From Chryseobacterium gotjawalense (lineage in GTDB: Bacteria; Bacteroidota; Bacteroidia; Flavobacteriales; Weeksellaceae): DNA of 64,000 nt. Of the stretch, positions 1 through 64,000 are shown piece by piece (within the stretch, counting starts at the first letter, position 1; each line of letters opens with the position of its first letter). Location of the stretch: contig NZ_CP124855.1 in assembly GCF_030012525.1 (NCBI RefSeq), forward strand, positions 1,736,001-1,800,000. The letters run 5' to 3'. A program made the translations under genes and the position numbers. Under the pieces are notes generated by a model, which worked only from the letters and a program-made list of their open reading frames with translations, had not been told where the DNA came from and searched no databases.

Positions 1-215
1 CTGGTTATTTTACGCTCCATCAAGCCGTTTCCTTTATCCAGATAAATATATTCTTCCCGGGAAGTCGTGACGTCGATGAATGGTGGTTTGAATTCCATTA
101 AAGGATCAATATTTTTATAGAGATCTTCGATCCCCGTTCCTTTTGTGGGCGGCACAATTTCGATGGAAAACAAAGTTTTTCCGTTGGCGTTTTTTATGTG
201 TTCTGTAATTTTCAT
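1..215 (-). CDS. metF: Methylenetetrahydrofolate reductase, N-terminal part (cut by window edge)
   Basis: The minus strand from 215 reads an N-terminus starting MKITEHIKNANGKTLFSIEI, followed by VPP and a TTSREEYIYLDKG segment, as expected for the flavin-dependent reductase that makes 5-methyl-THF, the methyl donor for MetH. Only about 71 residues are present; the rest lies before position 1. It starts 38 nt after the stop of the second metH gene on the same strand, so it is probably the last visible gene of the methionine operon. The start is the ATG at 213-215. Identification rests on recognisable N-terminal sequence and context, not on the full domain. Confidence 0.9.
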   Translation of the reverse strand, partial: MKITEHIKNANGKTLFSIEIVPPTKGTGIEDLYKNIDPLMEFKPPFIDVTTSREEYIYLDKGNGLMERKIT

Positions 216-253
216 TCTTAATAGTAATAATTTTATTTTTTGCAGCTCTCCTT

Positions 254-2911
254 CTAAGCCAAATTCGGGCTCAGCCATTTTCTGGCAAATTCCAAATCGA
301 TATTTTTCCTTTCTGCAAAATCTTTCAGTTGATCCTCAGCAATTTTTCCTACTCCGAAATATTTTGCTTTCGGGTTGCCAAAATAATATCCTGAAACCGC
401 AGCGGTGGGAAACATCGCCAAGCTTTCGGTGAGTTCTACTCCAATATTTTCTTTCACTTTCAATAAATCCCAAATGGTCAGTTTCTCCAAATGATCGGGA
501 CAAGCAGGGTAACCCGGAGCCGGACGGATTCCCAAATATTTCTCAGCAATTAAATCTTCGTTTCTCAGGTTTTCTTCTTTGTCATAACCCCAAAACTCGG
601 TTCGGACCTTATAATGTAAGAATTCAGCAAAAGCTTCTGCAAGCCTGTCTGCCAAAGCTTTTACAATAATCGCGTTATAATCATCCTGATCATCGTAATA
701 TTTCTGGGCCAATTCTTCCGTTCCGAAACCAGTGGTGACACAAAAAGCACCGACATAATCCTGTTTTCCGGAAGTCTTCGGGGCAATGAAATCGCTTAAA
801 GCCAGATATTCTTTTCCTTCAGATTTTTTGTGTTGCTGACGAAGTGTCCGGAAGATTGCCAATTCATTTCCGCGTTCATCTTTCACCTCAACATCATCAT
901 TTTCACTGGAATTTGCGGGGAAAATTCCGAAAATTCCTTTCGCCGTAAACAGTTTTTCATCTAATATTTTCTTTAATATTTTCTGTGCATCACTGAAAAG
1001 TTCTGTGGCGTGTTCACCAACAACCTCATCGGTTAAAATCTGCGGATATTTCCCGAAAAGTTCCCAACTTCTGAAAAAAGGCGTCCAGTCAACAAAATCA
1101 AGCAGTTCATTTAAATCCTGATTTTCGATGATGTGAATTCCCATATTTTCAGGAGTTTTAATTTCTTCGTTTTCCCAATCTATTTTGAATTTTTGATTCC
1201 TTGCTTCTTCAATTGAAACATATTCTTTGTCGGTCTGCCGGTTGAGAAATTTTTCTCTGAAATCGTCATAATCGAGTTTTAATTCTTCCTGATATTTTTC
1301 AGAATTCCTGTCAAGCAACTGACTCACCACTCCAACCGCTCTTGAAGCGTCATTTACGTGAACCACAGTATTTCCATATTTAGGCGCAATTTTCACCGCC
1401 GTATGTGCTTTCGAAGTAGTTGCACCGCCAATCATTAAAGGAAAATGAAGATTTTTTCTTTGGAGTTCGTCAGCAACATGAACCATTTCGTCTAAACTTG
1501 GCGTAATTAATCCACTTAAACCAATCACATCCACATTGTTATCAATGGCTGCCTGAATAATTTTTTCGGCCGGAACCATCACACCCAAATCGATAATTTC
1601 ATAATTATTACAACCCAAAACTACGCTTACAATATTTTTCCCAATATCGTGAACGTCGCCTTTTACGGTCGCCATCAGTATTTTTCCGTTAGTCTTTTGG
1701 GTTTGATCTTTTTGAGCTTCAATAAAAGGCTGCAGATAAGCCACGGCTTTTTTCATGACTCTCGCCGATTTCACTACCTGCGGAAGGAACATTTTTCCAC
1801 TCCCGAAAAGATCGCCTACAACGCCCATTCCGGTCATCAAATTAATTTCAATAACATCCAAAGGTCTTGACGAAAGTTGCCGCGCTTCTTCAACATCTTC
1901 GATGATAAAACGGTCGGTTCCTTTTACCAAAGCGTGAGTAATCCTATTTTGTAAGGGTTCTTTTCGCCATTCCAGTTCCTCAACGAGTTCTTTTTTGGTT
2001 GATTTTACCCTTTCGGAATAATCGAGAAGCCTTTCTGTAGCATCGTCTCTCCGGTCAAGCATCACATCTTCTACGAGGTCGAGAAGTTCCTTTGGGATTT
2101 CATCATACACTTCGAGCATTGATGGATTTACGATTCCCATATTCATTCCCGCTTTGATGGCGTGATACAGAAAAACCGAATGCATTGCTTCCCGAACATT
2201 ATCATTCCCTCTGAAAGAGAAGGAAACATTGGAAACTCCACCGCTTACTGAAACATTCGGAAGGTTTTCTTTAACCCATTTTGTGGCTTCAATAAAATCC
2301 AGCGCATTTCTTCGGTGCTCTTCCATTCCGGTGGCAACAGGAAAAATATTGAGATCGAAAATAATATCCTCCGAAGGAAAACCTATTTCGTTGAACAAAA
2401 TATCGTAGGACCGTCTGCATATTTCAATACGTCTGTCGTAATTATCAGCCTGCCCATTTTCATCAAAAGCCATTACAATTACCGCAGCTCCGTAACGTTT
2501 TACTTTTTTTGCGTGATTTTTAAATTCTTCCTCCCCTTCTTTCAAACTGATGGAATTCACCACACATTTTCCCTGAACGACCTGTAAACCGGCTTCCAGA
2601 ATTTCCCATTTTGAAGAATCGATCATGATTGGGATCCGCGAAATATCAGGTTCAGAAGCAATTAAATTTAAAAACTTAACCATGGATGCTTTTCCGTCTA
2701 AAAGTCCGTCATCAAAATTAACGTCAAGCACCAGAGCGCCGCCTTCAACCTGATGTCGGGCAATATCCAGCGCTTCGGAAAATTTTTCTTCTTTTATTAA
2801 ACGGAGAAATTTTTTGGAACCGGCTACATTGGTTCTTTCCCCAACGTTAATAAAATTGGATTCGGGAGTTATAATTAAAGGTTCGAGACCTGAGAGTTTT
2901 AGATATTTCAT
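254..2911 (-). CDS. metH: Methionine synthase, B12-dependent, folate/cobalamin/activation part
   Basis: This 885-residue protein has the C-terminal three quarters of MetH. The pterin-binding domain begins at INVGERTN (about residues 21-28). The cap and cobalamin-binding region carries DVHDIG at 419-424, whose His421 would be the lower cobalt ligand. The reactivation domain near the C-terminus has the SAM-binding [12 protein letters not shown] signature. The N-terminal homocysteine/zinc domain is absent and is encoded by a separate gene at 3647-4657, an arrangement known in Flavobacteriia, so this is not a frameshift. It transfers the methyl group of 5-methyl-THF to homocysteine together with that partner. 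The RAYT insertion lies just upstream and metF 38 nt downstream. Confidence 0.96.
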
Positions 2912-2932
2912 TTTTTTTTAATCTATTTAAAA

Positions 2933-3012
2933 GCCACGAAGTGGCGTAATCATCAACATTGGGTGCAGCCCAATGAAATCGATATGAGGTGGAATCAAAG
3001 CCACGAAGTGGC
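2933..3012. repeat. REP-like palindromes downstream of the RAYT gene
   Basis: Three short hairpins lie between the RAYT and metH part 2. GCCAC-GAA-GTGGC is at 2933-2945, CATTGGG-TGCAG-CCCAATG at 2957-2975, and GCCAC-GAA-GTGGC again at 3000-3012. The same two stems recur in mirrored order and opposite loop orientation on the other side of the transposase (3567-3618). This is the expected form of BIME-type repetitive extragenic palindromes mobilised by a RAYT. They could also affect mRNA stability inside the methionine operon, which is inference. Confidence 0.8.
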
Positions 3013-3029
3013 GCAATCCTTTCTCCCTC

Positions 3030-3482
3030 TCAATCCCAAATATATCTCTCATCATATTCAACATTATATTTCTTTAAAAATGCTAAAAATTCGTCCTGAA
3101 ATGATTTCGTTTTGTGATGTTCTTCTTGGTTAATTATATAATTTTTCACAATTTCAATTTCCTTTGGATTTACAGAAAATGCTCCGTAGCCATTTTGCCA
3201 ATAAAAGTTTTGGAAATCACTACCTTTTGTTTTAATCCATTTTGAAGAATGTGATTTTACCTCTTCTAATAATTTCATTAGTGTAATTTTTTTCGATAAT
3301 AAACATAAGATATGCACGTGATCTCTATAACCTCCAACTTGAACTGGATCGCATTCCAGACCTTTACAAATACCTCCTAAATATTTAAACAGTTCTTCCT
3401 GTATTGCATCCGTTATCATAGGATTTCTGTGTTTGGTTGAAAAAACCAAATGCACATAAATTTTATTTAAAGATTGCCCCAT
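3030..3482 (-). CDS. REP-associated/IS200-type HUH transposase (RAYT)
   Basis: This 150-residue protein is a Y1-type HUH single-strand transposase. The HUH motif appears as RDHVHIL (about residues 53-59), and a candidate nucleophilic tyrosine is in KNYIINQEEHH near residues 114-124. The N-terminus SLNKIYVHLVFSTKHRNP is typical of the TnpA-REP group common in Bacteroidetes. Length and motifs look intact. No TnpB is present, and the gene is flanked by palindromes on both sides, which favours a RAYT over a mobile IS200/IS605 element. It sits between the two metH genes on the same strand and so would be co-transcribed with the methionine operon. Confidence 0.88.
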   Translation of the reverse strand: MGQSLNKIYVHLVFSTKHRNPMITDAIQEELFKYLGGICKGLECDPVQVGGYRDHVHILCLLSKKITLMKLLEEVKSHSSKWIKTKGSDFQNFYWQNGYGAFSVNPKEIEIVKNYIINQEEHHKTKSFQDEFLAFLKKYNVEYDERYIWD

Positions 3483-3528
3483 TGTGTATATTTTTTAATT
3501 AACCATTTCATCGGTGACGTTAGATTTC

Positions 3529-3618
3529 GGTCTTTCAGACCTCTTCTAGTCATTTTCTCTAATTTTCATTGGGCGGCGCTCCGCTTACCCAATGCTTTTG
3601 ATTTCGCCACTTCGTGGC
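3529..3618. repeat. REP-like palindromes upstream of the RAYT gene
   Basis: GGTCT-TTC-AGACC is at 3529-3541. CATTGGG and CCCAATG arms at 3567-3594 enclose a 14-nt internal segment that itself contains a short GC-rich inverted repeat. GCCAC-TTC-GTGGC is at 3606-3618. The last two are inverted counterparts of the palindromes at 2933-3012, so the transposase lies between mirror-image repeat sets. The GGTCT stem has no partner on the other side. Confidence 0.78.
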
Positions 3619-3646
3619 TCTATGATCACATTCAATAATTATTGAT

Positions 3647-4657
3647 CTAAGATTTTACACTAATTTTACGAGGCAGATAATCTTTCACCAAATCAGCGAT
3701 GGCTTTGATGTGAGGCGGCGTTGTTCCGCAGCAACCACCGATGATATTGATTAAACCTTTCTCAGCATATTCTCTGATTTGTTCGGCCATAAATTCCGGG
3801 GATTCGTCGTATTGCCCGAAAGCGTTCGGAAGTCCTGCATTTGGATAGGCCGAAATATAAAAATCAGAATTATTGGAAAGTGTTTCCAAATATGGGGTGA
3901 GCTGCTCTGCACCAAGCGCGCAGTTGAAACCAACACTTAAAAGATTTAAATGTGAAACTGAGATGAGAAATGCTTCCGCAGTTTGTCCGCTTAGTGTCCG
4001 TCCGGAAGCGTCAGTAATCGTTCCGGAAACCATAATTGGAATTTTTATGTTTCTTTCTTCCTGAATTTCATCAATCGCGAAAAGTGCTGCTTTTGCATTC
4101 AGCGTATCGAAAACAGTTTCTACTAAAAGAATATCTGAACCGCCGTCTAAAAGTGCTTCTGACTGCTGTTTATAAGCAATTCTTAATTCATCAAAAGTAA
4201 TTGCACGAAAACCCGGATCATTAACATCCGGACTTAAACTTGCGGTTTTATTGGTTGGACCGATTGATCCGGCGACAAATCTTGGTTTTTCGGGATTTTT
4301 TGTGGTGAATTCGTCGCATACTTTTCTTGCAATTTTTGCAGATTCATAATTGAGGTCGTAAACTAAATCCTCCATATGGTAATCAGCCATCGCGATGGTC
4401 GTTCCGGAAAAGGTGTTGGTTTCGATAATGTCGGCTCCGGCTTCCAGATATTTGCGGTGAACTTCTTCGATCGCCTGAGGCTGCGTAAGGGAAAGCAAAT
4501 CATTGTTTCCCTTTAAAGGATGTTCCCAATTTATGAATCTTTCGCCGCGGTAATCTTCTTCTGAAAATTTATAGCGCTGCAGCATCGTTCCCATCGCACC
4601 ATCGAGCACGAGAATTCTTTCGTTTAAAGCTTTATAAAGTGATGTTGTATTTTTCAT
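3647..4657 (-). CDS. metH: Methionine synthase, homocysteine-binding (zinc) part
   Basis: The protein is the N-terminal homocysteine S-methyltransferase module of MetH as a stand-alone gene. It has [10 protein letters not shown] near the start, and zinc-ligand cysteines in [11 protein letters not shown] and [11 protein letters not shown] near the C-terminus. It activates homocysteine thiolate for methylation by the partner at 254-2911. The longer frame opening at 4687 would run through a palindrome (4671-4690). The ATG at 4657, giving [20 protein letters not shown], matches the family N-terminus, so that start is chosen (336 residues). It follows hom by 90 nt and precedes the RAYT insertion. 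Confidence 0.95.
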
Positions 4658-4670
4658 CTTTTTTCTTTTT

Positions 4671-4690
4671 CCTATGAATGAATTCATAGG
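4671..4690. repeat. Palindrome in the hom-metH intergenic gap
   Basis: CCTATGAATGAATTCATAGG gives a 9-bp stem with a 2-nt GA loop, 13 nt upstream of the metH part 1 start. It is not the same sequence as the palindromes around the RAYT but resembles them in size. It may be another REP-like element or a processing or translation-control hairpin. Confidence 0.6.
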
Positions 4691-4704
4691 TTAATATATC
4701 GTTC

Positions 4705-4717
4705 GTCGCGCTGCGAC
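4705..4717. repeat. REP-like palindrome GTCGC-GCT-GCGAC
   Basis: A 5-bp GC-rich stem with a 3-nt loop occurs in an otherwise AT-rich 90-bp gap between hom and metH part 1. It has the same geometry (5-bp stem, 3-nt loop) as GCCAC-GAA-GTGGC and GGTCT-TTC-AGACC nearby. Confidence 0.6.
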
Positions 4718-4747
4718 TTGTTAAGTTTAAATAAATAAAAAAGGAAC

Positions 4748-6286
4748 CTATTTGTTTTCCGACAATCTTAAAATATCTCCGAAAACGCCCCGAGCAGTTA
4801 CTTTTGCACCTGCGCCGGCTCCCATAATGACAATGGGATTATCGCCATAACTTTCAGTATAGATTTCAAATATAGAATCTGAACCTTTTAACTGTCCAAG
4901 AGCAGAATGGGCAGGAACAGAAATCAACTGAACATCGAGCTCGCCTTTTTCCTGCTGCAAATCGCCATGCAAATCGCCGACGAAACGCAGAACATGATTT
5001 TCCTTCTGATTCTTTTTCAATTCTTCAAAATGCGCATCTAAAAGATTTAAATTGTTAAGAAATTCACGTTGATCAATCTTTGACAAATGTTCAGGAATTA
5101 GACTTTCAACATGGATGTCGCTAAATTCATTACTTAAATCGAGCTCTCTGGCCAGAATTAATAATTTTCGGGCGACATCATTTCCTGAAAGGTCTTCACG
5201 TGGATCGGGCTCTGTGAATCCTTGCTCCATTGCTTCTTTTAAAATCGTAGAAAATTTCTCATCCCGAACTGAAAAATTATTAAAAATATAACTGAGAGAA
5301 CCGGAGAAAACGCCTTTAATCCTGGTAATATTTTCTCCCGACAAATGCAGTAATTTAATCGTATCAATTAACGGCAATCCAGCTCCAACATTTGTTTCAT
5401 ATAAATATTTTTTATTTCTCTTATTTAAAATACGTCGGAAATCCCGGTATTCAGAAATCGATAAAGTGTTGAAAATCTTGTTGGATGAAACCAGATCGAA
5501 ACCGTTTTCTGCCAAGAGCGTATAGTTTTTTACAAAATCGGCACTTGCGGTATTATCGACGACGATTAGATTTTCGAGTTGATTAACTTGTGAAAACTGT
5601 ATTAAAGAATCCATGTTCGATTCATGTTCCGCGACTAAAACATCCTGTTCCCAGTTTTCATTAAATCCACTTTTATTAAAAGCAATTTTTCGGGAATTTG
5701 CCACCGCAATAATTTTTAAATCGAGATTTTTACGACTTCGAATTTCTTTTGAATTTTTTAAAACCTGCTCAATTAATGTCGATCCCACTTTGCCATGTCC
5801 GATCACCGCTAAATGAACCGTTTTAGGTTTTAAATTAATTTCGGCTTCGATGATGTTTTTCGCTTTCTCGTCCTGCAAAGAAGTGACCACGATATTTACT
5901 CTATTTTCAGCCGCAATCTGATTGAGAATCAAAGGGAAAATATTATTCCGCGCCAATTCCGACATGATCTTATTAAAATCCTGCGCGACAAATCCTAAAA
6001 CAGAAACATTATTAATGCTGAAAATCTGACTTACTTTTCCGGATTTTCTTTCTTTTTCAAATTCATCGATCAAACAGTTCACCGCTTTTTCGGAATCACT
6101 TTCGTTCACCAAAACTGAAATCCCGTTTTCTATTGCCTGCTGGGAAATAACGCCCACGCTGATTCTCGCGTAAGTCAGTGCTTTGAATATTCTGCCGTCG
6201 ATACCGACTTCGCCTGAGAAATCTTTTCCTTCAAATTTGATGATGGATCTGTTTTTTAAAATCTTTATTTCGGTTTTATTTTTCAT
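4748..6286 (-). CDS. hom: Homoserine dehydrogenase with ThrA-type ACT N-terminus, no kinase
   Basis: The protein has 512 residues. Residues from about 157 form a homoserine dehydrogenase: NAD(P)-binding AVIGHGKVGSTL, SSNKIFNTL, YETNVGAGLPLIDTIK, GVFSGSLSYIF and EPDPREDLSGNDVARKLLIL. The first 150 residues resemble the interface/ACT region of bifunctional aspartokinase-homoserine dehydrogenase (ThrA/MetL), but the aspartokinase catalytic domain is missing. It reduces aspartate semialdehyde to homoserine, the substrate of the upstream MetX. The start ATG at 6286 overlaps the metX stop by 11 nt, indicating translational coupling. The ACT remnant may bind an amino-acid effector; which one cannot be read from sequence. 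Confidence 0.92.
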   Translation of the reverse strand: MKNKTEIKILKNRSIIKFEGKDFSGEVGIDGRIFKALTYARISVGVISQQAIENGISVLVNESDSEKAVNCLIDEFEKERKSGKVSQIFSINNVSVLGFVAQDFNKIMSELARNNIFPLILNQIAAENRVNIVVTSLQDEKAKNIIEAEINLKPKTVHLAVIGHGKVGSTLIEQVLKNSKEIRSRKNLDLKIIAVANSRKIAFNKSGFNENWEQDVLVAEHESNMDSLIQFSQVNQLENLIVVDNTASADFVKNYTLLAENGFDLVSSNKIFNTLSISEYRDFRRILNKRNKKYLYETNVGAGLPLIDTIKLLHLSGENITRIKGVFSGSLSYIFNNFSVRDEKFSTILKEAMEQGFTEPDPREDLSGNDVARKLLILARELDLSNEFSDIHVESLIPEHLSKIDQREFLNNLNLLDAHFEELKKNQKENHVLRFVGDLHGDLQQEKGELDVQLISVPAHSALGQLKGSDSIFEIYTESYGDNPIVIMGAGAGAKVTARGVFGDILRLSENK

Positions 6287-7226
6287 GAATGATGGTATTT
6301 AAAATTTGATTAAGTTGATCGTATTCCATTAAAAAGGCATCGTGACCATGAATGGATTTTATTTCGTGATAGTAAGTATTTGATTTTGACTCGTGTAAAA
6401 ATTCATAACATTTTTGCATTTCAAAAGCAGGAAAAAACAAATCGGAATCGACAGCGATGAGATGAATATTGGCTGTAATTTCCTTTAGTTTTTTTTCATC
6501 TGTATTAATGGTCATCAGCAGATGATTCATTAACCGATAAGCATTTAGACTAAATCTTTCGTTTAATTTTTCACCGTGGAAATTGAGCCAATCGTGGGAT
6601 TTAAGAATCTGCTTTTCTGCATGCATTTCATTTTTAAATCTTTCATTTAAAGATGCCGGCGTCCGGTAACACAACATGGCGTGGATTCTGGCTTTTTGCA
6701 AAGGTCGATCAGGCTGATTCAATAAAAATTGCTGAACCAAACACTGCGCATGCAACCAGTCGGCGGTTTTATAATCACACGCAACCGGAATGAAATTTTC
6801 GGCCAAGTTGGGTTTTAATGCTAACATTTCCCAACCGATCGCACCGCCTAAGGATCCTCCAATTAAAGTATGAAGTCTGGAAATATTTAAAAATGATAAA
6901 CCTTTAAGGAAAATAGCGGCAATATCTTTTGGTGTAAAATTCTGCTCATTTTCAACTAAATTTCCGTCGAATCCATTTCCTGGAATATTAAAACAGATGA
7001 CAGAATAAATATTCGTATCAATAATTTTATCCACTCCGATTAAAGAATTCCACCAACCATTTTCACCGGCAACATTAGAATTTCCGGTTAAAGCATGGTT
7101 GACTAAAACGATTGGGGCAGAATATAAATCTTTACCAAATAATTGATACGACAAATCGACATCAAGGATTTTTCCTGATACTAACTGGTGGTTTTTGAGT
7201 TTGAGATGTTGTAGCGAAGTTTTCAA
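6276..7226 (-). CDS. metX: Homoserine O-acetyltransferase (MetX-like alpha/beta hydrolase), TTG start
   Basis: The 316-residue alpha/beta-hydrolase protein acylates homoserine at the first committed step of methionine synthesis. It shows VLVNHALTGNSNV near residues 40-52, the nucleophile elbow GGSLGG (Ser125), an acidic residue in AVDSDLFFP and the catalytic His in HGHDAFLMEYDQL. It is somewhat shorter than classical MetX proteins. The only initiator available after the in-frame upstream TAA is TTG (7224-7226), since no internal ATG occurs before the conserved fold. That TTG lies in an 11-bp hairpin (7220-7251) downstream of a SAM riboswitch, so translation control by SAM is likely. Confidence 0.9.
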   Translation of the reverse strand: MKTSLQHLKLKNHQLVSGKILDVDLSYQLFGKDLYSAPIVLVNHALTGNSNVAGENGWWNSLIGVDKIIDTNIYSVICFNIPGNGFDGNLVENEQNFTPKDIAAIFLKGLSFLNISRLHTLIGGSLGGAIGWEMLALKPNLAENFIPVACDYKTADWLHAQCLVQQFLLNQPDRPLQKARIHAMLCYRTPASLNERFKNEMHAEKQILKSHDWLNFHGEKLNERFSLNAYRLMNHLLMTINTDEKKLKEITANIHLIAVDSDLFFPAFEMQKCYEFLHESKSNTYYHEIKSIHGHDAFLMEYDQLNQILNTIIHEK

Positions 7227-7251
7227 TTTTTCTTAAAATTAAAATTGAAAA
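7220..7251 (-). promoter_or_regulatory. Hairpin enclosing the metX start codon (candidate riboswitch expression platform)
   Basis: The arms 7220-7230 and 7241-7251 are perfect 11-bp reverse complements separated by 10 nt. The TTG start codon of metX (7224-7226) is in the middle of the downstream arm. In the transcript this would sequester the start codon. The stem is nearly all A/T, so its stability is modest. A second small hairpin (7255-7269) lies between it and the SAM aptamer. Coupling to the aptamer is inference. Confidence 0.55.
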
Positions 7252-7281
7252 TGCTACCTGAGAAAGGTAAAATAGGATTCT

Positions 7282-7381
7282 GTTATCTCTTCCCAAATCG
7301 GGATAGAATGTAGCACCTTCTCCGTTTCCGAAGGGTTGCCAAGGTTTCATCGAGTCTAATCTCTCCACCTTTCTTAATAAC
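7282..7381 (-). promoter_or_regulatory. SAM-I (S-box) riboswitch
   Basis: Read on the minus strand, the leader contains the conserved S-box core: AAGAAAGGTGGAGAGATTAG, then a CGATGAAACC segment, then TTGGCAACC, and it closes with GAGATAAC. The outer P1 helix pairs GTTATT (7381-7376) with GATAAC (7287-7282). The GGUGGAG, GAUGAAACC and GGCAACC elements are the recognised SAM-I signature. It precedes metX and so senses SAM for the whole met operon. A short open frame through this region on the minus strand is an artefact. Confidence 0.95.
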
Positions 7382-7386
7382 ATTTT

Positions 7387-7418
7387 CAAATATGTAAATG
7401 AACTTATTTCAGTGCAAA
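7387..7418 (-). promoter_or_regulatory. Candidate promoter of the methionine operon
   Basis: On the minus strand TTTG (7418-7415) is followed after 20 nt by CATATTTG (7394-7387), close to the Bacteroidetes sigma-A pattern TTTG-N19/20-TAnnTTTG. Transcription would start about 5 nt downstream, directly before the riboswitch P1 helix at 7381. The first two bases of the -7 box deviate from consensus. Confidence 0.5.
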
Positions 7419-7499
7419 GGAAAGCATTAAAATATAACCTCACAAATTTTAGGAATCTATTTTATTCCTTAATTTCGCACCAGAAATTATTTTAGAAAG

Positions 7500-10121
7500 A
7501 TGACGGAGAAAGAAAGAATGCTCGATGAGAACTGGAAAACGTGGGGACCTTACGTAAGTAACAGACAATGGGGGACGGTTCGGGAAGATTACAGCAATGA
7601 TGGAAATGCCTGGGGATATACAACTTACAACCAGGCCATCAGCAGAGCTTATCGCTGGAGTGAAGACGGGATCGCAGGAATCTGTGACTCGAAGCAGCGC
7701 TTATGTTTTGCTTTTTCATTTTGGAACCGCAAAGACAAAATGATCAAAGAACGTTTCTTTGGATTGAGTAATCATGAAGGAAATCATGGCGAGGATTTAA
7801 AAGAACTCTACTATTATCTTGACAATACACCGACCCATTCCTATATGAAAATGGTGTATAAATATCCAATCAGGGAATTCCCTTACGACCATTTAATTGC
7901 AGAAAACGGAAGAAGATCTAAGCATGATCCGGAATTTGAGTTGATCGATACCGGAATATTTAATGACAATAATTACTTTGATTTATTCATTGAATATGCT
8001 AAAATAAATCATGATGATTATCTGATCCGTGTCACTGCAGTAAACCGGAGCGGTAACAAAGCACCGCTTGTTATTTTGCCAACCATCTGGTTTAGAAACA
8101 ATTGGAACTGGGATTACGGCGATTATGAACCTCAGCTAAAATCTTCGGCGACTGGCGACATTGAGATTCATCATGAATCTTTACCCGTAATAAAACTATA
8201 TTCCCGGGACCAAAATACAGAAGCCCTTTTTTGCAATAACGAAAGTAATCCGGCTAAAATTCATGGTGCGAGCAGTGAACCAAAATACTACAAAGACGGC
8301 ATCAATAATTTTTTGATCCATAATGACAGAAATTCAGTAAATCCTGACCAAGCGGGAACTAAAGCCTGTTTCGTAATCGATACAGAAATTGAAGCCGGAG
8401 AAAGCAAAACATTCGATTTCCGATTGAGTCCGCATGATATGAAAAATGCTTTCTTTGACTTCGACGACGTTTTTAGTTTAAGAAAAAAAGAAGCCGACGA
8501 ATATTACGAAGTAATCCAAAAAGAGATTACCGATGAAGAAGAAAAACTGATTCAAAGACAGGCATTTGCAGGATTATTATGGAACAAGCAATTCTACCAT
8601 TATAATGTTTCTAAATGGCTGAAAGGAAATCCAAAACAGAATGCCCCACGAAATTTCAACCATCATGTGAGAAATAAAGAATGGGAACACATGCAGAATA
8701 AGGATATCATTTCGATGCCCGACAAATGGGAATATCCGTGGTTTGCGACGTGGGATTTGGCATTTCACTGCGTCCCGTTTGCCATTCTGGATTCAGGTTT
8801 TGCGAAACAACAGTTAAGGCTACTCACGAAAGAATGGTATATTCACCCGAACGGACAATTGCCGGCTTACGAGTGGGATTTCAGCGACGTCAATCCGCCT
8901 GTTCATGCGTGGTCGACTTTCCGGGTTTTTAAAATTGACCAGATGATTAACGGAAAACCCGATGTTCCTTTTCTGGAAAGTGTTTTTCAAAAATTATTAT
9001 TGAATTTTACCTGGTGGGTCAACCGAAAAGACAAAAAAGGAAACAATGTCTTTGGCGGCGGCTTTTTAGGCTTGGATAATATCGGTGCTTTTGACCGGAA
9101 TATGGAATTCAAAAATGGCGACCATTTAGAGCAGGCCGACGGAACAAGCTGGATGGCGATGTTTGCCTTGAATATGATGCGCATCGCTATGGAATTGGCA
9201 CAGTACAATCCGATTTATGAAGATATGGCCATTAAATTCTTTGAGCATTATTTATATATCGCCGAAGCCATGGAAAATATCGGCGAAACGAAAAACGGTT
9301 TATGGAATGACGAAGACGGTTTTTTCTATGATCTTTTACAGTTAAACAATGGCGATTCTATTTCATTAAAGCTGAGAAGTATCGTTGGGTTAATTCCTTT
9401 GTTTGCCGTAGAAATTGTAGAACACAGCATGTTGCTAAAACTTCCGAATTTCCTGGATAGAATGCAGTGGATTCTTAAAAACAAACCGCATTTGGCAGAT
9501 TTGGTTTCGCATTGGGAAATGGAAGGAAAAGATGGTAAACACATGATGAGTATTCTGCGGAAAACAAGACTGAAAAGGGTTTTGAGCAGAATGGTCGATG
9601 AAAATGAATTCCTGTCTGATTACGGAATTCGGTCGATGTCGAAAGTTTATGAAAATGAGCCTTATTTATTTACTGTCGACGGCAAAGATTTTAAAGTTAA
9701 ATATACCGCAGCCGAAAGTGACAGCAGTATGTTCGGCGGAAACAGCAACTGGCGCGGTCCGATTTGGTTCCCGATTAACTTCCTGATTGTGGAAAGTTTA
9801 CAGCGTTTTCATTATTATTATGGCGACAGTTTGCAAATTGAATATCCGACCAACAGCGGACAAAGCCGCAATCTTGATTTTGTGGCGACTGATTTGAGCA
9901 AACGGCTCTATTCTATTTTCAGTAAAGATGAAAACGGAAACCGACCTTTCAATGGTGGAAATGATCTGTTGAACCACAATGAATTTTTCAAAAACTACAT
10001 TATGTTTCACGAATATTTCAACGGTGATACGGGCGAAGGAATCGGCGCTTCTCACCAAACCGGCTGGACGGCGACGATTGCAAAATTAATACAGCCAAGA
10101 ATGGGCTCCAGGCCGAGATAA
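7500..10121 (+). CDS. GH63-like glucosidase (MGH1-type glycoside hydrolase)
   Basis: This is an 873-residue protein without a signal peptide. It opens with an aromatic-rich N-terminal domain (NWKTWGPYVSNRQWGTVRED), followed by an (alpha/alpha)6-type C-terminal region with WEYPWFATWDLAFHCVPFA, AYEWDFSDVNPPVHAW, DGTSWMAMFALNMM and NWRGPIWFPINFLI. These segments match cytosolic bacterial proteins related to mannosyl-oligosaccharide glucosidase (GH63). The acidic residues in DWDL/EWDF-type motifs are candidates for catalysis. Substrate is unknown; an alpha-glucoside or trehalose-type sugar is plausible. It is transcribed divergently from metX with a 273-bp shared upstream region and stands alone on the plus strand. 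Confidence 0.85.
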   Translation: MTEKERMLDENWKTWGPYVSNRQWGTVREDYSNDGNAWGYTTYNQAISRAYRWSEDGIAGICDSKQRLCFAFSFWNRKDKMIKERFFGLSNHEGNHGEDLKELYYYLDNTPTHSYMKMVYKYPIREFPYDHLIAENGRRSKHDPEFELIDTGIFNDNNYFDLFIEYAKINHDDYLIRVTAVNRSGNKAPLVILPTIWFRNNWNWDYGDYEPQLKSSATGDIEIHHESLPVIKLYSRDQNTEALFCNNESNPAKIHGASSEPKYYKDGINNFLIHNDRNSVNPDQAGTKACFVIDTEIEAGESKTFDFRLSPHDMKNAFFDFDDVFSLRKKEADEYYEVIQKEITDEEEKLIQRQAFAGLLWNKQFYHYNVSKWLKGNPKQNAPRNFNHHVRNKEWEHMQNKDIISMPDKWEYPWFATWDLAFHCVPFAILDSGFAKQQLRLLTKEWYIHPNGQLPAYEWDFSDVNPPVHAWSTFRVFKIDQMINGKPDVPFLESVFQKLLLNFTWWVNRKDKKGNNVFGGGFLGLDNIGAFDRNMEFKNGDHLEQADGTSWMAMFALNMMRIAMELAQYNPIYEDMAIKFFEHYLYIAEAMENIGETKNGLWNDEDGFFYDLLQLNNGDSISLKLRSIVGLIPLFAVEIVEHSMLLKLPNFLDRMQWILKNKPHLADLVSHWEMEGKDGKHMMSILRKTRLKRVLSRMVDENEFLSDYGIRSMSKVYENEPYLFTVDGKDFKVKYTAAESDSSMFGGNSNWRGPIWFPINFLIVESLQRFHYYYGDSLQIEYPTNSGQSRNLDFVATDLSKRLYSIFSKDENGNRPFNGGNDLLNHNEFFKNYIMFHEYFNGDTGEGIGASHQTGWTATIAKLIQPRMGSRPR

Positions 10122-10133
10122 ATTTTAGAAAAG

Positions 10134-10271
10134 AAAAATTTTTACCGCAAAAGCAACAAAAGAATACAGTAGGTATTAAGTTATCCAAAAGTTTGCAAGA
10201 GTGAACACTTATTTCATTTTTACAAAATTTTGATTTAATATCTTTCAGAATTCCTTTTTTGCGGTAAAATA
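10134..10271. repeat. Inverted-repeat-bounded intergenic element
   Basis: TTTTTACCGCAAAAG near 10139-10153 and TTTTTTGCGGTAAAAT near 10255-10270 are inverted copies bounding about 120 bp of non-coding DNA between the glucosidase and the OsmC gene. The right-end motif TCTTTTGCGGTAAAAT recurs on the far side of the OsmC gene at about 10791-10806. The pattern looks like a degenerate small dispersed repeat or MITE-like unit. Confidence 0.45.
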
Positions 10272-10700
10272 TTATAAACCCACTTTTTCTCCATTCACAA
10301 AAACCTCGTAATTCACCGTCACATTGGGTTCCAGAGTCTTAGAAACCGAACAGTATTTTTCGAAAGATAATGCAGCGGCGCGTTCTGCTTTTTTCGGCTC
10401 GATGTTTCCGTCAACAAAAAACTTCACCAAAATGGTTTTAAATGGTTTCGCTTCGTCAACCTGAATTCTTTCACCAACCACTTCTGCAGAAAATTTGGTA
10501 ATTTCCTGTCTTTGCTTTTTCAAAATCGAAACCATGTCGATTCCGCTGCAACCGGCAACAGCCATTAAAAGAGTTTCCATAGGAGAAACGCCTTTCGTTC
10601 CTTCAGATTGCGACGTATTGTCTAAAAGAATTTTGTTGCCTAGCGAATTGGTACATTCGAACAAATAATCGTCGTTGATTCTATTAAGGGTAATTTTCAT
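10272..10700 (-). CDS. OsmC family protein
   Basis: The 142-residue protein has the OsmC/Ohr fold signature: SPMETLLMAVAGCSGIDM with one redox cysteine, and SFEKYCSVSKTL with the second. Family members reduce organic hydroperoxides or act as related thiol proteins. The sequence is closer to the YhfA-type OsmC group than to Ohr, so the peroxidase role is not assured. Length is normal. It lies alone between repeat copies (10134-10271 and around 10791-10806) and ends next to the left one. Confidence 0.9.
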   Translation of the reverse strand: MKITLNRINDDYLFECTNSLGNKILLDNTSQSEGTKGVSPMETLLMAVAGCSGIDMVSILKKQRQEITKFSAEVVGERIQVDEAKPFKTILVKFFVDGNIEPKKAERAAALSFEKYCSVSKTLEPNVTVNYEVFVNGEKVGL

Positions 10701-10790
10701 ATCTCAAATTTATTAAAACTTTATTGGATTTCTATAAAAAAGCCAGTACACAAAAGCGATTTGCTCGTTTTTCACACTGAAACTTTGGTC

Positions 10791-10806
10791 TCTTTTGCGG
10801 TAAAAT
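10791..10806. repeat. Solo copy of the TTTTGCGGTAAAAT repeat end
   Basis: TCTTTTGCGGTAAAAT matches the right end of the 10134-10271 element in the same orientation, on the other side of the OsmC gene and close to the DUF58 stop. No matching left end is seen nearby. Confidence 0.4.
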
Positions 10807-10824
10807 ATATCATGTTTAAAAAAA

Positions 10825-12147
10825 TCACAAAATCCCTCTCGCTTTAATTTCCAAATATTTATTGATGACTTCGATATTCAAATTTTCAGGTAAAGTATAA
10901 ACCGTGTAAATTCCATACTTCCGAAGTTCCTGAATAATTAATTTCTTTTCGTACTCAAATTTTTCAGCGATGATCTCATCATACACTTCCTGAATGTTTT
11001 CCGGATTGGTATTGATTAAACTCTGAAGTTCAGCATTTTTAAAGAAAACAATCACCAACAAATGATTTTTCGCAATTCCGCGGAGGTATTTCATCTGTCG
11101 GTTTACCGCATCCAAAGTTTCAAAATTGGTAAAAAGAAGGATCAAACTTCTTTGCCCAACCGTATATTTCACATCCTGATACAATCTACTGAAATCACTT
11201 TCGAAAAAATTAGTTTGAATATTATAAAGCGCTTCCGAAATCTTTTTCAACTGTCCGGATTTATTGTCGGCAGCAACTTTATGTTCCGTTTTTTTGGAGA
11301 AAGTCATCATTCCGGCGCGGTCATTTTTTTTGAGAATAATATGACTTAAAGCCATGGTTGCATTGATGGAATAATCGAGTAAACTTAATCCATTAAAAGG
11401 CATTTGCATCGTTCTGCCATTATCGATCAACATGAAAATCCGTTGCGATTTCTCGTCCTGAAACTGATTCACCATCAACTGATTTCTTTTCGAAGTCGCT
11501 TTCCAGTTAATTGTTCGCACGTCATCGCCGGGCACATATTCTTTGATTTGTTCAAATTCCATCGTGTGACCCAATTTCCGGATCTTTTTAATTCCACCTA
11601 AAAGAAATTCGTTCTGAAGCGCCATCAGTTCATATTTTCTTAAATGAATAAAAGACGGATAACTCGGCAACACGGCATCTTTCTGATAAGTAAATCTTCT
11701 GGAAACCAATCCCAAAGGCGATTCTACAAAAACATTGAGGTTTCCAAAATTGTATTCACCGCGTTCTTTCGGTTCGAGCAGATATTCAAAAAGAATATTT
11801 TTATTTGGTTTAATGATTCTTTCAATATTGAAATCTCTCTTCTGAAACTGAAAAGGAATTTCATCAATCACTTTCGTTTTAATGGTAAACGGATAATTGT
11901 TTTTTAAATCTACTTTTATAGAATTCTGATCGCCGTTTGATAACTTTTCAGGTAAAATTCTTTGCGCTTGAACGGCATTTTTTTGATTAAATAAAAGCAT
12001 ATAATCAACGATAAATACGATGAGAATTAACACCAAAATCCCATGCGCAACCCACATTAAAACAGGAAAGAAAAATGCCAGAACGTAAGTAATTCCCACA
12101 GCGAAAAGCGCGTAGAAAAGACGGTTGTTAAGGTATAGGTTTTTCAT
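10825..12147 (-). CDS. DUF58 domain protein
   Basis: The 440-residue protein has two N-terminal hydrophobic segments (about residues 10-50), a beta-rich middle region, and the DUF58 hallmark GDDVRTINWKATSKRNQLMVNQF near residues 205-230. A von Willebrand A-like part with MLIDNGRTM follows. DUF58 proteins are almost always encoded next to a MoxR ATPase, as here (MoxR 35 nt upstream). They are thought to be membrane-anchored partners in chaperone-like or assembly functions; the precise job is unknown. It is the last gene of a minus-strand run beginning at 17130. Confidence 0.92.
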   Translation of the reverse strand: MKNLYLNNRLFYALFAVGITYVLAFFFPVLMWVAHGILVLILIVFIVDYMLLFNQKNAVQAQRILPEKLSNGDQNSIKVDLKNNYPFTIKTKVIDEIPFQFQKRDFNIERIIKPNKNILFEYLLEPKERGEYNFGNLNVFVESPLGLVSRRFTYQKDAVLPSYPSFIHLRKYELMALQNEFLLGGIKKIRKLGHTMEFEQIKEYVPGDDVRTINWKATSKRNQLMVNQFQDEKSQRIFMLIDNGRTMQMPFNGLSLLDYSINATMALSHIILKKNDRAGMMTFSKKTEHKVAADNKSGQLKKISEALYNIQTNFFESDFSRLYQDVKYTVGQRSLILLFTNFETLDAVNRQMKYLRGIAKNHLLVIVFFKNAELQSLINTNPENIQEVYDEIIAEKFEYEKKLIIQELRKYGIYTVYTLPENLNIEVINKYLEIKARGIL

Positions 12148-12182
12148 TTTTTACTGTTTTAATATTTTCACCACAAAATATA

Positions 12183-13190
12183 TTACCTCGGAATTTCAAT
12201 CGCCTCCAAAATCTGGCGGATAATTTCGTCAGCCGTTAAACCTTCCATTTCACGTTCCGGGGAAACCATCACGCGGTGGCGAAGAACGGCATAACTTGCT
12301 TCTTTGATATCTTCCGGCGTTACAAAATCTCGTCCGCGAACTGCTGCAAATGATTTCGAAGCCGTCAGCAAGGCCAAACTCGCTCTAGGCGACGCACCCA
12401 AATAAAGGAATTGATTTTCTCTTGTATTCACAATAATTTTTGCAATATATTCCAACAGCTGAGTTTCTACAACAACGTCTTTTACCAATTGCTGATAGGA
12501 CTTCAACTGCGCTCCGGTAATCACTTTCTGTACGGCATCGGTTTTATCTTCCAGTTTATTTTCATGCTGATTTTTAATGATTTCTATTTCTTGTGAAAGA
12601 TTCGGGTAACCAACATTAATTTTAAATAAAAAACGGTCGAGTTGGGCTTCCGGAAGGCGATACGTTCCTTCATGCTCAATTGGATTCTGAGTGGCGACGA
12701 CCAAAAAAGGTTCCTGCATTTCGTACTGTTTCCCATCCATCGTGATCTGGCGTTCTTCCATCACTTCAAATAAAGCGGCTTGGGTTTTCGCCGGCGAACG
12801 GTTAATTTCATCAATCAAAATAAAACTGGAGAATATCGGTCCTTTTTTGAATTCAAATTCAGAATTTTTAACATTAAAAATTGAGGTTCCCAAAATATCA
12901 GACGGCATCAAATCCGGTGTAAACTGAATTCTGCTGAAACCGACCTCTACCGTTTTCGCCAATAATTTTGCCGTAATGGTTTTTGCAACTCCCGGAACGC
13001 CTTCAATCAAAACGTGACCGTTGGATAAAAGTGCGACCAATAAATGTTCGATCATCGATTCCTGACCGATAATCACTTTCCCTATTTCGGTTTTTACACG
13101 TTCCAAACTTTGTTGAAGTTCGGTCATATCCAATCGCGGTTGAAATTCGGTATTTAGATTTTCTTGATTTTGAGTTACAAAATTTTCCAT
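12183..13190 (-). CDS. MoxR-family AAA+ ATPase
   Basis: The protein has 335 residues with Walker A GVPGVAKT at 64-71, Walker B LIDE at 125-128 in SSFILIDEINRSPAK, sensor-1 region VVATQNPIEHEGTYRLPEAQLDRF, and a lid domain with LGASPRASLALL. MoxR ATPases act as chaperones for maturation of protein complexes, usually with a DUF58/VWA partner; the partner here is at 10825-12147. The start ATG at 13190 leaves a short polar N-terminal extension before the fold. It lies 48 nt downstream of the DUF4350 gene. Confidence 0.95.
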   Translation of the reverse strand: MENFVTQNQENLNTEFQPRLDMTELQQSLERVKTEIGKVIIGQESMIEHLLVALLSNGHVLIEGVPGVAKTITAKLLAKTVEVGFSRIQFTPDLMPSDILGTSIFNVKNSEFEFKKGPIFSSFILIDEINRSPAKTQAALFEVMEERQITMDGKQYEMQEPFLVVATQNPIEHEGTYRLPEAQLDRFLFKINVGYPNLSQEIEIIKNQHENKLEDKTDAVQKVITGAQLKSYQQLVKDVVVETQLLEYIAKIIVNTRENQFLYLGASPRASLALLTASKSFAAVRGRDFVTPEDIKEASYAVLRHRVMVSPEREMEGLTADEIIRQILEAIEIPR

Positions 13191-13238
13191 AATTATTTTG
13201 GGTTGAATGGTCTTTTTTTTTATTAAAGTCGATGCATT

Positions 13239-14396
13239 TTATTGTAAAATTCCGTCTAACAATGTATTCATTTTTATTAAATCCTCTTTCATCACGCTGG
13301 CGTAAGGATCCTGTCCTTTCTTAATCAATTCGGTGGCTTCTGTAATTTCCTCTACACTTTTCCCGGTTTTCAGATGGAGAAGATGAATGAATTTCTCATC
13401 TAAATCTTTGGTATCGATTAACAGATCCATTCTCACCCGATTGAGAAAATACTGCGCTTTTTTTGCCATCATATCATGGAAATCTCCTTCCTGTAAATAT
13501 AAATTCCCGATGCTTTTTACAAATTCGACCGACTTATTTTTCTTGGGTTCAATAATGGGAACAATTCTCTGTTTGCGTTTTGCATTGAAAATGATAAATA
13601 ATAAAAGTCCGCCTAAAAACAACCACCATGCATAACGCAGTGCGGGTTTCGACAAAATAAAACGCAGTGGCGACCGGGATTCTGTTCTGTTTTTATTGGC
13701 TCCAGAAAACCAAACCGTTTCCCGGTCCGGAAGATAAGAAAATACATCCTGAACATATTTTTCATTCCCGGGCTTTAGCAAATAATAATTAGTTAAAATC
13801 AATGGTTCTGCATGTAAATAAAGATTTCCTTTGCCGTGACGGACTTTAATAAAATTTGCCATTTTGCTGTCACTTTCTTCTTTCCCTAAGATTTCATCGC
13901 GTTTAAGAATAAGTTCAAATCCTTTTCCAGACGGTAATTTATCGACTTTCAAAGAATCCTGAGCGAATTTTTCGTCGGTCAACAATAACAGGTTAGAACC
14001 TTCGTAACTTATTCTTGAAGGTGAAAACCCGAGCGAGTCCGCCACTTTTTTATTGAAAGAACCTGAAATGATCAATGCATCGGATCCGTTTTCGATGTTC
14101 TGCAGAATTTTATTCCAGGATTCCGAATCGATTTCTGACTGGACGATTAAAATATTATGAGGTTTTAATTTTTGCGTTTTATAGAAATCATAAGGTGAAA
14201 GATCGGTTCGCTGTACTTTATTTTTTAAAAGGTGATCCACTTCTTTGCTAAAGATAAACAAACCAAAAGGCGATTTTTCATTAACATCAAAATTCTTGCG
14301 CCAATCGGTAACGTCGGATTTCGTCAGTTCCAGCAACGCCAAAACCGCCATCACGATGATGAAAATCAAGCCATATAATTTGAATGTTTTATTCAT
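13239..14396 (-). CDS. DUF4350 domain protein
   Basis: The 385-residue protein has an N-terminal membrane anchor (about residues 8-23), an extracytoplasmic DUF4350-like domain (SPFGLFIFSKEVDHLL, then NGSDALIISGSF), and a second transmembrane segment near residue 255 (YAWWLFLGGLLLFIIFNA) followed by a cytoplasmic tail. This architecture and its position between MoxR and a DUF4129 gene are characteristic of the conserved cluster. Function is unknown. It is 26 nt downstream of the DUF4129 gene. Confidence 0.85.
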   Translation of the reverse strand: MNKTFKLYGLIFIIVMAVLALLELTKSDVTDWRKNFDVNEKSPFGLFIFSKEVDHLLKNKVQRTDLSPYDFYKTQKLKPHNILIVQSEIDSESWNKILQNIENGSDALIISGSFNKKVADSLGFSPSRISYEGSNLLLLTDEKFAQDSLKVDKLPSGKGFELILKRDEILGKEESDSKMANFIKVRHGKGNLYLHAEPLILTNYYLLKPGNEKYVQDVFSYLPDRETVWFSGANKNRTESRSPLRFILSKPALRYAWWLFLGGLLLFIIFNAKRKQRIVPIIEPKKNKSVEFVKSIGNLYLQEGDFHDMMAKKAQYFLNRVRMDLLIDTKDLDEKFIHLLHLKTGKSVEEITEATELIKKGQDPYASVMKEDLIKMNTLLDGILQ

Positions 14397-14422
14397 GTTT
14401 CAATAGATCCCGTTGAGATTTT

Positions 14423-15211
14423 CTATATCTTAAAATTTAAAAATTTCTGTTTAAAATAAAGATAATTCTCTTCATTAACCTCAAATTCGCCATACCAGAC
14501 ATACTCAAAAACGTAAGCCAGTTCTTTAAAACCTGCTTTTAGATCTTTTACTTTTAATTCTGAAAGATAATCTTTATTGGTTTTTTCGGGATTCCAGGTA
14601 ATCAGTTTTTTATCGGCCAGTTTCTTTAAAACCAATAAAAACTGATAACGGATCGCGGAACGGTACTCTTTCTGTCTTTCGAATTTTTCAATGCTTTCAC
14701 TAAAATTTATTTCATGGATATTCTCGTGAAGATCCTGATTTTCAATCTTAATTTTTGTTTTCTTTTTGCTGAAAAAGAAATTGCCGTCTTTGCCCAGCAA
14801 AAATTTAATTAAAAAATAGAGGACAAAACCACTGATAATAACAGCAAAAATCCGCATCAAATTTTCTGCATACTTTTCGGATTTGTTCGGATCGACTTTT
14901 CCAAAAACAGCTTCCAGAATTTTACGAATCCTTTTCTGAATTTTTTGCCACAGCGATTCTCTGGGTTTTACCGTCGTGTAATCATAATCTGAACCTTTAT
15001 ATTTGGACTGAAATTTTTGATCAAAACTTTTTGGAAAAACAATATTATTGGTTGTAGGTTTTTCAAGCAATATAGAATCACTGTAATACTGATCATTAGA
15101 AGGGGTTGTGATAGAATCTGAAAAATGAGTAATCGGCGGTGGCGGAAGTTCCTGAGAATTTCCGGATATAAATTGTATTATAAAAAAGAAAAGAAGAATC
15201 CTAAATTTCAT
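14423..15211 (-). CDS. DUF4129 domain protein
   Basis: The protein has a signal peptide or anchor (KFRILLFFFIIQFISGNSQ), a proline-rich periplasmic stretch, one transmembrane segment around residues 115-140 (IFAVIISGFVLYFLIKFLL), and a C-terminal cytoplasmic helical region with EKFERQKEYRSAIRYQFLLVLKKLADKKLI and YVWYGEFEV typical of DUF4129. The longer frame starts at a TTG (15220); the ATG at 15211 places the signal peptide at the N-terminus and is preferred (262 residues), overlapping the upstream stop by 11 nt. Function unknown. Confidence 0.85.
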   Translation of the reverse strand: MKFRILLFFFIIQFISGNSQELPPPPITHFSDSITTPSNDQYYSDSILLEKPTTNNIVFPKSFDQKFQSKYKGSDYDYTTVKPRESLWQKIQKRIRKILEAVFGKVDPNKSEKYAENLMRIFAVIISGFVLYFLIKFLLGKDGNFFFSKKKTKIKIENQDLHENIHEINFSESIEKFERQKEYRSAIRYQFLLVLKKLADKKLITWNPEKTNKDYLSELKVKDLKAGFKELAYVFEYVWYGEFEVNEENYLYFKQKFLNFKI

Positions 15212-16169
15212 TAGTGCCAATGGTATCGATTTCTGATAAATCTATATTCCGGTGAAGGTCTGTGCGGCTGTCATAATACTGCAACCCGGAGTTTACAAAA
15301 ATAACGTTGATCATTAAAAAAGAAAACAGAAGGGAAATTCCGTAAATGATAAAAATAAAAATTCCCATCGGACCTTCAAAAGGGTTTTGCTGCAGTTCTC
15401 CCGATTGCGGAACGGTCATCATCCCGCCAAAAATAAACATCATCGGTATCATCGTGAAAATGGACGAAACTGTTTGAATGATTAAATACATCACGACGGT
15501 GGAACCCCAATATTTCCAAAAAGGAGATTTTTCTCTGCCGTTTCGATAAGAGAACTGCGCTCTTACGGCATAACTCAAAGATTCAAAAAAACCTTTTCTG
15601 GTATTGAAATAATCGAACATTAAAAAATTAACGACGTTCATCAAAGCTGGTCCGACTAAAAATATCAGCAAAAATCCGATCAGGATAAACATCAACATCA
15701 CCGAGAGCCCGAAAACGATCATTGCCAATGGCGTTACGATAAAAAGCAGTCCGAGAAACAATTTCAGAAACCGTCCGATATTGCTTTTCAAATCACTTAA
15801 AATATCGTCGGCTTTAATGTTTTTATCACCGGTTTCACTCAGTCTTTTCAGATACAGAATCGGGTAAGAATAGGAAACCATGGTGACGGCCAAAAACAGA
15901 ATAAATACGATAGTGGAAACGAAAATAAGCATCGCCTGGTTTTCCTGAAAATAAGCCTCAAAATAATAATTCTGTCCGCTGGTATTGGAACCCATCATTT
16001 GTGAGAATAATTCACGATACCCCAAAACAAAAATCAGAACCATTAGAATTAATAAAATCCCATTGATTAAAAGATAATTTTTAAAGTAGTTTTTTCCGTG
16101 TTCTTTAAAAAAGGCAAACGTGTCGCTAATAAAGGTTCCGAAGTCCCGTTTCTGATAAAACTGCATCAT
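15201..16169 (-). CDS. Multi-pass membrane protein of the MoxR cluster
   Basis: The 322-residue integral membrane protein has about six hydrophobic segments, including YLLINGILLILMVLIFVLGY, AMLIFVSTIVFILFLAVTM, and two long helices around residues 140-175. The N-terminus FYQKRDFGTFISDTFAFFKEHGKNYF resembles the DUF4013/GPDPase-membrane-domain type proteins of this locus in Bacteroidetes. It overlaps the SpoIIM gene by 44 nt and the DUF4129 gene by 11 nt, showing tight coupling. Two adjacent ATGs (16169 and 16166) are possible starts. No enzymatic motif is seen. Confidence 0.75.
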   Translation of the reverse strand: MMQFYQKRDFGTFISDTFAFFKEHGKNYFKNYLLINGILLILMVLIFVLGYRELFSQMMGSNTSGQNYYFEAYFQENQAMLIFVSTIVFILFLAVTMVSYSYPILYLKRLSETGDKNIKADDILSDLKSNIGRFLKLFLGLLFIVTPLAMIVFGLSVMLMFILIGFLLIFLVGPALMNVVNFLMFDYFNTRKGFFESLSYAVRAQFSYRNGREKSPFWKYWGSTVVMYLIIQTVSSIFTMIPMMFIFGGMMTVPQSGELQQNPFEGPMGIFIFIIYGISLLFSFLMINVIFVNSGLQYYDSRTDLHRNIDLSEIDTIGTNEI

Positions 16170-17130
16170 GTATTCTTGTTTTTTTTGCTACTGAATATGG
16201 ATAAATAAAATAATAATAACCGACCAATGAAAGCGTGCCGAAAATGATAAGTCCATTAATAATCCCCGGCATTAGCAGGGCGTATCTTGTTACATAACCT
16301 TCGATAATTCCCGCGACAATCGTAAAGGGAACGGTACTTAAAAATATTTTAAAGGCATCTTTAAAACCTAATTTAAAGGAATTAAAACGCGAATAGGTTT
16401 TCGGAAATAAAATGGAAGCGCCTAAAATCAATCCTGCCATCGCCTCTACAACCATGCTGAAAATTTCGAAAACGCCGTGAAGCCAGATTCCACTCGCACT
16501 TTCTTTCAATGCTCCGTGTTCGTGAAAAAAATACTGAAATGAGCCGAGCATAATACTGTTCTGCAACAAAGCATACAAAGTGCCCACGCCACCGAAAACG
16601 CCATAAATAAAAAGAACCGCCCCAACTTTTAGGTTATTAAAAATAATCGCGATGGAACTTCCCCAATCCGAACCTTGCTGATAAACGCCTACCGCATTTC
16701 CCTTTTCAATATTCTCAATCGTTGTATTGACATATTCATCACCCAAAATAACTCTGACAAATTCTTTATCGTAATACGCTGAAATAAAACCGATTAACGT
16801 AAACAAAATAAAAAACCCGAACGCATAAAACAAATACCGTCGGTACTGATGAACCAAAAGCGGAACTTCGGTTTTGAAAAACTCAAACAGGCGGTTTTGT
16901 TCGGCTCTTTTTGTTTTATAAATTCTTTGGAAAATAAGGGAAGAAAGATGGTTCAGGTAAACCGTGGTTTTGCTTTTGGGATAGTAAGTCTGTGCAAACG
17001 ACAAATCATTCACCAAATTAATGTACAGCGAAGAGAGATCATCCGGATTTTTTTTAACTTTTCCCGCGATAACCTGCTCGATTCCCAACCATTTTTCTTT
17101 ATTTTGTTTGATAAATGCAACCTCTCTCAT
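16126..17130 (-). CDS. SpoIIM/YwaF-type (stage II sporulation protein M family) membrane protein
   Basis: The 334-residue membrane protein has a soluble N-terminal region (about 95 residues, REVAFIKQNKEKWLGIEQV) and five or so transmembrane helices. The SpoIIM-like motif NNLKVGAVLFIYGVFGGVGTLYALLQNSIMLGSF and the following LHGVFEIFSMVVEAMAGLILG are clear. In non-sporulating bacteria these proteins occur beside RDD, MoxR and DUF58 genes, as here. Its start is only 22 bp from the divergent RDD gene start. Function in this context is unknown. Confidence 0.88.
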   Translation of the reverse strand: MREVAFIKQNKEKWLGIEQVIAGKVKKNPDDLSSLYINLVNDLSFAQTYYPKSKTTVYLNHLSSLIFQRIYKTKRAEQNRLFEFFKTEVPLLVHQYRRYLFYAFGFFILFTLIGFISAYYDKEFVRVILGDEYVNTTIENIEKGNAVGVYQQGSDWGSSIAIIFNNLKVGAVLFIYGVFGGVGTLYALLQNSIMLGSFQYFFHEHGALKESASGIWLHGVFEIFSMVVEAMAGLILGASILFPKTYSRFNSFKLGFKDAFKIFLSTVPFTIVAGIIEGYVTRYALLMPGIINGLIIFGTLSLVGYYYFIYPYSVAKKTRIHDAVLSETGLRNLY

Positions 17131-17152
17131 GCGAGGCTAAAATAATAAAAAT

Positions 17153-17905
17153 ATGTCGCTGATTGCTATAAATACTTCACAAAATGTAAATATTAATTTC
17201 AATACGGCAAGTATTGGTGAAAGAATCCTGGCTTTCTTTATTGATATATTAATAAAAGCAGCCTATTTATTTGTTCTTTTTTTAGTGTTTTTCCGCATCT
17301 TAAATCTCGGTTCAGTCCTCGATGGTATGGACAATTGGTCAAGAATGGCGGTTATTCTCATCATCACTTTTCCGATTTATATTTACACTTTGGTATGCGA
17401 AAGTCTCATGGAAGGGCAAACTTTCGGCAAAAAAATCGTTAAAATAAAAGTGGTGAAAATCGACGGATTTCAGGCCGGCTTTGGCGATTATCTGATGCGC
17501 TGGTTTTTCCGTCTGATCGATGTTTTTTCCAACTCCGGCGTGGTCGGATTAATCAGCATGATTGTTTCAAAAAACAACCAGCGGTTGGGAGATATCGCTT
17601 CCGGAACGGCAGTTATTTCTTTAAAAAATGTAGTGAATATCTCTCACACGATTCTTGAAAACCTCAAAGAAGACTACGTCCCCCTTTTTCCACAAGTCAT
17701 TGCCCTGACCGATAACGACGTGAGAATCATTAAAGAAAATTATCAAAAAGCACTGAAAATAGACGACAGACAAGTGGTTTCAAAACTTTCTACTAAAATT
17801 AAAGAAATCCTGAAATTAGAAATAGATCCAACGAAAATGACGGAGCGACAATTCATCAATGTCATCATCAAAGATTATAATTTCTACACGGGAAAAGATC
17901 TTTAA
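17153..17905 (+). CDS. RDD family membrane protein
   Basis: The 250-residue protein has an N-terminal RDD domain (about residues 18-155): SIGERILAFFIDILIKAAYLFV, FGKKIVKIKVVKIDG and MRWFFRLIDVFSNSGVVGLISMI, ending in QRLGDIASGTAVI. A soluble C-terminal region of about 90 residues follows. RDD proteins have been linked to ion transport in some bacteria, but this subgroup goes with SpoIIM/MoxR/DUF58 clusters and its role is open. It is divergent from the cluster with 22 bp between start codons. Confidence 0.88.
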   Translation: MSLIAINTSQNVNINFNTASIGERILAFFIDILIKAAYLFVLFLVFFRILNLGSVLDGMDNWSRMAVILIITFPIYIYTLVCESLMEGQTFGKKIVKIKVVKIDGFQAGFGDYLMRWFFRLIDVFSNSGVVGLISMIVSKNNQRLGDIASGTAVISLKNVVNISHTILENLKEDYVPLFPQVIALTDNDVRIIKENYQKALKIDDRQVVSKLSTKIKEILKLEIDPTKMTERQFINVIIKDYNFYTGKDL

Positions 17906-18012
17906 TCTAAACCTTATGGTGCAGCGATTTTATCAAAACGAAAAACTGTATTTAAGCAGAAAAACGTCTTTTAATTTATTTTCCTTAAATTTAAAGAACA
18001 AAATCGATTATC

Positions 18013-18303
18013 ATGAAATACGAAAATAACAGATCCGGAAACGGCGGCGTACTGATTTTAAGCAATGAAGACGACGAAGTAGGAAGACTGACCTACACGA
18101 TTTTTCCAGAAGAAAATAAATTAATCATCTCCTTTGTTCTGGTTCATCCAAAATTCGAAGGTCGCGGAATGGGAAAATATTTAGTTGAAGAGGGCATCAA
18201 ATTCGCCAGGGAAAACGACTGGAAAGTATATCCACACTGTTCCTATGCCCGTTCGGTAATGAAAAGGATGAAAGATGTGGATGACATTCTGCTGGAACGT
18301 TAA
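18013..18303 (+). CDS. Small GNAT-type N-acetyltransferase (YjdJ-like)
   Basis: The 96-residue protein matches the minimal GNAT family: FVLVHPKFEGRGMGKYLVEEGIKFARE contains the acetyl-CoA pyrophosphate-binding R/Q-x-x-G-x-G/A pattern, followed by KVYPHCSYARSVM. Its length is normal for this group. The substrate is unknown. It is followed immediately by a bidirectional terminator shared with speB. Confidence 0.9.
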   Translation: MKYENNRSGNGGVLILSNEDDEVGRLTYTIFPEENKLIISFVLVHPKFEGRGMGKYLVEEGIKFARENDWKVYPHCSYARSVMKRMKDVDDILLER

Positions 18304-18309
18304 AAAACA

Positions 18310-18334
18310 AAACCCATAGAAAATCTATGGGTTT
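18310..18334. terminator. Bidirectional intrinsic terminator
   Basis: AAACCCATAGA and TCTATGGGTTT form an 11-bp stem with a 3-nt AAA loop, A-rich on the left and T-rich on the right. It lies between the convergent GNAT and speB genes. Confidence 0.85.
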
Positions 18335-18357
18335 TATGTTTATCGGGGTTTAATTTT

Positions 18358-19212
18358 TTAATTCTTGCTGATATGATAATACGCCAACATTTTGTAATAC
18401 AGCTTTGCAGCTAAGAACGCCGTAGGTTTTGGCATCGGAGAATCCATTAATTCTACGATATCAAAAGCAACCACATTGCATTTTTCAAATACTTTTCTCA
18501 GTAACTCCAAAGTTGGATACCATTGCAAACCGCCTGGTTCCGGAGTTCCTGTTGATGGCGCAATGGAAGGATCAAAAGCATCCAAATCAATCGTGATATA
18601 AACATTCCCTGAAACTTTTTCTAAAACGTCATTAATCCAGTTTTCGTTATTGGCGATTTGGTGCGCCCAAAAACACTGCTCTTTGTTCACATATTCCATT
18701 TCTTCAATATCCATGGAACGGATCCCGACCTGAACTAAATTATGTTTTTGGCTGGCTTCATAAACCGCGCAGGCATGATTAGACGTAGATCCGTGAAACT
18801 CCGGACGCAAATCGGTATGCGCATCCAATTGCAAAACCGTCAGGTTTTCATATTTTTCACCCACTGCGCGAATGGAGCCAATCGATACAGAATGTTCGCC
18901 GCCGAAAAGGGTAAATAATTTTCCGTCGTGGTTGAGAAGTTCTTTGGTTTTATTATAAACCGCTGCCGTCATCGCTTCCGGAGAAGATTTCTCGGTGATT
19001 TCCCCTGCGAGAAAAACGCCTTCCAAATAAGGTTCTGTACTGGTTTCGATGTCGTACAATTCCATATTTTCAGAAGCGTCTAAAAAAAGTTCCGGGCCTT
19101 TGTCAGCACCTTTTCCCCATGTAGAAGTTCCGTCATAAGGAACGGTTACCAGCATTACTTTCGAGGTTTCTAACTGAGCATTTTCTTCTGGAATATCGGC
19201 GTAGGTTTTCAT
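18358..19212 (-). CDS. speB: Agmatinase (arginase family)
   Basis: The 284-residue ureohydrolase has all manganese-ligand motifs: GGEHSVS, QLDAHTDLR and TIDLDAFDPSIAPSTGTPEPGG. It hydrolyses agmatine to putrescine and urea. The arginine decarboxylase that makes agmatine is encoded nearby (20224-21615), separated only by a HAD gene on the other strand. Family members can also be arginase or guanidinobutyrase; the neighbour supports agmatinase. A TATCTTTG -7 box lies on the minus strand at 19256-19249. Confidence 0.92.
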   Translation of the reverse strand: MKTYADIPEENAQLETSKVMLVTVPYDGTSTWGKGADKGPELFLDASENMELYDIETSTEPYLEGVFLAGEITEKSSPEAMTAAVYNKTKELLNHDGKLFTLFGGEHSVSIGSIRAVGEKYENLTVLQLDAHTDLRPEFHGSTSNHACAVYEASQKHNLVQVGIRSMDIEEMEYVNKEQCFWAHQIANNENWINDVLEKVSGNVYITIDLDAFDPSIAPSTGTPEPGGLQWYPTLELLRKVFEKCNVVAFDIVELMDSPMPKPTAFLAAKLYYKMLAYYHISKN

Positions 19213-19352
19213 GAGTTTTTAAATTTTAAATGATAAGTTTTCGATTTTCAAAGATAAGAAAATGCCTGATGCTATTTATTACCGTCATCTAAATCTTTAG
19301 TGAAAAATTCCGGAAACTCTGCAAAAACCCTTATTTTTACAAAAAACAATCA

Positions 19353-20012
19353 ATGCCATTAAAAGCAGTTTTATTCGACATGGACGGTGTTATCGTTGAT
19401 ACCGAACCGCTTCACAGGAAAGCCTACTACCAGATGTTCGACGATTTGGGAATTGAAGTTTCCGAAGAGTTATACACGACCTTCACCGGTGCATCTACAA
19501 AAAAAGTTTCCAATACGCTTATCGAAAGGTTCAGACTTGAGAATACTCCCGAAGAATTAGCGGTTATTAAAAGAAAATATTTTAAACAGTATTTTTACAG
19601 CGATGCAGATTTTAATTTAATTCCGGGTGTCAAAAATCTGATTGAAAATTATTTTGAAAATAATATAAAACTTGTTTTGGCTTCGTCCGCCAGCATGACC
19701 ACGATTGATATGGTTTTTGAAAAATTTGATTTGGGGAAATATTTTCTTGGAAAAATCAGTGGTGCCGATTTAAAGGAATCGAAACCTTATCCTGAAATCT
19801 TTCTTTTAGCCTCTGAAATCGCTGGCGAAAAAAGAGAAAGTTGCATGGTCATTGAAGATTCTACCAACGGAATCGTGGCAGCTCACTCCGCCGGGATTTT
19901 CTGTACCGCCTATAAAAGTGAACATTCCATCAATCAGAATTATGACAAAGCCAATCTGTTGATTTCTGATTTTTCAGAGATTGAGTTTGAAAAAATTATT
20001 AAATACTTTTAA
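19353..20012 (+). CDS. HAD-superfamily phosphatase (beta-phosphoglucomutase-like)
   Basis: The 219-residue HAD hydrolase has motif I FDMDGVIVDTE (residues 8-18), a helical cap, motif II LASSAS, motif III Lys in KESKPYPEIF and motif IV VIEDSTNGIVAAHSAG. It belongs to the subfamily containing phosphoglycolate phosphatase and beta-phosphoglucomutase; substrate cannot be assigned. It is a single plus-strand gene between speB and speA, followed by the structured element at 20110-20179. Confidence 0.9.
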   Translation: MPLKAVLFDMDGVIVDTEPLHRKAYYQMFDDLGIEVSEELYTTFTGASTKKVSNTLIERFRLENTPEELAVIKRKYFKQYFYSDADFNLIPGVKNLIENYFENNIKLVLASSASMTTIDMVFEKFDLGKYFLGKISGADLKESKPYPEIFLLASEIAGEKRESCMVIEDSTNGIVAAHSAGIFCTAYKSEHSINQNYDKANLLISDFSEIEFEKIIKYF

Positions 20013-20109
20013 CGGAAAGTTGATTTTATTTTTTTTAATCTAAAGACATAAGCGGCGCAAAGTATTTTTAGAGAGGTTGCCTTTGAAAAAAAACCTGAAA
20101 GTTGTTTTA

Positions 20110-20179
20110 GCCCCGATGGAAACGGCATCCTTTTTCTTTTCACGACAGTGAAAGAAAAAGATATAGTGGACAGCGGGAC
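20110..20179 (+). ncRNA. Candidate conserved structured RNA element
   Basis: GCCCCGATG (20110-20118) can pair with CAGCGGGAC (20171-20179) with two mismatches. Inside it lies a long hairpin 20130-20160 whose arms, CTTTTTCTTT-(bulge)-CAC and GTGAAAGAAAAAG, close a GACA loop. Single-stranded segments GAAACGGCATCC and ATAGTGGA flank the inner hairpin. I recall very similar sequences, with a different inner stem, repeated in intergenic regions of other Flavobacteriia, but this is memory, not a search. Strand is uncertain. It could be related to Rfam Flavobacteria RNA motifs such as Flavo-1; untested. Confidence 0.5.
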
Positions 20180-20190
20180 CGAAAAATAAA

Positions 20191-20216
20191 AAGGAGCACC
20201 AATCTGGATGCTCCTT
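20191..20216. terminator. Intrinsic terminator downstream of speA
   Basis: AAGGAGCA and TGCTCCTT form a perfect 8-bp stem with a 10-nt loop. It lies just past the speA stop (minus strand), where it is followed by a T-rich run, and could also end plus-strand transcripts of the HAD gene or the structured RNA. Confidence 0.8.
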
Positions 20217-20223
20217 ATTTATT

Positions 20224-21615
20224 TTAATATCCTAATAATTTTAAAACATCTTCCGGTTTTTGCTCTTCCCGGAAAACGGTATATAAAAAATTGCCTTCTT
20301 CATCTTTATCGATCAAAATATGTTTCGGCTGAGGCATCAAACAGTGGTGAACGCCGCCGTAACCGCCGATGGTTTCCTGATAGGCACCGGTATTGAAAAA
20401 ACCGATATATAAAGGTTTTGTGTCGCTGAAAGTCGGTAAGTAAATCGCATTGGTATGCTGCTCGGAATTATAGTAATCGTCTGAATCACAAGTTAATCCG
20501 CCTAAGAAAACACGTTCATAGGTATCTTCCCAACGGTTGAGCGGAAGCATAATGAATTTGCGGGAAATCGCCCAGGTATCGGGCAAAGTGGTCATAAAAG
20601 AGGAGTCGATCATATCCCATTTTTCCCGGTCATTCTGGCGTTTTTGAGAGATAATTTTATAGAGATGTCCGCCACTTTCGCCAACGGTAAAACTGCCGAA
20701 TTCGGTGTAGATGTTTGGCTCTTCTACGCCTTCTTCTTCACAGAATTTTTTGATTTGCGACACGATTTCATTCACCATATATTGGTAATCGTAATCGAAA
20801 TTCAAAGAAGTTTTTATGGGAAAACCACCGCCGATATTCAAAGAATCCACTTCGGGAGCGATTTTTTTCAAACGTGCATAAACGCGCAGACATTTATAAA
20901 GTTCATTCCAATAGTAAGCCGTATCCTTGATTCCTGTATTGATGAAAAAGTGCAGCATTTTCAACCGCGCATTGGGATGGTCTGCAATTTTCTGGCTGTA
21001 ATAAGGAATAATATCTTTGTATCCAATTCCTAATCTGGAAGTATAAAATTCGAATTTCGGTTCCTCTTCTGAAGCGATACGGATCCCGATATTGAAGGTA
21101 GAATCAATACTTTCCGTCAGTTTGTCGAGTTCCCGATAGTTATCGAGAATCGGTGTAATATTGTGAAAACCTTTATTAATTAAATCAGAGATTTTTGCTA
21201 AATAATCATCGGTTTTAAAACCGTTGCAAATCACTTCTACGCTCTTGTCAAATTTTCCTTTTTCATAAAGCGACCGTACGATATCAATATCGTAGGCTGA
21301 AGAAGTTTCCAGAGAAATATCATTTTTCAGTGCTTCTTCCAGTACAAAAGCAAAGTGGCTGGATTTGGTGCAGTAGCAATAGCGGTATTTTTTTTTGTAA
21401 TCATTGATTTCAAAAGCTTCTTTGAACCAGGCTTTTGCACGCTGAATATTGGTAGATATTTTTGGCAGATAATTAAACTTCAAAGGCGTACCGAACTGTT
21501 CAATAACCTCCATCAAAGGAATGTCATGAAATTGAAGAGTATTATCCGCGACGTTAAATTCTTCGGTTGGAAAATACAAAGTTTGATCGATAAGTTCTGA
21601 ATATTTAATTTTCAT
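20224..21615 (-). CDS. speA: Arginine decarboxylase, fold-III PLP type
   Basis: The 463-residue PLP-barrel decarboxylase has the PLP lysine in YCTKSSHFAF (about residue 84), the glycine loop GGGFPIK, the phosphate-site EFGSFTVGESG, the catalytic CDSDDYY and the C-terminal GAYQETIGGYGG. It belongs to the Bacteroidetes biosynthetic arginine decarboxylase group, shorter than E. coli SpeA. With SpeB it forms the agmatine route to putrescine. An alternative is decarboxylation of a related diamino acid such as carboxynorspermidine; the SpeB neighbour favours arginine. Start ATG at 21615. Confidence 0.88.
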   Translation of the reverse strand: MKIKYSELIDQTLYFPTEEFNVADNTLQFHDIPLMEVIEQFGTPLKFNYLPKISTNIQRAKAWFKEAFEINDYKKKYRYCYCTKSSHFAFVLEEALKNDISLETSSAYDIDIVRSLYEKGKFDKSVEVICNGFKTDDYLAKISDLINKGFHNITPILDNYRELDKLTESIDSTFNIGIRIASEEEPKFEFYTSRLGIGYKDIIPYYSQKIADHPNARLKMLHFFINTGIKDTAYYWNELYKCLRVYARLKKIAPEVDSLNIGGGFPIKTSLNFDYDYQYMVNEIVSQIKKFCEEEGVEEPNIYTEFGSFTVGESGGHLYKIISQKRQNDREKWDMIDSSFMTTLPDTWAISRKFIMLPLNRWEDTYERVFLGGLTCDSDDYYNSEQHTNAIYLPTFSDTKPLYIGFFNTGAYQETIGGYGGVHHCLMPQPKHILIDKDEEGNFLYTVFREEQKPEDVLKLLGY

Positions 21616-21695
21616 TTTGTTGCTGAAATTTTACAGTTTTAAAAATGCAAAGTTGAGGAAAAAAGTTGGGTTTTTATTTTAAAATTCCTTAAAAA

Positions 21696-22328
21696 TTAGC
21701 GTTCGTCTGTTTTTCCCACAAAGACGACTAAATTTCCGCTTTCAAATTCAATGGTCACCTCCTCTTCTATAGCGAAATTTCGCGTTCCAACTCGGGAGGT
21801 AATATCTAAATTTTCGTTATTTAAAGGCCAGTTCAGACCTTTTGTCATCACCTTTTCTGCCAGAGGATACGGATATAACGAAATCATGCAATTCTTACAG
21901 TTTTCTAAGACTAATTTTTTCGGTGCAAAAAAATAGGTGGAAAATTCATCAAAAAAAGTAATCTTTAAATCATCTTTAAATAAAAATGCCACGGTTAGAT
22001 TCCCTAAAAAATGATCCATTTCACCGCCACTTCCACCGTAAACATCGATCGTTTTAAATCCTTTTCCTTTGATAATCTCGAGTGATTTTTCAAAATCGGT
22101 TTTATCCTGATCCGGTGTGTAAATAAATTTATCGTGATAAATTTTTTCGTCTTTTCCGGAATGCGAATCGAAATCCCCTGAAATAAAATCGAGTTTTTCA
22201 AATGGGAAATCCATCTCTTTCAAATAATGAAACGCTCCATCGGAACAGGCAATTAATGAATAACCTTCTGTTTGCGGAAGATTTTTTGGCGGGATTCCGT
22301 TGATGAAAAGGAGTGCTTTATCGGTCAT
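21696..22328 (-). CDS. thiN: Thiamin pyrophosphokinase
   Basis: The enzyme transfers pyrophosphate from ATP to thiamin, giving TPP. Motifs are LIACSDGAFHYL, DFISGDFDSHS, PDQDKTDFEKSLEII and VYGGSGGEMDHFLGNL. The frame extends to 22358, but the ATG at 22328 (MTDKALLFINGIPPKNL) begins right at the fold and overlaps the upstream stop by 11 nt rather than 41; it is chosen, giving 210 residues. It is translationally coupled to the cobalamin adenosyltransferase gene, making a small cofactor operon. Confidence 0.92.
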   Translation of the reverse strand: MTDKALLFINGIPPKNLPQTEGYSLIACSDGAFHYLKEMDFPFEKLDFISGDFDSHSGKDEKIYHDKFIYTPDQDKTDFEKSLEIIKGKGFKTIDVYGGSGGEMDHFLGNLTVAFLFKDDLKITFFDEFSTYFFAPKKLVLENCKNCMISLYPYPLAEKVMTKGLNWPLNNENLDITSRVGTRNFAIEEEVTIEFESGNLVVFVGKTDER

Positions 22329-22887
22329 TTGGATTCCAGTATTCTTCAGTTTCCCCATTTATTTTTGAAACATAACGTGCCAAAACGAATAAATAATCGG
22401 AAAGCCGGTTCAGGTATTTGATGAGTTCCGGGCGAACTTCTTCAGATTCATTGAGGAAAACCAAACTGCGTTCTGCACGCCTGCAAACAGTTCTGCAAAC
22501 ATGAAGTGCCGTGGCAGATTTTCCGCCACCCGGAAGAATAAAATATTGCAAAGGCGCCAGTTCTTTCTCAAAAGCATCCATCCAATGTTCGAGTTCTTCA
22601 ATTTCGGTATCGGTAATCATTAAAGCCAGGCGTGATTTACCGTTTGCTAAAGTTAATTTATCGGTAGGAGTTGCCGATTCTGAACCAACTGTAAATAAGT
22701 CAAACTGAATTTTTTTGAGTTGATTTAAAATTTCCTCTTCTATAATTTCACATTTCGCAACACCGATAAAAGAGTTGAGTTCATCGATCGTTCCGTAAGA
22801 TTCTACTCTTGCGGACGCTTTGGAAACGCGGGTTCCGCCATACAGTGCAGTTTCGCCTTTGTCACCGGTTTTGGTGTAGATTTTCAT
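22318..22887 (-). CDS. PduO-type cob(I)alamin adenosyltransferase
   Basis: The 189-residue protein has the ATP-binding N-terminus KIYTKTGDKGETALYGGTRVSK and the C-terminal CRRAERSLVFL...YLNRLSDYLFVLARY typical of PduO/MMAB. It makes adenosylcobalamin. The organism therefore handles B12 for uses beyond the methylcobalamin-dependent MetH in this window, for instance a mutase or ribonucleotide reductase elsewhere (inference). Length is normal. It overlaps thiN at its 3' end. Confidence 0.93.
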   Translation of the reverse strand: MKIYTKTGDKGETALYGGTRVSKASARVESYGTIDELNSFIGVAKCEIIEEEILNQLKKIQFDLFTVGSESATPTDKLTLANGKSRLALMITDTEIEELEHWMDAFEKELAPLQYFILPGGGKSATALHVCRTVCRRAERSLVFLNESEEVRPELIKYLNRLSDYLFVLARYVSKINGETEEYWNPNDR

Positions 22888-23106
22888 TGGATTTACTTTG
22901 TTGTAAATTTAATGATTTTAAAAGAGTTGCCGTAATAAAGAATTTAATTATTTGACACGGTCAATTTTTTTTCACCCATTTTTGTAATAATTTTAGAATA
23001 TTTGTATCCAATGTACAGAACCCAGAAAATTTGATTTTATTAACACCAAAACATTTCTAATGAAAAATCACAAATTCAAAATTGACCTTTACAAAATATT
23101 CAAAAG

Positions 23107-23592
23107 ATGACTTACGATTTTGATCAACTTTATAAAGAGTTTTCTGCCAGAATATACAAATTATGTTTGAGTTACTCGGGTGAAAAATTATTTGCGGACG
23201 ATCTTCACCAGGAAACGTGGATTTCAGTTTGGAACAGTTTGCCCAAATTCCGGAACGAAAGCAAAATTAGCACTTGGATTTACAGAATCGCCATCAACAC
23301 TTGCTTGGTTGGAATTAAAAAGCAAAAAAACAAAGCGGAGAATTCTGAAGTGATTTTATCAAAACTCGTTCATGAAGAAACTTATGACAACTCTACGGAA
23401 ATCAGCCGATTGTATGAATGCATCAGCAAATTAAAAGAAAGTGAGAGAATTATTATCACTTTGGTTTTGGAAGAAAAGCCTTACGAAGAAATCGCAGAAA
23501 TCACCGGAATTACCGAGAATAATCTGCGTGTGAAAATTCACAGAATAAAAAAAGAACTTCAGGAAACATATATGAATTATGGAAGAATTTAA
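23107..23592 (+). CDS. ECF-type RNA polymerase sigma factor
   Basis: The 161-residue sigma-70 family protein has region 2 (LCLSYSGEKLFADDLHQETWISVWNSLPKFR, about residues 18-48) and region 4 (KPYEEIAEITGITENNLRVKIHRIKKEL, about 121-148) as expected for an extracytoplasmic-function sigma factor. The overlapping downstream gene (14 nt) encodes a four-helix membrane protein, the position where ECF factors usually have their anti-sigma factor. Its regulon is unknown. Confidence 0.92.
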   Translation: MTYDFDQLYKEFSARIYKLCLSYSGEKLFADDLHQETWISVWNSLPKFRNESKISTWIYRIAINTCLVGIKKQKNKAENSEVILSKLVHEETYDNSTEISRLYECISKLKESERIIITLVLEEKPYEEIAEITGITENNLRVKIHRIKKELQETYMNYGRI

Positions 23593-24172
23593 CGAACTGG
23601 AAAACCTTTGGAAACAATCAGAAACCAAGGTTCCAACAAAAAACGCAAACATTTCAAAAATAAAAAACAATCGTATGAAACTGAAAAACACTTACACAAA
23701 AGGAGCAATATTACTGATGTTTATAGGGATTTTAATCTTGGTTTTAATGTTTTTTTTAGACGCCAAATTACAAACCACTCCTATTATTTCATCAATGGTC
23801 ATTATTTCATCAACTTGTTTTCTTCAAGCGTTATTAATGCTTTTCACAGCAAATGAAATCAGTAAAATTGATGAAACTCAAACACCTGGTTTTCATTTGA
23901 AACAATGGCAGAATTTCAGAGCTTTTCAGAAAAAACAGAGATCTTGGAACATGCCTGTTTATTACACTTTACTAAGTATTGCACTGGGAGTTTATCTCTA
24001 TGAATTACTAAAAAGTATAGATTTATGGAAGATGATTCTCGCTTTTGCGATCACTTATTCATGGATGCTTTTTGCTTATTTTTATCTCGGTAAAAAGGAA
24101 ATTAAAAAACAGGATGCAAAATTAGACAACATCATTTCGGAGCTGAAAAATCTCGAAAATCAATTTCACTAA
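23579..24172 (+). CDS. Four-helix membrane protein, candidate partner of the ECF sigma factor
   Basis: The 197-residue protein has a 37-residue hydrophilic N-terminus (EEFNELENLWKQSETKVPTK) that would be cytoplasmic, and four transmembrane segments: ILLMFIGILILVLMFFL, IISSMVIISSTCFLQALLMLF, YTLLSIALGVYLYEL and MILAFAITYSWMLFAYFYL. A short charged tail follows. No known anti-sigma domain is recognised, but the 14-nt overlap with the sigma gene and the cytosolic N-terminus fit an anti-sigma or sensor role (inference). Confidence 0.7.
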   Translation: MEEFNELENLWKQSETKVPTKNANISKIKNNRMKLKNTYTKGAILLMFIGILILVLMFFLDAKLQTTPIISSMVIISSTCFLQALLMLFTANEISKIDETQTPGFHLKQWQNFRAFQKKQRSWNMPVYYTLLSIALGVYLYELLKSIDLWKMILAFAITYSWMLFAYFYLGKKEIKKQDAKLDNIISELKNLENQFH

Positions 24173-24182
24173 TTTAAATAAT

Positions 24183-24204
24183 TCCGGGAGCTAAAACTTC
24201 CGGA
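24183..24204. terminator. Bidirectional intrinsic terminator
   Basis: TCCGGGAG and CTTCCGGA form an 8-bp stem with one G-T pair and a 6-nt loop, followed by seven T on the plus strand. It separates the convergent sigma operon and alpha/beta hydrolase gene. Confidence 0.8.
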
Positions 24205-24210
24205 TTTTTT

Positions 24211-25050
24211 TCAAAGTTCATCTAATGCAATCTTCCAAAGGCTTTTATTGAAACTTCTGAAAAAATTGATGTGTCCGATTTCGCCTTTTTCAGACTCGTA
24301 AACTTTAACTTCTCTGAATGTTGTTTTTAAATTTGGATAAACATTCTTCAGCAGATTTTTCATTCCTTTTTGAGTCACCCAAGTGTCATCTTCGGCGTGG
24401 ATAATAAAGGTTTCCTGTTTTAATTCCAGAGCATGATTTTCTTTAATTTTTTCATAAAGTCTACTTGTGGATTTTTTATTTAAAATTAAAGTTTGCCAGT
24501 CGAAAGCAACTCCTTTGGGTAAAGATTCTCCCAAACCGAAGCGGTGTGCCGGGAAATATCCAAAAAAATGAGTCATCACCGGAAGTGCGATTCCGAAGCC
24601 CAGCAAAGCGGTAACCGCAACGCTGAAATTTAAATTTCCAATATAAGCGTCCTGCGTTCCTACAAAAATAAACTTCTTGAAATTAATCGAATACTCGTTC
24701 ATCCCAAGAATTAAAGCACCAACGGAATGGCCTAAACAAAACTTGGTATAATCCGGATATTCCTTTTGAATAAAATCAGTAACCGCTTTAAAATCTAAAG
24801 TTCCCCATATTCTCATTGAGGCTTTGAAACCGCTCATTTTCTCTGGTTTAGACTCGCCGATTCCCCGATAATCGTAGGTGATGACGACAAATCCGTTTTC
24901 TGCCAAATATTTTGCAAAGGAAAAATAAATCTGCTGTTTCACTCCAGTTGCAGAATTAATGAGCAATAATTTTCCGTTTGAAGATTCCGGTTCGAAAATC
25001 TTTACGGAAAGGTGGATTTCATCCAGAGTATTTAAAGTAAGTTCTTTCAT
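24211..25050 (-). CDS. Alpha/beta hydrolase
   Basis: The 279-residue serine hydrolase has the oxyanion region INSATGVKQQIYF, the strand-turn YDYRGIGES, the nucleophile elbow LGHSVGALILG (Ser about 106), a late acidic residue in IHAEDDTWVT and a candidate His in GEIGHINFF. It resembles the poorly characterised esterase-like group in COG4757. Substrate unknown. It is followed by the shared terminator at 24183-24204. Confidence 0.85.
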   Translation of the reverse strand: MKELTLNTLDEIHLSVKIFEPESSNGKLLLINSATGVKQQIYFSFAKYLAENGFVVITYDYRGIGESKPEKMSGFKASMRIWGTLDFKAVTDFIQKEYPDYTKFCLGHSVGALILGMNEYSINFKKFIFVGTQDAYIGNLNFSVAVTALLGFGIALPVMTHFFGYFPAHRFGLGESLPKGVAFDWQTLILNKKSTSRLYEKIKENHALELKQETFIIHAEDDTWVTQKGMKNLLKNVYPNLKTTFREVKVYESEKGEIGHINFFRSFNKSLWKIALDEL

Positions 25051-25148
25051 TTAATGAAAATTCCACCTTTCAATAAGTGGAATTGTTTTTTAAAAATATA
25101 AATTTTAAATGTAATAAAAGGAAAAACCGATATGCTCAATATAGCAAA

Positions 25149-26042
25149 TTATCCTTCAATTATATCTTTCAGGTACGGAAGTCCGCTTTGGGAACCTCTG
25201 TTTTTGGTTACTTTCAAAGAAACATCATTTCCGAATTTCACGCAGTCGTCGATATTATTCCGGTGACAAAGCGCGACCGCAAAACCTGCGGTAAAGGCAT
25301 CGCCCATACCCATTTTGTGAGATACAGAATCGTGATCATTCCGGTAATACTTCATTTCTGTACCATTGAAATAGGTTGTGGAATTGGTATCATCGCGGAC
25401 AAATAATTTATTCGGATATTTTCTTAAAATCTGTTCTCTAGGCTCATCACCAAAAATAATTGATAATTCACTGCTTTTGGCAACGATGAAAGAGGCGGTC
25501 TCAATCACTTCAGAAGAAAGGTGTTTGGCAGGAGAAGCGTAAATCCCCAATTTCTTATCATTTTTCTTCACCAATTGCGCAGTGTACTCTACAACGTCCA
25601 TCGGAATTTCAAGCTGAATTAAAACCAGATCGGCGGTAGTAAAAAGCTTTTCAGCTTCCTGAACGTGTTTTGGCTGTAAGCAATAATTCGATGCGGGAAC
25701 AACGACAATGGAATTAATTCCTTTAGCTGCAACGACGTAAGCGGTTCCTGTCGGAGCGTCTTCAATTTCGACAACATAGCTGACATTTACCCCTTCATCC
25801 ACTAAATTGCGGAAAATCTGCTGGCCAAATGGATCCATTCCGACTGCTCCAATAAAATAAACGCTGGCTCCCAATCTGGAAGTTGCGACTGCCTGATTGG
25901 CTCCTTTTCCACCAAAAAAACTTTCTGATTTTTCAGCCATAACCGTTTCATTAGGCTGTGGAATATGTGCGGTGTTCAAAACTAAATCGATAGATGAACT
26001 GCCAATTACAATAATTTTCGGTTGCTCGGAAGTGATATTCAT
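25149..26042 (-). CDS. rbsK: PfkB-family sugar kinase, probable ribokinase
   Basis: The 297-residue protein has the substrate-binding glycines GGKGANQAVATSRLGA (about residues 43-58) and the catalytic base region GMGDAFTAGFAVAL (Asp about 254). It probably phosphorylates ribose. The length and N-terminal IIVIGSSSIDLVLNT are typical of ribokinase, but other PfkB substrates are possible since no ribose transporter or pentose gene is adjacent. It is 62 nt downstream of the DUF4241 gene on the same strand. Confidence 0.85.
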   Translation of the reverse strand: MNITSEQPKIIVIGSSSIDLVLNTAHIPQPNETVMAEKSESFFGGKGANQAVATSRLGASVYFIGAVGMDPFGQQIFRNLVDEGVNVSYVVEIEDAPTGTAYVVAAKGINSIVVVPASNYCLQPKHVQEAEKLFTTADLVLIQLEIPMDVVEYTAQLVKKNDKKLGIYASPAKHLSSEVIETASFIVAKSSELSIIFGDEPREQILRKYPNKLFVRDDTNSTTYFNGTEMKYYRNDHDSVSHKMGMGDAFTAGFAVALCHRNNIDDCVKFGNDVSLKVTKNRGSQSGLPYLKDIIEG

Positions 26043-26103
26043 TGTGCTGATAACTTATCTTTCAAATGTACTTAAATATAGAATGATTAGGAAATATTAC
26101 ATC

Positions 26104-26739
26104 CTAATTAATTTCTACAAATTCAGAAACGACTTTTACAGGATTGTTATTTCGGTCAAATCCTATATAACTTGCATAAAAACCTTCACCATAACCCGTT
26201 TCAAAAGCGAACAGATTTCCCGGTTTTTTTTCGTTTGGCTTTAGAAAAGCGTACTGATTGACAGCGCCTTCTTCCTGAAAAAAATGCTCATGAAAAAACT
26301 CTTCATAAATCCCCATAAAATCGTCTCCTTTTCTTTTGAACAAATGCTGTTCCAGAAGATTCAGATTTTGCTGGGTTTCGAAATCCATTAAACATCCCAT
26401 CCCACTTTCTACGGGAAAACCAAAGATTTCTTCTTCCTGTAAATCATCTATATTCTGACCTTCAGAAGTTGCGAGCTTCCAATCTGTAATTTCTGAATCA
26501 CTGAAAACGATTTCTACATAAGCGATGCAACTGCTTTCGATCTCTTTATGAACCAAAACCGAAAAATCCCCTTTAGGAAAATCCGTGGTAAAAACCGGCA
26601 TTTCGCTGGTAATCAAAGGATCGCAAATCACCAGCTTCCCACTTGTAAGCGTAATATTTCCTGCGTCGAAAGTCTCAATCAAAGGACTTTCTATAAAATT
26701 TCTGGTGAAAAGTTTTTTGATATTTTCGATGTGGTTCAT
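26104..26739 (-). CDS. DUF4241 domain protein
   Basis: The 211-residue protein matches DUF4241 by its GNITLTSGKLVICDPL start region, the FPVESGMGCLMDFET central motif and the C-terminal FETGYGEGFYASYIGFDRNN segment. Its function is unknown. The ATG overlaps the valS stop by 4 nt (ATGA), so it is translated from the same transcript as the essential valS gene. Confidence 0.85.
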   Translation of the reverse strand: MNHIENIKKLFTRNFIESPLIETFDAGNITLTSGKLVICDPLITSEMPVFTTDFPKGDFSVLVHKEIESSCIAYVEIVFSDSEITDWKLATSEGQNIDDLQEEEIFGFPVESGMGCLMDFETQQNLNLLEQHLFKRKGDDFMGIYEEFFHEHFFQEEGAVNQYAFLKPNEKKPGNLFAFETGYGEGFYASYIGFDRNNNPVKVVSEFVEIN

Positions 26740-29357
26740 GATAGTGTTTTCAGTTTTTCTTCGAGGAGGATTAATTTATCCTGCGCATCTTTTTTCTTTT
26801 TCAATTCATTATCTACCACCTGCTGCGGCGCTCCTGCCATGAATTTTTCGTTGGATAATTTTTTATCTACAGACATCATGAATCCTTTCAGATATTTGAT
26901 TTCTTCTTCTGTTTTTATTTTCTCTTCTCCTAAATCTAAGTTTTCACTTAACGGAATTGAAACTTCTGTTCCTCCGATTAAGAATGAGAAAGTAGGTTTA
27001 TCTGTTTTTTCAGCAAAATGGATTTGTTCAATATTCGCCAGTTTCTTTACTAAATTCACATTGTCAAAAGAAGCGGCATTGGTGAAAACTTCAACACTTT
27101 CACGTGGCGAAATCCCTTTGCTCTGACGGTAATTTCTAACGCCGGAAATCAATTCTTTCGAAACTTCAAACTGTTTGATCACCTCTGAATTATAAGACTG
27201 TACTTTTCTTTGCTGCGCAATTACCAACGCATTTTCTACCGTTCTTTCAGAAATATTCTGCCATAATTCTTCGGATAAAAATGGCATGAACGGGTGCAGT
27301 AATTTCATTAATTCTTCAAAATACTGAATCGTCTGATCATAAACTTCCGTAGAAATCGGTTCACCAAAATTAGGTTTAATGGCTTCTAAATACCAGGAAC
27401 AGAAATCGTCCCAGATTAATTTATACACCAAATGCAAAGCATCAGAAATACGGAATTTTTCAAATTGATCTGCAATTTCAGCAATGGTTTTATCCATTTG
27501 ATTTCCGAACCAGGCGATTGCCTGTTGATCTGCCTCATTCGCTTTTATCGAATCCTCTTTTTTCCAGCCTTGAATTAATTTATTTGAATTCCAGATTTTG
27601 GTGGCAAAATTCCTTCCCTGCAACATTAAATCCTCATCAAAAAGCAAATCGTTTCCTGCAGCCGAACTCAACAAAATCCCGACCCGAACACCGTCTGCTC
27701 CGTATTTCTCCATCAGCTCAATTGGATCTGGAGAATTCCCGAGTGATTTTGACATTTTGCGTCTTTGCTTATCACGGACAATTCCAGTGAAATAAACATT
27801 TTTAAAGGGAACCTCTTTTCTATATTCAATTCCCGCCATAATCATCCGGGCGACCCAGAAAAAGATAATATCCGGACCGGTCACCAAATCAGAAGTTGGA
27901 TAATAATAATTGATATCTTTATTTTCAGGATCCGTAAGTCCGTCGAAAACCGACATTGGCCACAACCAGGAAGAGAACCAGGTGTCGAGCGCGTCTTCAT
28001 CCTGACGAAGATCTGATATTTGAAGATTTGAGATTTGAGACTTTTCTTTGGCAAGAGATAAAGCATCTTCGATGGTTTCTGCCACGACGAAATCATTTTC
28101 ACCCTGACCATAAAAATAAGCCGGAATCTGTTGTCCCCACCAAAGCTGTCTTGAAATATTCCAGTCGCGGATATTTTCCATCCAGTGTTTGTAGGTATTT
28201 TTGAATTTTTCCGGGTGAAATTTCACCTCATCATTCATCACTACCTCCAAAGCGGGTTTTGCCATTTCCGACATTTTCAAAAACCACTGAACAGAAACTT
28301 TCGGTTCGATAACCGCTCCTGTTCTTTCAGATGTTCCTACTTTATTTACGTAATCTTCTGCTTTTAACAAAAGATCATTTTGCTCTAATTCTTTTACGAT
28401 TTCTTTACGAACGACGAATCTGTTTTTACCAGCGTAATGCAAACCATGTTCATTCAAATTGGCATCATCATCCAAAGAATCGATCATTGGTAACTGATGA
28501 CGCTTTCCGATTTCATAGTCATTGGTATCATGAGCCGGTGTAATTTTCAACGCTCCGGTTCCGAATTCGATATCCACATAATCATCTTCAATAATCGGAA
28601 TCACGCGGTTTACGATCGGAACAATTACATTCTTCCCTTTTAAATGTGCATATCTTTCATCATTAGGATTGATACAAACTGCAGTATCACCGAAAATCGT
28701 TTCCGGACGTGTGGTCGCAACAGAAAGGAAATCTTCTGTGCCCTCGATTTTATATTTTAAATAAAACAGTTTTCCGTTTTGCTCTTTGAAAATAACCTCT
28801 TCATCAGAAATATTGGTCTTCGCTTCAGGATCCCAGTTTACCATTCGGTATCCTCTGTAAATCAATCCTTTATTATACAAATCGACAAACGACTTCACCA
28901 CCTGCTGTGAAAGTTTTGGCTCCATCGTGAAACGGGTGCGCTCCCAATCACAGGAACAACCTAATTTTTTCAACTGCTCCAAAATGGTTCCGCCATATTT
29001 GTCAGTCCAGTCCCACGCATGTTTTAGAAATTCTTCGCGGGAAATATCTGCTTTATTGATTCCTTCTTCTTTCAGTTTCGCCACTACCTTCGCTTCCGTC
29101 GCAATCGATGCATGGTCAGTTCCCGGAACCCAGCATGCATTAAACCCCTGCATTCTGGCTCTTCGAATCAAAATATCCTGAATGGTATTGTTCAGCATGT
29201 GACCCATGTGAAGAATCCCTGTGACATTGGGTGGCGGAATCACAATCGTGTAAGGAGGTTTTTCGTTTGGTTCGGAATGAAAATAATTATGTTTTAGCCA
29301 GAAATCATACCATTTCTGTTCTGTTTCCTGGGGCGTATATTTCTCTGAAATCTGCAT
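26736..29357 (-). CDS. valS: Valyl-tRNA synthetase
   Basis: The 873-residue class I synthetase charges tRNA-Val. The HIGH motif appears as GILHMGHML (His50 to His53), the CP1 editing domain includes TTRPETIFGDTAV, and KMSKS is in DKQRRKMSKSLGNSPDP near residue 540. An anticodon-binding domain and the C-terminal coiled coil (EEEIKYLKGFMMSVDKKLSN) follow. Length is normal. The 4-nt overlapping DUF4241 gene follows it. Confidence 0.97.
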   Translation of the reverse strand: MQISEKYTPQETEQKWYDFWLKHNYFHSEPNEKPPYTIVIPPPNVTGILHMGHMLNNTIQDILIRRARMQGFNACWVPGTDHASIATEAKVVAKLKEEGINKADISREEFLKHAWDWTDKYGGTILEQLKKLGCSCDWERTRFTMEPKLSQQVVKSFVDLYNKGLIYRGYRMVNWDPEAKTNISDEEVIFKEQNGKLFYLKYKIEGTEDFLSVATTRPETIFGDTAVCINPNDERYAHLKGKNVIVPIVNRVIPIIEDDYVDIEFGTGALKITPAHDTNDYEIGKRHQLPMIDSLDDDANLNEHGLHYAGKNRFVVRKEIVKELEQNDLLLKAEDYVNKVGTSERTGAVIEPKVSVQWFLKMSEMAKPALEVVMNDEVKFHPEKFKNTYKHWMENIRDWNISRQLWWGQQIPAYFYGQGENDFVVAETIEDALSLAKEKSQISNLQISDLRQDEDALDTWFSSWLWPMSVFDGLTDPENKDINYYYPTSDLVTGPDIIFFWVARMIMAGIEYRKEVPFKNVYFTGIVRDKQRRKMSKSLGNSPDPIELMEKYGADGVRVGILLSSAAGNDLLFDEDLMLQGRNFATKIWNSNKLIQGWKKEDSIKANEADQQAIAWFGNQMDKTIAEIADQFEKFRISDALHLVYKLIWDDFCSWYLEAIKPNFGEPISTEVYDQTIQYFEELMKLLHPFMPFLSEELWQNISERTVENALVIAQQRKVQSYNSEVIKQFEVSKELISGVRNYRQSKGISPRESVEVFTNAASFDNVNLVKKLANIEQIHFAEKTDKPTFSFLIGGTEVSIPLSENLDLGEEKIKTEEEIKYLKGFMMSVDKKLSNEKFMAGAPQQVVDNELKKKKDAQDKLILLEEKLKTLS

Positions 29358-29483
29358 ATATAAAATCTTTGGCTTAATAGTTGCAAAAATAGGGAAATAA
29401 AGAAAATTGACCGTACTATTAAAATAATTTTTAACTTTGTTTGTTAAATTTAATCAAAAAACCAATTACTAAAAAATTAAAAA

Positions 29484-29972
29484 ATGAAAAAAATCTTCGC
29501 AGGCGTATTTTTAGCCGTAACTTTTGCATTGGCATCAGCACAAACTATTTCTTTTGACAAAACAGTTTACGAATATGGGAATGTTCCAGTTGGCGCTGAC
29601 GGCCACAGAGTTTTCATCATTAAAAACACAGGAGACAAACCTCTTATTATTTCGAGAACGCAGGCATCTTGTGGCTGTACAACTCCTGAGGTCACAAAAG
29701 ACCCAATCATGCCGGGAAAAACCGCTGAATTAAAAGTAGGTTACGACACCAAAATCGTAGGACCTTTCACAAAAATCATTGAAGTATATTCCAATGATGC
29801 TGAAAACAGCAGATCTGTAATCACCATTAAAGGAAATGTAGGTGAGGCATCAGCTACGATTGCTCCGCAAACAGCGATTAAAGCAGAAGCTAAATTGATG
29901 AGTGCTCCACAAACGATGAAAGTTGTTCCTGCAGCCAAAAAAGCAACGGCCAGAAAATTACAGGCACTGTAA
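29484..29972 (+). CDS. Secreted DUF1573 protein
   Basis: The 162-residue protein begins with a signal peptide ending ALASAQT, followed by a single immunoglobulin-like DUF1573 domain with FDKTVYEYGNVPVGADG, NTGDKPLIISRTQASCGCTTPE and the C-terminal KGNVGE. The CGCT cysteine pair is the family signature. A Lys/Ala-rich tail follows. Function unknown; it is likely exported to the periplasm or surface. A TAACTTTG -7 box lies at 29432-29439. Confidence 0.88.
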   Translation: MKKIFAGVFLAVTFALASAQTISFDKTVYEYGNVPVGADGHRVFIIKNTGDKPLIISRTQASCGCTTPEVTKDPIMPGKTAELKVGYDTKIVGPFTKIIEVYSNDAENSRSVITIKGNVGEASATIAPQTAIKAEAKLMSAPQTMKVVPAAKKATARKLQAL

Positions 29973-30050
29973 TTTGTGCTAACAAATAAAAATCTAAAAT
30001 CATTTCAGCATTGAAATGATTTTTTTTATTTTAGTGGAAATATTACAACA

Positions 30051-30920
30051 ATGGATTTAGATTTTACTGATAATTTCATCGTGAACGGAAAATTCTCTCT
30101 CAAAGATTTTCCAACAGAATACGAGGGAAAACTCTCGAAAGACGCTGCAAAAAAAATGCTGGCAAAGGAGAAAGAAAAGCTCCGCGAACTTCAGGAACGG
30201 TTGTATAGTGATGGCAGCAAATCTATACTGATTGTTTTGCAAGCGATGGATGCAGCCGGAAAAGATTCGCTGATCAAGCATGTTTTTGGTGGCGTAAATC
30301 CGCAGGGTTGTACAGTAACCAGTTTCAAAACGCCAAACGATAAAGAATATGCCCATGATTTCCTGTGGAGACATTATATCGCACTGCCCGAAAAAGGAAA
30401 AATCGGCATTTTCAACAGAAGCCATTACGAAAGTGTCTTGGTCTGCAAAGTTCATCCCGAATATAATCTGAGTGAAAAAGTCTGGAAATCAGTGGATGAT
30501 TTTGATAACGAATTCTGGGAAAACCGCTACAGAAGCATTAGAAACTTTGAAAAAACTTTAGCCGAAAACGGAACGACGATTATTAAAATATTTTTGAACG
30601 TTTCCCAAAAAGAACAGAAAAAAAGATTCCTCGAACGGATTGACAATCCCACCAAAAACTGGAAATTCGCCGCAGGAGATTTACCCGAACGCGCCCTGTG
30701 GAATAATTACATGTCTGCATACGAAGAAGCCATCAACGAAACCTCAAAAGATTATGCGCCATGGTACGTGCTTCCGGCTGACCACAAATGGTTTACAAGA
30801 GTGGCTGCCATTCAGATTATTATCGATGCAATGGAAAAAATGAATTTACAATATCCCACCCTTTCAGAAAATCAAACAACCGAGTTAGCAGATGCGAAGA
30901 AGCAGATGAAAAGTGAATAG
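30051..30920 (+). CDS. Polyphosphate kinase 2 family protein
   Basis: The 289-residue PPK2 has a Walker A-like AMDAAGKDS (residues 65-73), the Walker B-like FNRSHYESV (121-129) and the lid-region RFLERIDNPTKNWKFAAGDLPERALW. It transfers phosphate between polyphosphate and nucleotides; class I to III assignment is not made here. The stop codon is followed within 14 nt by a seven-copy heptamer array (30934-30982). Confidence 0.93.
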   Translation: MDLDFTDNFIVNGKFSLKDFPTEYEGKLSKDAAKKMLAKEKEKLRELQERLYSDGSKSILIVLQAMDAAGKDSLIKHVFGGVNPQGCTVTSFKTPNDKEYAHDFLWRHYIALPEKGKIGIFNRSHYESVLVCKVHPEYNLSEKVWKSVDDFDNEFWENRYRSIRNFEKTLAENGTTIIKIFLNVSQKEQKKRFLERIDNPTKNWKFAAGDLPERALWNNYMSAYEEAINETSKDYAPWYVLPADHKWFTRVAAIQIIIDAMEKMNLQYPTLSENQTTELADAKKQMKSE

Positions 30921-30933
30921 CAATGGTGTCAAT

Positions 30934-30982
30934 GGTGAATAGTGAATGGTGAATGGTGAATGGTGAATGGTGAATGGTGAAT
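30934..30982. repeat. Seven-copy heptamer tandem repeat (RGTGAAT)
   Basis: Seven directly adjacent 7-bp units occur: GGTGAAT, AGTGAAT, then five more GGTGAAT. It lies 13 nt after the PPK2 stop codon. Six of seven units are identical, which suggests recent slippage. No hairpin or gene is seen in it. Confidence 0.9.
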
Positions 30983-31069
30983 TTATCGAAAAATACAGGA
31001 TCCATTTTAAACCGGTGAATTTTTAAATAGTTGTTTTCATATTTGTTTTGAAAAATGAAAACAAAATGA

Positions 31070-31099
31070 AAAAAGCAGAAACCTCAACTTCTGCTTTTT
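31070..31099 (-). terminator. Terminator of rnpB
   Basis: AAAAAGCAGAA and TTCTGCTTTTT form an 11-bp stem with an 8-nt loop; on the minus strand it ends in a T-rich run. It lies just beyond the 3' end of the RNase P RNA. Confidence 0.85.
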
Positions 31100-31113
31100 C
31101 AATTTTTAAAAAA

Positions 31114-31447
31114 CCCACAAGAAAAACTATAAGCCGGATTCTGTACTTTGACCGAAGTCAAAATGCCTGTTATTTATCTACGCTTTACATTGCTGCAAAA
31201 CTTTTGCTGTTTACCCCTCGGTTTTTGGAGCGAGCCACTCCTATTTTCATTGCTGAAAAAATCCGATATACTTAACATTGCACCGCAAAGAGTTTACCTG
31301 GTTTCACTATAAATTAATATACATACTTTCTGTTGCACTGGTCCTGATCTCGCGACCGACGGATGTTATCCGCTTTGCTGCTCTATGGTGTCCGGACTTT
31401 CCTACCCCCAACGAATCGGGAATCAACAAGCCGTTTTTCTTGTGGGC
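31114..31447 (-). ncRNA. rnpB: RNase P RNA
   Basis: The minus strand reads the universal RNase P core: GGAAAGTCCGGACACCATAG near the 5' end, AGGGGTAAAC-type and GTGAAACCAGGTAAAC segments in the middle, and AGAATCCGGCTTATAG near the 3' end. The termini pair perfectly in P1 (CCCACAAGAAAAAC with GTTTTTCTTGTGGG). It is the catalytic subunit that matures tRNA 5' ends. A TATCTTTG promoter box ends three nt before the 5' end, and a strong terminator follows. Open frames drawn across it are artefacts. Confidence 0.97.
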
Positions 31448-31449
31448 AA

Positions 31450-31457
31450 CAAAGATA
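31450..31457 (-). promoter_or_regulatory. -7 promoter box of rnpB
   Basis: TATCTTTG on the minus strand matches TAnnTTTG exactly and lies immediately upstream of the deduced RNase P RNA 5' end. It provides an internal ruler: transcription starts within roughly 3-5 nt after the box. A clear -33 element was not seen. Confidence 0.65.
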
Positions 31458-31528
31458 CATAAAGTTGAAAATTTACAGTAACATTTTTTTGGAAAGAAAT
31501 TTGCTATTACGACACCTTGAATTATTGG

Positions 31529-31536
31529 TATATTTG
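31529..31536 (+). promoter_or_regulatory. -7 promoter box 4 nt upstream of the mscS start
   Basis: TATATTTG matches TAnnTTTG and ends 4 nt before the ATG at 31541, so transcription would begin at or within the start codon. No convincing -33 element at the usual spacing was seen. Confidence 0.5.
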
Positions 31537-31540
31537 AATT

Positions 31541-32356
31541 ATGAATTATTATGAAATCATTATGTCTGTGCTCGATCGCTGGTACACAAGCTTTGCACAG
31601 GCGACCCCTAAACTTGCGGTCGGAATTTTAGTATTCCTGCTCTTTTTAGCGCTGAGCACCTACCTGAGCAAGATATCGGTAAGGATTTTTCAGAAGTTCT
31701 TCCCAAAAAACAACAACAGTTCAATTGTTACTTTAATTAAAGTCTTTAAATTTTTAATTATTCTTTCGGGTGCATTTATCTCTTTTGAAATAATGGGATT
31801 GGGCGGATTTATTCTAAAATTCATCGGGAGTTTGGGAGTTGCGGGTGTTGTGGCCGGTGTTGCTTTGAAAGATTTAGTATCCTCCATGTTTTCCGGAGCG
31901 CTGGTCGGGATCGATAAATCTTTTGCCGATGGCGACTATGTTTCCATTAAAGACGTAACCGGTGTGGTAGAAAAAATCGGATTTTTGACTACGAAGATTA
32001 TTACAGACGATGGGAAAAAAGTCTTCGTGCCTAACCAATTAATTTTCAGTGCACCCTTTACCAATTATTCATCTTCCGGACAGCGAAAAGTTTTTCTGGA
32101 ATTGCAGGTGGCCGGCAGTCAGGACTTAGAAAAAACAAGAGAGATTATTCTAGATCAAATCAAAAGTTTTGATTTCACAGACCATATTGAAGAATCGCAG
32201 GTTATCATCTTAAAACAGTCCTTGGGTATTTTCTATTTTCATGCCCGATTTTTCATGAAAAGTGGCGAAAACATTATGAAAATAAAGAGTAACGCATTAC
32301 GGATACTGAAAAACAAACTGGAAGAAGACGGCATCAAACTTTCAAATGCAGATTGA
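31541..32356 (+). CDS. Small mechanosensitive channel (MscS family)
   Basis: The 271-residue protein has three N-terminal transmembrane helices (about residues 22-45, 66-86, 93-120), with the pore-lining TM3 GFILKFIGSLGVAGVVAGVALKD rich in Gly/Ala, then the MscS beta domain (GDYVSIKDVTGVVEKIGFLTTKI, VFVPNQLIFSAPFTNYS). It releases solutes on hypo-osmotic shock. A TATATTTG -7 box ends 4 nt before the first ATG (31541); a second in-frame ATG at 31562 is also possible. Confidence 0.93.
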   Translation: MNYYEIIMSVLDRWYTSFAQATPKLAVGILVFLLFLALSTYLSKISVRIFQKFFPKNNNSSIVTLIKVFKFLIILSGAFISFEIMGLGGFILKFIGSLGVAGVVAGVALKDLVSSMFSGALVGIDKSFADGDYVSIKDVTGVVEKIGFLTTKIITDDGKKVFVPNQLIFSAPFTNYSSSGQRKVFLELQVAGSQDLEKTREIILDQIKSFDFTDHIEESQVIILKQSLGIFYFHARFFMKSGENIMKIKSNALRILKNKLEEDGIKLSNAD

Positions 32357-32476
32357 CACAAGAATCTCATAGCTTTTAATTATCGAAATTTAAAAGGAAG
32401 AAGTCTATTTAATTTAAAAAAATTTCACAAATCAACTTTTAGTATATATTTGTATTGCATAAAAACTAAAAATTGA

Positions 32477-34108
32477 GTGAAAAAAATTCTATTCTTTTTT
32501 CTTTTCTCCAGCTTTTGCTTTGGACAAAACTGGAGTATTTCTTTTGCTGAAAGATCGTCGCTGATCAACGTGTTTAACAGTACTCACGGCGAAAACTGGA
32601 GTATAAAATGGGATTTAACCAAAGATCCTAAATTTTGGTACGGCATTAAAATCAAAAAAGGAAACGTAAGCGAAATTAATCTTCGTGGAAATGCCTTGAA
32701 AGGAAATTTCCCGGTTGCGGTTTCGGGTTTATCAAAACTCGAGAAACTCGATCTGAGTTCTAATCAATTATCTGGCGAAATTTCTACGGCGGTTTCAGGA
32801 TTAACTACTTTAACCCGTCTGGATATAAGCAATAACCGTTTTTCCGGGGATCCGACTGCGGCTCTTTTACCACTTTCGCAACTTCAGGAAATGTCACTCG
32901 GAAACAATACATTTGTTTTTGCAGATATCGAAACGTTCCTGCAAAATTTTCAGGATGTGGAAATTCTGGATTTAGCACATATTGGTTTAAACGCAGTTCC
33001 ACAAAAGATTTCCACTTTAACGAAGCTCAAATCTTTGAATTTAAGCAACAATTCGATTTCTCAAAAATTCAATTATCTTTCAACATTAATCACTTTAAAA
33101 GAATTAAATCTTTCAGGAAATCAGTTAACGAAAATACCCACAGAATTATCCACGCTTAATCAATTAAACAGTCTGGATTTAAGCAACAATACCATCTCAC
33201 CTAATTTCACCGCGGCTTTAGCGCAATTAGAAAATTTAGAATGGTTGTCTTTTGCAGGAAACCAGATGATGAATTTCCCAGCGCAACTTTCACAATTAAC
33301 ACAGTTAATTCATTTGAATTTCTCTGATAATAAAATTTCGGGCGGATTCGAAAATTTAGCAGGTTTGCAAAACTTAGAACAGATTTATCTGGATAAAAAT
33401 CTTATTTCGGGCACATTCCCAAGTGCGCTTCTTCAGTTAAAAAAACTGCAAATGCTGTCGCTCAATAACAATCAGCTGTCGGGTGAAATACCGGAAACTA
33501 TTCCCGCACTCACTTTTATAGACAACAACCGATTTACAAAGCAGGATATCAGAACATTTTTATTGAAAAATAAATCACTGGCAGATTTCAGCTATTCACC
33601 ACAAAGATATGACGAGGCGAAAACTGTTTTTGCAGGCATTGGAAATGCAGCGGCTTTACCGCAATCGCTTTCAGGAAATGATTACCAATATTCCTGGTTT
33701 AAAAACTTAGATCAGAAAACTCTGCTTAATTCAGAAAAATATTTCATTAGCAATGTTGCAAAGGAAGATTTTACGGATTATACTTGCGAAGCCTATTTTT
33801 TCGAAGTCCTTCCAAAAGAACTGATGGAAATTTCTTTCTTTCGGGAACCAGTCACTTTGGCAATAGAACTGTCCACCGCCGAAGTTAAAACAGATTTAAC
33901 CGTTTTCCCGAATCCGGCGAAAGATTTCATTAACATCAAAACCACCAAGCTCGAAATTGAAAAAGTATTTATTTTTGATTTAAGCGGAAAATTAATTATA
34001 ACTGACAAATCGAAAAGAATCGACATCAGCCTTTTACCATCGGCAACTTATATCATTTCAATTAAAACTTCTGATGGCTTGAAATCGTTTAAATTCATTA
34101 AACTTTAA
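32477..34108 (+). CDS. Secreted leucine-rich-repeat protein with T9SS sorting domain
   Basis: The 543-residue protein starts at GTG with a signal peptide (KKILFFFLFSSFCFGQ). About a dozen leucine-rich repeats follow (LEKLDLSSNQLSGEI, LKSLNLSNNSIS, LKELNLSGNQLTKIP and similar) to about residue 350. A linker and a type A C-terminal domain starting at VFPNPAKDFINIKTTKLEIE and ending SFKFIKL complete it. The tail directs export by the type IX secretion system, so it is secreted or surface-attached. LRRs suggest protein or polysaccharide binding; no ligand is known. Confidence 0.93.
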   Translation: MKKILFFFLFSSFCFGQNWSISFAERSSLINVFNSTHGENWSIKWDLTKDPKFWYGIKIKKGNVSEINLRGNALKGNFPVAVSGLSKLEKLDLSSNQLSGEISTAVSGLTTLTRLDISNNRFSGDPTAALLPLSQLQEMSLGNNTFVFADIETFLQNFQDVEILDLAHIGLNAVPQKISTLTKLKSLNLSNNSISQKFNYLSTLITLKELNLSGNQLTKIPTELSTLNQLNSLDLSNNTISPNFTAALAQLENLEWLSFAGNQMMNFPAQLSQLTQLIHLNFSDNKISGGFENLAGLQNLEQIYLDKNLISGTFPSALLQLKKLQMLSLNNNQLSGEIPETIPALTFIDNNRFTKQDIRTFLLKNKSLADFSYSPQRYDEAKTVFAGIGNAAALPQSLSGNDYQYSWFKNLDQKTLLNSEKYFISNVAKEDFTDYTCEAYFFEVLPKELMEISFFREPVTLAIELSTAEVKTDLTVFPNPAKDFINIKTTKLEIEKVFIFDLSGKLIITDKSKRIDISLLPSATYIISIKTSDGLKSFKFIKL

Positions 34109-34185
34109 TAGAAAGCCACAATTGATAAAATAAACACGATAGTTTTTGTAAATCGCCAGAAATAGGAAAACCCTTTTACAATCAG

Positions 34186-34193
34186 TATATTTG
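34186..34193 (+). promoter_or_regulatory. -7 promoter box of dps
   Basis: TATATTTG matches TAnnTTTG and ends 16 nt before the dps start codon. The -33 element is not clear. Confidence 0.5.
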
Positions 34194-34209
34194 AGTTTAA
34201 ATAAAGATT

Positions 34210-34686
34210 ATGAACAATTCAAAAATTATCGGTTTAGACGAAACCGACTGTAAAAAAATTTCAGAAAAATTAAATGTTCTTTTAGCCGATTATTCTGTTT
34301 TTTATCAAAATACGAGGGGCGCACACTGGAATATTAAAGGAGATAAGTTTTTTACCCTTCATCCCAAATTTGAAGAACTCTACAATAATCTGGTTTTAAA
34401 AATAGATGAAATCGCAGAAAGAATTCTTACGCTGGGATCTACACCCAACCATAATTATTCGGATTATTTAACGCTTTCTACGATTAAAGAAAGTAAAGAA
34501 GTTTCCGATGCTGATAAAGCAGTAGAAAACATTTTAGCCTCCTTTAAAACTGTTATTGATTTGCAAAGGGAACTCTTAGATCTTACTGAAAAAGCGGGTG
34601 ATGAAGGAACCAATTCCCAGATGAGTGATTATATTACGGAGCAGGAAAAAGAAGTGTGGATGTACAACTCCTATCTCGGAAAATAA
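34210..34686 (+). CDS. dps: Dps-type ferritin-like DNA protection protein
   Basis: The 158-residue protein has the ferroxidase motif H-WNIKGDKFFTLHPKFEELYNN (HWNIKG with downstream Asp/Glu) and the helix KIDEIAERILTLGSTP typical of Dps. It forms a dodecamer that binds iron and protects DNA in stress. Length is normal. A single gene with its own -7 box and terminator. Confidence 0.95.
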   Translation: MNNSKIIGLDETDCKKISEKLNVLLADYSVFYQNTRGAHWNIKGDKFFTLHPKFEELYNNLVLKIDEIAERILTLGSTPNHNYSDYLTLSTIKESKEVSDADKAVENILASFKTVIDLQRELLDLTEKAGDEGTNSQMSDYITEQEKEVWMYNSYLGK

Positions 34687-34711
34687 CGGTTAAAAAAATT
34701 ACCAACCGAAG

Positions 34712-34739
34712 AAATCGTCTTTTTAAAGGCGATTTTTGT
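34712..34739 (+). terminator. Terminator of dps
   Basis: AAATCGTCTTT and AAAGGCGATTT form an 11-bp stem (one G-T pair) with a 2-nt loop, followed by a T-rich stretch. Confidence 0.75.
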
Positions 34740-34777
34740 TTTTGAATTTTTACATTTGTTTGAATATATAATAAACC

Positions 34778-35959
34778 ATGATTGAAGTCCGTCTAAAGTC
34801 AATTCTCGATAATGATTTCTATAAAATCACGATGCAAAATGCGGTGATTAAACTTTTTCCGAACGAGAAAGTAAAATACCAATTCATCAATCGCGGTAAT
34901 CATAACTTCCCACCGGGATTTGCCGAAGAACTTAGAAAATCTGTCAACGCAATGGCAGAGCTGAAATTAAGCAAAGATGAAAAGCAATTCTTAAAGGAAA
35001 CCTGTCCTTATTTAGACCTTCCCTATTTAGATTTTTTAGCAGGTTATCATTACGATCCCTCAGAAGTACAGATTATACAGACCGAAGATTCTTTAGAAGT
35101 TACCGTGGAAGGCGAATGGTACAGGACTATTCTGTGGGAAGTGCCTATTTTGTCTTTGATTTCAGAATTACATTATGAGATGAATCACATGGAGCGTAAT
35201 TCTAATGAAGCAGTTATTCAAACAACTTTAGAAAAGGCCGATCAACTCAATATTCTTGGCGTTACTTTCGCCGAATTTGGCACTCGCAGAAGACATTCCT
35301 ATAAAGTACACGATTTGGTGGTGGATTCCCTGGTAAACAACAATCGATCCGGAAATTTCATCGGCAGTTCAAATGTTCACTTTGCGATGAAATATGGCAT
35401 AAAACCCATTGGAACCCATGCGCACGAATGGTTTATGTTTCACGCTGCAGAATACGGATTCAAGATGGCCAATGCGCTTTCGCTGGAACATTGGGTGGAT
35501 GTGTACCGCGGTGATTTGGGAGTTGCCCTTTCAGATACTTATACGACTGAAGTTTTCTTTCAGCAGTTTGATAAAAAATTCGCAAAATTATTTGATGGCG
35601 TTCGTCACGACAGCGGAGATCCAATCGAATTTGCCAATAAAACCATCGAACATTACCGGAAAAATGGAATCAATCCTTTATTCAAATACATTATTTTTTC
35701 CGACGGACTGAATCTGGAAAAAGTGGAAGAAATCACGAAAGCCTGCAAAGGCAGAATCGGAATTTCTTTCGGAATCGGAACGAATTTAACAAACGATGTC
35801 GGCTTAAAACCAATGAATATCGTCATGAAACTCATTGCCGCACAATCTATTAATGGCGACTGGATTCCAACAGTGAAACTTTCTGATGAACACGGAAAAT
35901 ATACTGGAGACCCAAAAATGATCGATCTTGCCAAGGAATTTCTGCGCATTAAAAACTAA
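34778..35959 (+). CDS. pncB: Nicotinate phosphoribosyltransferase
   Basis: The 393-residue enzyme of NAD salvage joins nicotinate and PRPP. It shows LDNDFYKITMQNAVI and YQFINRG at the N-terminus, EFGTRRRHSYKVHD (about residues 168-181), GSSNVHFAMKYGIKPIGTHAHEW with the catalytic His region, and RHDSGDP plus SFGIGTNLTND for phosphate binding. Length is normal. A TACATTTG -7 box lies at 34751-34758, 19 nt before the start. Confidence 0.95.
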   Translation: MIEVRLKSILDNDFYKITMQNAVIKLFPNEKVKYQFINRGNHNFPPGFAEELRKSVNAMAELKLSKDEKQFLKETCPYLDLPYLDFLAGYHYDPSEVQIIQTEDSLEVTVEGEWYRTILWEVPILSLISELHYEMNHMERNSNEAVIQTTLEKADQLNILGVTFAEFGTRRRHSYKVHDLVVDSLVNNNRSGNFIGSSNVHFAMKYGIKPIGTHAHEWFMFHAAEYGFKMANALSLEHWVDVYRGDLGVALSDTYTTEVFFQQFDKKFAKLFDGVRHDSGDPIEFANKTIEHYRKNGINPLFKYIIFSDGLNLEKVEEITKACKGRIGISFGIGTNLTNDVGLKPMNIVMKLIAAQSINGDWIPTVKLSDEHGKYTGDPKMIDLAKEFLRIKN

Positions 35960-35999
35960 GAGAATTAATTTCTTTCTGCATTACTGAAATTAACTTTTG

Positions 36000-36007
36000 T
36001 ATTTTTG
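36000..36007 (+). promoter_or_regulatory. -7 promoter box 4 nt upstream of the rmuC start
   Basis: TATTTTTG matches TAnnTTTG and ends 4 nt before the ATG at 36012, implying a leaderless transcript. No clear -33 element. Confidence 0.45.
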
Positions 36008-36011
36008 AAAA

Positions 36012-37391
36012 ATGGATTTCATCTCTATTTTCACCGGCTTAATGTTCGGCGCTATTTTCGGTGCGGTTATTCTGTATTTCATATTAAAAGCTTCTCATAT
36101 TCCCCGACAGAAATTCGATGATTTGAATGAAAGTTTCATTAAAACAAATTCTGATCTAGAGAATTCAAATGCTAAAATCGGAGAACTCATCGCACTCAAT
36201 TCCGAGGCAAATTCAGAAATAAAAAATTTACAAAATGAAAGGCAGGATTTAATTGCACTCAAATCGCAACTTTCGGCACAGAATGAAAATCTACAAATTC
36301 TCAGGGAAAACCAAAAAGAGGAAATTACAAAAATGCAGGAGTTGGCAAAAAATGAATTTCAAAATTTAGCCCATCAAATTTTAGAAGAAAAATCTGAAAA
36401 ATTCACCATCCTCAACCAAAATAATCTTAAAAACATTTTGGAACCCTTTCAGGAAAAAATAACCGAACTTAGAAATAAAGTCGGCGAAACCTATGATAAA
36501 GAATCGAAGGAACGTTTTTCTTTGGGTGAAAAAGTAAAAGAACTTGCACTCCTAAACCAACAAATTTCTGAAGATGCCAAAAAATTAACCCGCGCTTTAA
36601 AAGGAGAAAGTAAAACGCAGGGAAACTGGGGCGAAATGATTTTAGAAAGTATTCTTGAGAAATCTGGTCTGGTAAAAGGAAGAGAATATTTTCTGGAACA
36701 TGAACTTCGGGATGAAGACAACAAAGCTCTTTTTTCAGAATATTCAGGAAAAAAAATGCGTCCGGATGCGGTTGTAAAATATCCGGATGAACGAAATGTA
36801 ATTATCGATTCGAAAGTTTCACTCACTGCATTTATAGAATTGGTCGATGAAAATGACGCTGAACTTTATCAAATGAAACTCAATCAACATTTGAGTTCCG
36901 TGAAAAACCATATCAAACAACTGAGCGACAAAGCCTACGATGATTATGACAAATCTCTGGATTTTGTAATGATGTTTATTCCAAGTGAACCAGCTTATAT
37001 TGCAGCGATGCAGGCAGATCATAATCTATGGAATTTCGCCTATGACAAAAGAATATTATTGCTTAATCCAAGTAATCTCATCACCTCACTGAAATTGGTG
37101 TCAGACCTCTGGAAGCGCGAATATCAAAACAAAAACGCCATGGAAATTGCAGAACGCGGTGCTAAATTATATGATAAATTCGTAGGCTTCGTAGAAAATT
37201 TAGAAAAACTGGGGAAAAATATTGATCAGACTAAAACTGTTTATAATGAAGCGTTTAAACAACTTTCTACTGGAAATGACAATCTGATTACCCAAACAAA
37301 AAAGCTTAAATCTTTAGGAATTAAGAATAAAAAATCGCTTCCTCAAAGTTTAGAAGAATCCTCGGAGAACTCACTGAATAACAAAGAGTAA
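36012..37391 (+). CDS. rmuC: RmuC family DNA recombination protein
   Basis: The 459-residue protein has an N-terminal membrane helix (IFTGLMFGAIFGAVILYFIL), a long coiled coil (about residues 30-200) and a nuclease-like core with GNWGEMILESILEKSGLVKGREY, MRPDAVVKYPDERNVIIDSKVSL and FVMMFIPSEPAYIAA, the Asp/Glu-x-Lys pattern of restriction-endonuclease-like folds. RmuC limits recombination of inverted repeats; mechanism is unclear. It follows pncB by 52 nt. Confidence 0.94.
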   Translation: MDFISIFTGLMFGAIFGAVILYFILKASHIPRQKFDDLNESFIKTNSDLENSNAKIGELIALNSEANSEIKNLQNERQDLIALKSQLSAQNENLQILRENQKEEITKMQELAKNEFQNLAHQILEEKSEKFTILNQNNLKNILEPFQEKITELRNKVGETYDKESKERFSLGEKVKELALLNQQISEDAKKLTRALKGESKTQGNWGEMILESILEKSGLVKGREYFLEHELRDEDNKALFSEYSGKKMRPDAVVKYPDERNVIIDSKVSLTAFIELVDENDAELYQMKLNQHLSSVKNHIKQLSDKAYDDYDKSLDFVMMFIPSEPAYIAAMQADHNLWNFAYDKRILLLNPSNLITSLKLVSDLWKREYQNKNAMEIAERGAKLYDKFVGFVENLEKLGKNIDQTKTVYNEAFKQLSTGNDNLITQTKKLKSLGIKNKKSLPQSLEESSENSLNNKE

Positions 37392-37445
37392 AATTGAACT
37401 CTCAAAAGTTTTTCACTTCCTCTTTATAGAGATTTACCTTTTAAC

Positions 37446-37453
37446 TACATTTG
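37446..37453 (+). promoter_or_regulatory. -7 promoter box 4 nt upstream of the RNA methyltransferase start
   Basis: TACATTTG matches TAnnTTTG and ends 4 nt before the ATG at 37458, implying a leaderless transcript. No clear -33 element. Confidence 0.45.
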
Positions 37454-37457
37454 CAAA

Positions 37458-38225
37458 ATGATTATAGAAAGCACTCAGAACGAAAAAATAAAATATATTA
37501 CCCGTTTGATATCGGACAATCGTTTCCGAAAAAAAGAAAATGTTTTCGTAATCGAGGGAAAGCAGGAGAATGAAAGAGCGTTACAATTCGGTTTTAATGC
37601 TCAGGAATTCTATATCGCCGAAAGTATTTTTAATGAAAATTTACCGGAAGGAAGAGTACATTTGGTCACAGAAAAAATCTACGATAAAATCGCTTATCGG
37701 GGTTCATCGGAAGGAATCCTAGGAATTTACCACACGAAAAAATCTGATCTAAAGGATTTCAAACCTAAAAAAAACTCATCGGTGATTATCGTAGAAAGTA
37801 TTGAGAAACCCGGAAATCTGGGCGCCATATTGCGGAGTTGCGAAGCGTTTGGGATTGATGCTTTAATTGTAACCGATACGAAAGTTGATTTCTATAATCC
37901 AAATGTGATCCGCTCCAGTGTAGGTTGTCTTTTTGGGATGAACATTTTCTCTTCCAGCAATGATGAAGTGTACGAATTTCTCACTGAAAACGGTTATGCA
38001 GTTTATACGACCATCATGGATAAAGCGTCTGAAAATATTCAAGTCCGAAATTTAAAAGAAAAGAGCGCTATACTCTTTGGGACAGAACATTCCGGACTCA
38101 CCGATTTCTGGGTAGGCAAAGGAAAGAACACGGTTATTCCCATGTCGGGAAGTATCGACTCTTTGAATTTGAGCAATGCCGTTGCCATCACCTGTTATGA
38201 GATTTTAAGACAAAAAATGGCATAA
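37458..38225 (+). CDS. SpoU/TrmH-family RNA 2'-O-methyltransferase
   Basis: The 255-residue SPOUT enzyme has an N-terminal substrate-binding domain (about residues 1-95) and a knotted catalytic domain with ESIEKPGNLGAILRSCEAFGIDALI (motif 1), FGTEHSGLTD (motif 2) and IPMSGSIDSLNLSNAVAITCYE (motif 3). It methylates ribose in rRNA or tRNA; the exact target is not evident. Length is normal. Confidence 0.93.
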   Translation: MIIESTQNEKIKYITRLISDNRFRKKENVFVIEGKQENERALQFGFNAQEFYIAESIFNENLPEGRVHLVTEKIYDKIAYRGSSEGILGIYHTKKSDLKDFKPKKNSSVIIVESIEKPGNLGAILRSCEAFGIDALIVTDTKVDFYNPNVIRSSVGCLFGMNIFSSSNDEVYEFLTENGYAVYTTIMDKASENIQVRNLKEKSAILFGTEHSGLTDFWVGKGKNTVIPMSGSIDSLNLSNAVAITCYEILRQKMA

Positions 38226-38228
38226 AAA

Positions 38229-38253
38229 AACCGCTTCTCAAAGAGAAACGGTT
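38229..38253. terminator. Bidirectional terminator between the RNA methyltransferase and the lipoprotein
   Basis: AACCGCTTCTC and GAGAAACGGTT form a stem with one mismatch and a 3-nt loop; on the minus strand a T7 run follows, so it mainly ends the lipoprotein transcript. Confidence 0.8.
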
Positions 38254-38274
38254 AATTTGTAAATCAGTTACTAA

Positions 38275-38553
38275 TTATTTAGTAGCATCTTTAGCGTCTT
38301 TAGCAGCATCAGTTGCAGCATTAGCAGCACCTTTAGCAGCATCAGCAGCTCCTTCTACAGTTGCGTTAGCAGCATCAGCAGTAACAGTAGCAGCAGAATC
38401 TACAACAGAAGCAGCAGAATCAACAACAGCAGCAGCAGAATCAACTACAGCAGCAGCAGAATCAGTTGCGTTAGCAGTTTCTACAGTTTCAGTTTTGTTA
38501 CAAGCTACAAGAGCTAAAGCAGCGATAGCAGCTACGAATAATGACTTTTTCAT
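38275..38553 (-). CDS. Small alanine-rich repeat lipoprotein
   Basis: The 92-residue protein has a lipoprotein signal (KKSLFVAAIAALALVAC, lipobox Cys18). The mature part is almost wholly Ala, Val, Asp, Thr, Ser and Lys: three to four DSAA[AS]VV units followed by amphipathic ADAAKGAAN-type repeats. The repeats resemble short surfactant- or LEA-like helices. No known domain is recognised. A TATCTTTG -7 box is on the minus strand at 38629-38622. It is probably an abundant envelope lipoprotein (inference). Confidence 0.85.
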   Translation of the reverse strand: MKKSLFVAAIAALALVACNKTETVETANATDSAAAVVDSAAAVVDSAASVVDSAATVTADAANATVEGAADAAKGAANAATDAAKDAKDATK

Positions 38554-38643
38554 AATAAATTAAATTTAATTGTTTTGTTATTTTAAAATTTGTTTGTTCT
38601 CATTTATCATTTCGAACAGGACAAAGATAGGGTGAGAAATAAA

Positions 38644-38692
38644 TTTGCATTCGAAAATTAATTGTAATATCTTTGTAAAATCGTTTTACAAA
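38644..38692 (+). promoter_or_regulatory. Promoter with overlapping palindromic operator
   Basis: TTTG (38644-38647), a 20-nt spacer and TATCTTTG (38668-38675) match the Bacteroidetes sigma-A promoter well. A perfect 9-bp inverted repeat, TTTGTAAAA-TCG-TTTTACAAA (38672-38692), starts in the -7 box and covers the transcription start. Such a placement fits a repressor site for the downstream two-gene unit; the binding protein is unknown. Confidence 0.6.
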
Positions 38693-38733
38693 ACAATACG
38701 ACTGAAAATCAATAAATTACATAAAAATAGCAA

Positions 38734-39903
38734 TTGAGCGATTTAGATTTATTACACTTCGAACAGCTAAAAAATGAGGTTCAATCTCAATATTTAGACC
38801 ATCACACTCCTTCCTATGATGATATATCAAAATGGAAAGGAATCGATATCATCTATTTTCAAGAAGATTTGCGGAAAATCGCCAAAGGAAACATCAGCGA
38901 AAAATCGTTTTATACTTATTTTAAAAACTCGCCGGTTACCCGACTTCCCAGAATTGACATGCTGAACATTCTCAGCATTTATGCGGGTTACGTCTCATGG
39001 TACGACTTTAAAAAGAAGCACCTTTTTGCCCATGAAATCTTACAGGAATTAGAAGATAATGACGACAATCCAGAAGCTGAATTGGAAAATAATCCTGAAA
39101 AAGCAGAAAATACGGAACAGCAAACCAGAATTATCCGGAAACAGGATATTTCAAGTCTAAAACCAGGAGAAACCGCGGCTGAAGAATCTGATTTACAATT
39201 ATCCTCACCTGACAGTCAAGGCATTAAAGAAAACAAAGGTGTATTCACCACGTACGATACCACTGAACAAAAATCAACAATATCAATTGTAAAAAAGTAT
39301 ATCTGGTTGGGAATCTCTGCTATTTTAGCAGTTCTGGTCGGACTTTTAGTATTCAAAGAGGAACTCTTCAGTAAGAAATTCTATTATAGTTTTGTTGATG
39401 CAGATCGGAATACCACCATCAATGCAGAATTGCAAGTTCAAATTCTCAAAGAAAACGAATCTCCTATTTTATATAATGCCAAACCCAACGAAGCGTTTGT
39501 ATATACCACCAAATCGAAAAACCTGACGATGGTCGTATCTTCACCCTACTATAAAACAGACACCATACGACGGAATTTGGAAACCGCGCCCGAGGCCGAA
39601 ACCATCGAGCTGAAACCAAATGATTATGCGATTATGCTTTTCTACTATTCAAAATCGATCAAAGATTTAAAGAAGAAAAGAGAATCATTAAATTATCTTA
39701 TCAGTGACGATGCTCTGATTTACCAGGTGTATGACAATGAAACTTACGGCGTAGAAACGATGGACAAGCAACGGTACATCAACCTGGTCACCCTGCCTTC
39801 GACCTCACTGGAAAACCTGCAGGTCATCGACACAAAGAACGATAAAAACAACAAAATAATAATGATTAAATTTAAAATTGCCACCGATGAAAAACCAAAA
39901 TAA
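38734..39903 (+). CDS. Single-pass membrane protein with putative cytoplasmic regulatory domain (TTG start)
   Basis: The 389-residue protein is not recognised as a named family. Residues 1-110 form a soluble helical region (EDLRKIAKGNISEKSFYTYFKNSP, LPRIDMLNILSIYAGYVSWYDF), a motif I have seen at the N-termini of several Flavobacteriia proteins. An acidic/polar linker follows. A single transmembrane helix at about 188-205 (IWLGISAILAVLVGLLVF) precedes a 180-residue, probably periplasmic, region. It starts at TTG because a TAG is in frame just upstream. The topology resembles membrane-bound regulators or signal transducers (inference). It overlaps the following lipoprotein gene by 17 nt. Confidence 0.75.
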   Translation: MSDLDLLHFEQLKNEVQSQYLDHHTPSYDDISKWKGIDIIYFQEDLRKIAKGNISEKSFYTYFKNSPVTRLPRIDMLNILSIYAGYVSWYDFKKKHLFAHEILQELEDNDDNPEAELENNPEKAENTEQQTRIIRKQDISSLKPGETAAEESDLQLSSPDSQGIKENKGVFTTYDTTEQKSTISIVKKYIWLGISAILAVLVGLLVFKEELFSKKFYYSFVDADRNTTINAELQVQILKENESPILYNAKPNEAFVYTTKSKNLTMVVSSPYYKTDTIRRNLETAPEAETIELKPNDYAIMLFYYSKSIKDLKKKRESLNYLISDDALIYQVYDNETYGVETMDKQRYINLVTLPSTSLENLQVIDTKNDKNNKIIMIKFKIATDEKPK

Positions 39904-40471
39904 AATTGTTCTTCTCCTCATCAGTTTACTTTTAATGACTTTTTCCTGCAACAAAGAAAGCAAACAAATATCTGATTTAGAGATCGTTAGAAACAATAAT
40001 AATAAAAAATCCTATCCTGTTACCAAAATGGACAGCGCGCAAGCAATTACGTTTATCACGAAACAAAAGATTCAGGAGTTGCTCGATCTCTCTACTTTAT
40101 ACACTGCCGGAAACCGGGATACCGAAATTGATTCTGTAATTTACGCTCAGATGAACAGCTATTTCGTAGATCCTGACTCCAATAAATTAAAACCACTGCT
40201 CCTGCAGCTCGACAGCTTGAAAGTACAAACAGCAAAAGTCGGCGATATTTCTGTGACCAAAGAAATCAGAGGGAATGACACTTTGGATCTTGCAAAATTC
40301 TATGTCGAATATTTCGATTTCAAAAACCGCTTAATTGGGTCATTTGAAAAAAATGCGCAGTACGTACTAAAGCCTTCACCCATCAAATTTAAGAAGGAAT
40401 TTAAATTTTACTTCGTCGATTTTGATTCCAAATTGCCGAAAGACAGTACTTCTGTTGGGGTAACCAAATAA
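39887..40471 (+). CDS. Lipoprotein of unknown function
   Basis: From the ATG at 39887 the protein (194 residues) has a lipoprotein signal KNQNKIVLLLISLLLMTFSC with lipobox Cys21. An earlier in-frame start at 39878 would only add three residues. The mature part, with VTKMDSAQAITFITKQKIQELLDLSTLYTAGNRDTEID, matches no family I know. It overlaps the upstream membrane-protein gene and is likely its periplasmic partner. Its last 64 nt overlap the convergent cyclo-ligase gene. Confidence 0.8.
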   Translation: MKNQNKIVLLLISLLLMTFSCNKESKQISDLEIVRNNNNKKSYPVTKMDSAQAITFITKQKIQELLDLSTLYTAGNRDTEIDSVIYAQMNSYFVDPDSNKLKPLLLQLDSLKVQTAKVGDISVTKEIRGNDTLDLAKFYVEYFDFKNRLIGSFEKNAQYVLKPSPIKFKKEFKFYFVDFDSKLPKDSTSVGVTK

Positions 40472-41001
40472 TCCAACGGGACATCAAACTCTGCAATATC
40501 TTCCACCTGTTCTTGGGGAGGAAAAAAACTCACGCCCACTTTAACAGCATTCGGATTGACTTCTGAAAAAAACCGGTCATAGAACCCTTTTCCGTAACCT
40601 ACTCTGTTTCCAAAATGATCGGAATATAAAAGTGGCGTAATGATGAAATCAAAATCTTTGACTCCAGAATCTACTTCGCCAGCGGGTTCTTTTATTCCCC
40701 AGGAATTCTTAATTAACGGCGTTTCTTTTGTGATTTCAAGCGCGATTAATTCCGTTTTTATCATTTTCGGTACAAAAACACGGATTTTATTTTCATAAAA
40801 ATAGTTGAGAAACTCATTCGTATCAACTTCACCTTTCTCCGGAATAGACAGGAAACAATGCACTTTCTGATTTTCCTTCAGTGGGAATTCAGACATAAAA
40901 CGGGTAAATATTTTCTTAGAGAAGGCTTCAATCTCGACTTTACTTAATTTCTCCTTTTTCGCTAAATATATTTTTCTGATTTCCGCTTTTTTCATATTCA
41001 A
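40408..41001 (-). CDS. 5-formyltetrahydrofolate cyclo-ligase
   Basis: The 197-residue enzyme converts 5-formyl-THF to 5,10-methenyl-THF with ATP. It shows RKIYLAKKEKLS at the N-terminus, HCFLSIPEKGEVDT, FDFIITPLLYSDHFGNRVGYGKGFYDRF and a C-terminal VDIAEFDVPLDYLVTPTEVL-like end. Length is normal. The 3' end overlaps the convergent lipoprotein gene by 64 nt; both reading frames look genuine. It lies 55 nt downstream of a ferredoxin gene on the same strand. Confidence 0.93.
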   Translation of the reverse strand: MNMKKAEIRKIYLAKKEKLSKVEIEAFSKKIFTRFMSEFPLKENQKVHCFLSIPEKGEVDTNEFLNYFYENKIRVFVPKMIKTELIALEITKETPLIKNSWGIKEPAGEVDSGVKDFDFIITPLLYSDHFGNRVGYGKGFYDRFFSEVNPNAVKVGVSFFPPQEQVEDIAEFDVPLDYLVTPTEVLSFGNLESKSTK

Positions 41002-41056
41002 AAATAGTAAAAAAAATTGCGCTCCTGCGAAACGCCATTGATTATTTATCTGATAT

Positions 41057-41287
41057 TTAAATTTCTTTCACCGAAATAATTTTCACCGGACAGGCTTTTG
41101 CTGCTTTTTCACAAGGTTCAAATGCTTCTGGATTTCGAATTTTCAAAGTGTAAAACCCTTTCTTGTTTTCCGTTTTTAATAAAACTGATTTCCCATCTTT
41201 TTTTGACATCCGAAAATACTCCGGCGCAAATTCCGCGCAGTAATTACAGCCGATACATTTCTCCCGTTGAAGCGTTACGATGATCAT
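41057..41287 (-). CDS. Single-cluster ferredoxin
   Basis: The 76-residue protein has CIGCNYC near residues 11-17 and a downstream CEKAAKACP, giving the three or four cysteines of a small ferredoxin with one [4Fe-4S] (or [3Fe-4S]) cluster. It is an electron carrier. It follows trhP by 83 nt on the same strand, so it might feed electrons to that Fe-S enzyme (inference). Its leader contains an 8-bp tandem repeat (41289-41320). Confidence 0.92.
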   Translation of the reverse strand: MIIVTLQREKCIGCNYCAEFAPEYFRMSKKDGKSVLLKTENKKGFYTLKIRNPEAFEPCEKAAKACPVKIISVKEI

Positions 41288-41288
41288 T

Positions 41289-41320
41289 TTTGAGTAATTG
41301 GGTATTTGAGTATTTGGGTA
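41289..41320. repeat. Four-copy 8-bp tandem repeat in the ferredoxin leader
   Basis: Read on the minus strand, the unit TACYCAAW is repeated four times (two near-identical 16-bp copies, 41289-41304 and 41305-41320), ending 1 nt before the ferredoxin start codon. A TATATTTG -7 box lies upstream (41359-41352), so the repeat would be within the 5' leader. Confidence 0.75.
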
Positions 41321-41370
41321 TTTCAGAGTTGAAAATATTTACTTAAATCCTCAAATATAAAACACCTTCA

Positions 41371-42618
41371 TTAATTAGCCTGCACAATTTTATACAATTT
41401 ATCAGAAGGTCTTACTTTAAAGTCCGTTTTAAAAGTAACCACATCGGATTTCGCAGCTTTTTCTGCTTCGGGTTTTTCTTCTACTCTCATTGTTTCCAAA
41501 ATCATTTCCCGGGAACCTGTTGTAGGTCCCTGAATCAAAACTTTGTCACCAACTTTTAAATCGTATGCTTCAATTAAAAATTCTGCGACATTTGATTTTG
41601 GATAAAAATGCCTGCCTTTTCCGATATAGACTTTTTTCTGGGTGGCGGCGGAACCGTTGTCTACAGACCATTCGCCTAGTTCTTGTCCCAAATAATAACC
41701 TCCCCAAAAACCTCTGTTATAAACAGTTTCAAGTTGTTTCATCCAGTCTGCTACTTTTACCTGGTTGAAAGTTCCATCTGCAATGGCATCGATGGCTTCG
41801 CGGTAACATTTTGTCACGGTTGCAACGTATTCCGGTGCTCTTCCGCGACCTTCGATTTTGAGAACGCTGACTCCTGCGTCCACAATTTGATCTAAAAAAC
41901 TGATGGTACACAAATCTTTTGGCGACATCATATATTCGTTGTCCAGCTCGATTTCAAAACCGGTTTCCTGATCGATGACGGTGTATTTTTTACGGCAGTT
42001 CTGTTTGCAGGCTCCACGGTTTGCAGAAGAATTCGAGGAATGCAGACTCAAATAACATTTGCCCGAAACCGCCATACAAAGCGCACCGTGACCAAAAATC
42101 TCGACTTCGACCAAGTTTCCGGAAGGACCTTTGACCTGATCCTTCACAATCTGATCACAGATTTTTTTAATTTGAGTCATGCTCAGTTCACGGCTCATCA
42201 CCATGGTATCGGCGAAAAGCGCGTAGAATTTTACGGTTTCAATATTCGTTATATTAATTTGGGTCGAAATATGAACTTCAAGCCCAATCTGTCTTGCATA
42301 TGAAATCACCGCCTGATCCATCGCAATCACTGCAGTAAGATCAGCGGCTTTTGCCTTATCTAAAAGGGCCTTGATTAAAGATAAATCGTGGTCGTAAATA
42401 ATCGTATTTAAAGTAAGATAAGTGCGTACGCCTTTTTCTGAGCATCTTCTAGAGATTTCCGGCAAATCATCTAAAGTGAAATTCATCGAAGCTCTCGCTC
42501 TCATATTCAACTGCTCCACACCGAAATAAATGGAATCTGCTCCGTTATCAATCGCTGCCTGCATGGAAGTAAAATCACCGGCCGGTGACATTAATTCCAT
42601 TTTTCCACTTTTTGTCAT
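41371..42618 (-). CDS. trhP: Peptidase U32-family tRNA hydroxylation protein TrhP
   Basis: The 415-residue protein has the U32 hallmarks: LMSPAGDFTSMQAAIDNGADSIYFG, the Cys-rich HGALCMAVSGKCYLS...GACKQNCRKKY and LKIEGRGRAPEYVATVTKCYREAID. The family includes TrhP (YegQ), which makes 5-hydroxyuridine at tRNA position 34 from prephenate and needs Fe-S cluster biogenesis. Residues from about 330 form the U32 C-terminal module (KSNVAEFLIEAYDLKVGDK, GPTTG, SDKLYKI). It overlaps trhO by 4 nt. Protease activity is not implied. Confidence 0.9.
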   Translation of the reverse strand: MTKSGKMELMSPAGDFTSMQAAIDNGADSIYFGVEQLNMRARASMNFTLDDLPEISRRCSEKGVRTYLTLNTIIYDHDLSLIKALLDKAKAADLTAVIAMDQAVISYARQIGLEVHISTQINITNIETVKFYALFADTMVMSRELSMTQIKKICDQIVKDQVKGPSGNLVEVEIFGHGALCMAVSGKCYLSLHSSNSSANRGACKQNCRKKYTVIDQETGFEIELDNEYMMSPKDLCTISFLDQIVDAGVSVLKIEGRGRAPEYVATVTKCYREAIDAIADGTFNQVKVADWMKQLETVYNRGFWGGYYLGQELGEWSVDNGSAATQKKVYIGKGRHFYPKSNVAEFLIEAYDLKVGDKVLIQGPTTGSREMILETMRVEEKPEAEKAAKSDVVTFKTDFKVRPSDKLYKIVQAN

Positions 42619-43973
42619 GATCCTAAAATTTTATATAATTTGTCAGACAAACGGATTCTAAACGGAGTTTCAAAAGTGACTTGATCGCCTTCTTTAGCGT
42701 TTTCACAAGAACCTCCATTGGCGAACATTTCAGTGATTGTCAGTTCCTGATCTCCCGTTGTCGGACCAGAAATCAGAACCTTGTCTCCTACTGAAAGTTC
42801 TTTATTTTCAATTAAAAACTGGGCAATTTTCGATTTGGTGTAATAATGTTCTGCCTTTCCAACCAATACTTTCTTAACGGATATTTTTTGACGGATATTT
42901 TTCGTTTCTGCTTTTGCTAAAGGTTTTGCAGGTAAATCACCGGAATTTTTAAAAGTCAAAGCATCTGACTTTCCTTTTCGGAAAACTTTATTTCCTACTT
43001 CTTTTCCCTTTCTTAGTTTTACCTGGTCAGCTAAAGGCAAATGGGTTATTTCTAAACATTCGGTAGAACAGCAGTTTTCCATCGCACCTTTGCAATCGTC
43101 ACATTGAATAAACAATAAATGACAGGCATCATTCGCGCAGTTCGTATGATTGTCACAAGGTTTGCCACACTGATGGCATTGCGAAACAATATCGTCGGTA
43201 ATTCTTTCGCCTAGGCGGTGATCAAATACAAAGTTTTTACCGATGAATTTACTTTCAATATTTTCTTCCTTGATTTGACGGGTATATTCGATAATTCCGC
43301 CTTCCAGCTGGTAAACGTTTTTAAAACCCTGATGTTTAAAATAAGCGCTGGCTTTTTCGCAACGGATTCCGCCTGTACAGTACATCAATAGGTTTTTATC
43401 TTCTTTAAAATCCTGTAACTGTTCATTAATAATGGGCAAACTTTCTCGAAAAGTTTCTACATCGGGAGTGATTGCGCCTTCAAAATGGCCGACTTCACTT
43501 TCGTAATGATTTCTAAAATCGACTACAATCGTATTTGGATCTTCCAGCAAATTATTAAATTCCTGTGCTTTTAAGTGAATTCCTTTATTGGTCACATCAA
43601 AAGTTTCATCATTCAAACCGTCGGCAACAATTTTGTGTCTGACTTTAATGGTGAGTTTTAAAAACGAATGATCGTCTTGTTCCACAGCAACATTCAAACG
43701 GATTCCTTTCATAAAATCGTAAACTTCCAGCGTCTCGCGGAAACCGTCTATATTTTCTGCAGGGATACTCATCTGAGCATTAATTCCTTCATGGGCAACA
43801 TAAATACGGCCGAGCGCATCGAGGGCGTTCCAGGCTATAAATAATTCGTCGCGAAATTTTTTGGGGTTTTCGATTTTGGCGTACGCATAGAAAGACAAAG
43901 TAAGACGCTGCTTACCGGCTTCATCAATAAGTTGAGCTCTTTCTTCTGCGCTTAAGGTGTTGTACAGTTGCAT
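42615..43973 (-). CDS. trhO: tRNA uridine(34) hydroxylase TrhO with fused U32-type C-terminal module
   Basis: The 452-residue protein has an N-terminal acylphosphatase-like domain, a rhodanese domain with the active Cys199 in YCTGGIRCEKASAYF, and a Cys-rich segment CHQCGKPCDNHTNCANDACH as in TrhO/YceA, which hydroxylates U34 using oxygen. It is about 100 residues longer than E. coli TrhO. The extra C-terminus (about 368-452) is clearly homologous to the C-terminus of the adjacent TrhP: KSKIAQFLIENKELSVGDK, GPTTG, SDKLYKI. Start ATG at 43973. Confidence 0.92.
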   Translation of the reverse strand: MQLYNTLSAEERAQLIDEAGKQRLTLSFYAYAKIENPKKFRDELFIAWNALDALGRIYVAHEGINAQMSIPAENIDGFRETLEVYDFMKGIRLNVAVEQDDHSFLKLTIKVRHKIVADGLNDETFDVTNKGIHLKAQEFNNLLEDPNTIVVDFRNHYESEVGHFEGAITPDVETFRESLPIINEQLQDFKEDKNLLMYCTGGIRCEKASAYFKHQGFKNVYQLEGGIIEYTRQIKEENIESKFIGKNFVFDHRLGERITDDIVSQCHQCGKPCDNHTNCANDACHLLFIQCDDCKGAMENCCSTECLEITHLPLADQVKLRKGKEVGNKVFRKGKSDALTFKNSGDLPAKPLAKAETKNIRQKISVKKVLVGKAEHYYTKSKIAQFLIENKELSVGDKVLISGPTTGDQELTITEMFANGGSCENAKEGDQVTFETPFRIRLSDKLYKILGS

Positions 43974-44496
43974 GCTATAAACGGGTTAAGTGAGAAAAAT
44001 AATTTTGCAAAGATAAACATTTCTATCTTAATTTAACTTGAAGACATCTCCATCGTTTTAACAGATATCGGATGAATACTTTAGCAAGCGGCTCATAAAA
44101 AGGTTTAATTTAAGATCATAAATTTTGAACCTACCTGCATCAACACGAAATCAAAGATTTACATCGAAATTCATCACCGTTAAAATACCCATAAAGCTGT
44201 TTTTAAGCAAAAGATGGAGAAAAGAAAAAAATCTCAATGCTGCTTTCGGTTACTTTAATGATTTATATAAATAAAAATAAAAAACATGTAACCCGCTGTC
44301 TTTTATTTTATATATCACGAAGAGCAAACAACGAATAGTAAAGCGTTTTTGCCTTCTTTCAATACTGCAAAATCTCAATCATTTTAAAAATTTAAAATAA
44401 GCATCCCCATCATGCAACTCCTTTTTTGGCAAATAAATTGCTGAAATACAGAAAGATAAAAATATAATATTTATTAACATTTTTAAAATCACTATT
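43974..44496. other. 523-bp intergenic region without recognisable gene
   Basis: No open frame of 60 residues or more, no hairpin terminator and no RNA gene was recognised. A TATCTTTG -7 box for trhO lies on the minus strand at 44015-44008. The remainder is AT-rich and may be decayed coding DNA or hold regulatory sites for the DUF4142 gene. Confidence 0.5.
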
Positions 44497-45108
44497 ATGA
44501 AAAATTCAATTTTAACGGTTCTCGCTATCACTACATTGGTCGCTTGTAAAAAGAGTAAAACGACAACAATTGATCACTCTGCGGACAGTACCTCTATGAT
44601 GGCTCCAGCTGAGCATACTACCACGCCAGGAGAACCTGCAAATATGTCAGGAACCAAAGAACATATGAGTCCGATGACCGATCAAGATAAACAGTTCGCT
44701 GAAGCCGCCGCAAAAGGCGGAATGATGGAAGTAATGCTTGGAAAAATTGCTGAAACAAACGCTTCTAATGAGCACGTGAAAGCACTTGGAAAATTGATGG
44801 TTGATGATCATACCAAAATTGATAATGAATTGAAAAATTGGGCTTCCAAAGTCAGTTACGAACTGCCTACCGTTTTGGATGCCAGCCACCAGAAAAAAGT
44901 CGACGATTTAAAAATGAAAAAAGGGATGGATTTTGACAAAGCTTATACTGAGCTGATGATCAGCGATCACAAAATGGATATCGCAGAATTTAAAAAAGAA
45001 ATATCCAATGGAACCGAAGCTTCTTTAAAATCCTTTGCTTCTGCCACTGTCCCAACATTAGAACATCATCTAATGAAAGCGGAAGAAGCAAAAAAAGCAT
45101 TGAAATAA
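44497..45108 (+). CDS. DUF4142 domain lipoprotein
   Basis: The 203-residue protein starts with a short lipoprotein signal (KNSILTVLAITTLVAC, Cys17), a Thr/Met-rich linker, then a four-helix DUF4142 domain (DKQFAEAAAKGGMMEVMLGKIA, HVKALGKLMVDDHTKIDNEL, YTELMISDHKMDIAEFKKE). This ferritin-like domain is common in Bacteroidetes envelope lipoproteins of unknown function; the His/Glu/Asp positions might bind metal. The IS-bracketing hairpin at 45125 begins 16 nt downstream. Confidence 0.9.
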   Translation: MKNSILTVLAITTLVACKKSKTTTIDHSADSTSMMAPAEHTTTPGEPANMSGTKEHMSPMTDQDKQFAEAAAKGGMMEVMLGKIAETNASNEHVKALGKLMVDDHTKIDNELKNWASKVSYELPTVLDASHQKKVDDLKMKKGMDFDKAYTELMISDHKMDIAEFKKEISNGTEASLKSFASATVPTLEHHLMKAEEAKKALK

Positions 45109-45130
45109 TATCTCTATATAAAACAAGAAG

Positions 45131-45158
45131 CCGTCTCAATACTGAGACGGTTTTTTTT
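45131..45158 (+). terminator. Terminator after the DUF4142 gene / left IS hairpin
   Basis: CCGTCTCA and TGAGACGG form a perfect 8-bp stem with a 4-nt loop followed by eight T. It would end the DUF4142 transcript and may also shield the transposase from read-through. Confidence 0.85.
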
Positions 45159-45228
45159 GTTTTTTTTCTACATTTTTTTTGGTGAAATTATTAGATTTTA
45201 TTATCTTTAAGTATTGATAATCAATGAC

Positions 45229-46767
45229 ATGAATATTAAATTTAAGGATTATAACCAACAACAAAACTGGTTATTCCCGCCATCAATCGAAGAGTTGATT
45301 CCTGAGAGTCATCCGGTTCGGATTGTCAATGGAATAATTGAGCAACTGGATCTGAAATTGCTCATTGAAGAATACAGCAAAGATGGCAAACCAAGCTTTC
45401 ATCCCAAGATGATGCTTAAGGTGATGGTTTACGCTTATATGGATAATACGTATTCCAGCAGGAAGATCGAAAAAGCGATGCGCGAGAATATTAATTTCAT
45501 GTGGCTATCGGCTCAACAGGTTGCAGACCATAATACTATTGCCCGTTTTCGGAGCAAGAAACTCAAGACTATTTTCAAAGATATTTTTAAACAGGTCGTC
45601 CTGTTATTAGCCGAGGAAGGACTCGTTAGTTTGAAAGAAGTTTTTACCGATGGCACCAAGATAGAGTCTATTGCCGGGAGGTACACCTTTGTTTGGGGCA
45701 ATGCCATTAAAACCAGAAAAGAAAAGATGGCAGAGCAACTTGAGCAAATGTGGAACTATGCTCAAAGCATTGCTGATGAAGAAGACAGCGATCCTACGCC
45801 ACCGGAGTTTAAAACCATCGATAAAGATAAAATAGAGAAGACCGCCAAGAAAATAGAAGAGATTATCAGCAAAAACCCGAAGGCTTCTACTAAAGCAAAG
45901 GCAAAACTGAGATACATTCAAAAGAATTTTTCTCAGAACCTGGATAAATACGAGGAGCAGGAAAAACTTTTAGCAGGTCGTGGCAGCTACAGCAAGACCG
46001 ATCCCGACGCTACCTTTATGCGCATGAAAGATGATCATATGCAGAATGGGCAGCTTAAACCCGCCTACAATGTGCAGGTAAGTTCCGAATCCCAGTTCGT
46101 CATTCATTATAGTTTGCACCAAACCACCAACGATTTAAATACGCTCAAACCACACCTTAATACTTTTGAAGATCTTTATCAGTTTTTACCGGAAGAACTC
46201 ACCGCTGATGCAGGTTACGGCAGTGAAGAAAACTATGATTTTCTGGAAGAAAAAAATATAGAAACCTTCGTAAAATACAACACCTTCGATAAGGAACAGG
46301 GGATTTTAAAATCGAAAAGAAAGAAAATCAACGAGGACTTCCATCGCGATAAACTCTATTATAACGAAGAGAAAGATCAATACATCTGTCCGATGGGACA
46401 ACCAATGAACAAAATCACCAACCGAAATCGAAAAACCAAAAGCGGCTATGCTCAGACAAGCTCACTTTACCAAGCTCAAAACTGCAATGGTTGCCCGCTG
46501 CGAGGGACTTGCCATAAAGCCCAGGGAAACAGAGTAATAGAACGGAACCAAAATTTAGAACGGCATAAGGACAGAGTTCGGGAAAATCTCTTAAGTGAAC
46601 TAGGTGAAATAAAACGCAGACAACGCACTGCCGATGTAGAGCCTGTATTCGCGCATATCAAATCCAACCGGAACTTCAAGCGTTTTACGCACATCGGAAT
46701 AGAAAAAGCAGAACTGGAGTTCGGATTACACGCTTTAGCACATAATCTAAGAAAGAAAAGTGCTTAA
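45229..46767 (+). CDS. IS1182-family transposase
   Basis: The 512-residue DDE-type transposase starts with FKDYNQQQNWLFPPSIEELIPESHPVRIV, typical of IS1182, followed by HPKMMLKVMVYAYMDNTYSSRKIE, the first catalytic Asp in FTDGTKIE, the second in LTADAGYGSEENYDFLEE, a Cys-cluster (YICPMGQPM..., CNGCPLRGTCHKAQGNR) and the Glu-containing tail DVEPVFAHIKSNRNFKRF. The frame appears complete. A TTG at 45214 gives a longer frame, but the ATG at 45229 is preferred. It is likely functional. Confidence 0.92.
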   Translation: MNIKFKDYNQQQNWLFPPSIEELIPESHPVRIVNGIIEQLDLKLLIEEYSKDGKPSFHPKMMLKVMVYAYMDNTYSSRKIEKAMRENINFMWLSAQQVADHNTIARFRSKKLKTIFKDIFKQVVLLLAEEGLVSLKEVFTDGTKIESIAGRYTFVWGNAIKTRKEKMAEQLEQMWNYAQSIADEEDSDPTPPEFKTIDKDKIEKTAKKIEEIISKNPKASTKAKAKLRYIQKNFSQNLDKYEEQEKLLAGRGSYSKTDPDATFMRMKDDHMQNGQLKPAYNVQVSSESQFVIHYSLHQTTNDLNTLKPHLNTFEDLYQFLPEELTADAGYGSEENYDFLEEKNIETFVKYNTFDKEQGILKSKRKKINEDFHRDKLYYNEEKDQYICPMGQPMNKITNRNRKTKSGYAQTSSLYQAQNCNGCPLRGTCHKAQGNRVIERNQNLERHKDRVRENLLSELGEIKRRQRTADVEPVFAHIKSNRNFKRFTHIGIEKAELEFGLHALAHNLRKKSA

Positions 46768-46780
46768 ATGGAGCACTTTT
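46758..46780 (+). terminator. Transposase terminator overlapping its stop codon
   Basis: AAGTGCT and AGCACTT form a 7-bp stem followed by T6; the transposase stop codon TAA lies at the start of the 7-nt loop. The last sense codons are thus in the terminator stem. Confidence 0.75.
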
Positions 46781-46846
46781 TTAGACTATTCTGAAAAACC
46801 ACATTATCATCTAAAAATTTAACGTCTTAAAAAAGAAAATTAAAAA

Positions 46847-46872
46847 CCGCCTCAAATTTTATTTTGAGACGG
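46847..46872 (-). terminator. Terminator of the symporter gene / right IS hairpin
   Basis: CCGCCTCAAA and TTTGAGACGG form a stem with one mismatch and a 6-nt loop; on the minus strand a T-rich run follows. It lies downstream of the symporter stop (46930) and includes the right inverted repeat of the element. Confidence 0.75.
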
Positions 46873-46929
46873 CTTCTTTAATTTCTTTGTTGCTTAATAA
46901 ATAGAGTTATTTAATAAAACTCGATTTGT

Positions 46930-48180
46930 TTACAAATCTCCACCGTGATTTTCCAGTTGTCCTTCCCATTTCGAAACTGCAGAAGTTGCTAAAGCATTTC
47001 CTAAAACATTGGTCATACTTCTTCCCATATCGCAGAAATGGTCAATAGGTAAAATCAAAGCAATTCCTTCCGGTGGAATTCCAAACATGGTACAGGTTGC
47101 TACAATGATTACCAGACTCGCCCTTGGAACTCCCGCGATTCCCTTGGAGGTTAACATTAAAACCAAAAGCATAATGACCTGTTGTCCTAAAGTCATATCA
47201 ATCCCGTAAATCTGAGCGATAAAAATTGCTGCGAATGTCATATACATCATACTCCCATCCAGATTAAAGGAATAACCTAAAGGTAAAATGAACGATACAA
47301 TTCTATTATTACATCCGAATCTTTCGAGTTCTTCAACCAATTTTGGGAAAACCGCTTCTGAACTTGTTGTAGAAAATGCGATCAATAACGGTTCTTTGAT
47401 TCTCCTTAATAATTCGAATAACCGATTTCCCAAAATCATATACCCTACGATACAAAGCACCAACCACAAGATTGCCAAAGCAAAGAAGAAATCCCGGAGA
47501 TAAATCGCATATACCTTGAATATATCAAATCCGTTGGTAGCAACAACCGCAGCAATTGCACCTAATACTCCAAGCGGCGCAAACCACATGATGTATCCCA
47601 CCATCTTTAAAATAGCGTGGGCACAAATATCCAAACCTCTAACAATAGGTTTTGTATATTCTTCGCCCATATTGGCTAATGCAACGCCGAACATAATAGA
47701 GAATACTACGATTTGCAAAACCTCATTGGTCGCAAAAGCTTCGAATAAACTTTTCGGAATAATATGAGTCACAAACTGCTCCATAGAAAGACCCTGACTG
47801 TGTGCAACCATTTCGCCGGCGGCATCTGCAGCAGGTTTAGGAAGCTGCATTACACGGCCTGGCTCTAACCAGTTCACGAAAATCAACCCAATCATTAAAG
47901 AGACTAATGAAGCAGTAATAAACCAAAGCATGGCTTTGGTTCCTACCCGCCCGATCATCTTGACATCGCTCATCTTGGCAATTCCTACGACCAAGGTGGT
48001 AAATACCAGGGGCGCAATAATCATCTGCACCAAACGGATAAAGACGGTTCCAAGAAGTTTTATGTTTTTTGAAAATCCTTCGGAACTCTCAGGATATCGC
48101 GTATGCACGACGCCACCCATGATTACACCTACTACGAGAGCGATAATGATGAAGACGAATAGTTTGTTTTGACCTTTCAT
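46930..48180 (-). CDS. Dicarboxylate/amino acid:cation symporter (DAACS family)
   Basis: The 416-residue membrane transporter has about eight helices plus re-entrant loops. Motifs are FSTTSSEAVFPKLVEELERFG (HP1 serine-rich), LPLGYSFNLDGSMMYMTFA (TM7, NLDGS in place of NMDGT) and HFCDMGRSMTNVLGNALA (TM8 with Asp and Arg for substrate). It imports glutamate, aspartate or C4-dicarboxylates with sodium or protons. Arg in TM8 supports an acidic substrate. A TATATTTG -7 box is on the minus strand at 48212-48205. Confidence 0.92.
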   Translation of the reverse strand: MKGQNKLFVFIIIALVVGVIMGGVVHTRYPESSEGFSKNIKLLGTVFIRLVQMIIAPLVFTTLVVGIAKMSDVKMIGRVGTKAMLWFITASLVSLMIGLIFVNWLEPGRVMQLPKPAADAAGEMVAHSQGLSMEQFVTHIIPKSLFEAFATNEVLQIVVFSIMFGVALANMGEEYTKPIVRGLDICAHAILKMVGYIMWFAPLGVLGAIAAVVATNGFDIFKVYAIYLRDFFFALAILWLVLCIVGYMILGNRLFELLRRIKEPLLIAFSTTSSEAVFPKLVEELERFGCNNRIVSFILPLGYSFNLDGSMMYMTFAAIFIAQIYGIDMTLGQQVIMLLVLMLTSKGIAGVPRASLVIIVATCTMFGIPPEGIALILPIDHFCDMGRSMTNVLGNALATSAVSKWEGQLENHGGDL

Positions 48181-48392
48181 GTGATTTTTTTCTTGTAAGA
48201 TTTACAAATATATGGTATTTTGTTAAAAAATGGTTAAAATTTAAACTCTGCACAAGCAATTGAAATGGAAATCCTTTCTTTTAGAAGGGGAAATGCAATA
48301 AAAAGATTGAAATTAAGACCGCAGTTTTGTCATGAGATTTTTTCACTGGAGTGGCATCAGGCCAATCTTTTGATGGGAGGACCATAAATAAA

Positions 48393-48413
48393 AACCCCTG
48401 AATAATCAGAGGT
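48393..48413 (-). terminator. Terminator of the BON gene pair
   Basis: AACCCCTGA and TCAGAGGTT form a 9-bp stem with one mismatch and a 3-nt loop; on the minus strand it is followed by a T-rich run. The remaining 200 bp up to the symporter start hold nothing recognisable. Confidence 0.8.
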
Positions 48414-48437
48414 TCCGTATTTTTACAGTGTTAAAAA

Positions 48438-48857
48438 CTACGCCTGCAAATATCTTGCATAAGCATATCCTTCTTCACCATCAGAATTTCTTACTTTCCA
48501 CCAATCATCTGAACTTTGTTCTATCAAAGTTACAGTGGAGCCTTTTTCAGCTTTACCAACCACGGCGGCATCTGTAGAAGGTTGTTGTCTCATATTAAGG
48601 CTTGTAGACTCCGTAGCTACCGTCAGAGAAGCGCCAGCTGCCAAGCCCGCAACCTGCACATCTACATTGATGTCAGAAGCGGAATACGTAGAATCGATAG
48701 CTCCGAGAGCGTTCCATACTGCATCTTTCGCTGCCGTAGTAGTGGTATTACCTGAAATATAAAGAATTCCTTCTTTTTCAGTAACTTGTAAATTGGACAC
48801 TCCGGCTGAATTTGCCGCAGAAATTACACTTGCGTATTTATCTTGTAAAGCACTCAT
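48438..48857 (-). CDS. BON plus SH3b domain protein
   Basis: The 139-residue protein has an N-terminal BON-like domain (about residues 1-70: VSNLQVTEKEGILYISGNTTTTAAKDAVWNAL) and a C-terminal bacterial SH3 domain (about 78-139: STSLNMRQQPSTDAAVVGKAEKGSTVTL, EEGYAYARYLQA). No signal peptide is seen. BON domains bind phospholipid or envelope surfaces; SH3b domains often bind cell-wall peptides. It lies 6 nt downstream of the BON lipoprotein, so the two form an operon. Confidence 0.85.
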   Translation of the reverse strand: MSALQDKYASVISAANSAGVSNLQVTEKEGILYISGNTTTTAAKDAVWNALGAIDSTYSASDINVDVQVAGLAAGASLTVATESTSLNMRQQPSTDAAVVGKAEKGSTVTLIEQSSDDWWKVRNSDGEEGYAYARYLQA

Positions 48858-48863
48858 ATTCTA

Positions 48864-49343
48864 TTATTTTACAGTATAATTATAGTTAACTTTCCCAACT
48901 TTTAAAGCATCTACAGACATTTTGATTTTTTTTGCCTGCTCCGAAGAAACGTTGCCGGTTAAAGTTAATTCACCGTTTACAACCTCCACTTTCACAGAAG
49001 GGAAATCTTTCACAGCATCAGCAACTTTTTGCTGAACTACGGGATCGATAACTGAAACGGTCTCTACCACGACAGGAGCTTGTATTGTTGACATATCATG
49101 AACATCTTTAATCCCTGGGATTGCTTTTAAAGAAGCAATCATTTCGTCTCTCGCAGCTTGATCCGTGAATGTTCCGCTCAGATGAGCCTGGCCATCTTTA
49201 ACTTCAACTGAAGCATTCTGATTAGAAGTTACTATTGTTGTTGCCTGGGTTTGCAGTTCTGCATCTGAAACTTTCTTTTTACAGGCGATTGACCCGAAAG
49301 ATACTGCGACTGCCAAGGCAGCCATTGCGATTGTTTTTTTCAT
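48864..49343 (-). CDS. Double-BON lipoprotein
   Basis: The 159-residue protein has a lipoprotein signal (KKTIAMAALAVAVSFGSIAC, Cys21) and two BON domains (about residues 28-82 and 100-158), each with the Gly-centred motif V-DGQAHLSGTFTDQ and VNGELTLTGNVSSEQ. Proteins of this type are anchored in the outer membrane and help envelope integrity (family knowledge from OsmY/DolP). It precedes the BON-SH3 gene by 6 nt. Confidence 0.88.
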   Translation of the reverse strand: MKKTIAMAALAVAVSFGSIACKKKVSDAELQTQATTIVTSNQNASVEVKDGQAHLSGTFTDQAARDEMIASLKAIPGIKDVHDMSTIQAPVVVETVSVIDPVVQQKVADAVKDFPSVKVEVVNGELTLTGNVSSEQAKKIKMSVDALKVGKVNYNYTVK

Positions 49344-49501
49344 AATTGATTTTGTTTAATGTTAAAAATTCTATTCAAATGTAATAATAAATAGCATGCC
49401 GCTTTCATAATAAAATATAATTTTTTATAAAATTTCGATAATATTAATTGAATTCATTGCCAAAATCGGCAAGCATTCACCTCAAATATAGCGATTAAAA
49501 A

Positions 49502-50125
49502 TTAAATTAATTTTTCGCTTTTGTCAATTGTTCTGAAAGTTAAATTGATTCTCGGCGAGAATATTTTTTTAGTTGGCGGCAACCTGTGCAGCCAAAAACT
49601 TTGCGTCTGAGCTTTCATAACTAATAAACTGCCATTTTCTAAAACGAGTTCAATTTTGTCTTTAGTTGTTTTATGTTTAAATGAAAATTTTCTTTCAGCT
49701 CCGAAACTTAAGGAAGCAATTGCTCCGTTTTTCTTTAAATCTTTTTCACCATCGCTGTGATAAGCCATTCCTTCGCTGCCGTCATGATAAAGGTTAAGCA
49801 AGCAGGAATTGAACTGCTCACCGGTTTTTTCTTCAACCAATTGTTTTAGTTGTACTAATTCGACAGTCCATGGAAGTGCGTTTTTTGTCGTTTTGGAATA
49901 AGTGTACTCGAAATTCTCCTCGCCGTACCAAGCCACTTTTCTTTTGGTTAAAATTTTTTTTTCAAAAATGATGGCTTCATCATTTTTCCAGTCGATTGTT
50001 TGTAAAAGCTTTTGATAAAAATAATCTGCCTGTTCCTGATTAAAAATTTTGCCGTAATAATTGACTGTCCCATCTTGCGGGAGTAAATTAAAATCGGGAT
50101 CCGGCAGGTATTCAAATAATTCCAT
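49502..50125 (-). CDS. alkB: AlkB-type 2-oxoglutarate/Fe(II) dioxygenase
   Basis: The 207-residue dioxygenase has the facial triad HSD in EGMAYHSDGEKDL and the distal His in FWLHRLPPT, with 2-oxoglutarate-binding arginines in SPRINLTFR. NLYHDGSEGM and ASLSFGAERKFSFKHK are typical of the AlkB/ALKBH2-3 group. It repairs alkylated bases by oxidative demethylation. Length is normal. Divergent from the S15 hydrolase gene with 62 bp between starts. Confidence 0.92.
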   Translation of the reverse strand: MELFEYLPDPDFNLLPQDGTVNYYGKIFNQEQADYFYQKLLQTIDWKNDEAIIFEKKILTKRKVAWYGEENFEYTYSKTTKNALPWTVELVQLKQLVEEKTGEQFNSCLLNLYHDGSEGMAYHSDGEKDLKKNGAIASLSFGAERKFSFKHKTTKDKIELVLENGSLLVMKAQTQSFWLHRLPPTKKIFSPRINLTFRTIDKSEKLI

Positions 50126-50187
50126 CGTTTCATTTTCTCCTTCAAATTTCTACATTTTTTTTCATAAATTCGTTAAAAATAATTTTC

Positions 50188-52044
50188 ATGAAAAAATACC
50201 TTCAGATTTTCTTTGCGTTCTATTTTGTCTTAGGAATAGCTCAAAACAGAGCTGACAATAGTTTTGTCAAAGAACATTATACCAAAAAAGAAGTTTATAT
50301 CCCGATGCGGGACGGCGTTAAACTGTTTACTTCAGTTTATATCCCAAAGGATATTTCTAAATCCCAGAAATACCCTTTCCTGATGCAGCGAACTTGCTAT
50401 AGTGTCGCTCCTTATGGTGAAAATGAATATAAATCTTCGCTTGGTCCGAATCCATATTTAATGAAAGATCAGTACATCTTTGTTTATCAGGATGTTCGCG
50501 GAAGATATATGAGTGAAGGAACATTTACCAATATGACACCTCAGGTTGCACATAAAACCAAAAAAGATGTCGATGAAAGTACAGATACTTACGATACCAT
50601 TGACTGGTTACTAAAGAACATTAAAAACAATAATGGAAAAGTAGGCCAATATGGAACTTCTTATCCGGGATTTTATACCGCTGCCGGAACACTTTCGGAA
50701 CATCCAGCTTTGGTGGCATCTTCTCCGCAAGCGCCGATTTCTGATTTTTGGAATGATGATTTTCTTCATAACGGAAAATTCATGCTTGGCTATTTCAGAA
50801 CATTTCCTGTATTCGGAGTTCAGAAAACCAAAGCCGAAAATAAAGCCTGGTATATGGATACTTCCGTAAAGCAGACTTCTGAGGATGGATTAAAATTTTA
50901 CCGCGACATGGGAACTTTGAAAGATGGTTATGAAAAATACTATAATGATAATTTCTTTATGACTGAAATTATGAATCATCCAAATTATGACGACTATTGG
51001 CAGAAGAGAAGCATACTTCCACATTTGAAAAATATCAACCATGCCGTGATGACCGTTGGTGGCTGGCTCGATGCCGAAGATTTATCAGGCCCTTTGAATA
51101 TTTATAAAACAATCGAGAAAACAAGTCCAAAAGCGAAGAATACAATTGTGATGGGACCTTTCTCACATGGCGGCTGGTCAAGGGAAGCCGGACATCACTT
51201 TCATAATGACATTTATTTCGGAGACAGTATTGCGACTTATTATCAAACCAAATTAGAAACTCCGTTTTTTAAACATTATTTAAAAGGAAATTCAAAAGTT
51301 GACGCAGGTTTACCGGAAGCAACAATGTTTGACACCGGGAAAATGGAATGGAAAGAATTCAGTACTTATCCGGCGAAGAATACAGAGAAAATAAATTTCT
51401 ATCTCACAGACCGAACCTTTAAAAACAATCCTTCCAATACTAGTTCAGAATATTACAGCGATCCGGCAAATCCCGTGGTAAGCTCAGAAAATATAAAAGA
51501 TTTCAATGGTTTCACTCCGAGAAATTACATGAGTGAAGATCAGCGTTTTGCCGTGGGAAGACCGGATGTCTTAACTTTTACAACCGATATTTTGACAGAC
51601 GATCTTACATTGACCGGTGAGATTCTAGCAAAACTTAATTTCTCAACGACTTCTAATGACGTTGATTTTGTGGTAAAATTAATCGATGTTTATCCGCAGG
51701 ATTTTGTACCGAAAGAAAAAAAGGACGGTGTCGTTTATGGCAATTATCACCAAATGGTTCGCAGTGAAATTATGCCGGCAAGATTCAGAAATTCGAGAGA
51801 GAAAGGGGAAGCATTGGTTCCCAATGAAAAAACTGCAGTAGAAGTGAAATTGCAGGATGTTCTGCATACGTTCAAAAAAGGACATAAAATACAGGTTCAG
51901 ATTTCAAGCACGTGGTTTCCGTTGTTTGCAGTTAATCCACAGAAGTTTTTAGAGAATCCAAATTTTGCAGTAAAAGAAGATTATACCAAAGCATTTATTA
52001 AAGTTTATGGAGACAGCTTTTTAGAAGTTAATGTGTTGAAATAA
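50188..52044 (+). CDS. CocE/NonD-family secreted hydrolase
   Basis: The 618-residue protein has a signal peptide (KKYLQIFFAFYFVLGIAQN), an alpha/beta-hydrolase core with YIPMRDGVKLFTSVYIP, QDVRGRYMSEGTF and the nucleophile elbow GQYGTSYPGFYTAAG (Ser about 156), and a C-terminal jelly-roll domain (ATMFDTGKMEWKEFSTYP, TGEILAKLNFSTTSNDVDFVVKLIDVYP) as in X-prolyl dipeptidases (S15), cocaine esterase and glutaryl acylases. Substrate is open; a periplasmic acylase or peptidase is likely. Confidence 0.9.
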   Translation: MKKYLQIFFAFYFVLGIAQNRADNSFVKEHYTKKEVYIPMRDGVKLFTSVYIPKDISKSQKYPFLMQRTCYSVAPYGENEYKSSLGPNPYLMKDQYIFVYQDVRGRYMSEGTFTNMTPQVAHKTKKDVDESTDTYDTIDWLLKNIKNNNGKVGQYGTSYPGFYTAAGTLSEHPALVASSPQAPISDFWNDDFLHNGKFMLGYFRTFPVFGVQKTKAENKAWYMDTSVKQTSEDGLKFYRDMGTLKDGYEKYYNDNFFMTEIMNHPNYDDYWQKRSILPHLKNINHAVMTVGGWLDAEDLSGPLNIYKTIEKTSPKAKNTIVMGPFSHGGWSREAGHHFHNDIYFGDSIATYYQTKLETPFFKHYLKGNSKVDAGLPEATMFDTGKMEWKEFSTYPAKNTEKINFYLTDRTFKNNPSNTSSEYYSDPANPVVSSENIKDFNGFTPRNYMSEDQRFAVGRPDVLTFTTDILTDDLTLTGEILAKLNFSTTSNDVDFVVKLIDVYPQDFVPKEKKDGVVYGNYHQMVRSEIMPARFRNSREKGEALVPNEKTAVEVKLQDVLHTFKKGHKIQVQISSTWFPLFAVNPQKFLENPNFAVKEDYTKAFIKVYGDSFLEVNVLK

Positions 52045-52069
52045 GTTGATAAAATACCGATTACAAAAA

Positions 52070-52103
52070 AACCAAAACTGTTAATTTAGTTTTGGTTTTT
52101 TTT
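52070..52103 (+). terminator. Terminator of the CocE hydrolase gene
   Basis: AACCAAAACT and AGTTTTGGTT form a perfect 10-bp stem with an 8-nt loop and a T8 tail. Confidence 0.85.
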
Positions 52104-52192
52104 ATAATCCAATCTAAGATGGAAAATTTGTCTGTGTTGTTTAAAAAAAGACTATAAAAGATAGTGAAAAGAAATTCTTTAGCAACCTTTGC

Positions 52193-52933
52193 TTAAAGCG
52201 AATTCATTAACTCATCTGTAATTTCCATATTGTGAAATACGTTCTGTACATCATCATCGTCTTCGAAACGCTCCAGCATTTTCATATTTATTTTAAAATG
52301 TTCTTGCGAAACTTCTTTGGTGTTATTTGGGATTCTTTGAATTTCCGCACTTTTGGGTTCAATACCCAGTTCGTCTAATTTATGAGATAACGATCCGAAA
52401 TCTTCAAACGCCGTTGTGATGAAAACTTCATCTTCGTCCTGTTCTATTTCTTCTGCGCCGCCATCAATCATTTCCATTTCGAAATCATCCCAATCCAATT
52501 TAATTAAAGAACGGTCCAGAGAGAAAATCCCTTTGCGGTCAAAGATGAAAGCCAACTCTCCGTTCTTGCCCAGATTCCCGTCAAATTTATTGAATATTGC
52601 ACGAACATTGGCGACAGTTCTCGTAGGGTTATTCGTTGTACAGTCTATAAAAAAAGCAACTCCACCCTGTCCATAACCTTCATAGGTAATTTCTTCATAA
52701 TTTTCCGCATCAGCGCCGCTTGCTTTTTTAATTGCACGCTCCACGTTATCTTTGGGCATATTAGCACCTTTAGCATTTTGGATGCATCTTCTTAATGCAG
52801 GATTAGTATCAGGATCCGGCCCTGCTGCTTTTACCGCAAGAGCGATATCTTTACCAATTTTAGAAAACGTTTTGGCCATTTTATCCCAGCGGGCCATCTT
52901 AGAAGCTTTTCTATATTCAAATGCGCGTCCCAT
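52193..52933 (-). CDS. YebC/PmpR family protein (TACO1-like)
   Basis: The 246-residue protein shows GRAFEYRKASKMARWDKMAKTFSKIGKDI at the N-terminus, NPALRRCIQNAKGANMPKDNVERAIKKASG, and YEGYGQGGVAFFIDCTTNNPTRTVANVR, the YebC signature. YebC proteins bind DNA as regulators in some species and have been shown to aid translation through proline-rich stretches in others. The N-terminus is the Flavobacteriia form (AFEYRK instead of HSK). Length is normal. Confidence 0.94.
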   Translation of the reverse strand: MGRAFEYRKASKMARWDKMAKTFSKIGKDIALAVKAAGPDPDTNPALRRCIQNAKGANMPKDNVERAIKKASGADAENYEEITYEGYGQGGVAFFIDCTTNNPTRTVANVRAIFNKFDGNLGKNGELAFIFDRKGIFSLDRSLIKLDWDDFEMEMIDGGAEEIEQDEDEVFITTAFEDFGSLSHKLDELGIEPKSAEIQRIPNNTKEVSQEHFKINMKMLERFEDDDDVQNVFHNMEITDELMNSL

Positions 52934-52982
52934 ATTATTTGATTTTTAATGATTACAAAAATACGATTTTGTTTACAAAAAA

Positions 52983-53005
52983 ACACCCTCGAAATTCGAG
53001 GGTGT
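52983..53005 (-). terminator. Terminator of the OmpA gene
   Basis: ACACCCTCGAA and TTCGAGGGTGT form a perfect 11-bp stem around a single central base, so some inner pairs will open. It lies 25 nt after the OmpA stop on the minus strand. Confidence 0.8.
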
Positions 53006-53029
53006 CTATTATTTAGAAAAATAATTTAA

Positions 53030-54472
53030 TTATTTTTTCTTTTTAGCTGGAGCCTTTTTAACAACTGTTTTTTTCTTAACAACTGGTAAATCTGATTTGT
53101 CCATTGCTTCAAAAGCTTCTCTGTCAACAGCAGTAACAACTACTTTTCTGTCAGCCATTCTTTCAGCATCTGATGCGTTTTCAGGAACGGTAGCGTTAGC
53201 TTCACCTACACCTTTAGATTTCAATTGGTTTCCAGAAACCCCTCTTGCTTCTAGAGCATTCACTACCGCAGCAGCTCTCTGTCTAGATAACTTCAAGTTA
53301 TAAGCTTCAGAACCTTTTTTATCTGTTTCACCAGTTAAAAGGAATGTTCCACCGTTAGAAGATTTAATAATTTCTGCAGCTTGATTCAATCTTTCGTTAG
53401 ACTCTGGTCTAATAGTCGCTTTATCAAAGTTGAAGAAAATACCTTTCAATGCTCCTGTCGCTTCATCAGCATAAGCTGTTTGAGGCTTAGGACAACCATT
53501 GTATTCTTTAAGTCCGAAAACTGTAGGACAAGCGTCATCTTTATCTAAGATTCCGTCTCCGTCAGTATCTGGCCAAGGACAACCATTGTTCTCTGCTGGA
53601 CCTGCAACATCTGGACAAGCGTCATCTTTGTCTAGAACACCATCTCCGTCAGTATCTGGCCAAGGACAACCGTTGTTTTCAACTGGACCTGCAACATCTG
53701 GACATTGGTCATCGATATCTGGAATTCCGTCTCCGTCAGTATCAGGACAACCTTGGAATTGCGCTAAACCTGGAGTATCAGGACATCTGTCATCTTTATC
53801 AGGAATTCCGTCTTTATCTCTATCTGTATTTCCGAATCTAAATAATAAAGATGCAGAAGCTTGCCAAAAGTTAGCAACACTAGATTTATCTCCTGGCGTA
53901 GAAACGTAATCTCCCTGAACACCTAAACCGAAGCTTTTAGTAACCCAGAAATTAGATCCGATTCCAGTAGCAAGAGCAAAATGATTAGCTCCGATGTTTT
54001 TACCATCTTTGTCAACCGCATTTGCTTGTCCGGTATAGTCATGTCTCAAATAATTGGCACCAGCTCTCAAATATGGATCGAACCAAGAATCTTCATTCCA
54101 AAGACCATTGAATTTAAATTGAAGACCTAAACCAGTCATTAGGAAAAATTCTTTCCCCATTCCGATTTTCTTGTTGTCAACATTCCCCACAGAGGTTTGC
54201 CAGTCAAGAACAAAGTACTTGCTTAAGTTTCTTGCAACTGTTAATTTTGAAAGTGGAGGTGTAATTGTAAAATTGTTCATGTTATACAACTGACCGTTAT
54301 CACTACCGCCAAAAGCAGTTGAGAAAACTTTTCCCACACTTCCTCCTGCCGCAGCATGATTTACTCCGTGAGCACCAACCCCGATTAACCACGGGTTGCT
54401 GGTAGTCTGAGCGAAAACAGTAGAGGCAATCGTAAGTGCCAATGCTGAAATTCCTAATTTTAGATTTTTCAT
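53030..54472 (-). CDS. OmpA-family outer membrane protein with thrombospondin type 3 repeats
   Basis: The 480-residue protein has a signal peptide (ISALALTIASTVFAQT), an N-terminal beta-barrel (to about residue 215), five calcium-binding TSP3-type repeats (DTDGDGVLDKDDACPDVAG and similar; three nearly identical 29-residue units), and a C-terminal OmpA peptidoglycan-binding domain (IFFNFDKATIRPESNERL, NLKLSRQRAAAVVNALEARGV). A Lys-rich tail KKKTVVKKAPAKKKK ends it. It probably links outer membrane and cell wall and is highly expressed. Confidence 0.94.
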   Translation of the reverse strand: MKNLKLGISALALTIASTVFAQTTSNPWLIGVGAHGVNHAAAGGSVGKVFSTAFGGSDNGQLYNMNNFTITPPLSKLTVARNLSKYFVLDWQTSVGNVDNKKIGMGKEFFLMTGLGLQFKFNGLWNEDSWFDPYLRAGANYLRHDYTGQANAVDKDGKNIGANHFALATGIGSNFWVTKSFGLGVQGDYVSTPGDKSSVANFWQASASLLFRFGNTDRDKDGIPDKDDRCPDTPGLAQFQGCPDTDGDGIPDIDDQCPDVAGPVENNGCPWPDTDGDGVLDKDDACPDVAGPAENNGCPWPDTDGDGILDKDDACPTVFGLKEYNGCPKPQTAYADEATGALKGIFFNFDKATIRPESNERLNQAAEIIKSSNGGTFLLTGETDKKGSEAYNLKLSRQRAAAVVNALEARGVSGNQLKSKGVGEANATVPENASDAERMADRKVVVTAVDREAFEAMDKSDLPVVKKKTVVKKAPAKKKK

Positions 54473-54549
54473 AGAATTAAATGATTAAATAATTGATAAT
54501 GCAAAATAAATATAAATTTTCTTCATAAACAAAGATTTTTGGTCTTTTT

Positions 54550-55008
54550 TTAACTTTTCTTTAATATTCTGTCGAGATTTCGCTTGTTTTCTCTTTCTTT
54601 TATGCTTTCGCGTTTATCAAAGAGTTTTTTTCCACGACCGAGAGCAATAAGAACCTTGGCTTTTCCTTTATCATTTATATAAAGTTTTAAAGGAATTATC
54701 GTATTACCAGCATCTTTCAGTTTCTTTTCAAACTTTTGCAACTCCCTTTTGTGCAATAGCAACTTCCGTTCCCTTTTCGTCTTATGGTTATAAAAAGTTC
54801 CCAATTTATACTCATCAATCATCATATTTATGATATACAATTCACCATCAATAAACTGACAAAAGGACTCGGTGATACTCGCTTTCGATGACCGCAATGA
54901 TTTAATCTCTGTCCCCGTAAGTACCATGCCTGCTTCTATTTCTTCAGAAAGCTCATATTCAAAGCGTGCTCTTTTATTGTAGATTGCAATTGATTTTTCA
55001 ATTTTCAT
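54550..55008 (-). CDS. smpB: SsrA-binding protein
   Basis: The 152-residue SmpB binds tmRNA in ribosome rescue. It shows YNKRARFEYELSEEIEAGMVLTGTEIKSLRSSKASI and the C-terminal KDAGNTIIPLKLYINDKGKAKVLIALGRGKKLFDKRESIK followed by the Arg/Lys-rich tail. The tmRNA gene itself is not in the window. Length is normal. Confidence 0.96.
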   Translation of the reverse strand: MKIEKSIAIYNKRARFEYELSEEIEAGMVLTGTEIKSLRSSKASITESFCQFIDGELYIINMMIDEYKLGTFYNHKTKRERKLLLHKRELQKFEKKLKDAGNTIIPLKLYINDKGKAKVLIALGRGKKLFDKRESIKERENKRNLDRILKKS

Positions 55009-55159
55009 TTTGATGGTAAATTTGATATTATTTAATCTGTTAAATTTTATAAAATATTAACATAACACTTTAGAATTTTAGATCGGGCCAGTCATTATCA
55101 ATTTCGCTGCGTTTAAATTCACACTTTTTAAACAATGTATTAAACCCGATTTCTTTTCG

Positions 55160-55167
55160 TAATTTTG
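55160..55167 (+). promoter_or_regulatory. -7 promoter box of the ABC-F gene
   Basis: TAATTTTG matches TAnnTTTG and lies 20 nt before the ATG at 55188. The -33 element is not clear. Confidence 0.5.
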
Positions 55168-55187
55168 CATCAAATTTACAAAACTAT

Positions 55188-56810
55188 ATGTTAACAGTAT
55201 CTAATTTATCTTTACAATTCGGAAAAAGAGTACTTTTTGACGAGGTAAATATTATGTTTACGAAAGGAAATTGCTACGGAATTATTGGTGCTAATGGTGC
55301 CGGTAAATCGACTTTCCTGAAAATCCTAACCAAACAACAAGATCCCACAACAGGCTCTATTTCTCTTGAACCGGGGAAAAGAATGTCTGTATTAGAGCAA
55401 GATCACTTTGCTTACGATAATTTTACCGTGCTCGACACCGTTTTAAGAGGGAACAAAGTATTGTTCAAAATCAAAGAAGAGATGGACGCGCTGTACGCAA
55501 AAGAAGATTTCTCTGATGCTGATGGAATTAAAGCGGGTGAACTTGGCGTAATTTATGACGAAATGGGCGGCTGGAACTCTGAATCCGACGCGATGACGAT
55601 GCTTTCTAATGTCGGCATCAAAGACGATATGCACTATCAGATGATGGGAGAACTGGAAAACCAGAACAAAGTAAAAGTGCTTCTTGCACAGGCATTGTTC
55701 GGAAACCCAGATGTTCTGATTCTGGATGAGCCAACCAATGACTTGGATATCGAAACCATCGCCTGGTTAGAAGATTTCTTATCAACTTACGAAAATACGG
55801 TAATTGTAGTTTCTCACGACCGTCACTTCCTGGATACCGTTTGTACACACATCGGAGATTTAGATTATTCTAAACTTAATTTATATACCGGAAACTACTC
55901 GTTCTGGTACCAGGCATCGCAATTGGCGACAAGACAGCGTCAGCAGTCCAATAAAAAAGCCGAAGAAAAGAAAAAGGAATTGCAGGACTTTATCGCCCGG
56001 TTCTCTTCCAACGTAGCAAAAGCAAAACAGGCAACCGCTCGTAAGAAGATGATCGACAAACTAAATATTGAAGACATTAAACCTTCATCCAGACGTTATC
56101 CTGCGATAATTTTTGACACAGAACGTGAAGCCGGTGATCAAATTCTGGAAATTAAAGATTTAGAAAAAACCAAAGATGGCGAATTACTTTTCTCTAAAAT
56201 CGATTTGAATTTAAAGAAAGGAGATAAGGTAGCCGTGATTTCTAAAAACTCCCTGGCAATTACCGAATTCTTCCAGGTTTTAAGCGGAAATACAGAAGCT
56301 GATAAAGGAACATTCAATTGGGGAATTACCACGAACCAATCTTACATGCCACTTGACAATACCAGTTTCTTTCAGGAAAACATCAACTTGGTTGATTGGC
56401 TAAGACAATTTACAAAGAATGATGAAGAGCGTCACGAAGAATATATGCGCGGATTTTTAGGGAAAATGCTTTTCTCCGGAGACGAAGCCTTAAAATCCTG
56501 TACCGTTCTTTCAGGAGGGGAAAAAATGAGATGTATGTTCAGTAGAATGATGTTGCAACGTGCCAATATCCTTTTGATGGATGAACCGACCAATCACCTG
56601 GATTTGGAAAGTATCACCACTTTAAACAACTCTTTGGTTAGCTTTAAAGGAAATATTCTGTTGTCTTCTCATGACCATGAAATGTTGCAAACGGTCTGTA
56701 ACCGTATTATTGAGTTAACTCCGAAAGGAATTATTGATAGAGAGATGACCTACGATGAGTATTTAGAAGATAAGAAAGTGAAAGAATTACAACAGCAAAT
56801 GTATTCTTAG
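55188..56810 (+). CDS. ABC-F family ATPase with one degenerate composite site
   Basis: The 540-residue soluble ABC-F protein has two nucleotide-binding domains joined by a linker rich in Lys and Gln (about residues 240-300). Domain 1 has an intact Walker A GANGAGKST (34-42) and Walker B LILDEPTND, but its signature LSGGQ is replaced by ELENQ (155-159). Domain 2 has signature LSGGE (441-445) and Walker B LLMDEPTNH intact, but its Walker A is replaced by ISKNSLAITE (351-360) with no Lys. The family acts on ribosomes (EttA, YbiT) or gives antibiotic protection. The domain pattern is YbiT-like; its cellular role is not known. Confidence 0.92.
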   Translation: MLTVSNLSLQFGKRVLFDEVNIMFTKGNCYGIIGANGAGKSTFLKILTKQQDPTTGSISLEPGKRMSVLEQDHFAYDNFTVLDTVLRGNKVLFKIKEEMDALYAKEDFSDADGIKAGELGVIYDEMGGWNSESDAMTMLSNVGIKDDMHYQMMGELENQNKVKVLLAQALFGNPDVLILDEPTNDLDIETIAWLEDFLSTYENTVIVVSHDRHFLDTVCTHIGDLDYSKLNLYTGNYSFWYQASQLATRQRQQSNKKAEEKKKELQDFIARFSSNVAKAKQATARKKMIDKLNIEDIKPSSRRYPAIIFDTEREAGDQILEIKDLEKTKDGELLFSKIDLNLKKGDKVAVISKNSLAITEFFQVLSGNTEADKGTFNWGITTNQSYMPLDNTSFFQENINLVDWLRQFTKNDEERHEEYMRGFLGKMLFSGDEALKSCTVLSGGEKMRCMFSRMMLQRANILLMDEPTNHLDLESITTLNNSLVSFKGNILLSSHDHEMLQTVCNRIIELTPKGIIDREMTYDEYLEDKKVKELQQQMYS

Positions 56811-56838
56811 AATATCTTTTCCCGTATATTTAAAAACA

Positions 56839-56866
56839 AACCGTTCAAGAAATTGAGCGGTTTTTT
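56839..56866 (+). terminator. Terminator of the ABC-F gene
   Basis: AACCGTTCAA and TTGAGCGGTT form a 10-bp stem (one G-T pair) with a GAAA loop and a T6 tail. Confidence 0.85.
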
Positions 56867-56902
56867 CTTTCGAGTCCCACCGCGGCATCCAACTTTTTTC
56901 CC

Positions 56903-56910
56903 TAATTTTG
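56903..56910 (+). promoter_or_regulatory. -7 promoter box of recJ
   Basis: TAATTTTG matches TAnnTTTG and ends 7 nt before the recJ ATG (56918), giving a very short or absent leader. Confidence 0.45.
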
Positions 56911-56917
56911 TGAGATT

Positions 56918-58627
56918 ATGAGTCAAAAATGGATTTACAAACCCGAACCCGATGAGGATATTGTCGACGGAATAAGCTCGTCTCTTGGATTTGGAACTTT
57001 TGAATCCAAAATCCTCGTCCTTCGTGGCATCGATGATTATCAAAAAGCAAGAGAATTTTTCAAACCCAACCTCAACGACATCCACAATCCTTTCCTGATG
57101 AAGGATATGCAATTGGCCGTAGACCGCATTGCAACAGCGATCGAGAACGGCGAAAAAATCATGGTCTATGGCGATTATGATGTTGACGGGACCACCGCAG
57201 TTGCTCTGATGTATCTGTACCTCAGTAAAATTGTAGAGAAAAAATACCTGGATTATTATATTCCGGACCGAAATATTGAAGGTTACGGTATTTCTGAAGC
57301 AGGAATCGAGTACGCTAAAGAAAACGGTTTCTCTCTCATCATAGCACTTGACTGCGGAATCAAAGCACTCGACAAAATAGATTATGCTAAAGAATTGGGA
57401 ATTGATTTCATTATTTGTGACCATCATTTACCGGGCGAAAAAATCCCTGATGCCGTGGCAGTTTTAGATCCGAAAAGGAAAGACTGCCGATATCCTTTTA
57501 AAGAACTTTCGGGTTGTGGCGTAGGTTTCAAACTCTGTCAGGGTTTGAACACCCTTTATAAAATCCCTGAAGCCGAACTTTTTGAATTGACCGATTTGCT
57601 CGCGATTTCTATTGCGGCAGATATCGTTTCAATGTCGGGCGAAAACCGGGTTCTCGCAAAACAAGGTTTAAAAATATTAAGAAAGTCCAGAAATCTGGGA
57701 CTGCGGATGCTAATTCCCGAAGATAAACTCGCCACTTTTGAAATCTCCAATATCGTTTTCGAAATTGCTCCCAAAATCAATGCCGCCGGACGGATCTCGC
57801 ACGGGAAAGCCGCAGTGGAATTAATGGTTTCCGACAATCTGAAACATGCAACCCAAATCGTAAATGACATTGTAAATTTAAACGATTCCCGCCGGGAAAT
57901 GGACATGAGCAGTACCACCGAAGCACTGTTACAAGTAGAAACCAGCGGGCAGGTCGCCAATTTTTCAACCGTCGTTTACGGTGCCGATTGGAACAAAGGC
58001 GTGATCGGAATTGTCGCCTCCAGATTAACGGAGACTTACTACAAACCTACGGTTGTTTTTGCAGATGGAAATAATGGCGAAATTGTTGCTTCTGCCCGCT
58101 CGGTTTCAGATTTTGACGTACACAATGCTCTGGAAGAATGTTCTGACTTATTTCTAAAATTCGGAGGTCATCCAGCTGCTGCAGGACTTTCTATGGAAAA
58201 GGAGAAATTAAATTTATTCAAAGAAAAATTCGAAAAAGTAGTTGCAGAGAAAATCCAGGAGCATCAGAAAGAACCAAGCATAAAAATTGACGCCGTTGTG
58301 GAAATTGATGACCTGAACAAAGATTTCTTTAATTTCCACAGAAAACTTGCACCATTTGGTCCGGATAATATGAAACCTGTTTTGGTTCTAAAAAATCAAA
58401 AACTTTCGGGTTATGTAAAAACAATGGGGAAAGAAAACAGTCATCTTAAATTTTTCATCAAACAAGATTCTACCGGCAAAAACATCGAATGCGTAGGTTT
58501 TAAGTTAGGAAAATATGCGGATGAATTCAGACAGAAAACTTTCGACATCGCCTTCACTGCAGAAGAAAATCACTGGAAAGGAAATGTAACTTATTTTCTG
58601 AGTATCCGTGATGTGAAATTCAACTGA
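56918..58627 (+). CDS. recJ: Single-stranded-DNA exonuclease RecJ
   Basis: The 569-residue DHH-family nuclease has motif I VYGDYDVDGTTAV (about residues 83-95), ALDCGI, the DHH motif CDHHLPGEK, SGCGVGFKLCQ and the DHHA1 domain with SRLTETYYKPTVVF and FGGHPAAAGLSM. An OB domain follows. It degrades single-stranded DNA 5' to 3' in recombination and mismatch repair. Length is normal. It ends 19 nt before the convergent GNAT-like gene. Confidence 0.96.
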   Translation: MSQKWIYKPEPDEDIVDGISSSLGFGTFESKILVLRGIDDYQKAREFFKPNLNDIHNPFLMKDMQLAVDRIATAIENGEKIMVYGDYDVDGTTAVALMYLYLSKIVEKKYLDYYIPDRNIEGYGISEAGIEYAKENGFSLIIALDCGIKALDKIDYAKELGIDFIICDHHLPGEKIPDAVAVLDPKRKDCRYPFKELSGCGVGFKLCQGLNTLYKIPEAELFELTDLLAISIAADIVSMSGENRVLAKQGLKILRKSRNLGLRMLIPEDKLATFEISNIVFEIAPKINAAGRISHGKAAVELMVSDNLKHATQIVNDIVNLNDSRREMDMSSTTEALLQVETSGQVANFSTVVYGADWNKGVIGIVASRLTETYYKPTVVFADGNNGEIVASARSVSDFDVHNALEECSDLFLKFGGHPAAAGLSMEKEKLNLFKEKFEKVVAEKIQEHQKEPSIKIDAVVEIDDLNKDFFNFHRKLAPFGPDNMKPVLVLKNQKLSGYVKTMGKENSHLKFFIKQDSTGKNIECVGFKLGKYADEFRQKTFDIAFTAEENHWKGNVTYFLSIRDVKFN

Positions 58628-58646
58628 TTTTTTTTTACAGGTTAAG

Positions 58647-59798
58647 CTAGACCGTTTCCTGTCTTTTAAATTCTTTAGTTTCATCAAAAAGATAACGGTA
58701 AGTCGCCAGTTTTCTGGTGACTTTTGTTTCCAGATTCTCGGCAATCTTAATCATTTTAGGATTGAAATCTCCAATCCACTGCATTTCATAATCTTCAAAA
58801 GCGGTGGTTTCACGAAAATGTTTCGTTCCTTCCCAAATCATAAATCCGTCGATCCCTTTTCGCTGCCATTCCGGGATAATTCCGAAAACCAGCCCTACCA
58901 TTTTTTTATTCTTTCTGAATTTCTTGATGATTAAGAATACGAGTTTCTGAAGAAATCCGAATTTTCCGTTAAAGAATTTAATCCATTGGTTCAAATCCGG
59001 AATATTCATCCACATGGCGATGGGCTTTTCATTTTCATAGACGAACCAGGAAATATGTTCATTGATAACAGGTTTTAAACTTTTAAACATTTTCACCGTT
59101 TGTATTTCCGTCAATTGCTTTCCTTCTCCATGATTTGCCCACGCTTGATTGTAAACTTCCGTAAAATCCTTCGCGAACTTTTCCAAAAATTTGATCTGAA
59201 GGGGTTTTGCCTTAATTTTTTTATTCTTCGAAACTCTCTGATGCATTGCTAAAAAATCATCTCCAACCGGATCATGAATTTTTCTGCCAAAACATAATTG
59301 ATTGAAAAATATCTTAAATCCATAATTTTCAAAAAGCGACTGATAATATGGCGGATTATAATTCATCCCGTAAAGTGGTTCTGAAAACCCTTCGATCAAA
59401 AGGCCCCAAAATTTATCGCGTTCCCCAAAATTGATCGGTCCATCCATCGCTTCCATTCCTTTTTGCTGCAACCATTCTTTTGCAAAATCAAAAATAAAAT
59501 CCGCGGTTTCCTGATGATCGATACAGTCAAAAAAGCCTATTCCACCCGTGGGCTGATCTTGTTTGTATTTTTTATTAATGAAAACTGCAATTTTTCCGAC
59601 GGTTTCATTATCATCATTTTTAAAGAGAAAACGCATACACTCGCCGAATCGGAAAAATTTATTTTTCCTGGCATCAAATACGTTTTCAATGTCCTGATCC
59701 AGAGGCCGGATATAATTTTTATCTTTCCTAAAAAGGAGTTTTGGAAAGTTCAGAAACTCTGAAACCGACTCTTTCGAAACCACATTAATTACCTTCAT
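58647..59798 (-). CDS. GNAT-like protein of unknown substrate
   Basis: The 383-residue protein resembles the YghO-like/N-acetyltransferase group common in Bacteroidetes. It shows FRKDKNYIRPLDQDIENVFDARKNKFFRFGE, GRIAVFIN-like KIAVFINKKYKQ, GPINFGERDKFWGLLIEGF, and later GIIPEWQRKGIDGFMIWEGTKHF, the acetyl-CoA-binding-like segment. Reaction and substrate are unknown. A stand-alone gene convergent with recJ and divergent from the KefF-like gene (79 bp). Confidence 0.8.
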   Translation of the reverse strand: MKVINVVSKESVSEFLNFPKLLFRKDKNYIRPLDQDIENVFDARKNKFFRFGECMRFLFKNDDNETVGKIAVFINKKYKQDQPTGGIGFFDCIDHQETADFIFDFAKEWLQQKGMEAMDGPINFGERDKFWGLLIEGFSEPLYGMNYNPPYYQSLFENYGFKIFFNQLCFGRKIHDPVGDDFLAMHQRVSKNKKIKAKPLQIKFLEKFAKDFTEVYNQAWANHGEGKQLTEIQTVKMFKSLKPVINEHISWFVYENEKPIAMWMNIPDLNQWIKFFNGKFGFLQKLVFLIIKKFRKNKKMVGLVFGIIPEWQRKGIDGFMIWEGTKHFRETTAFEDYEMQWIGDFNPKMIKIAENLETKVTRKLATYRYLFDETKEFKRQETV

Positions 59799-59877
59799 TT
59801 TTCAAAAATAATAAAGTTTATCTTCAATAAATAGAGATTTTTTTTATTTTTTCACTATTTTTATAAAAATTGAAATT

Positions 59878-60405
59878 GTGAAAAAAACGCTGGCCATATT
59901 TGCCCATCCTTATTTTGAATATTCGACCACGAATATTGAACTTATCAAAGCGTATGAGACTTCTGACCTACTGACTTTTAAAGATTTATACGAAGAGTAC
60001 CCGGATTTTCATATCGCGACTTTCAAAGAAAGAAAAAGAATAAGAGAATATGAACGGCTGGTTTTTCACTTTCCCTTAATTTGGTTTGGCCTGCCACCAC
60101 TGCTCCGCCTCTGGATTGACGAAGTTTTCGATATGAGTTGGAAAGCTGAGGATGAAAATGATCATCCACTGATGAATAAAGACGCTATCATTATAGTAAC
60201 GATTGGAGCAAAAGAAGAAAATTACCAGAAAGACGGATTGTATAAAACTACTATTGAAGAATTGATGAGACCGCTTGCATTATGTTTAGAGGTGACAGGA
60301 ATTGAGGTAAAAGAAATCATTGCCGTTTACGAATCAGATGATTTGGAAGAAGAACAGTTAAAAAAAATCTGTCATAACATTACAAAAACTTTAGAAACAT
60401 CATGA
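59878..60405 (+). CDS. KefF-like NAD(P)H-dependent flavodoxin-type oxidoreductase (GTG start)
   Basis: The 175-residue flavodoxin-fold quinone reductase has AIFAHPYFEYSTTN, LVFHFPLIWFGLPPLLRLWIDEVF and TIGAKEENYQKDG, typical of the KefF/NQO1 group. In E. coli KefF is the soluble activator of the KefC potassium efflux system. The next gene (KefC-like) begins 4 nt before this stop (ATGA), which supports the same role here. The start is GTG; no ATG is nearby. Confidence 0.9.
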   Translation: MKKTLAIFAHPYFEYSTTNIELIKAYETSDLLTFKDLYEEYPDFHIATFKERKRIREYERLVFHFPLIWFGLPPLLRLWIDEVFDMSWKAEDENDHPLMNKDAIIIVTIGAKEENYQKDGLYKTTIEELMRPLALCLEVTGIEVKEIIAVYESDDLEEEQLKKICHNITKTLETS

Positions 60406-62243
60406 ATGAAAGTTCATTAACCCAAACAGCCTTAATTTTTTTAGGTGCTGCAATCGTAATGGTTCCACTGGTTCGGAAACTGGGATTAAGTGCGGTGATT
60501 GGTTATATATTGGGGGGAATAATCATTGGCCCTTTTGGTTTAAAATTGACCGGTAACGACTCCAATGACATTATGCAAGCCACAGAATTCGGTGTAATCA
60601 TGCTGCTTTTTCTGGTTGGCCTGGAAATAGAACCCAAAAAATTCTGGAAAATCCGAAAGAAAATAATCGGGATGGGATTAGGACAAATGGCCATCACCGT
60701 TGCCCTTTTATTTTTGATTTTTTACCTGGCAGATTGGCGTAAGGATCAGGCATTGGTGGCCGCCTTATGTTTTAGTTTATCTTCCACAGCGATTGTTTTG
60801 CAGACTTTAAAAGAGAAAAACATTTTCAGAACTGATGTTGGTGAAGCCTCTTTCTCCATTCTTCTTTTTCAGGATATTGCTGTAATCCCAATTATCGCGC
60901 TCTTGCCGGTTATTGCTAAAAAATCAGATACAGACGAGAACCAGTTACTTTTACAATATCTCCCCGACTGGCTGCAACCGTTTTCGATTATTTTAGGGGT
61001 AGTTGCTTTGATTATATTAGGACGTTATATTTTCGTTCCGTTCCTCCGGTATGTTTCCCGTTCCGGAATGAATGAATTACTTACCGCCTCTTCCCTTTTC
61101 CTGGTCATTGGCGTTTCTGAGTTAATGCATGCTGTAGGATTAAGCCCGGCATTAGGGGCATTTATCGCCGGGGTAATGTTGGCAACCAGCGAATTCCGGC
61201 ATGAGCTTGAAAGCCAGATTGATCCTTTCAAAGGTTTACTTTTGGCCGTATTTTTCGTGAGTGTGGGATCTACAATAAATTTCCACGTCATTATGGGAGA
61301 TCCGATGTTTATTTTCACAACAATTATTGTTGTTTTAATTGTGAAATTTGTTGTGCTCGTAGGTGTTTTAAAATTATTCAAATTAAAACTTCATGAAAAT
61401 CTATTGGTCGCTTTTGGACTTTCACAAATTGGAGAGTTTGCCTTTGTCTTGATTAATTATTCTACAAAACTCTATTTATTTGACCCAAAACTCAACGCAC
61501 AGTTAATGGCAATCACCGCGATTACCATGTGTGTAACTCCTATTCTTTTACTCATTAATGATAAGTTCATTGAACCCCGCATTCACGATGTAAAAAATGA
61601 AATGCCTGAAATGGAAGGTCCGATTAAACAACAAAGAATCATTATCGTAGGTTTTGGGCATTTCGGCAGTACCGTTGGGCGACTGTTACGGGTGAATGGA
61701 ATTAGTGCAACTGTTTTGGATAATGATCCGCAACGTATTAACCTTCTCCGTTCCAAAGGATTTAAAGTATATTTTGGCGATGCCGCCAAGCCGGGAATTC
61801 TGCGTTCCGCGGGTGCAGAAACTGCAGACCTTTTAATTCTGTGTCTGGACAGTCCTGAAAAAAATAAATTTATTCTCGAATATGCGCGCGAACACTTTCC
61901 ACAACTGAAAATTTACGTCCGAGCAAAAAACCGTCTTGACGCATACGATTTCATCAATAACGGTGTAGAAAATATTTACCGTGAAACGTTAGGAACCGCT
62001 GTAGATATGGCCGTTGATATTTTGAAAGCAACCGGAATGCGGGCTTATGCTGCCAGAAGGTTAGGGCAAAGATTTATGGTGATTGATAAAGCGATGACGC
62101 GCAAATTAGCAAAAGATCAGTTGAGCGACAAAGTAACTTTTACGATGACAGAGCACCTGGATCGGGAGGCAGAACTTCTCGCAGAAGACAGCCATTCTTT
62201 CGACGAATCACAATGGAATGAGTATGAGGAATATCAGAATTAG
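60402..62243 (+). CDS. CPA2-family monovalent cation:proton antiporter (KefB/KefC type)
   Basis: The 613-residue protein has about twelve membrane helices (residues 1-385) with FLVGLEIEPKKFW, SSTAIVLQTLKE and GAFIAGVMLATSEFRHELESQIDPFKGLLLAVFFVSVG, then a cytosolic RCK/TrkA-N domain (about 410-525) with IIVGFGHFGSTVGRLLRVNG and the acidic end DNDPQRINLL. A short tail follows. It probably exports potassium in exchange for protons during electrophile stress. Coupled by a 4-nt overlap to the KefF-like gene. Confidence 0.93.
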   Translation: MNESSLTQTALIFLGAAIVMVPLVRKLGLSAVIGYILGGIIIGPFGLKLTGNDSNDIMQATEFGVIMLLFLVGLEIEPKKFWKIRKKIIGMGLGQMAITVALLFLIFYLADWRKDQALVAALCFSLSSTAIVLQTLKEKNIFRTDVGEASFSILLFQDIAVIPIIALLPVIAKKSDTDENQLLLQYLPDWLQPFSIILGVVALIILGRYIFVPFLRYVSRSGMNELLTASSLFLVIGVSELMHAVGLSPALGAFIAGVMLATSEFRHELESQIDPFKGLLLAVFFVSVGSTINFHVIMGDPMFIFTTIIVVLIVKFVVLVGVLKLFKLKLHENLLVAFGLSQIGEFAFVLINYSTKLYLFDPKLNAQLMAITAITMCVTPILLLINDKFIEPRIHDVKNEMPEMEGPIKQQRIIIVGFGHFGSTVGRLLRVNGISATVLDNDPQRINLLRSKGFKVYFGDAAKPGILRSAGAETADLLILCLDSPEKNKFILEYAREHFPQLKIYVRAKNRLDAYDFINNGVENIYRETLGTAVDMAVDILKATGMRAYAARRLGQRFMVIDKAMTRKLAKDQLSDKVTFTMTEHLDREAELLAEDSHSFDESQWNEYEEYQN

Positions 62244-62334
62244 GTGACAAGCTGCCAGCAATAATGATGAAAAGGTTGGTATAGTTTAAGAAATGATTTT
62301 CTGAGAATTCTTTTTGGGAAAAAAATGAAATCCC

Positions 62335-62742
62335 CTAATGCAAACTCAAGATTGCCAATCGATATCCTTTCATTCCGAAACCACTTAAAATCCCATCCGC
62401 ATTTGCAGCCGTGACGGATTTCTGGCGGAACTCTTCTCTTTTGTAAATATTACTGATATGAACTTCTATTTTCGGTTGCGAAATATTTTTCAGGCAATCG
62501 GCGATCGCATAGGAATAATGGGTAAATGCGCCGGGATTAATCACCAGACTCTCAAAATCATTTTCTTGCAGACGGTTGATAATTTCCCCTTCAATATTCG
62601 ATTGATAATAGAGAATTTCATGTTGCGGAAATTCTTGCTTTAAGTTTTCGAGGTATTGTTCCATAGAAACGCTTCCGTAAATTTCCGGTTCGCGGGTTCC
62701 CAAAAGATTGAGATTAGGGCCGTTCAATATTAAAATTCTCAT
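62335..62742 (-). CDS. aroQ: Type II 3-dehydroquinate dehydratase
   Basis: The 135-residue shikimate-pathway enzyme has ILNGPNLNLLGTREPEIYG with the catalytic Tyr region, the catalytic Arg, NPGAFTHYSYAIADCL, and EVHISNIYKREEFRQKSVTAANADGILSGFG. It dehydrates 3-dehydroquinate. Length is slightly short but complete. Stand-alone gene on the minus strand. Confidence 0.96.
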   Translation of the reverse strand: MRILILNGPNLNLLGTREPEIYGSVSMEQYLENLKQEFPQHEILYYQSNIEGEIINRLQENDFESLVINPGAFTHYSYAIADCLKNISQPKIEVHISNIYKREEFRQKSVTAANADGILSGFGMKGYRLAILSLH

Positions 62743-62887
62743 GTAGAAATTTTTACAAAGATATGGTTTTACAGAAAATATAGGCTTTTAGGCTTAATAA
62801 TTGTTACAAAAAAAACTGGTTCATCCCCATTTTTCGTAAAACAGGAGCATCGCACGTTTCGTGGATTATCCCTCCTATAGAAAAATG

Positions 62888-62895
62888 TATTTTTG
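62888..62895 (+). promoter_or_regulatory. -7 promoter box of the TamB-like gene
   Basis: TATTTTTG matches TAnnTTTG and ends 22 nt before the GTG start. A convincing -33 element is not seen. Confidence 0.45.
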
Positions 62896-62917
62896 TAATC
62901 ACCTCAAACTCTAATTT

Positions 62918-64000
62918 GTGAATATTTATCGTAGGATTTTAAAATACACCGGAATCTTCATCACCTCTTTTCTGGTGTTATTGATGGTCCTGGTTTTCAG
63001 TTTACAATTCCCTTCTGTTCAGAATTTTGCCAAAGGAAAACTGGTGAATTATCTGGAAAAAAAAATAAAAACCAAAGTGATTTTAGACCGCGTTTACATC
63101 AGCTTTCCCAATAGTTTGGTGATGGAAAATCTGTATTTACAAGGTCAAAAAGTAGACACTCTTTTATTTGCCCGAAAACTGGATGTCGGGTTAAATATTC
63201 CGAAACTTCTCAAAAATACGGCTGATATTACTTCTGTCAGTTTAGAAGGTGTAAAAGCAAATGTAGTCCGCAACGAAAACGGTACTTTTAATTTCGATTA
63301 CATCATCGATGCTTTTGCTACCAAAGATGAAGAAAAAACGCCTTCGAAACCGTTTATTATTTCTTTGGATAAAATAAAACTTAAAGATATTGGGATTTCA
63401 TTTATTGATAATCAATCCCGAAATGATATTAATCTTTACTTTAAATCATTCGACACGGGCGTAAAAACTTTCGATCTCGAAAAAAATAATTACGCAGTGA
63501 ATGATATCAATATGGATGGACTGCGATTGAAATTGAAACAGGATTTAGTAGAAGAAGTTGCCAATAAAGTCGTAGAAAAAGTTGACTCTTTGCAAAAACA
63601 AAGCCCTTTGAAGTTAGGTTTAAATAAAATTAAACTCACCAATTTCAATATTGATTATGGCGACGACAATACCAAAACTTTTGCGAAAGTTATTTTCAAA
63701 GAATTAAGCACAAAAATAAATCAACTCGATTTAGAGCACCGCAATTTCGGAATTGAAAACCTTTATTTAAAAGGAGCAGACATCAATGCCAAATTATTTC
63801 TGCCTGCTCAAAATGCCAGTCCAAAAAAAGAAGAAAAAGTTTCAACCTCAACTGACGAAAAATCATTAGCGCTACTATTAAATAAATTAGTTTTAGACGA
63901 TGTAAAAGTGGTTTACGATAACACGGCGATCGCCAAAACAAGATCGGGAATGGATTTCAATCACCTGAATTTTTCTAAAATGGATCTCGATCTTTCTGAT
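62918..64000 (+). CDS. TamB/AsmA-like envelope protein, N-terminal part (runs off window)
   Basis: From the GTG at 62918 an open frame continues to the window end (361 codons). It starts with a membrane anchor (IFITSFLVLLMVLVFSLQFPS), then a beta-rich extracytoplasmic region with VQNFAKGKLVNYLEKKIKTKV, FPNSLVMENLYLQGQKVDTLLFARKLDVGLNI and repeated xxLxxxDINxDG-type strands. This is the beginning of the TamB/AsmA (DUF490) superfamily, which bridges inner and outer membranes for lipid transport or outer-membrane protein assembly. No ATG is suitably placed. Confidence 0.85.
   Translation, partial: MNIYRRILKYTGIFITSFLVLLMVLVFSLQFPSVQNFAKGKLVNYLEKKIKTKVILDRVYISFPNSLVMENLYLQGQKVDTLLFARKLDVGLNIPKLLKNTADITSVSLEGVKANVVRNENGTFNFDYIIDAFATKDEEKTPSKPFIISLDKIKLKDIGISFIDNQSRNDINLYFKSFDTGVKTFDLEKNNYAVNDINMDGLRLKLKQDLVEEVANKVVEKVDSLQKQSPLKLGLNKIKLTNFNIDYGDDNTKTFAKVIFKELSTKINQLDLEHRNFGIENLYLKGADINAKLFLPAQNASPKKEEKVSTSTDEKSLALLLNKLVLDDVKVVYDNTAIAKTRSGMDFNHLNFSKMDLDLSD

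Follow-up and report, generated by a model that had tools for sequence, protein, structure and literature searches.

ABC-F proteins are described as closing on two ATPs and binding the ribosomal E site (PMC11282234), and their release from it as being triggered by ATP hydrolysis (PMC12096078). In most of them the ATP motifs are highly conserved, the A-loop of domain 1 excepted (PMC8782954). M. tuberculosis EttA, an ABC-F that engages an ATP analogue unequally at its two sites before hydrolysis, with the engaged site alternating as the small subunit rotates, has conserved motifs at both sites, and the same account describes its ADP state as not binding the ribosome stably (PMC8782954). Single Glu-to-Gln mutants likewise point to functionally unequal sites in MsrD (an ARE ABC-F; PMC10314930), although MsrD is a resistance factor in which both catalytic Glu residues are there and both single mutants are impaired; functional site inequality is also reported for Vga(A), as cited in PMC10314930.

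Two systems stand closer to the protein described here. E. coli YbiT has been solved on the ribosome in its EQ2 form (9njf, 9nlf), and B. subtilis YkpA/YbiT aids the translation of charged stretches, relieving stalls (PMC11381351). Outside the ABC-F proteins, degenerate ATP sites are already known in ABC transporters: in yeast Pdr5 and its relatives one composite site has its Walker A Lys, signature and other motifs replaced (PMC7756269). One review argues that transporters would let an unneeded power-stroke site degenerate, and adds that ABC-F factors required one functional site to bind ribosomes (PMC6389857).

An earlier note on the stretch of DNA analysed here (64,000 nucleotides of Chryseobacterium gotjawalense; hereafter the window) had singled out an ABC-F ATPase with one intact and one doubly degenerate composite ATP site, and its author was not aware of asymmetric sites described for ABC-F ribosomal factors. 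That claim of novelty holds in part: functional inequality had already been reported for ABC-Fs, but in the openly readable literature we found no ABC-F clade in which a site is fixed in a degenerate state at the sequence level (the E. coli YbiT signature may already have been described in print).

The protein and its two ATP sites

55188..56810, + strand: ABC-F ATPase of the YbiT/YkpA group, tandem ABC domains, 540 amino acids (open reading frame, domain profiles and matches)
55857..56108, + strand: interdomain linker, ABC_tran_Xtn (PF12848), residues 224-307 (profile match)

The reading frame starts with ATG and has no internal stops. PF00005 matches two stretches of the protein (123.3 bits, cut-off 25) and the PF12848 linker (67.7 bits, cut-off 25.9) lies between them, the one-chain arrangement of two ABC domains and linker that defines the ABC-F family. 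The top NCBIfam model is NF011646 (PRK15064.1, E. coli YbiT type) at 629.4 bits, which does not reach the equivalog cut-off of 762 bits, so the protein is not assigned to this equivalog. Its closest named proteins are from Kaistella, and it is ~43% identical to its E. coli relative (over the full length, with the same two ABC domains and linker) and ~56% identical to its Bacillus relative; the same genome holds two further full-length ABC-F matches. The AlphaFold model (pLDDT 87.5) has a predicted fold that matches ribosome-bound ABC-Fs, and among solved structures the best match by both Foldseek and sequence is ribosome-bound E. coli EQ2-YbiT, while M. tuberculosis EttA stands at 26% identity by Foldseek. 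By analogy with these relatives, the protein is predicted to bind the E site and hydrolyse ATP on the ribosome.

The composite site formed by the domain-1 Walker A and the domain-2 signature (site I) is intact:

55287..55310, + strand: Walker A1, GANGAGKS, residues 34-41 (alignment)
55398..55400, + strand: Q-loop 1, Q71 (Gln in 528/528 aligned sequences)
55716..55748, + strand: Walker B1 and D-loop 1, LILDEPTNDLD, residues 177-187, with catalytic E181 (alignment)
55815..55817, + strand: H-loop 1, H210 (alignment)
56508..56522, + strand: signature 2, LSGGE, residues 441-445 (alignment)

The other composite site, of the domain-2 Walker A and the domain-1 signature (site II), is degenerate:

55653..55667, + strand: signature 1 slot, LENQN, residues 156-160, lost (alignment)
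56172..56174, + strand: A-loop 2 slot, K329, lost (Phe/Tyr in E. coli-type YbiT)
56241..56264, + strand: Walker A2 slot, SKNSLAIT, residues 352-359, lost (alignment)
56352..56354, + strand: Q-loop 2 slot, L389, lost (Gln expected)
56571..56603, + strand: Walker B2 and D-loop 2, LLMDEPTNHLD, residues 462-472 (E466 kept here, replaced in some relatives)
56670..56672, + strand: H-loop 2, H495 (kept here, replaced in some relatives)

The alignment thus bears out the central reading of the earlier note, namely that domain 1 keeps Walker A and B, that domain 2 keeps its signature and Walker B (D465 and E466), that residues 351-360 (ISKNSLAITE) fill the Walker A2 slot without its Lys-Ser/Thr pair, and that one composite site is intact while the other has lost both halves. 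Compared with E. coli YbiT (L216, VLGTNGVGKST), the Walker A2 slot carries G352S, G355S, G357A and K358I, and Thr stays at 359. In signature 1 the S, G and G of LSGGQ are indeed all replaced, although the slot is L156-E157-N158-Q159-N160, one residue later than the ELENQ that the note had given. The degeneration is moreover broader than noted there, as judged by alignment: the A-loop 2 aromatic (F/Y) and the Q-loop 2 Gln, each found in 107/107 E. coli-type sequences, are also missing, whereas D465, E466 and H495 are all retained. A pattern scan of the 540-residue chain finds a single GxxxxGK[ST] (residue 34) and a single SGG-type signature (441), with no second Walker A or signature elsewhere.

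The protein thereby shares with Pdr5 one site that lacks the Walker A Lys and the partner signature beside another that is canonical; in Pdr5, a membrane transporter, the Glu and His of the degenerate site are replaced too, whereas the window protein still has E466 and H495 and such replacement is confined to some of its relatives. E. coli YbiT also has a degenerate signature 1 (VAPGW), but its Walker A2, Q-loop 2 and A-loop 2 and its domain-2 Glu and His remain, which leaves only half of its site II degenerate. The B. subtilis protein (P0206, identified as YkpA by species and group, not by accession) has an intact site I, a broken Walker A2 (GRNELAVT) and Lys in Q-loop 2, but differs in a partly kept signature 1 (LGGSE) and in keeping the first Gly of Walker A2.

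A collapse of the domain-2 P-loop was considered and rejected. In the window protein's model the domain-2 helix begins at 355, with 353-354 in a loop (the domain-1 counterpart is a loop at 35-39), and a control model with intact Walker A2 (E. coli, P0247) shows the same boundaries, with strand 347-352 and helix 355-366 in domain 2, and in domain 1 a helix from 37 already, across its intact Walker A1. For these two proteins, AlphaFold models without nucleotide do not separate a broken P-loop from an intact one.

Motif states and rates of change among relatives

We aligned 528 distinct relatives, comprising a Bacteroidota group (297), a Bacillota/Fusobacteriota group (124) and an E. coli-type group (107); the latter two are largely the top matches of one search each and form an uneven sample, dense in Bacilli and Enterobacterales, with Fusobacteriota represented by two proteins (L209, L210). 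Seven members of the E. coli-type group (L180-L186) belong to the window's own phylum, where their genomes are distant ones; these are E. coli-like YbiT proteins with an intact Walker A2 and PTD or PND at signature 1. At site I, Q71, D180, E181, H210, S442, G443 and G444 occur in 528/528 sequences, and the remaining exceptions are G34 replaced by Cys once and S41 by Thr once and Pro once (one sequence, L179, is truncated across Walker A1).

Site II is a different matter. In the Bacteroidota group the Walker A2 Lys is absent from 289/297 sequences (present in 8/297) and signature 1 reads SGG or TGG in 0/297; 272/297 have neither the Lys nor signature 1, and 266 of these also lack any Walker A2 Gly. 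Within the Bacillota/Fusobacteriota group the Lys is present in 79/124 and absent in 45/124, the middle Gly of Walker A2 has become Glu or Asp in 122/124, Q-loop 2 Gln survives in 1/124, and a broken Walker A2 stands alongside an SGG/TGG signature 1 in 49/124. At least two of the three Walker A2 Gly are missing from 297/297 Bacteroidota-group and 122/124 Bacillota/Fusobacteriota-group sequences, while Ser/Thr at 359, the Mg-ligand position, is retained in 288/297 and 123/124, respectively. E. coli-type sequences keep Walker A2, Q-loop 2 Gln and the domain-2 Glu and His in 107/107 and have lost signature 1 in 107/107. One intact site beside a broken one is the pattern in Bacteroidota, Fusobacteriota and Bacillota, B. 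subtilis among them, and also in a single protein of the Mycoplasmatota, from Mycoplasmopsis (code 4), which has Walker A2 GDDDIAKT, Asn in the Q-loop, Gln at the Glu position and Tyr at the His position.

These counts bear on two proposals of the earlier note. Its suggested check, whether both losses always occur together, succeeds close to home, with the Walker A2 Lys absent and signature 1 not SGG/TGG in all 81 sequences formed by the window and 80 loci, but the two halves separate in the wider groups. Its proposal of a coordinated loss is not supported, as intermediates of both kinds occur (107/107 E. coli-type; 49/124 Bacillota/Fusobacteriota). The aligned motifs instead look like a stepwise release of the whole site that is specific neither to this protein nor to Flavobacteriia.

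As a control for the motif patterns, we used 60 fetched copies of the 72 matches to this genome's two other ABC-Fs, with a Walker A pattern that tolerated Ala at the first Gly. Two Walker A motifs were found in 60/60 copies and at least two signatures in 58/60, the exceptions being L245 (single signature match) and L277 (a fragment); going by their motifs, the two other ABC-Fs of the same class retain both sites. The same patterns applied to 185 Bacteroidota-group YkpA-type loci gave one Walker A in 184 (L179 being truncated) and one signature in 184; the extra signature match is in L136 (KSGGF at 372) and falls outside the signature slot.

On a 91-sequence tree the YkpA-type proteins form one group. 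With motif columns left out, an 88-sequence tree set 81 YkpA-type sequences apart by a branch with SH-aLRT 99, the protein grouping with Bacillota proteins and away from E. coli YbiT; this was a quick tree with long outgroup branches and an unsure root, from which L215, L179 and OUT_L003 were omitted. On one tree of 83 YkpA-type leaves, the 12 catalytic residues of site I underwent 1 change in total, against 204 at their 12 counterparts in site II (mean changes per column 17.0 at site II and 13.3 for the average column); D465 (2 changes) and H495 (5) both lie below the average column. By these substitution counts, site II evolves like ordinary sequence, D465 and H495 excepted. The 91-sequence tree needs a minimum of 11 presence/absence changes for E466, 4 for H495 and 15 for the signature-1 Ser/Thr, and 0 for Q71, E181, H210, S442 and G443.

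In place of the domain-2 catalytic Glu (E466), 26/297 Bacteroidota-group sequences have Q, T, D or G, and 20/297 have R, Y, K or F instead of H495. The Glu is naturally Thr in the Bacteroidales L200 and L201, and Thr or Gln among L200, L201, L207, L151, L154, L156, L161, L163 and L164, Gln being the same change as in laboratory EQ traps. Eleven residues (162, 205, 239, 240, 243, 244, 245, 259, 381, 449 and 497) are at least 95% conserved in 82 YkpA-type sequences and absent from the 107 E. coli-type ones; His497 comes shortly after the H-loop His, and Trp240 lies near the linker start. One copy, L079, is 69% identical, like the Flavobacteriaceae copies among which it falls; its contig bears the title Candidatus Rokubacteria, and its assignment may be a binning error.

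Selection and genomic neighbourhood

The gene is under purifying selection and is not decaying. Nei-Gojobori dN/dS is 0.020-0.030 for the whole gene and 0.022-0.042 for domain 2 (five of seven pairs with computable dS, one of these with dS near 2; the other two pairs were saturated). A single copy was found in 95/100 sampled genomes of the family, with stops in 0/95 matches, and the gene is present in 91/93 good genomes of the family; across the phylum sample, 117/394 genomes have a match at 1e-100. These values agree with the earlier note in arguing against random decay. Sequencing error or frameshift was also ruled out, as sequences at 97-99% identity are full length and the same motif losses appear in all 81 aligned sequences.

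54550..55008, - strand: smpB, SsrA-binding protein, divergent upstream neighbour (45 of 45 family loci, L009-L053)
52193-52933: yebC, beyond an OmpA-like gene (gene calls and NCBIfam)
starts 56918: recJ, downstream neighbour (gene calls)

SmpB has a role in ribosome rescue. Three genes with ties to ribosome stalling or rescue (the ABC-F gene, smpB and yebC) lie inside 5 kb, at 52193-56810. The ABC-F start is 179 bases from the divergent smpB, and across L009-L053 smpB lies divergently 47-234 bases upstream in 45/45 loci, yebC upstream inside the 3-kb flank in 37/45, and recJ in the flanks of 30/45 (29 downstream on the same strand). All three are missing from the flanks of 35 further loci (L054-L088). 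Synteny was rejected as functional proof, the smpB linkage being limited to the family and absent from L054-L088; the neighbourhood fits a translation role and is suggestive within one family. Recent reports credit YebC proteins with relieving stalls at proline-rich motifs (PMC11990639, PMC12234827); the one encoded here is called a transcriptional regulator in the NCBIfam models. Shuffled sequences contained about as many promoter-like and terminator-like sites as the real ones. Upstream of the ATG, TAATTTTG at 55160-55167 resembles the -7 element of Bacteroidetes promoters.

A proposed single hydrolytic site and its alternatives

Our preferred explanation, to which we give a probability of roughly 0.6 on the basis of sequence comparison, is a working ABC-F translation factor with a single hydrolytic ATP site. 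ATP would sit at site I, enclosed on the domain-1 side by Walker A1, Walker B1, Q71 and H210 and on the domain-2 side by LSGGE; its binding would close the two domains into a form that fits the ribosomal E site with the linker extended toward the P-site tRNA, and its hydrolysis would open the protein and let it leave the ribosome, a cycle modelled on solved relatives and published work. Hydrolysis should take place at site I because E181 is invariant and E466 variable. A protein of this kind could not alternate sites as M. tuberculosis EttA does, and would have to close on one ATP. Site II, which most likely neither hydrolyses ATP nor holds it in the canonical way, would have been free of catalytic selection for long and have eroded stepwise, with Walker A2 and Q-loop 2 probably lost early in the YkpA-type clade, signature 1 lost separately and repeatedly, and the domain-2 Glu and His lost in scattered lineages; it may now act as a pivot or a protein contact. 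Site II may still be of some use, because D465 and H495 change slowly, Ser/Thr is kept at 359, 79/124 Bacillota/Fusobacteriota-group sequences have the Lys, and E466 is present.

An unlikely, though serious, alternative is that site II is non-hydrolytic yet holds ATP or ADP as a structural ligand, so that two nucleotides are bound and one is burned. Degenerate exporter sites do contain unhydrolysed ATP (PMC7756269), D465 and H495 change less than the average column, and both the 359 Ser/Thr (288/297 Bacteroidota-group sequences) and K358 (79/124 in the Bacillota/Fusobacteriota group) are widely kept. The window protein, however, has none of the Walker A2 Lys and Gly, A-loop aromatic, Q-loop Gln or partner signature, and in most degenerate exporter sites it is the signature and Walker B Glu that differ, a change of the Walker A Lys being named in the passages cited for ABCG5/G8 and Pdr5 only (PMC7756269). 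That substitute residues replace the lost motifs, and that site II still hydrolyses ATP, we regard as highly improbable: candidates are to hand in the clade-conserved H497 (98% of 82 sequences; Arg in 106/107 E. coli-type sequences), in V162 and T381, conserved near the site, and in the Q-loop P388 (80/82) and N391 (75/82), but several of the clade's lineages carry Q, T, D, G or N in place of the domain-2 catalytic Glu.

Two further accounts concern how the site came to be broken. A single coordinated event that removed both halves for a special one-site function in Flavobacteriia could explain why 272/297 Bacteroidota-group sequences lack the Walker A2 Lys as well as signature 1, but it is very hard to square with an intact Walker A2 beside a lost signature 1 in every E. 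coli-type sequence, with the reverse combination in 49/124 Bacillota/Fusobacteriota sequences, and with the at least 15 changes that the signature-1 Ser/Thr needs on the 91-sequence tree. Least credible of all is a decaying protein whose domain 2 is vestigial: conservation is somewhat lower in domain 2 than in domain 1 (mean majority fraction 0.722 vs 0.775 in 185 sequences), yet the 95 family matches are stop-free, the dN/dS of domain 2 is low, signature 2, D465 and D-loop 2 are conserved, and the same pattern is common to several phyla.

Returning to a single hydrolytic site, the need of ABC-F proteins for two ATPs is a standing question, and the YkpA-type clade looks like a natural one-site ABC-F. 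A one-site design seems able to function, given that B. subtilis YkpA/YbiT relieves stalls and assuming that the characterised YkpA/YbiT is P0206. We extend the reading tentatively, at slightly less than even odds, to a whole housekeeping ABC-F clade (at least three phyla and one Mycoplasmatota protein, B. subtilis YkpA included) that uses one ATP per cycle and leaves its second site free of nucleotide. The question is directly testable, since B. subtilis YkpA, which is tractable and has a published stalling assay, appears in the clade; in EQ2 traps of YkpA-type proteins, one of the two mutated Glu residues is a position at which evolution itself makes replacements, in places by Gln, and this calls for caution. 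If the reading is true, the two-ATP, alternating-site cycle of EttA would be dispensable for ABC-F action on the ribosome.
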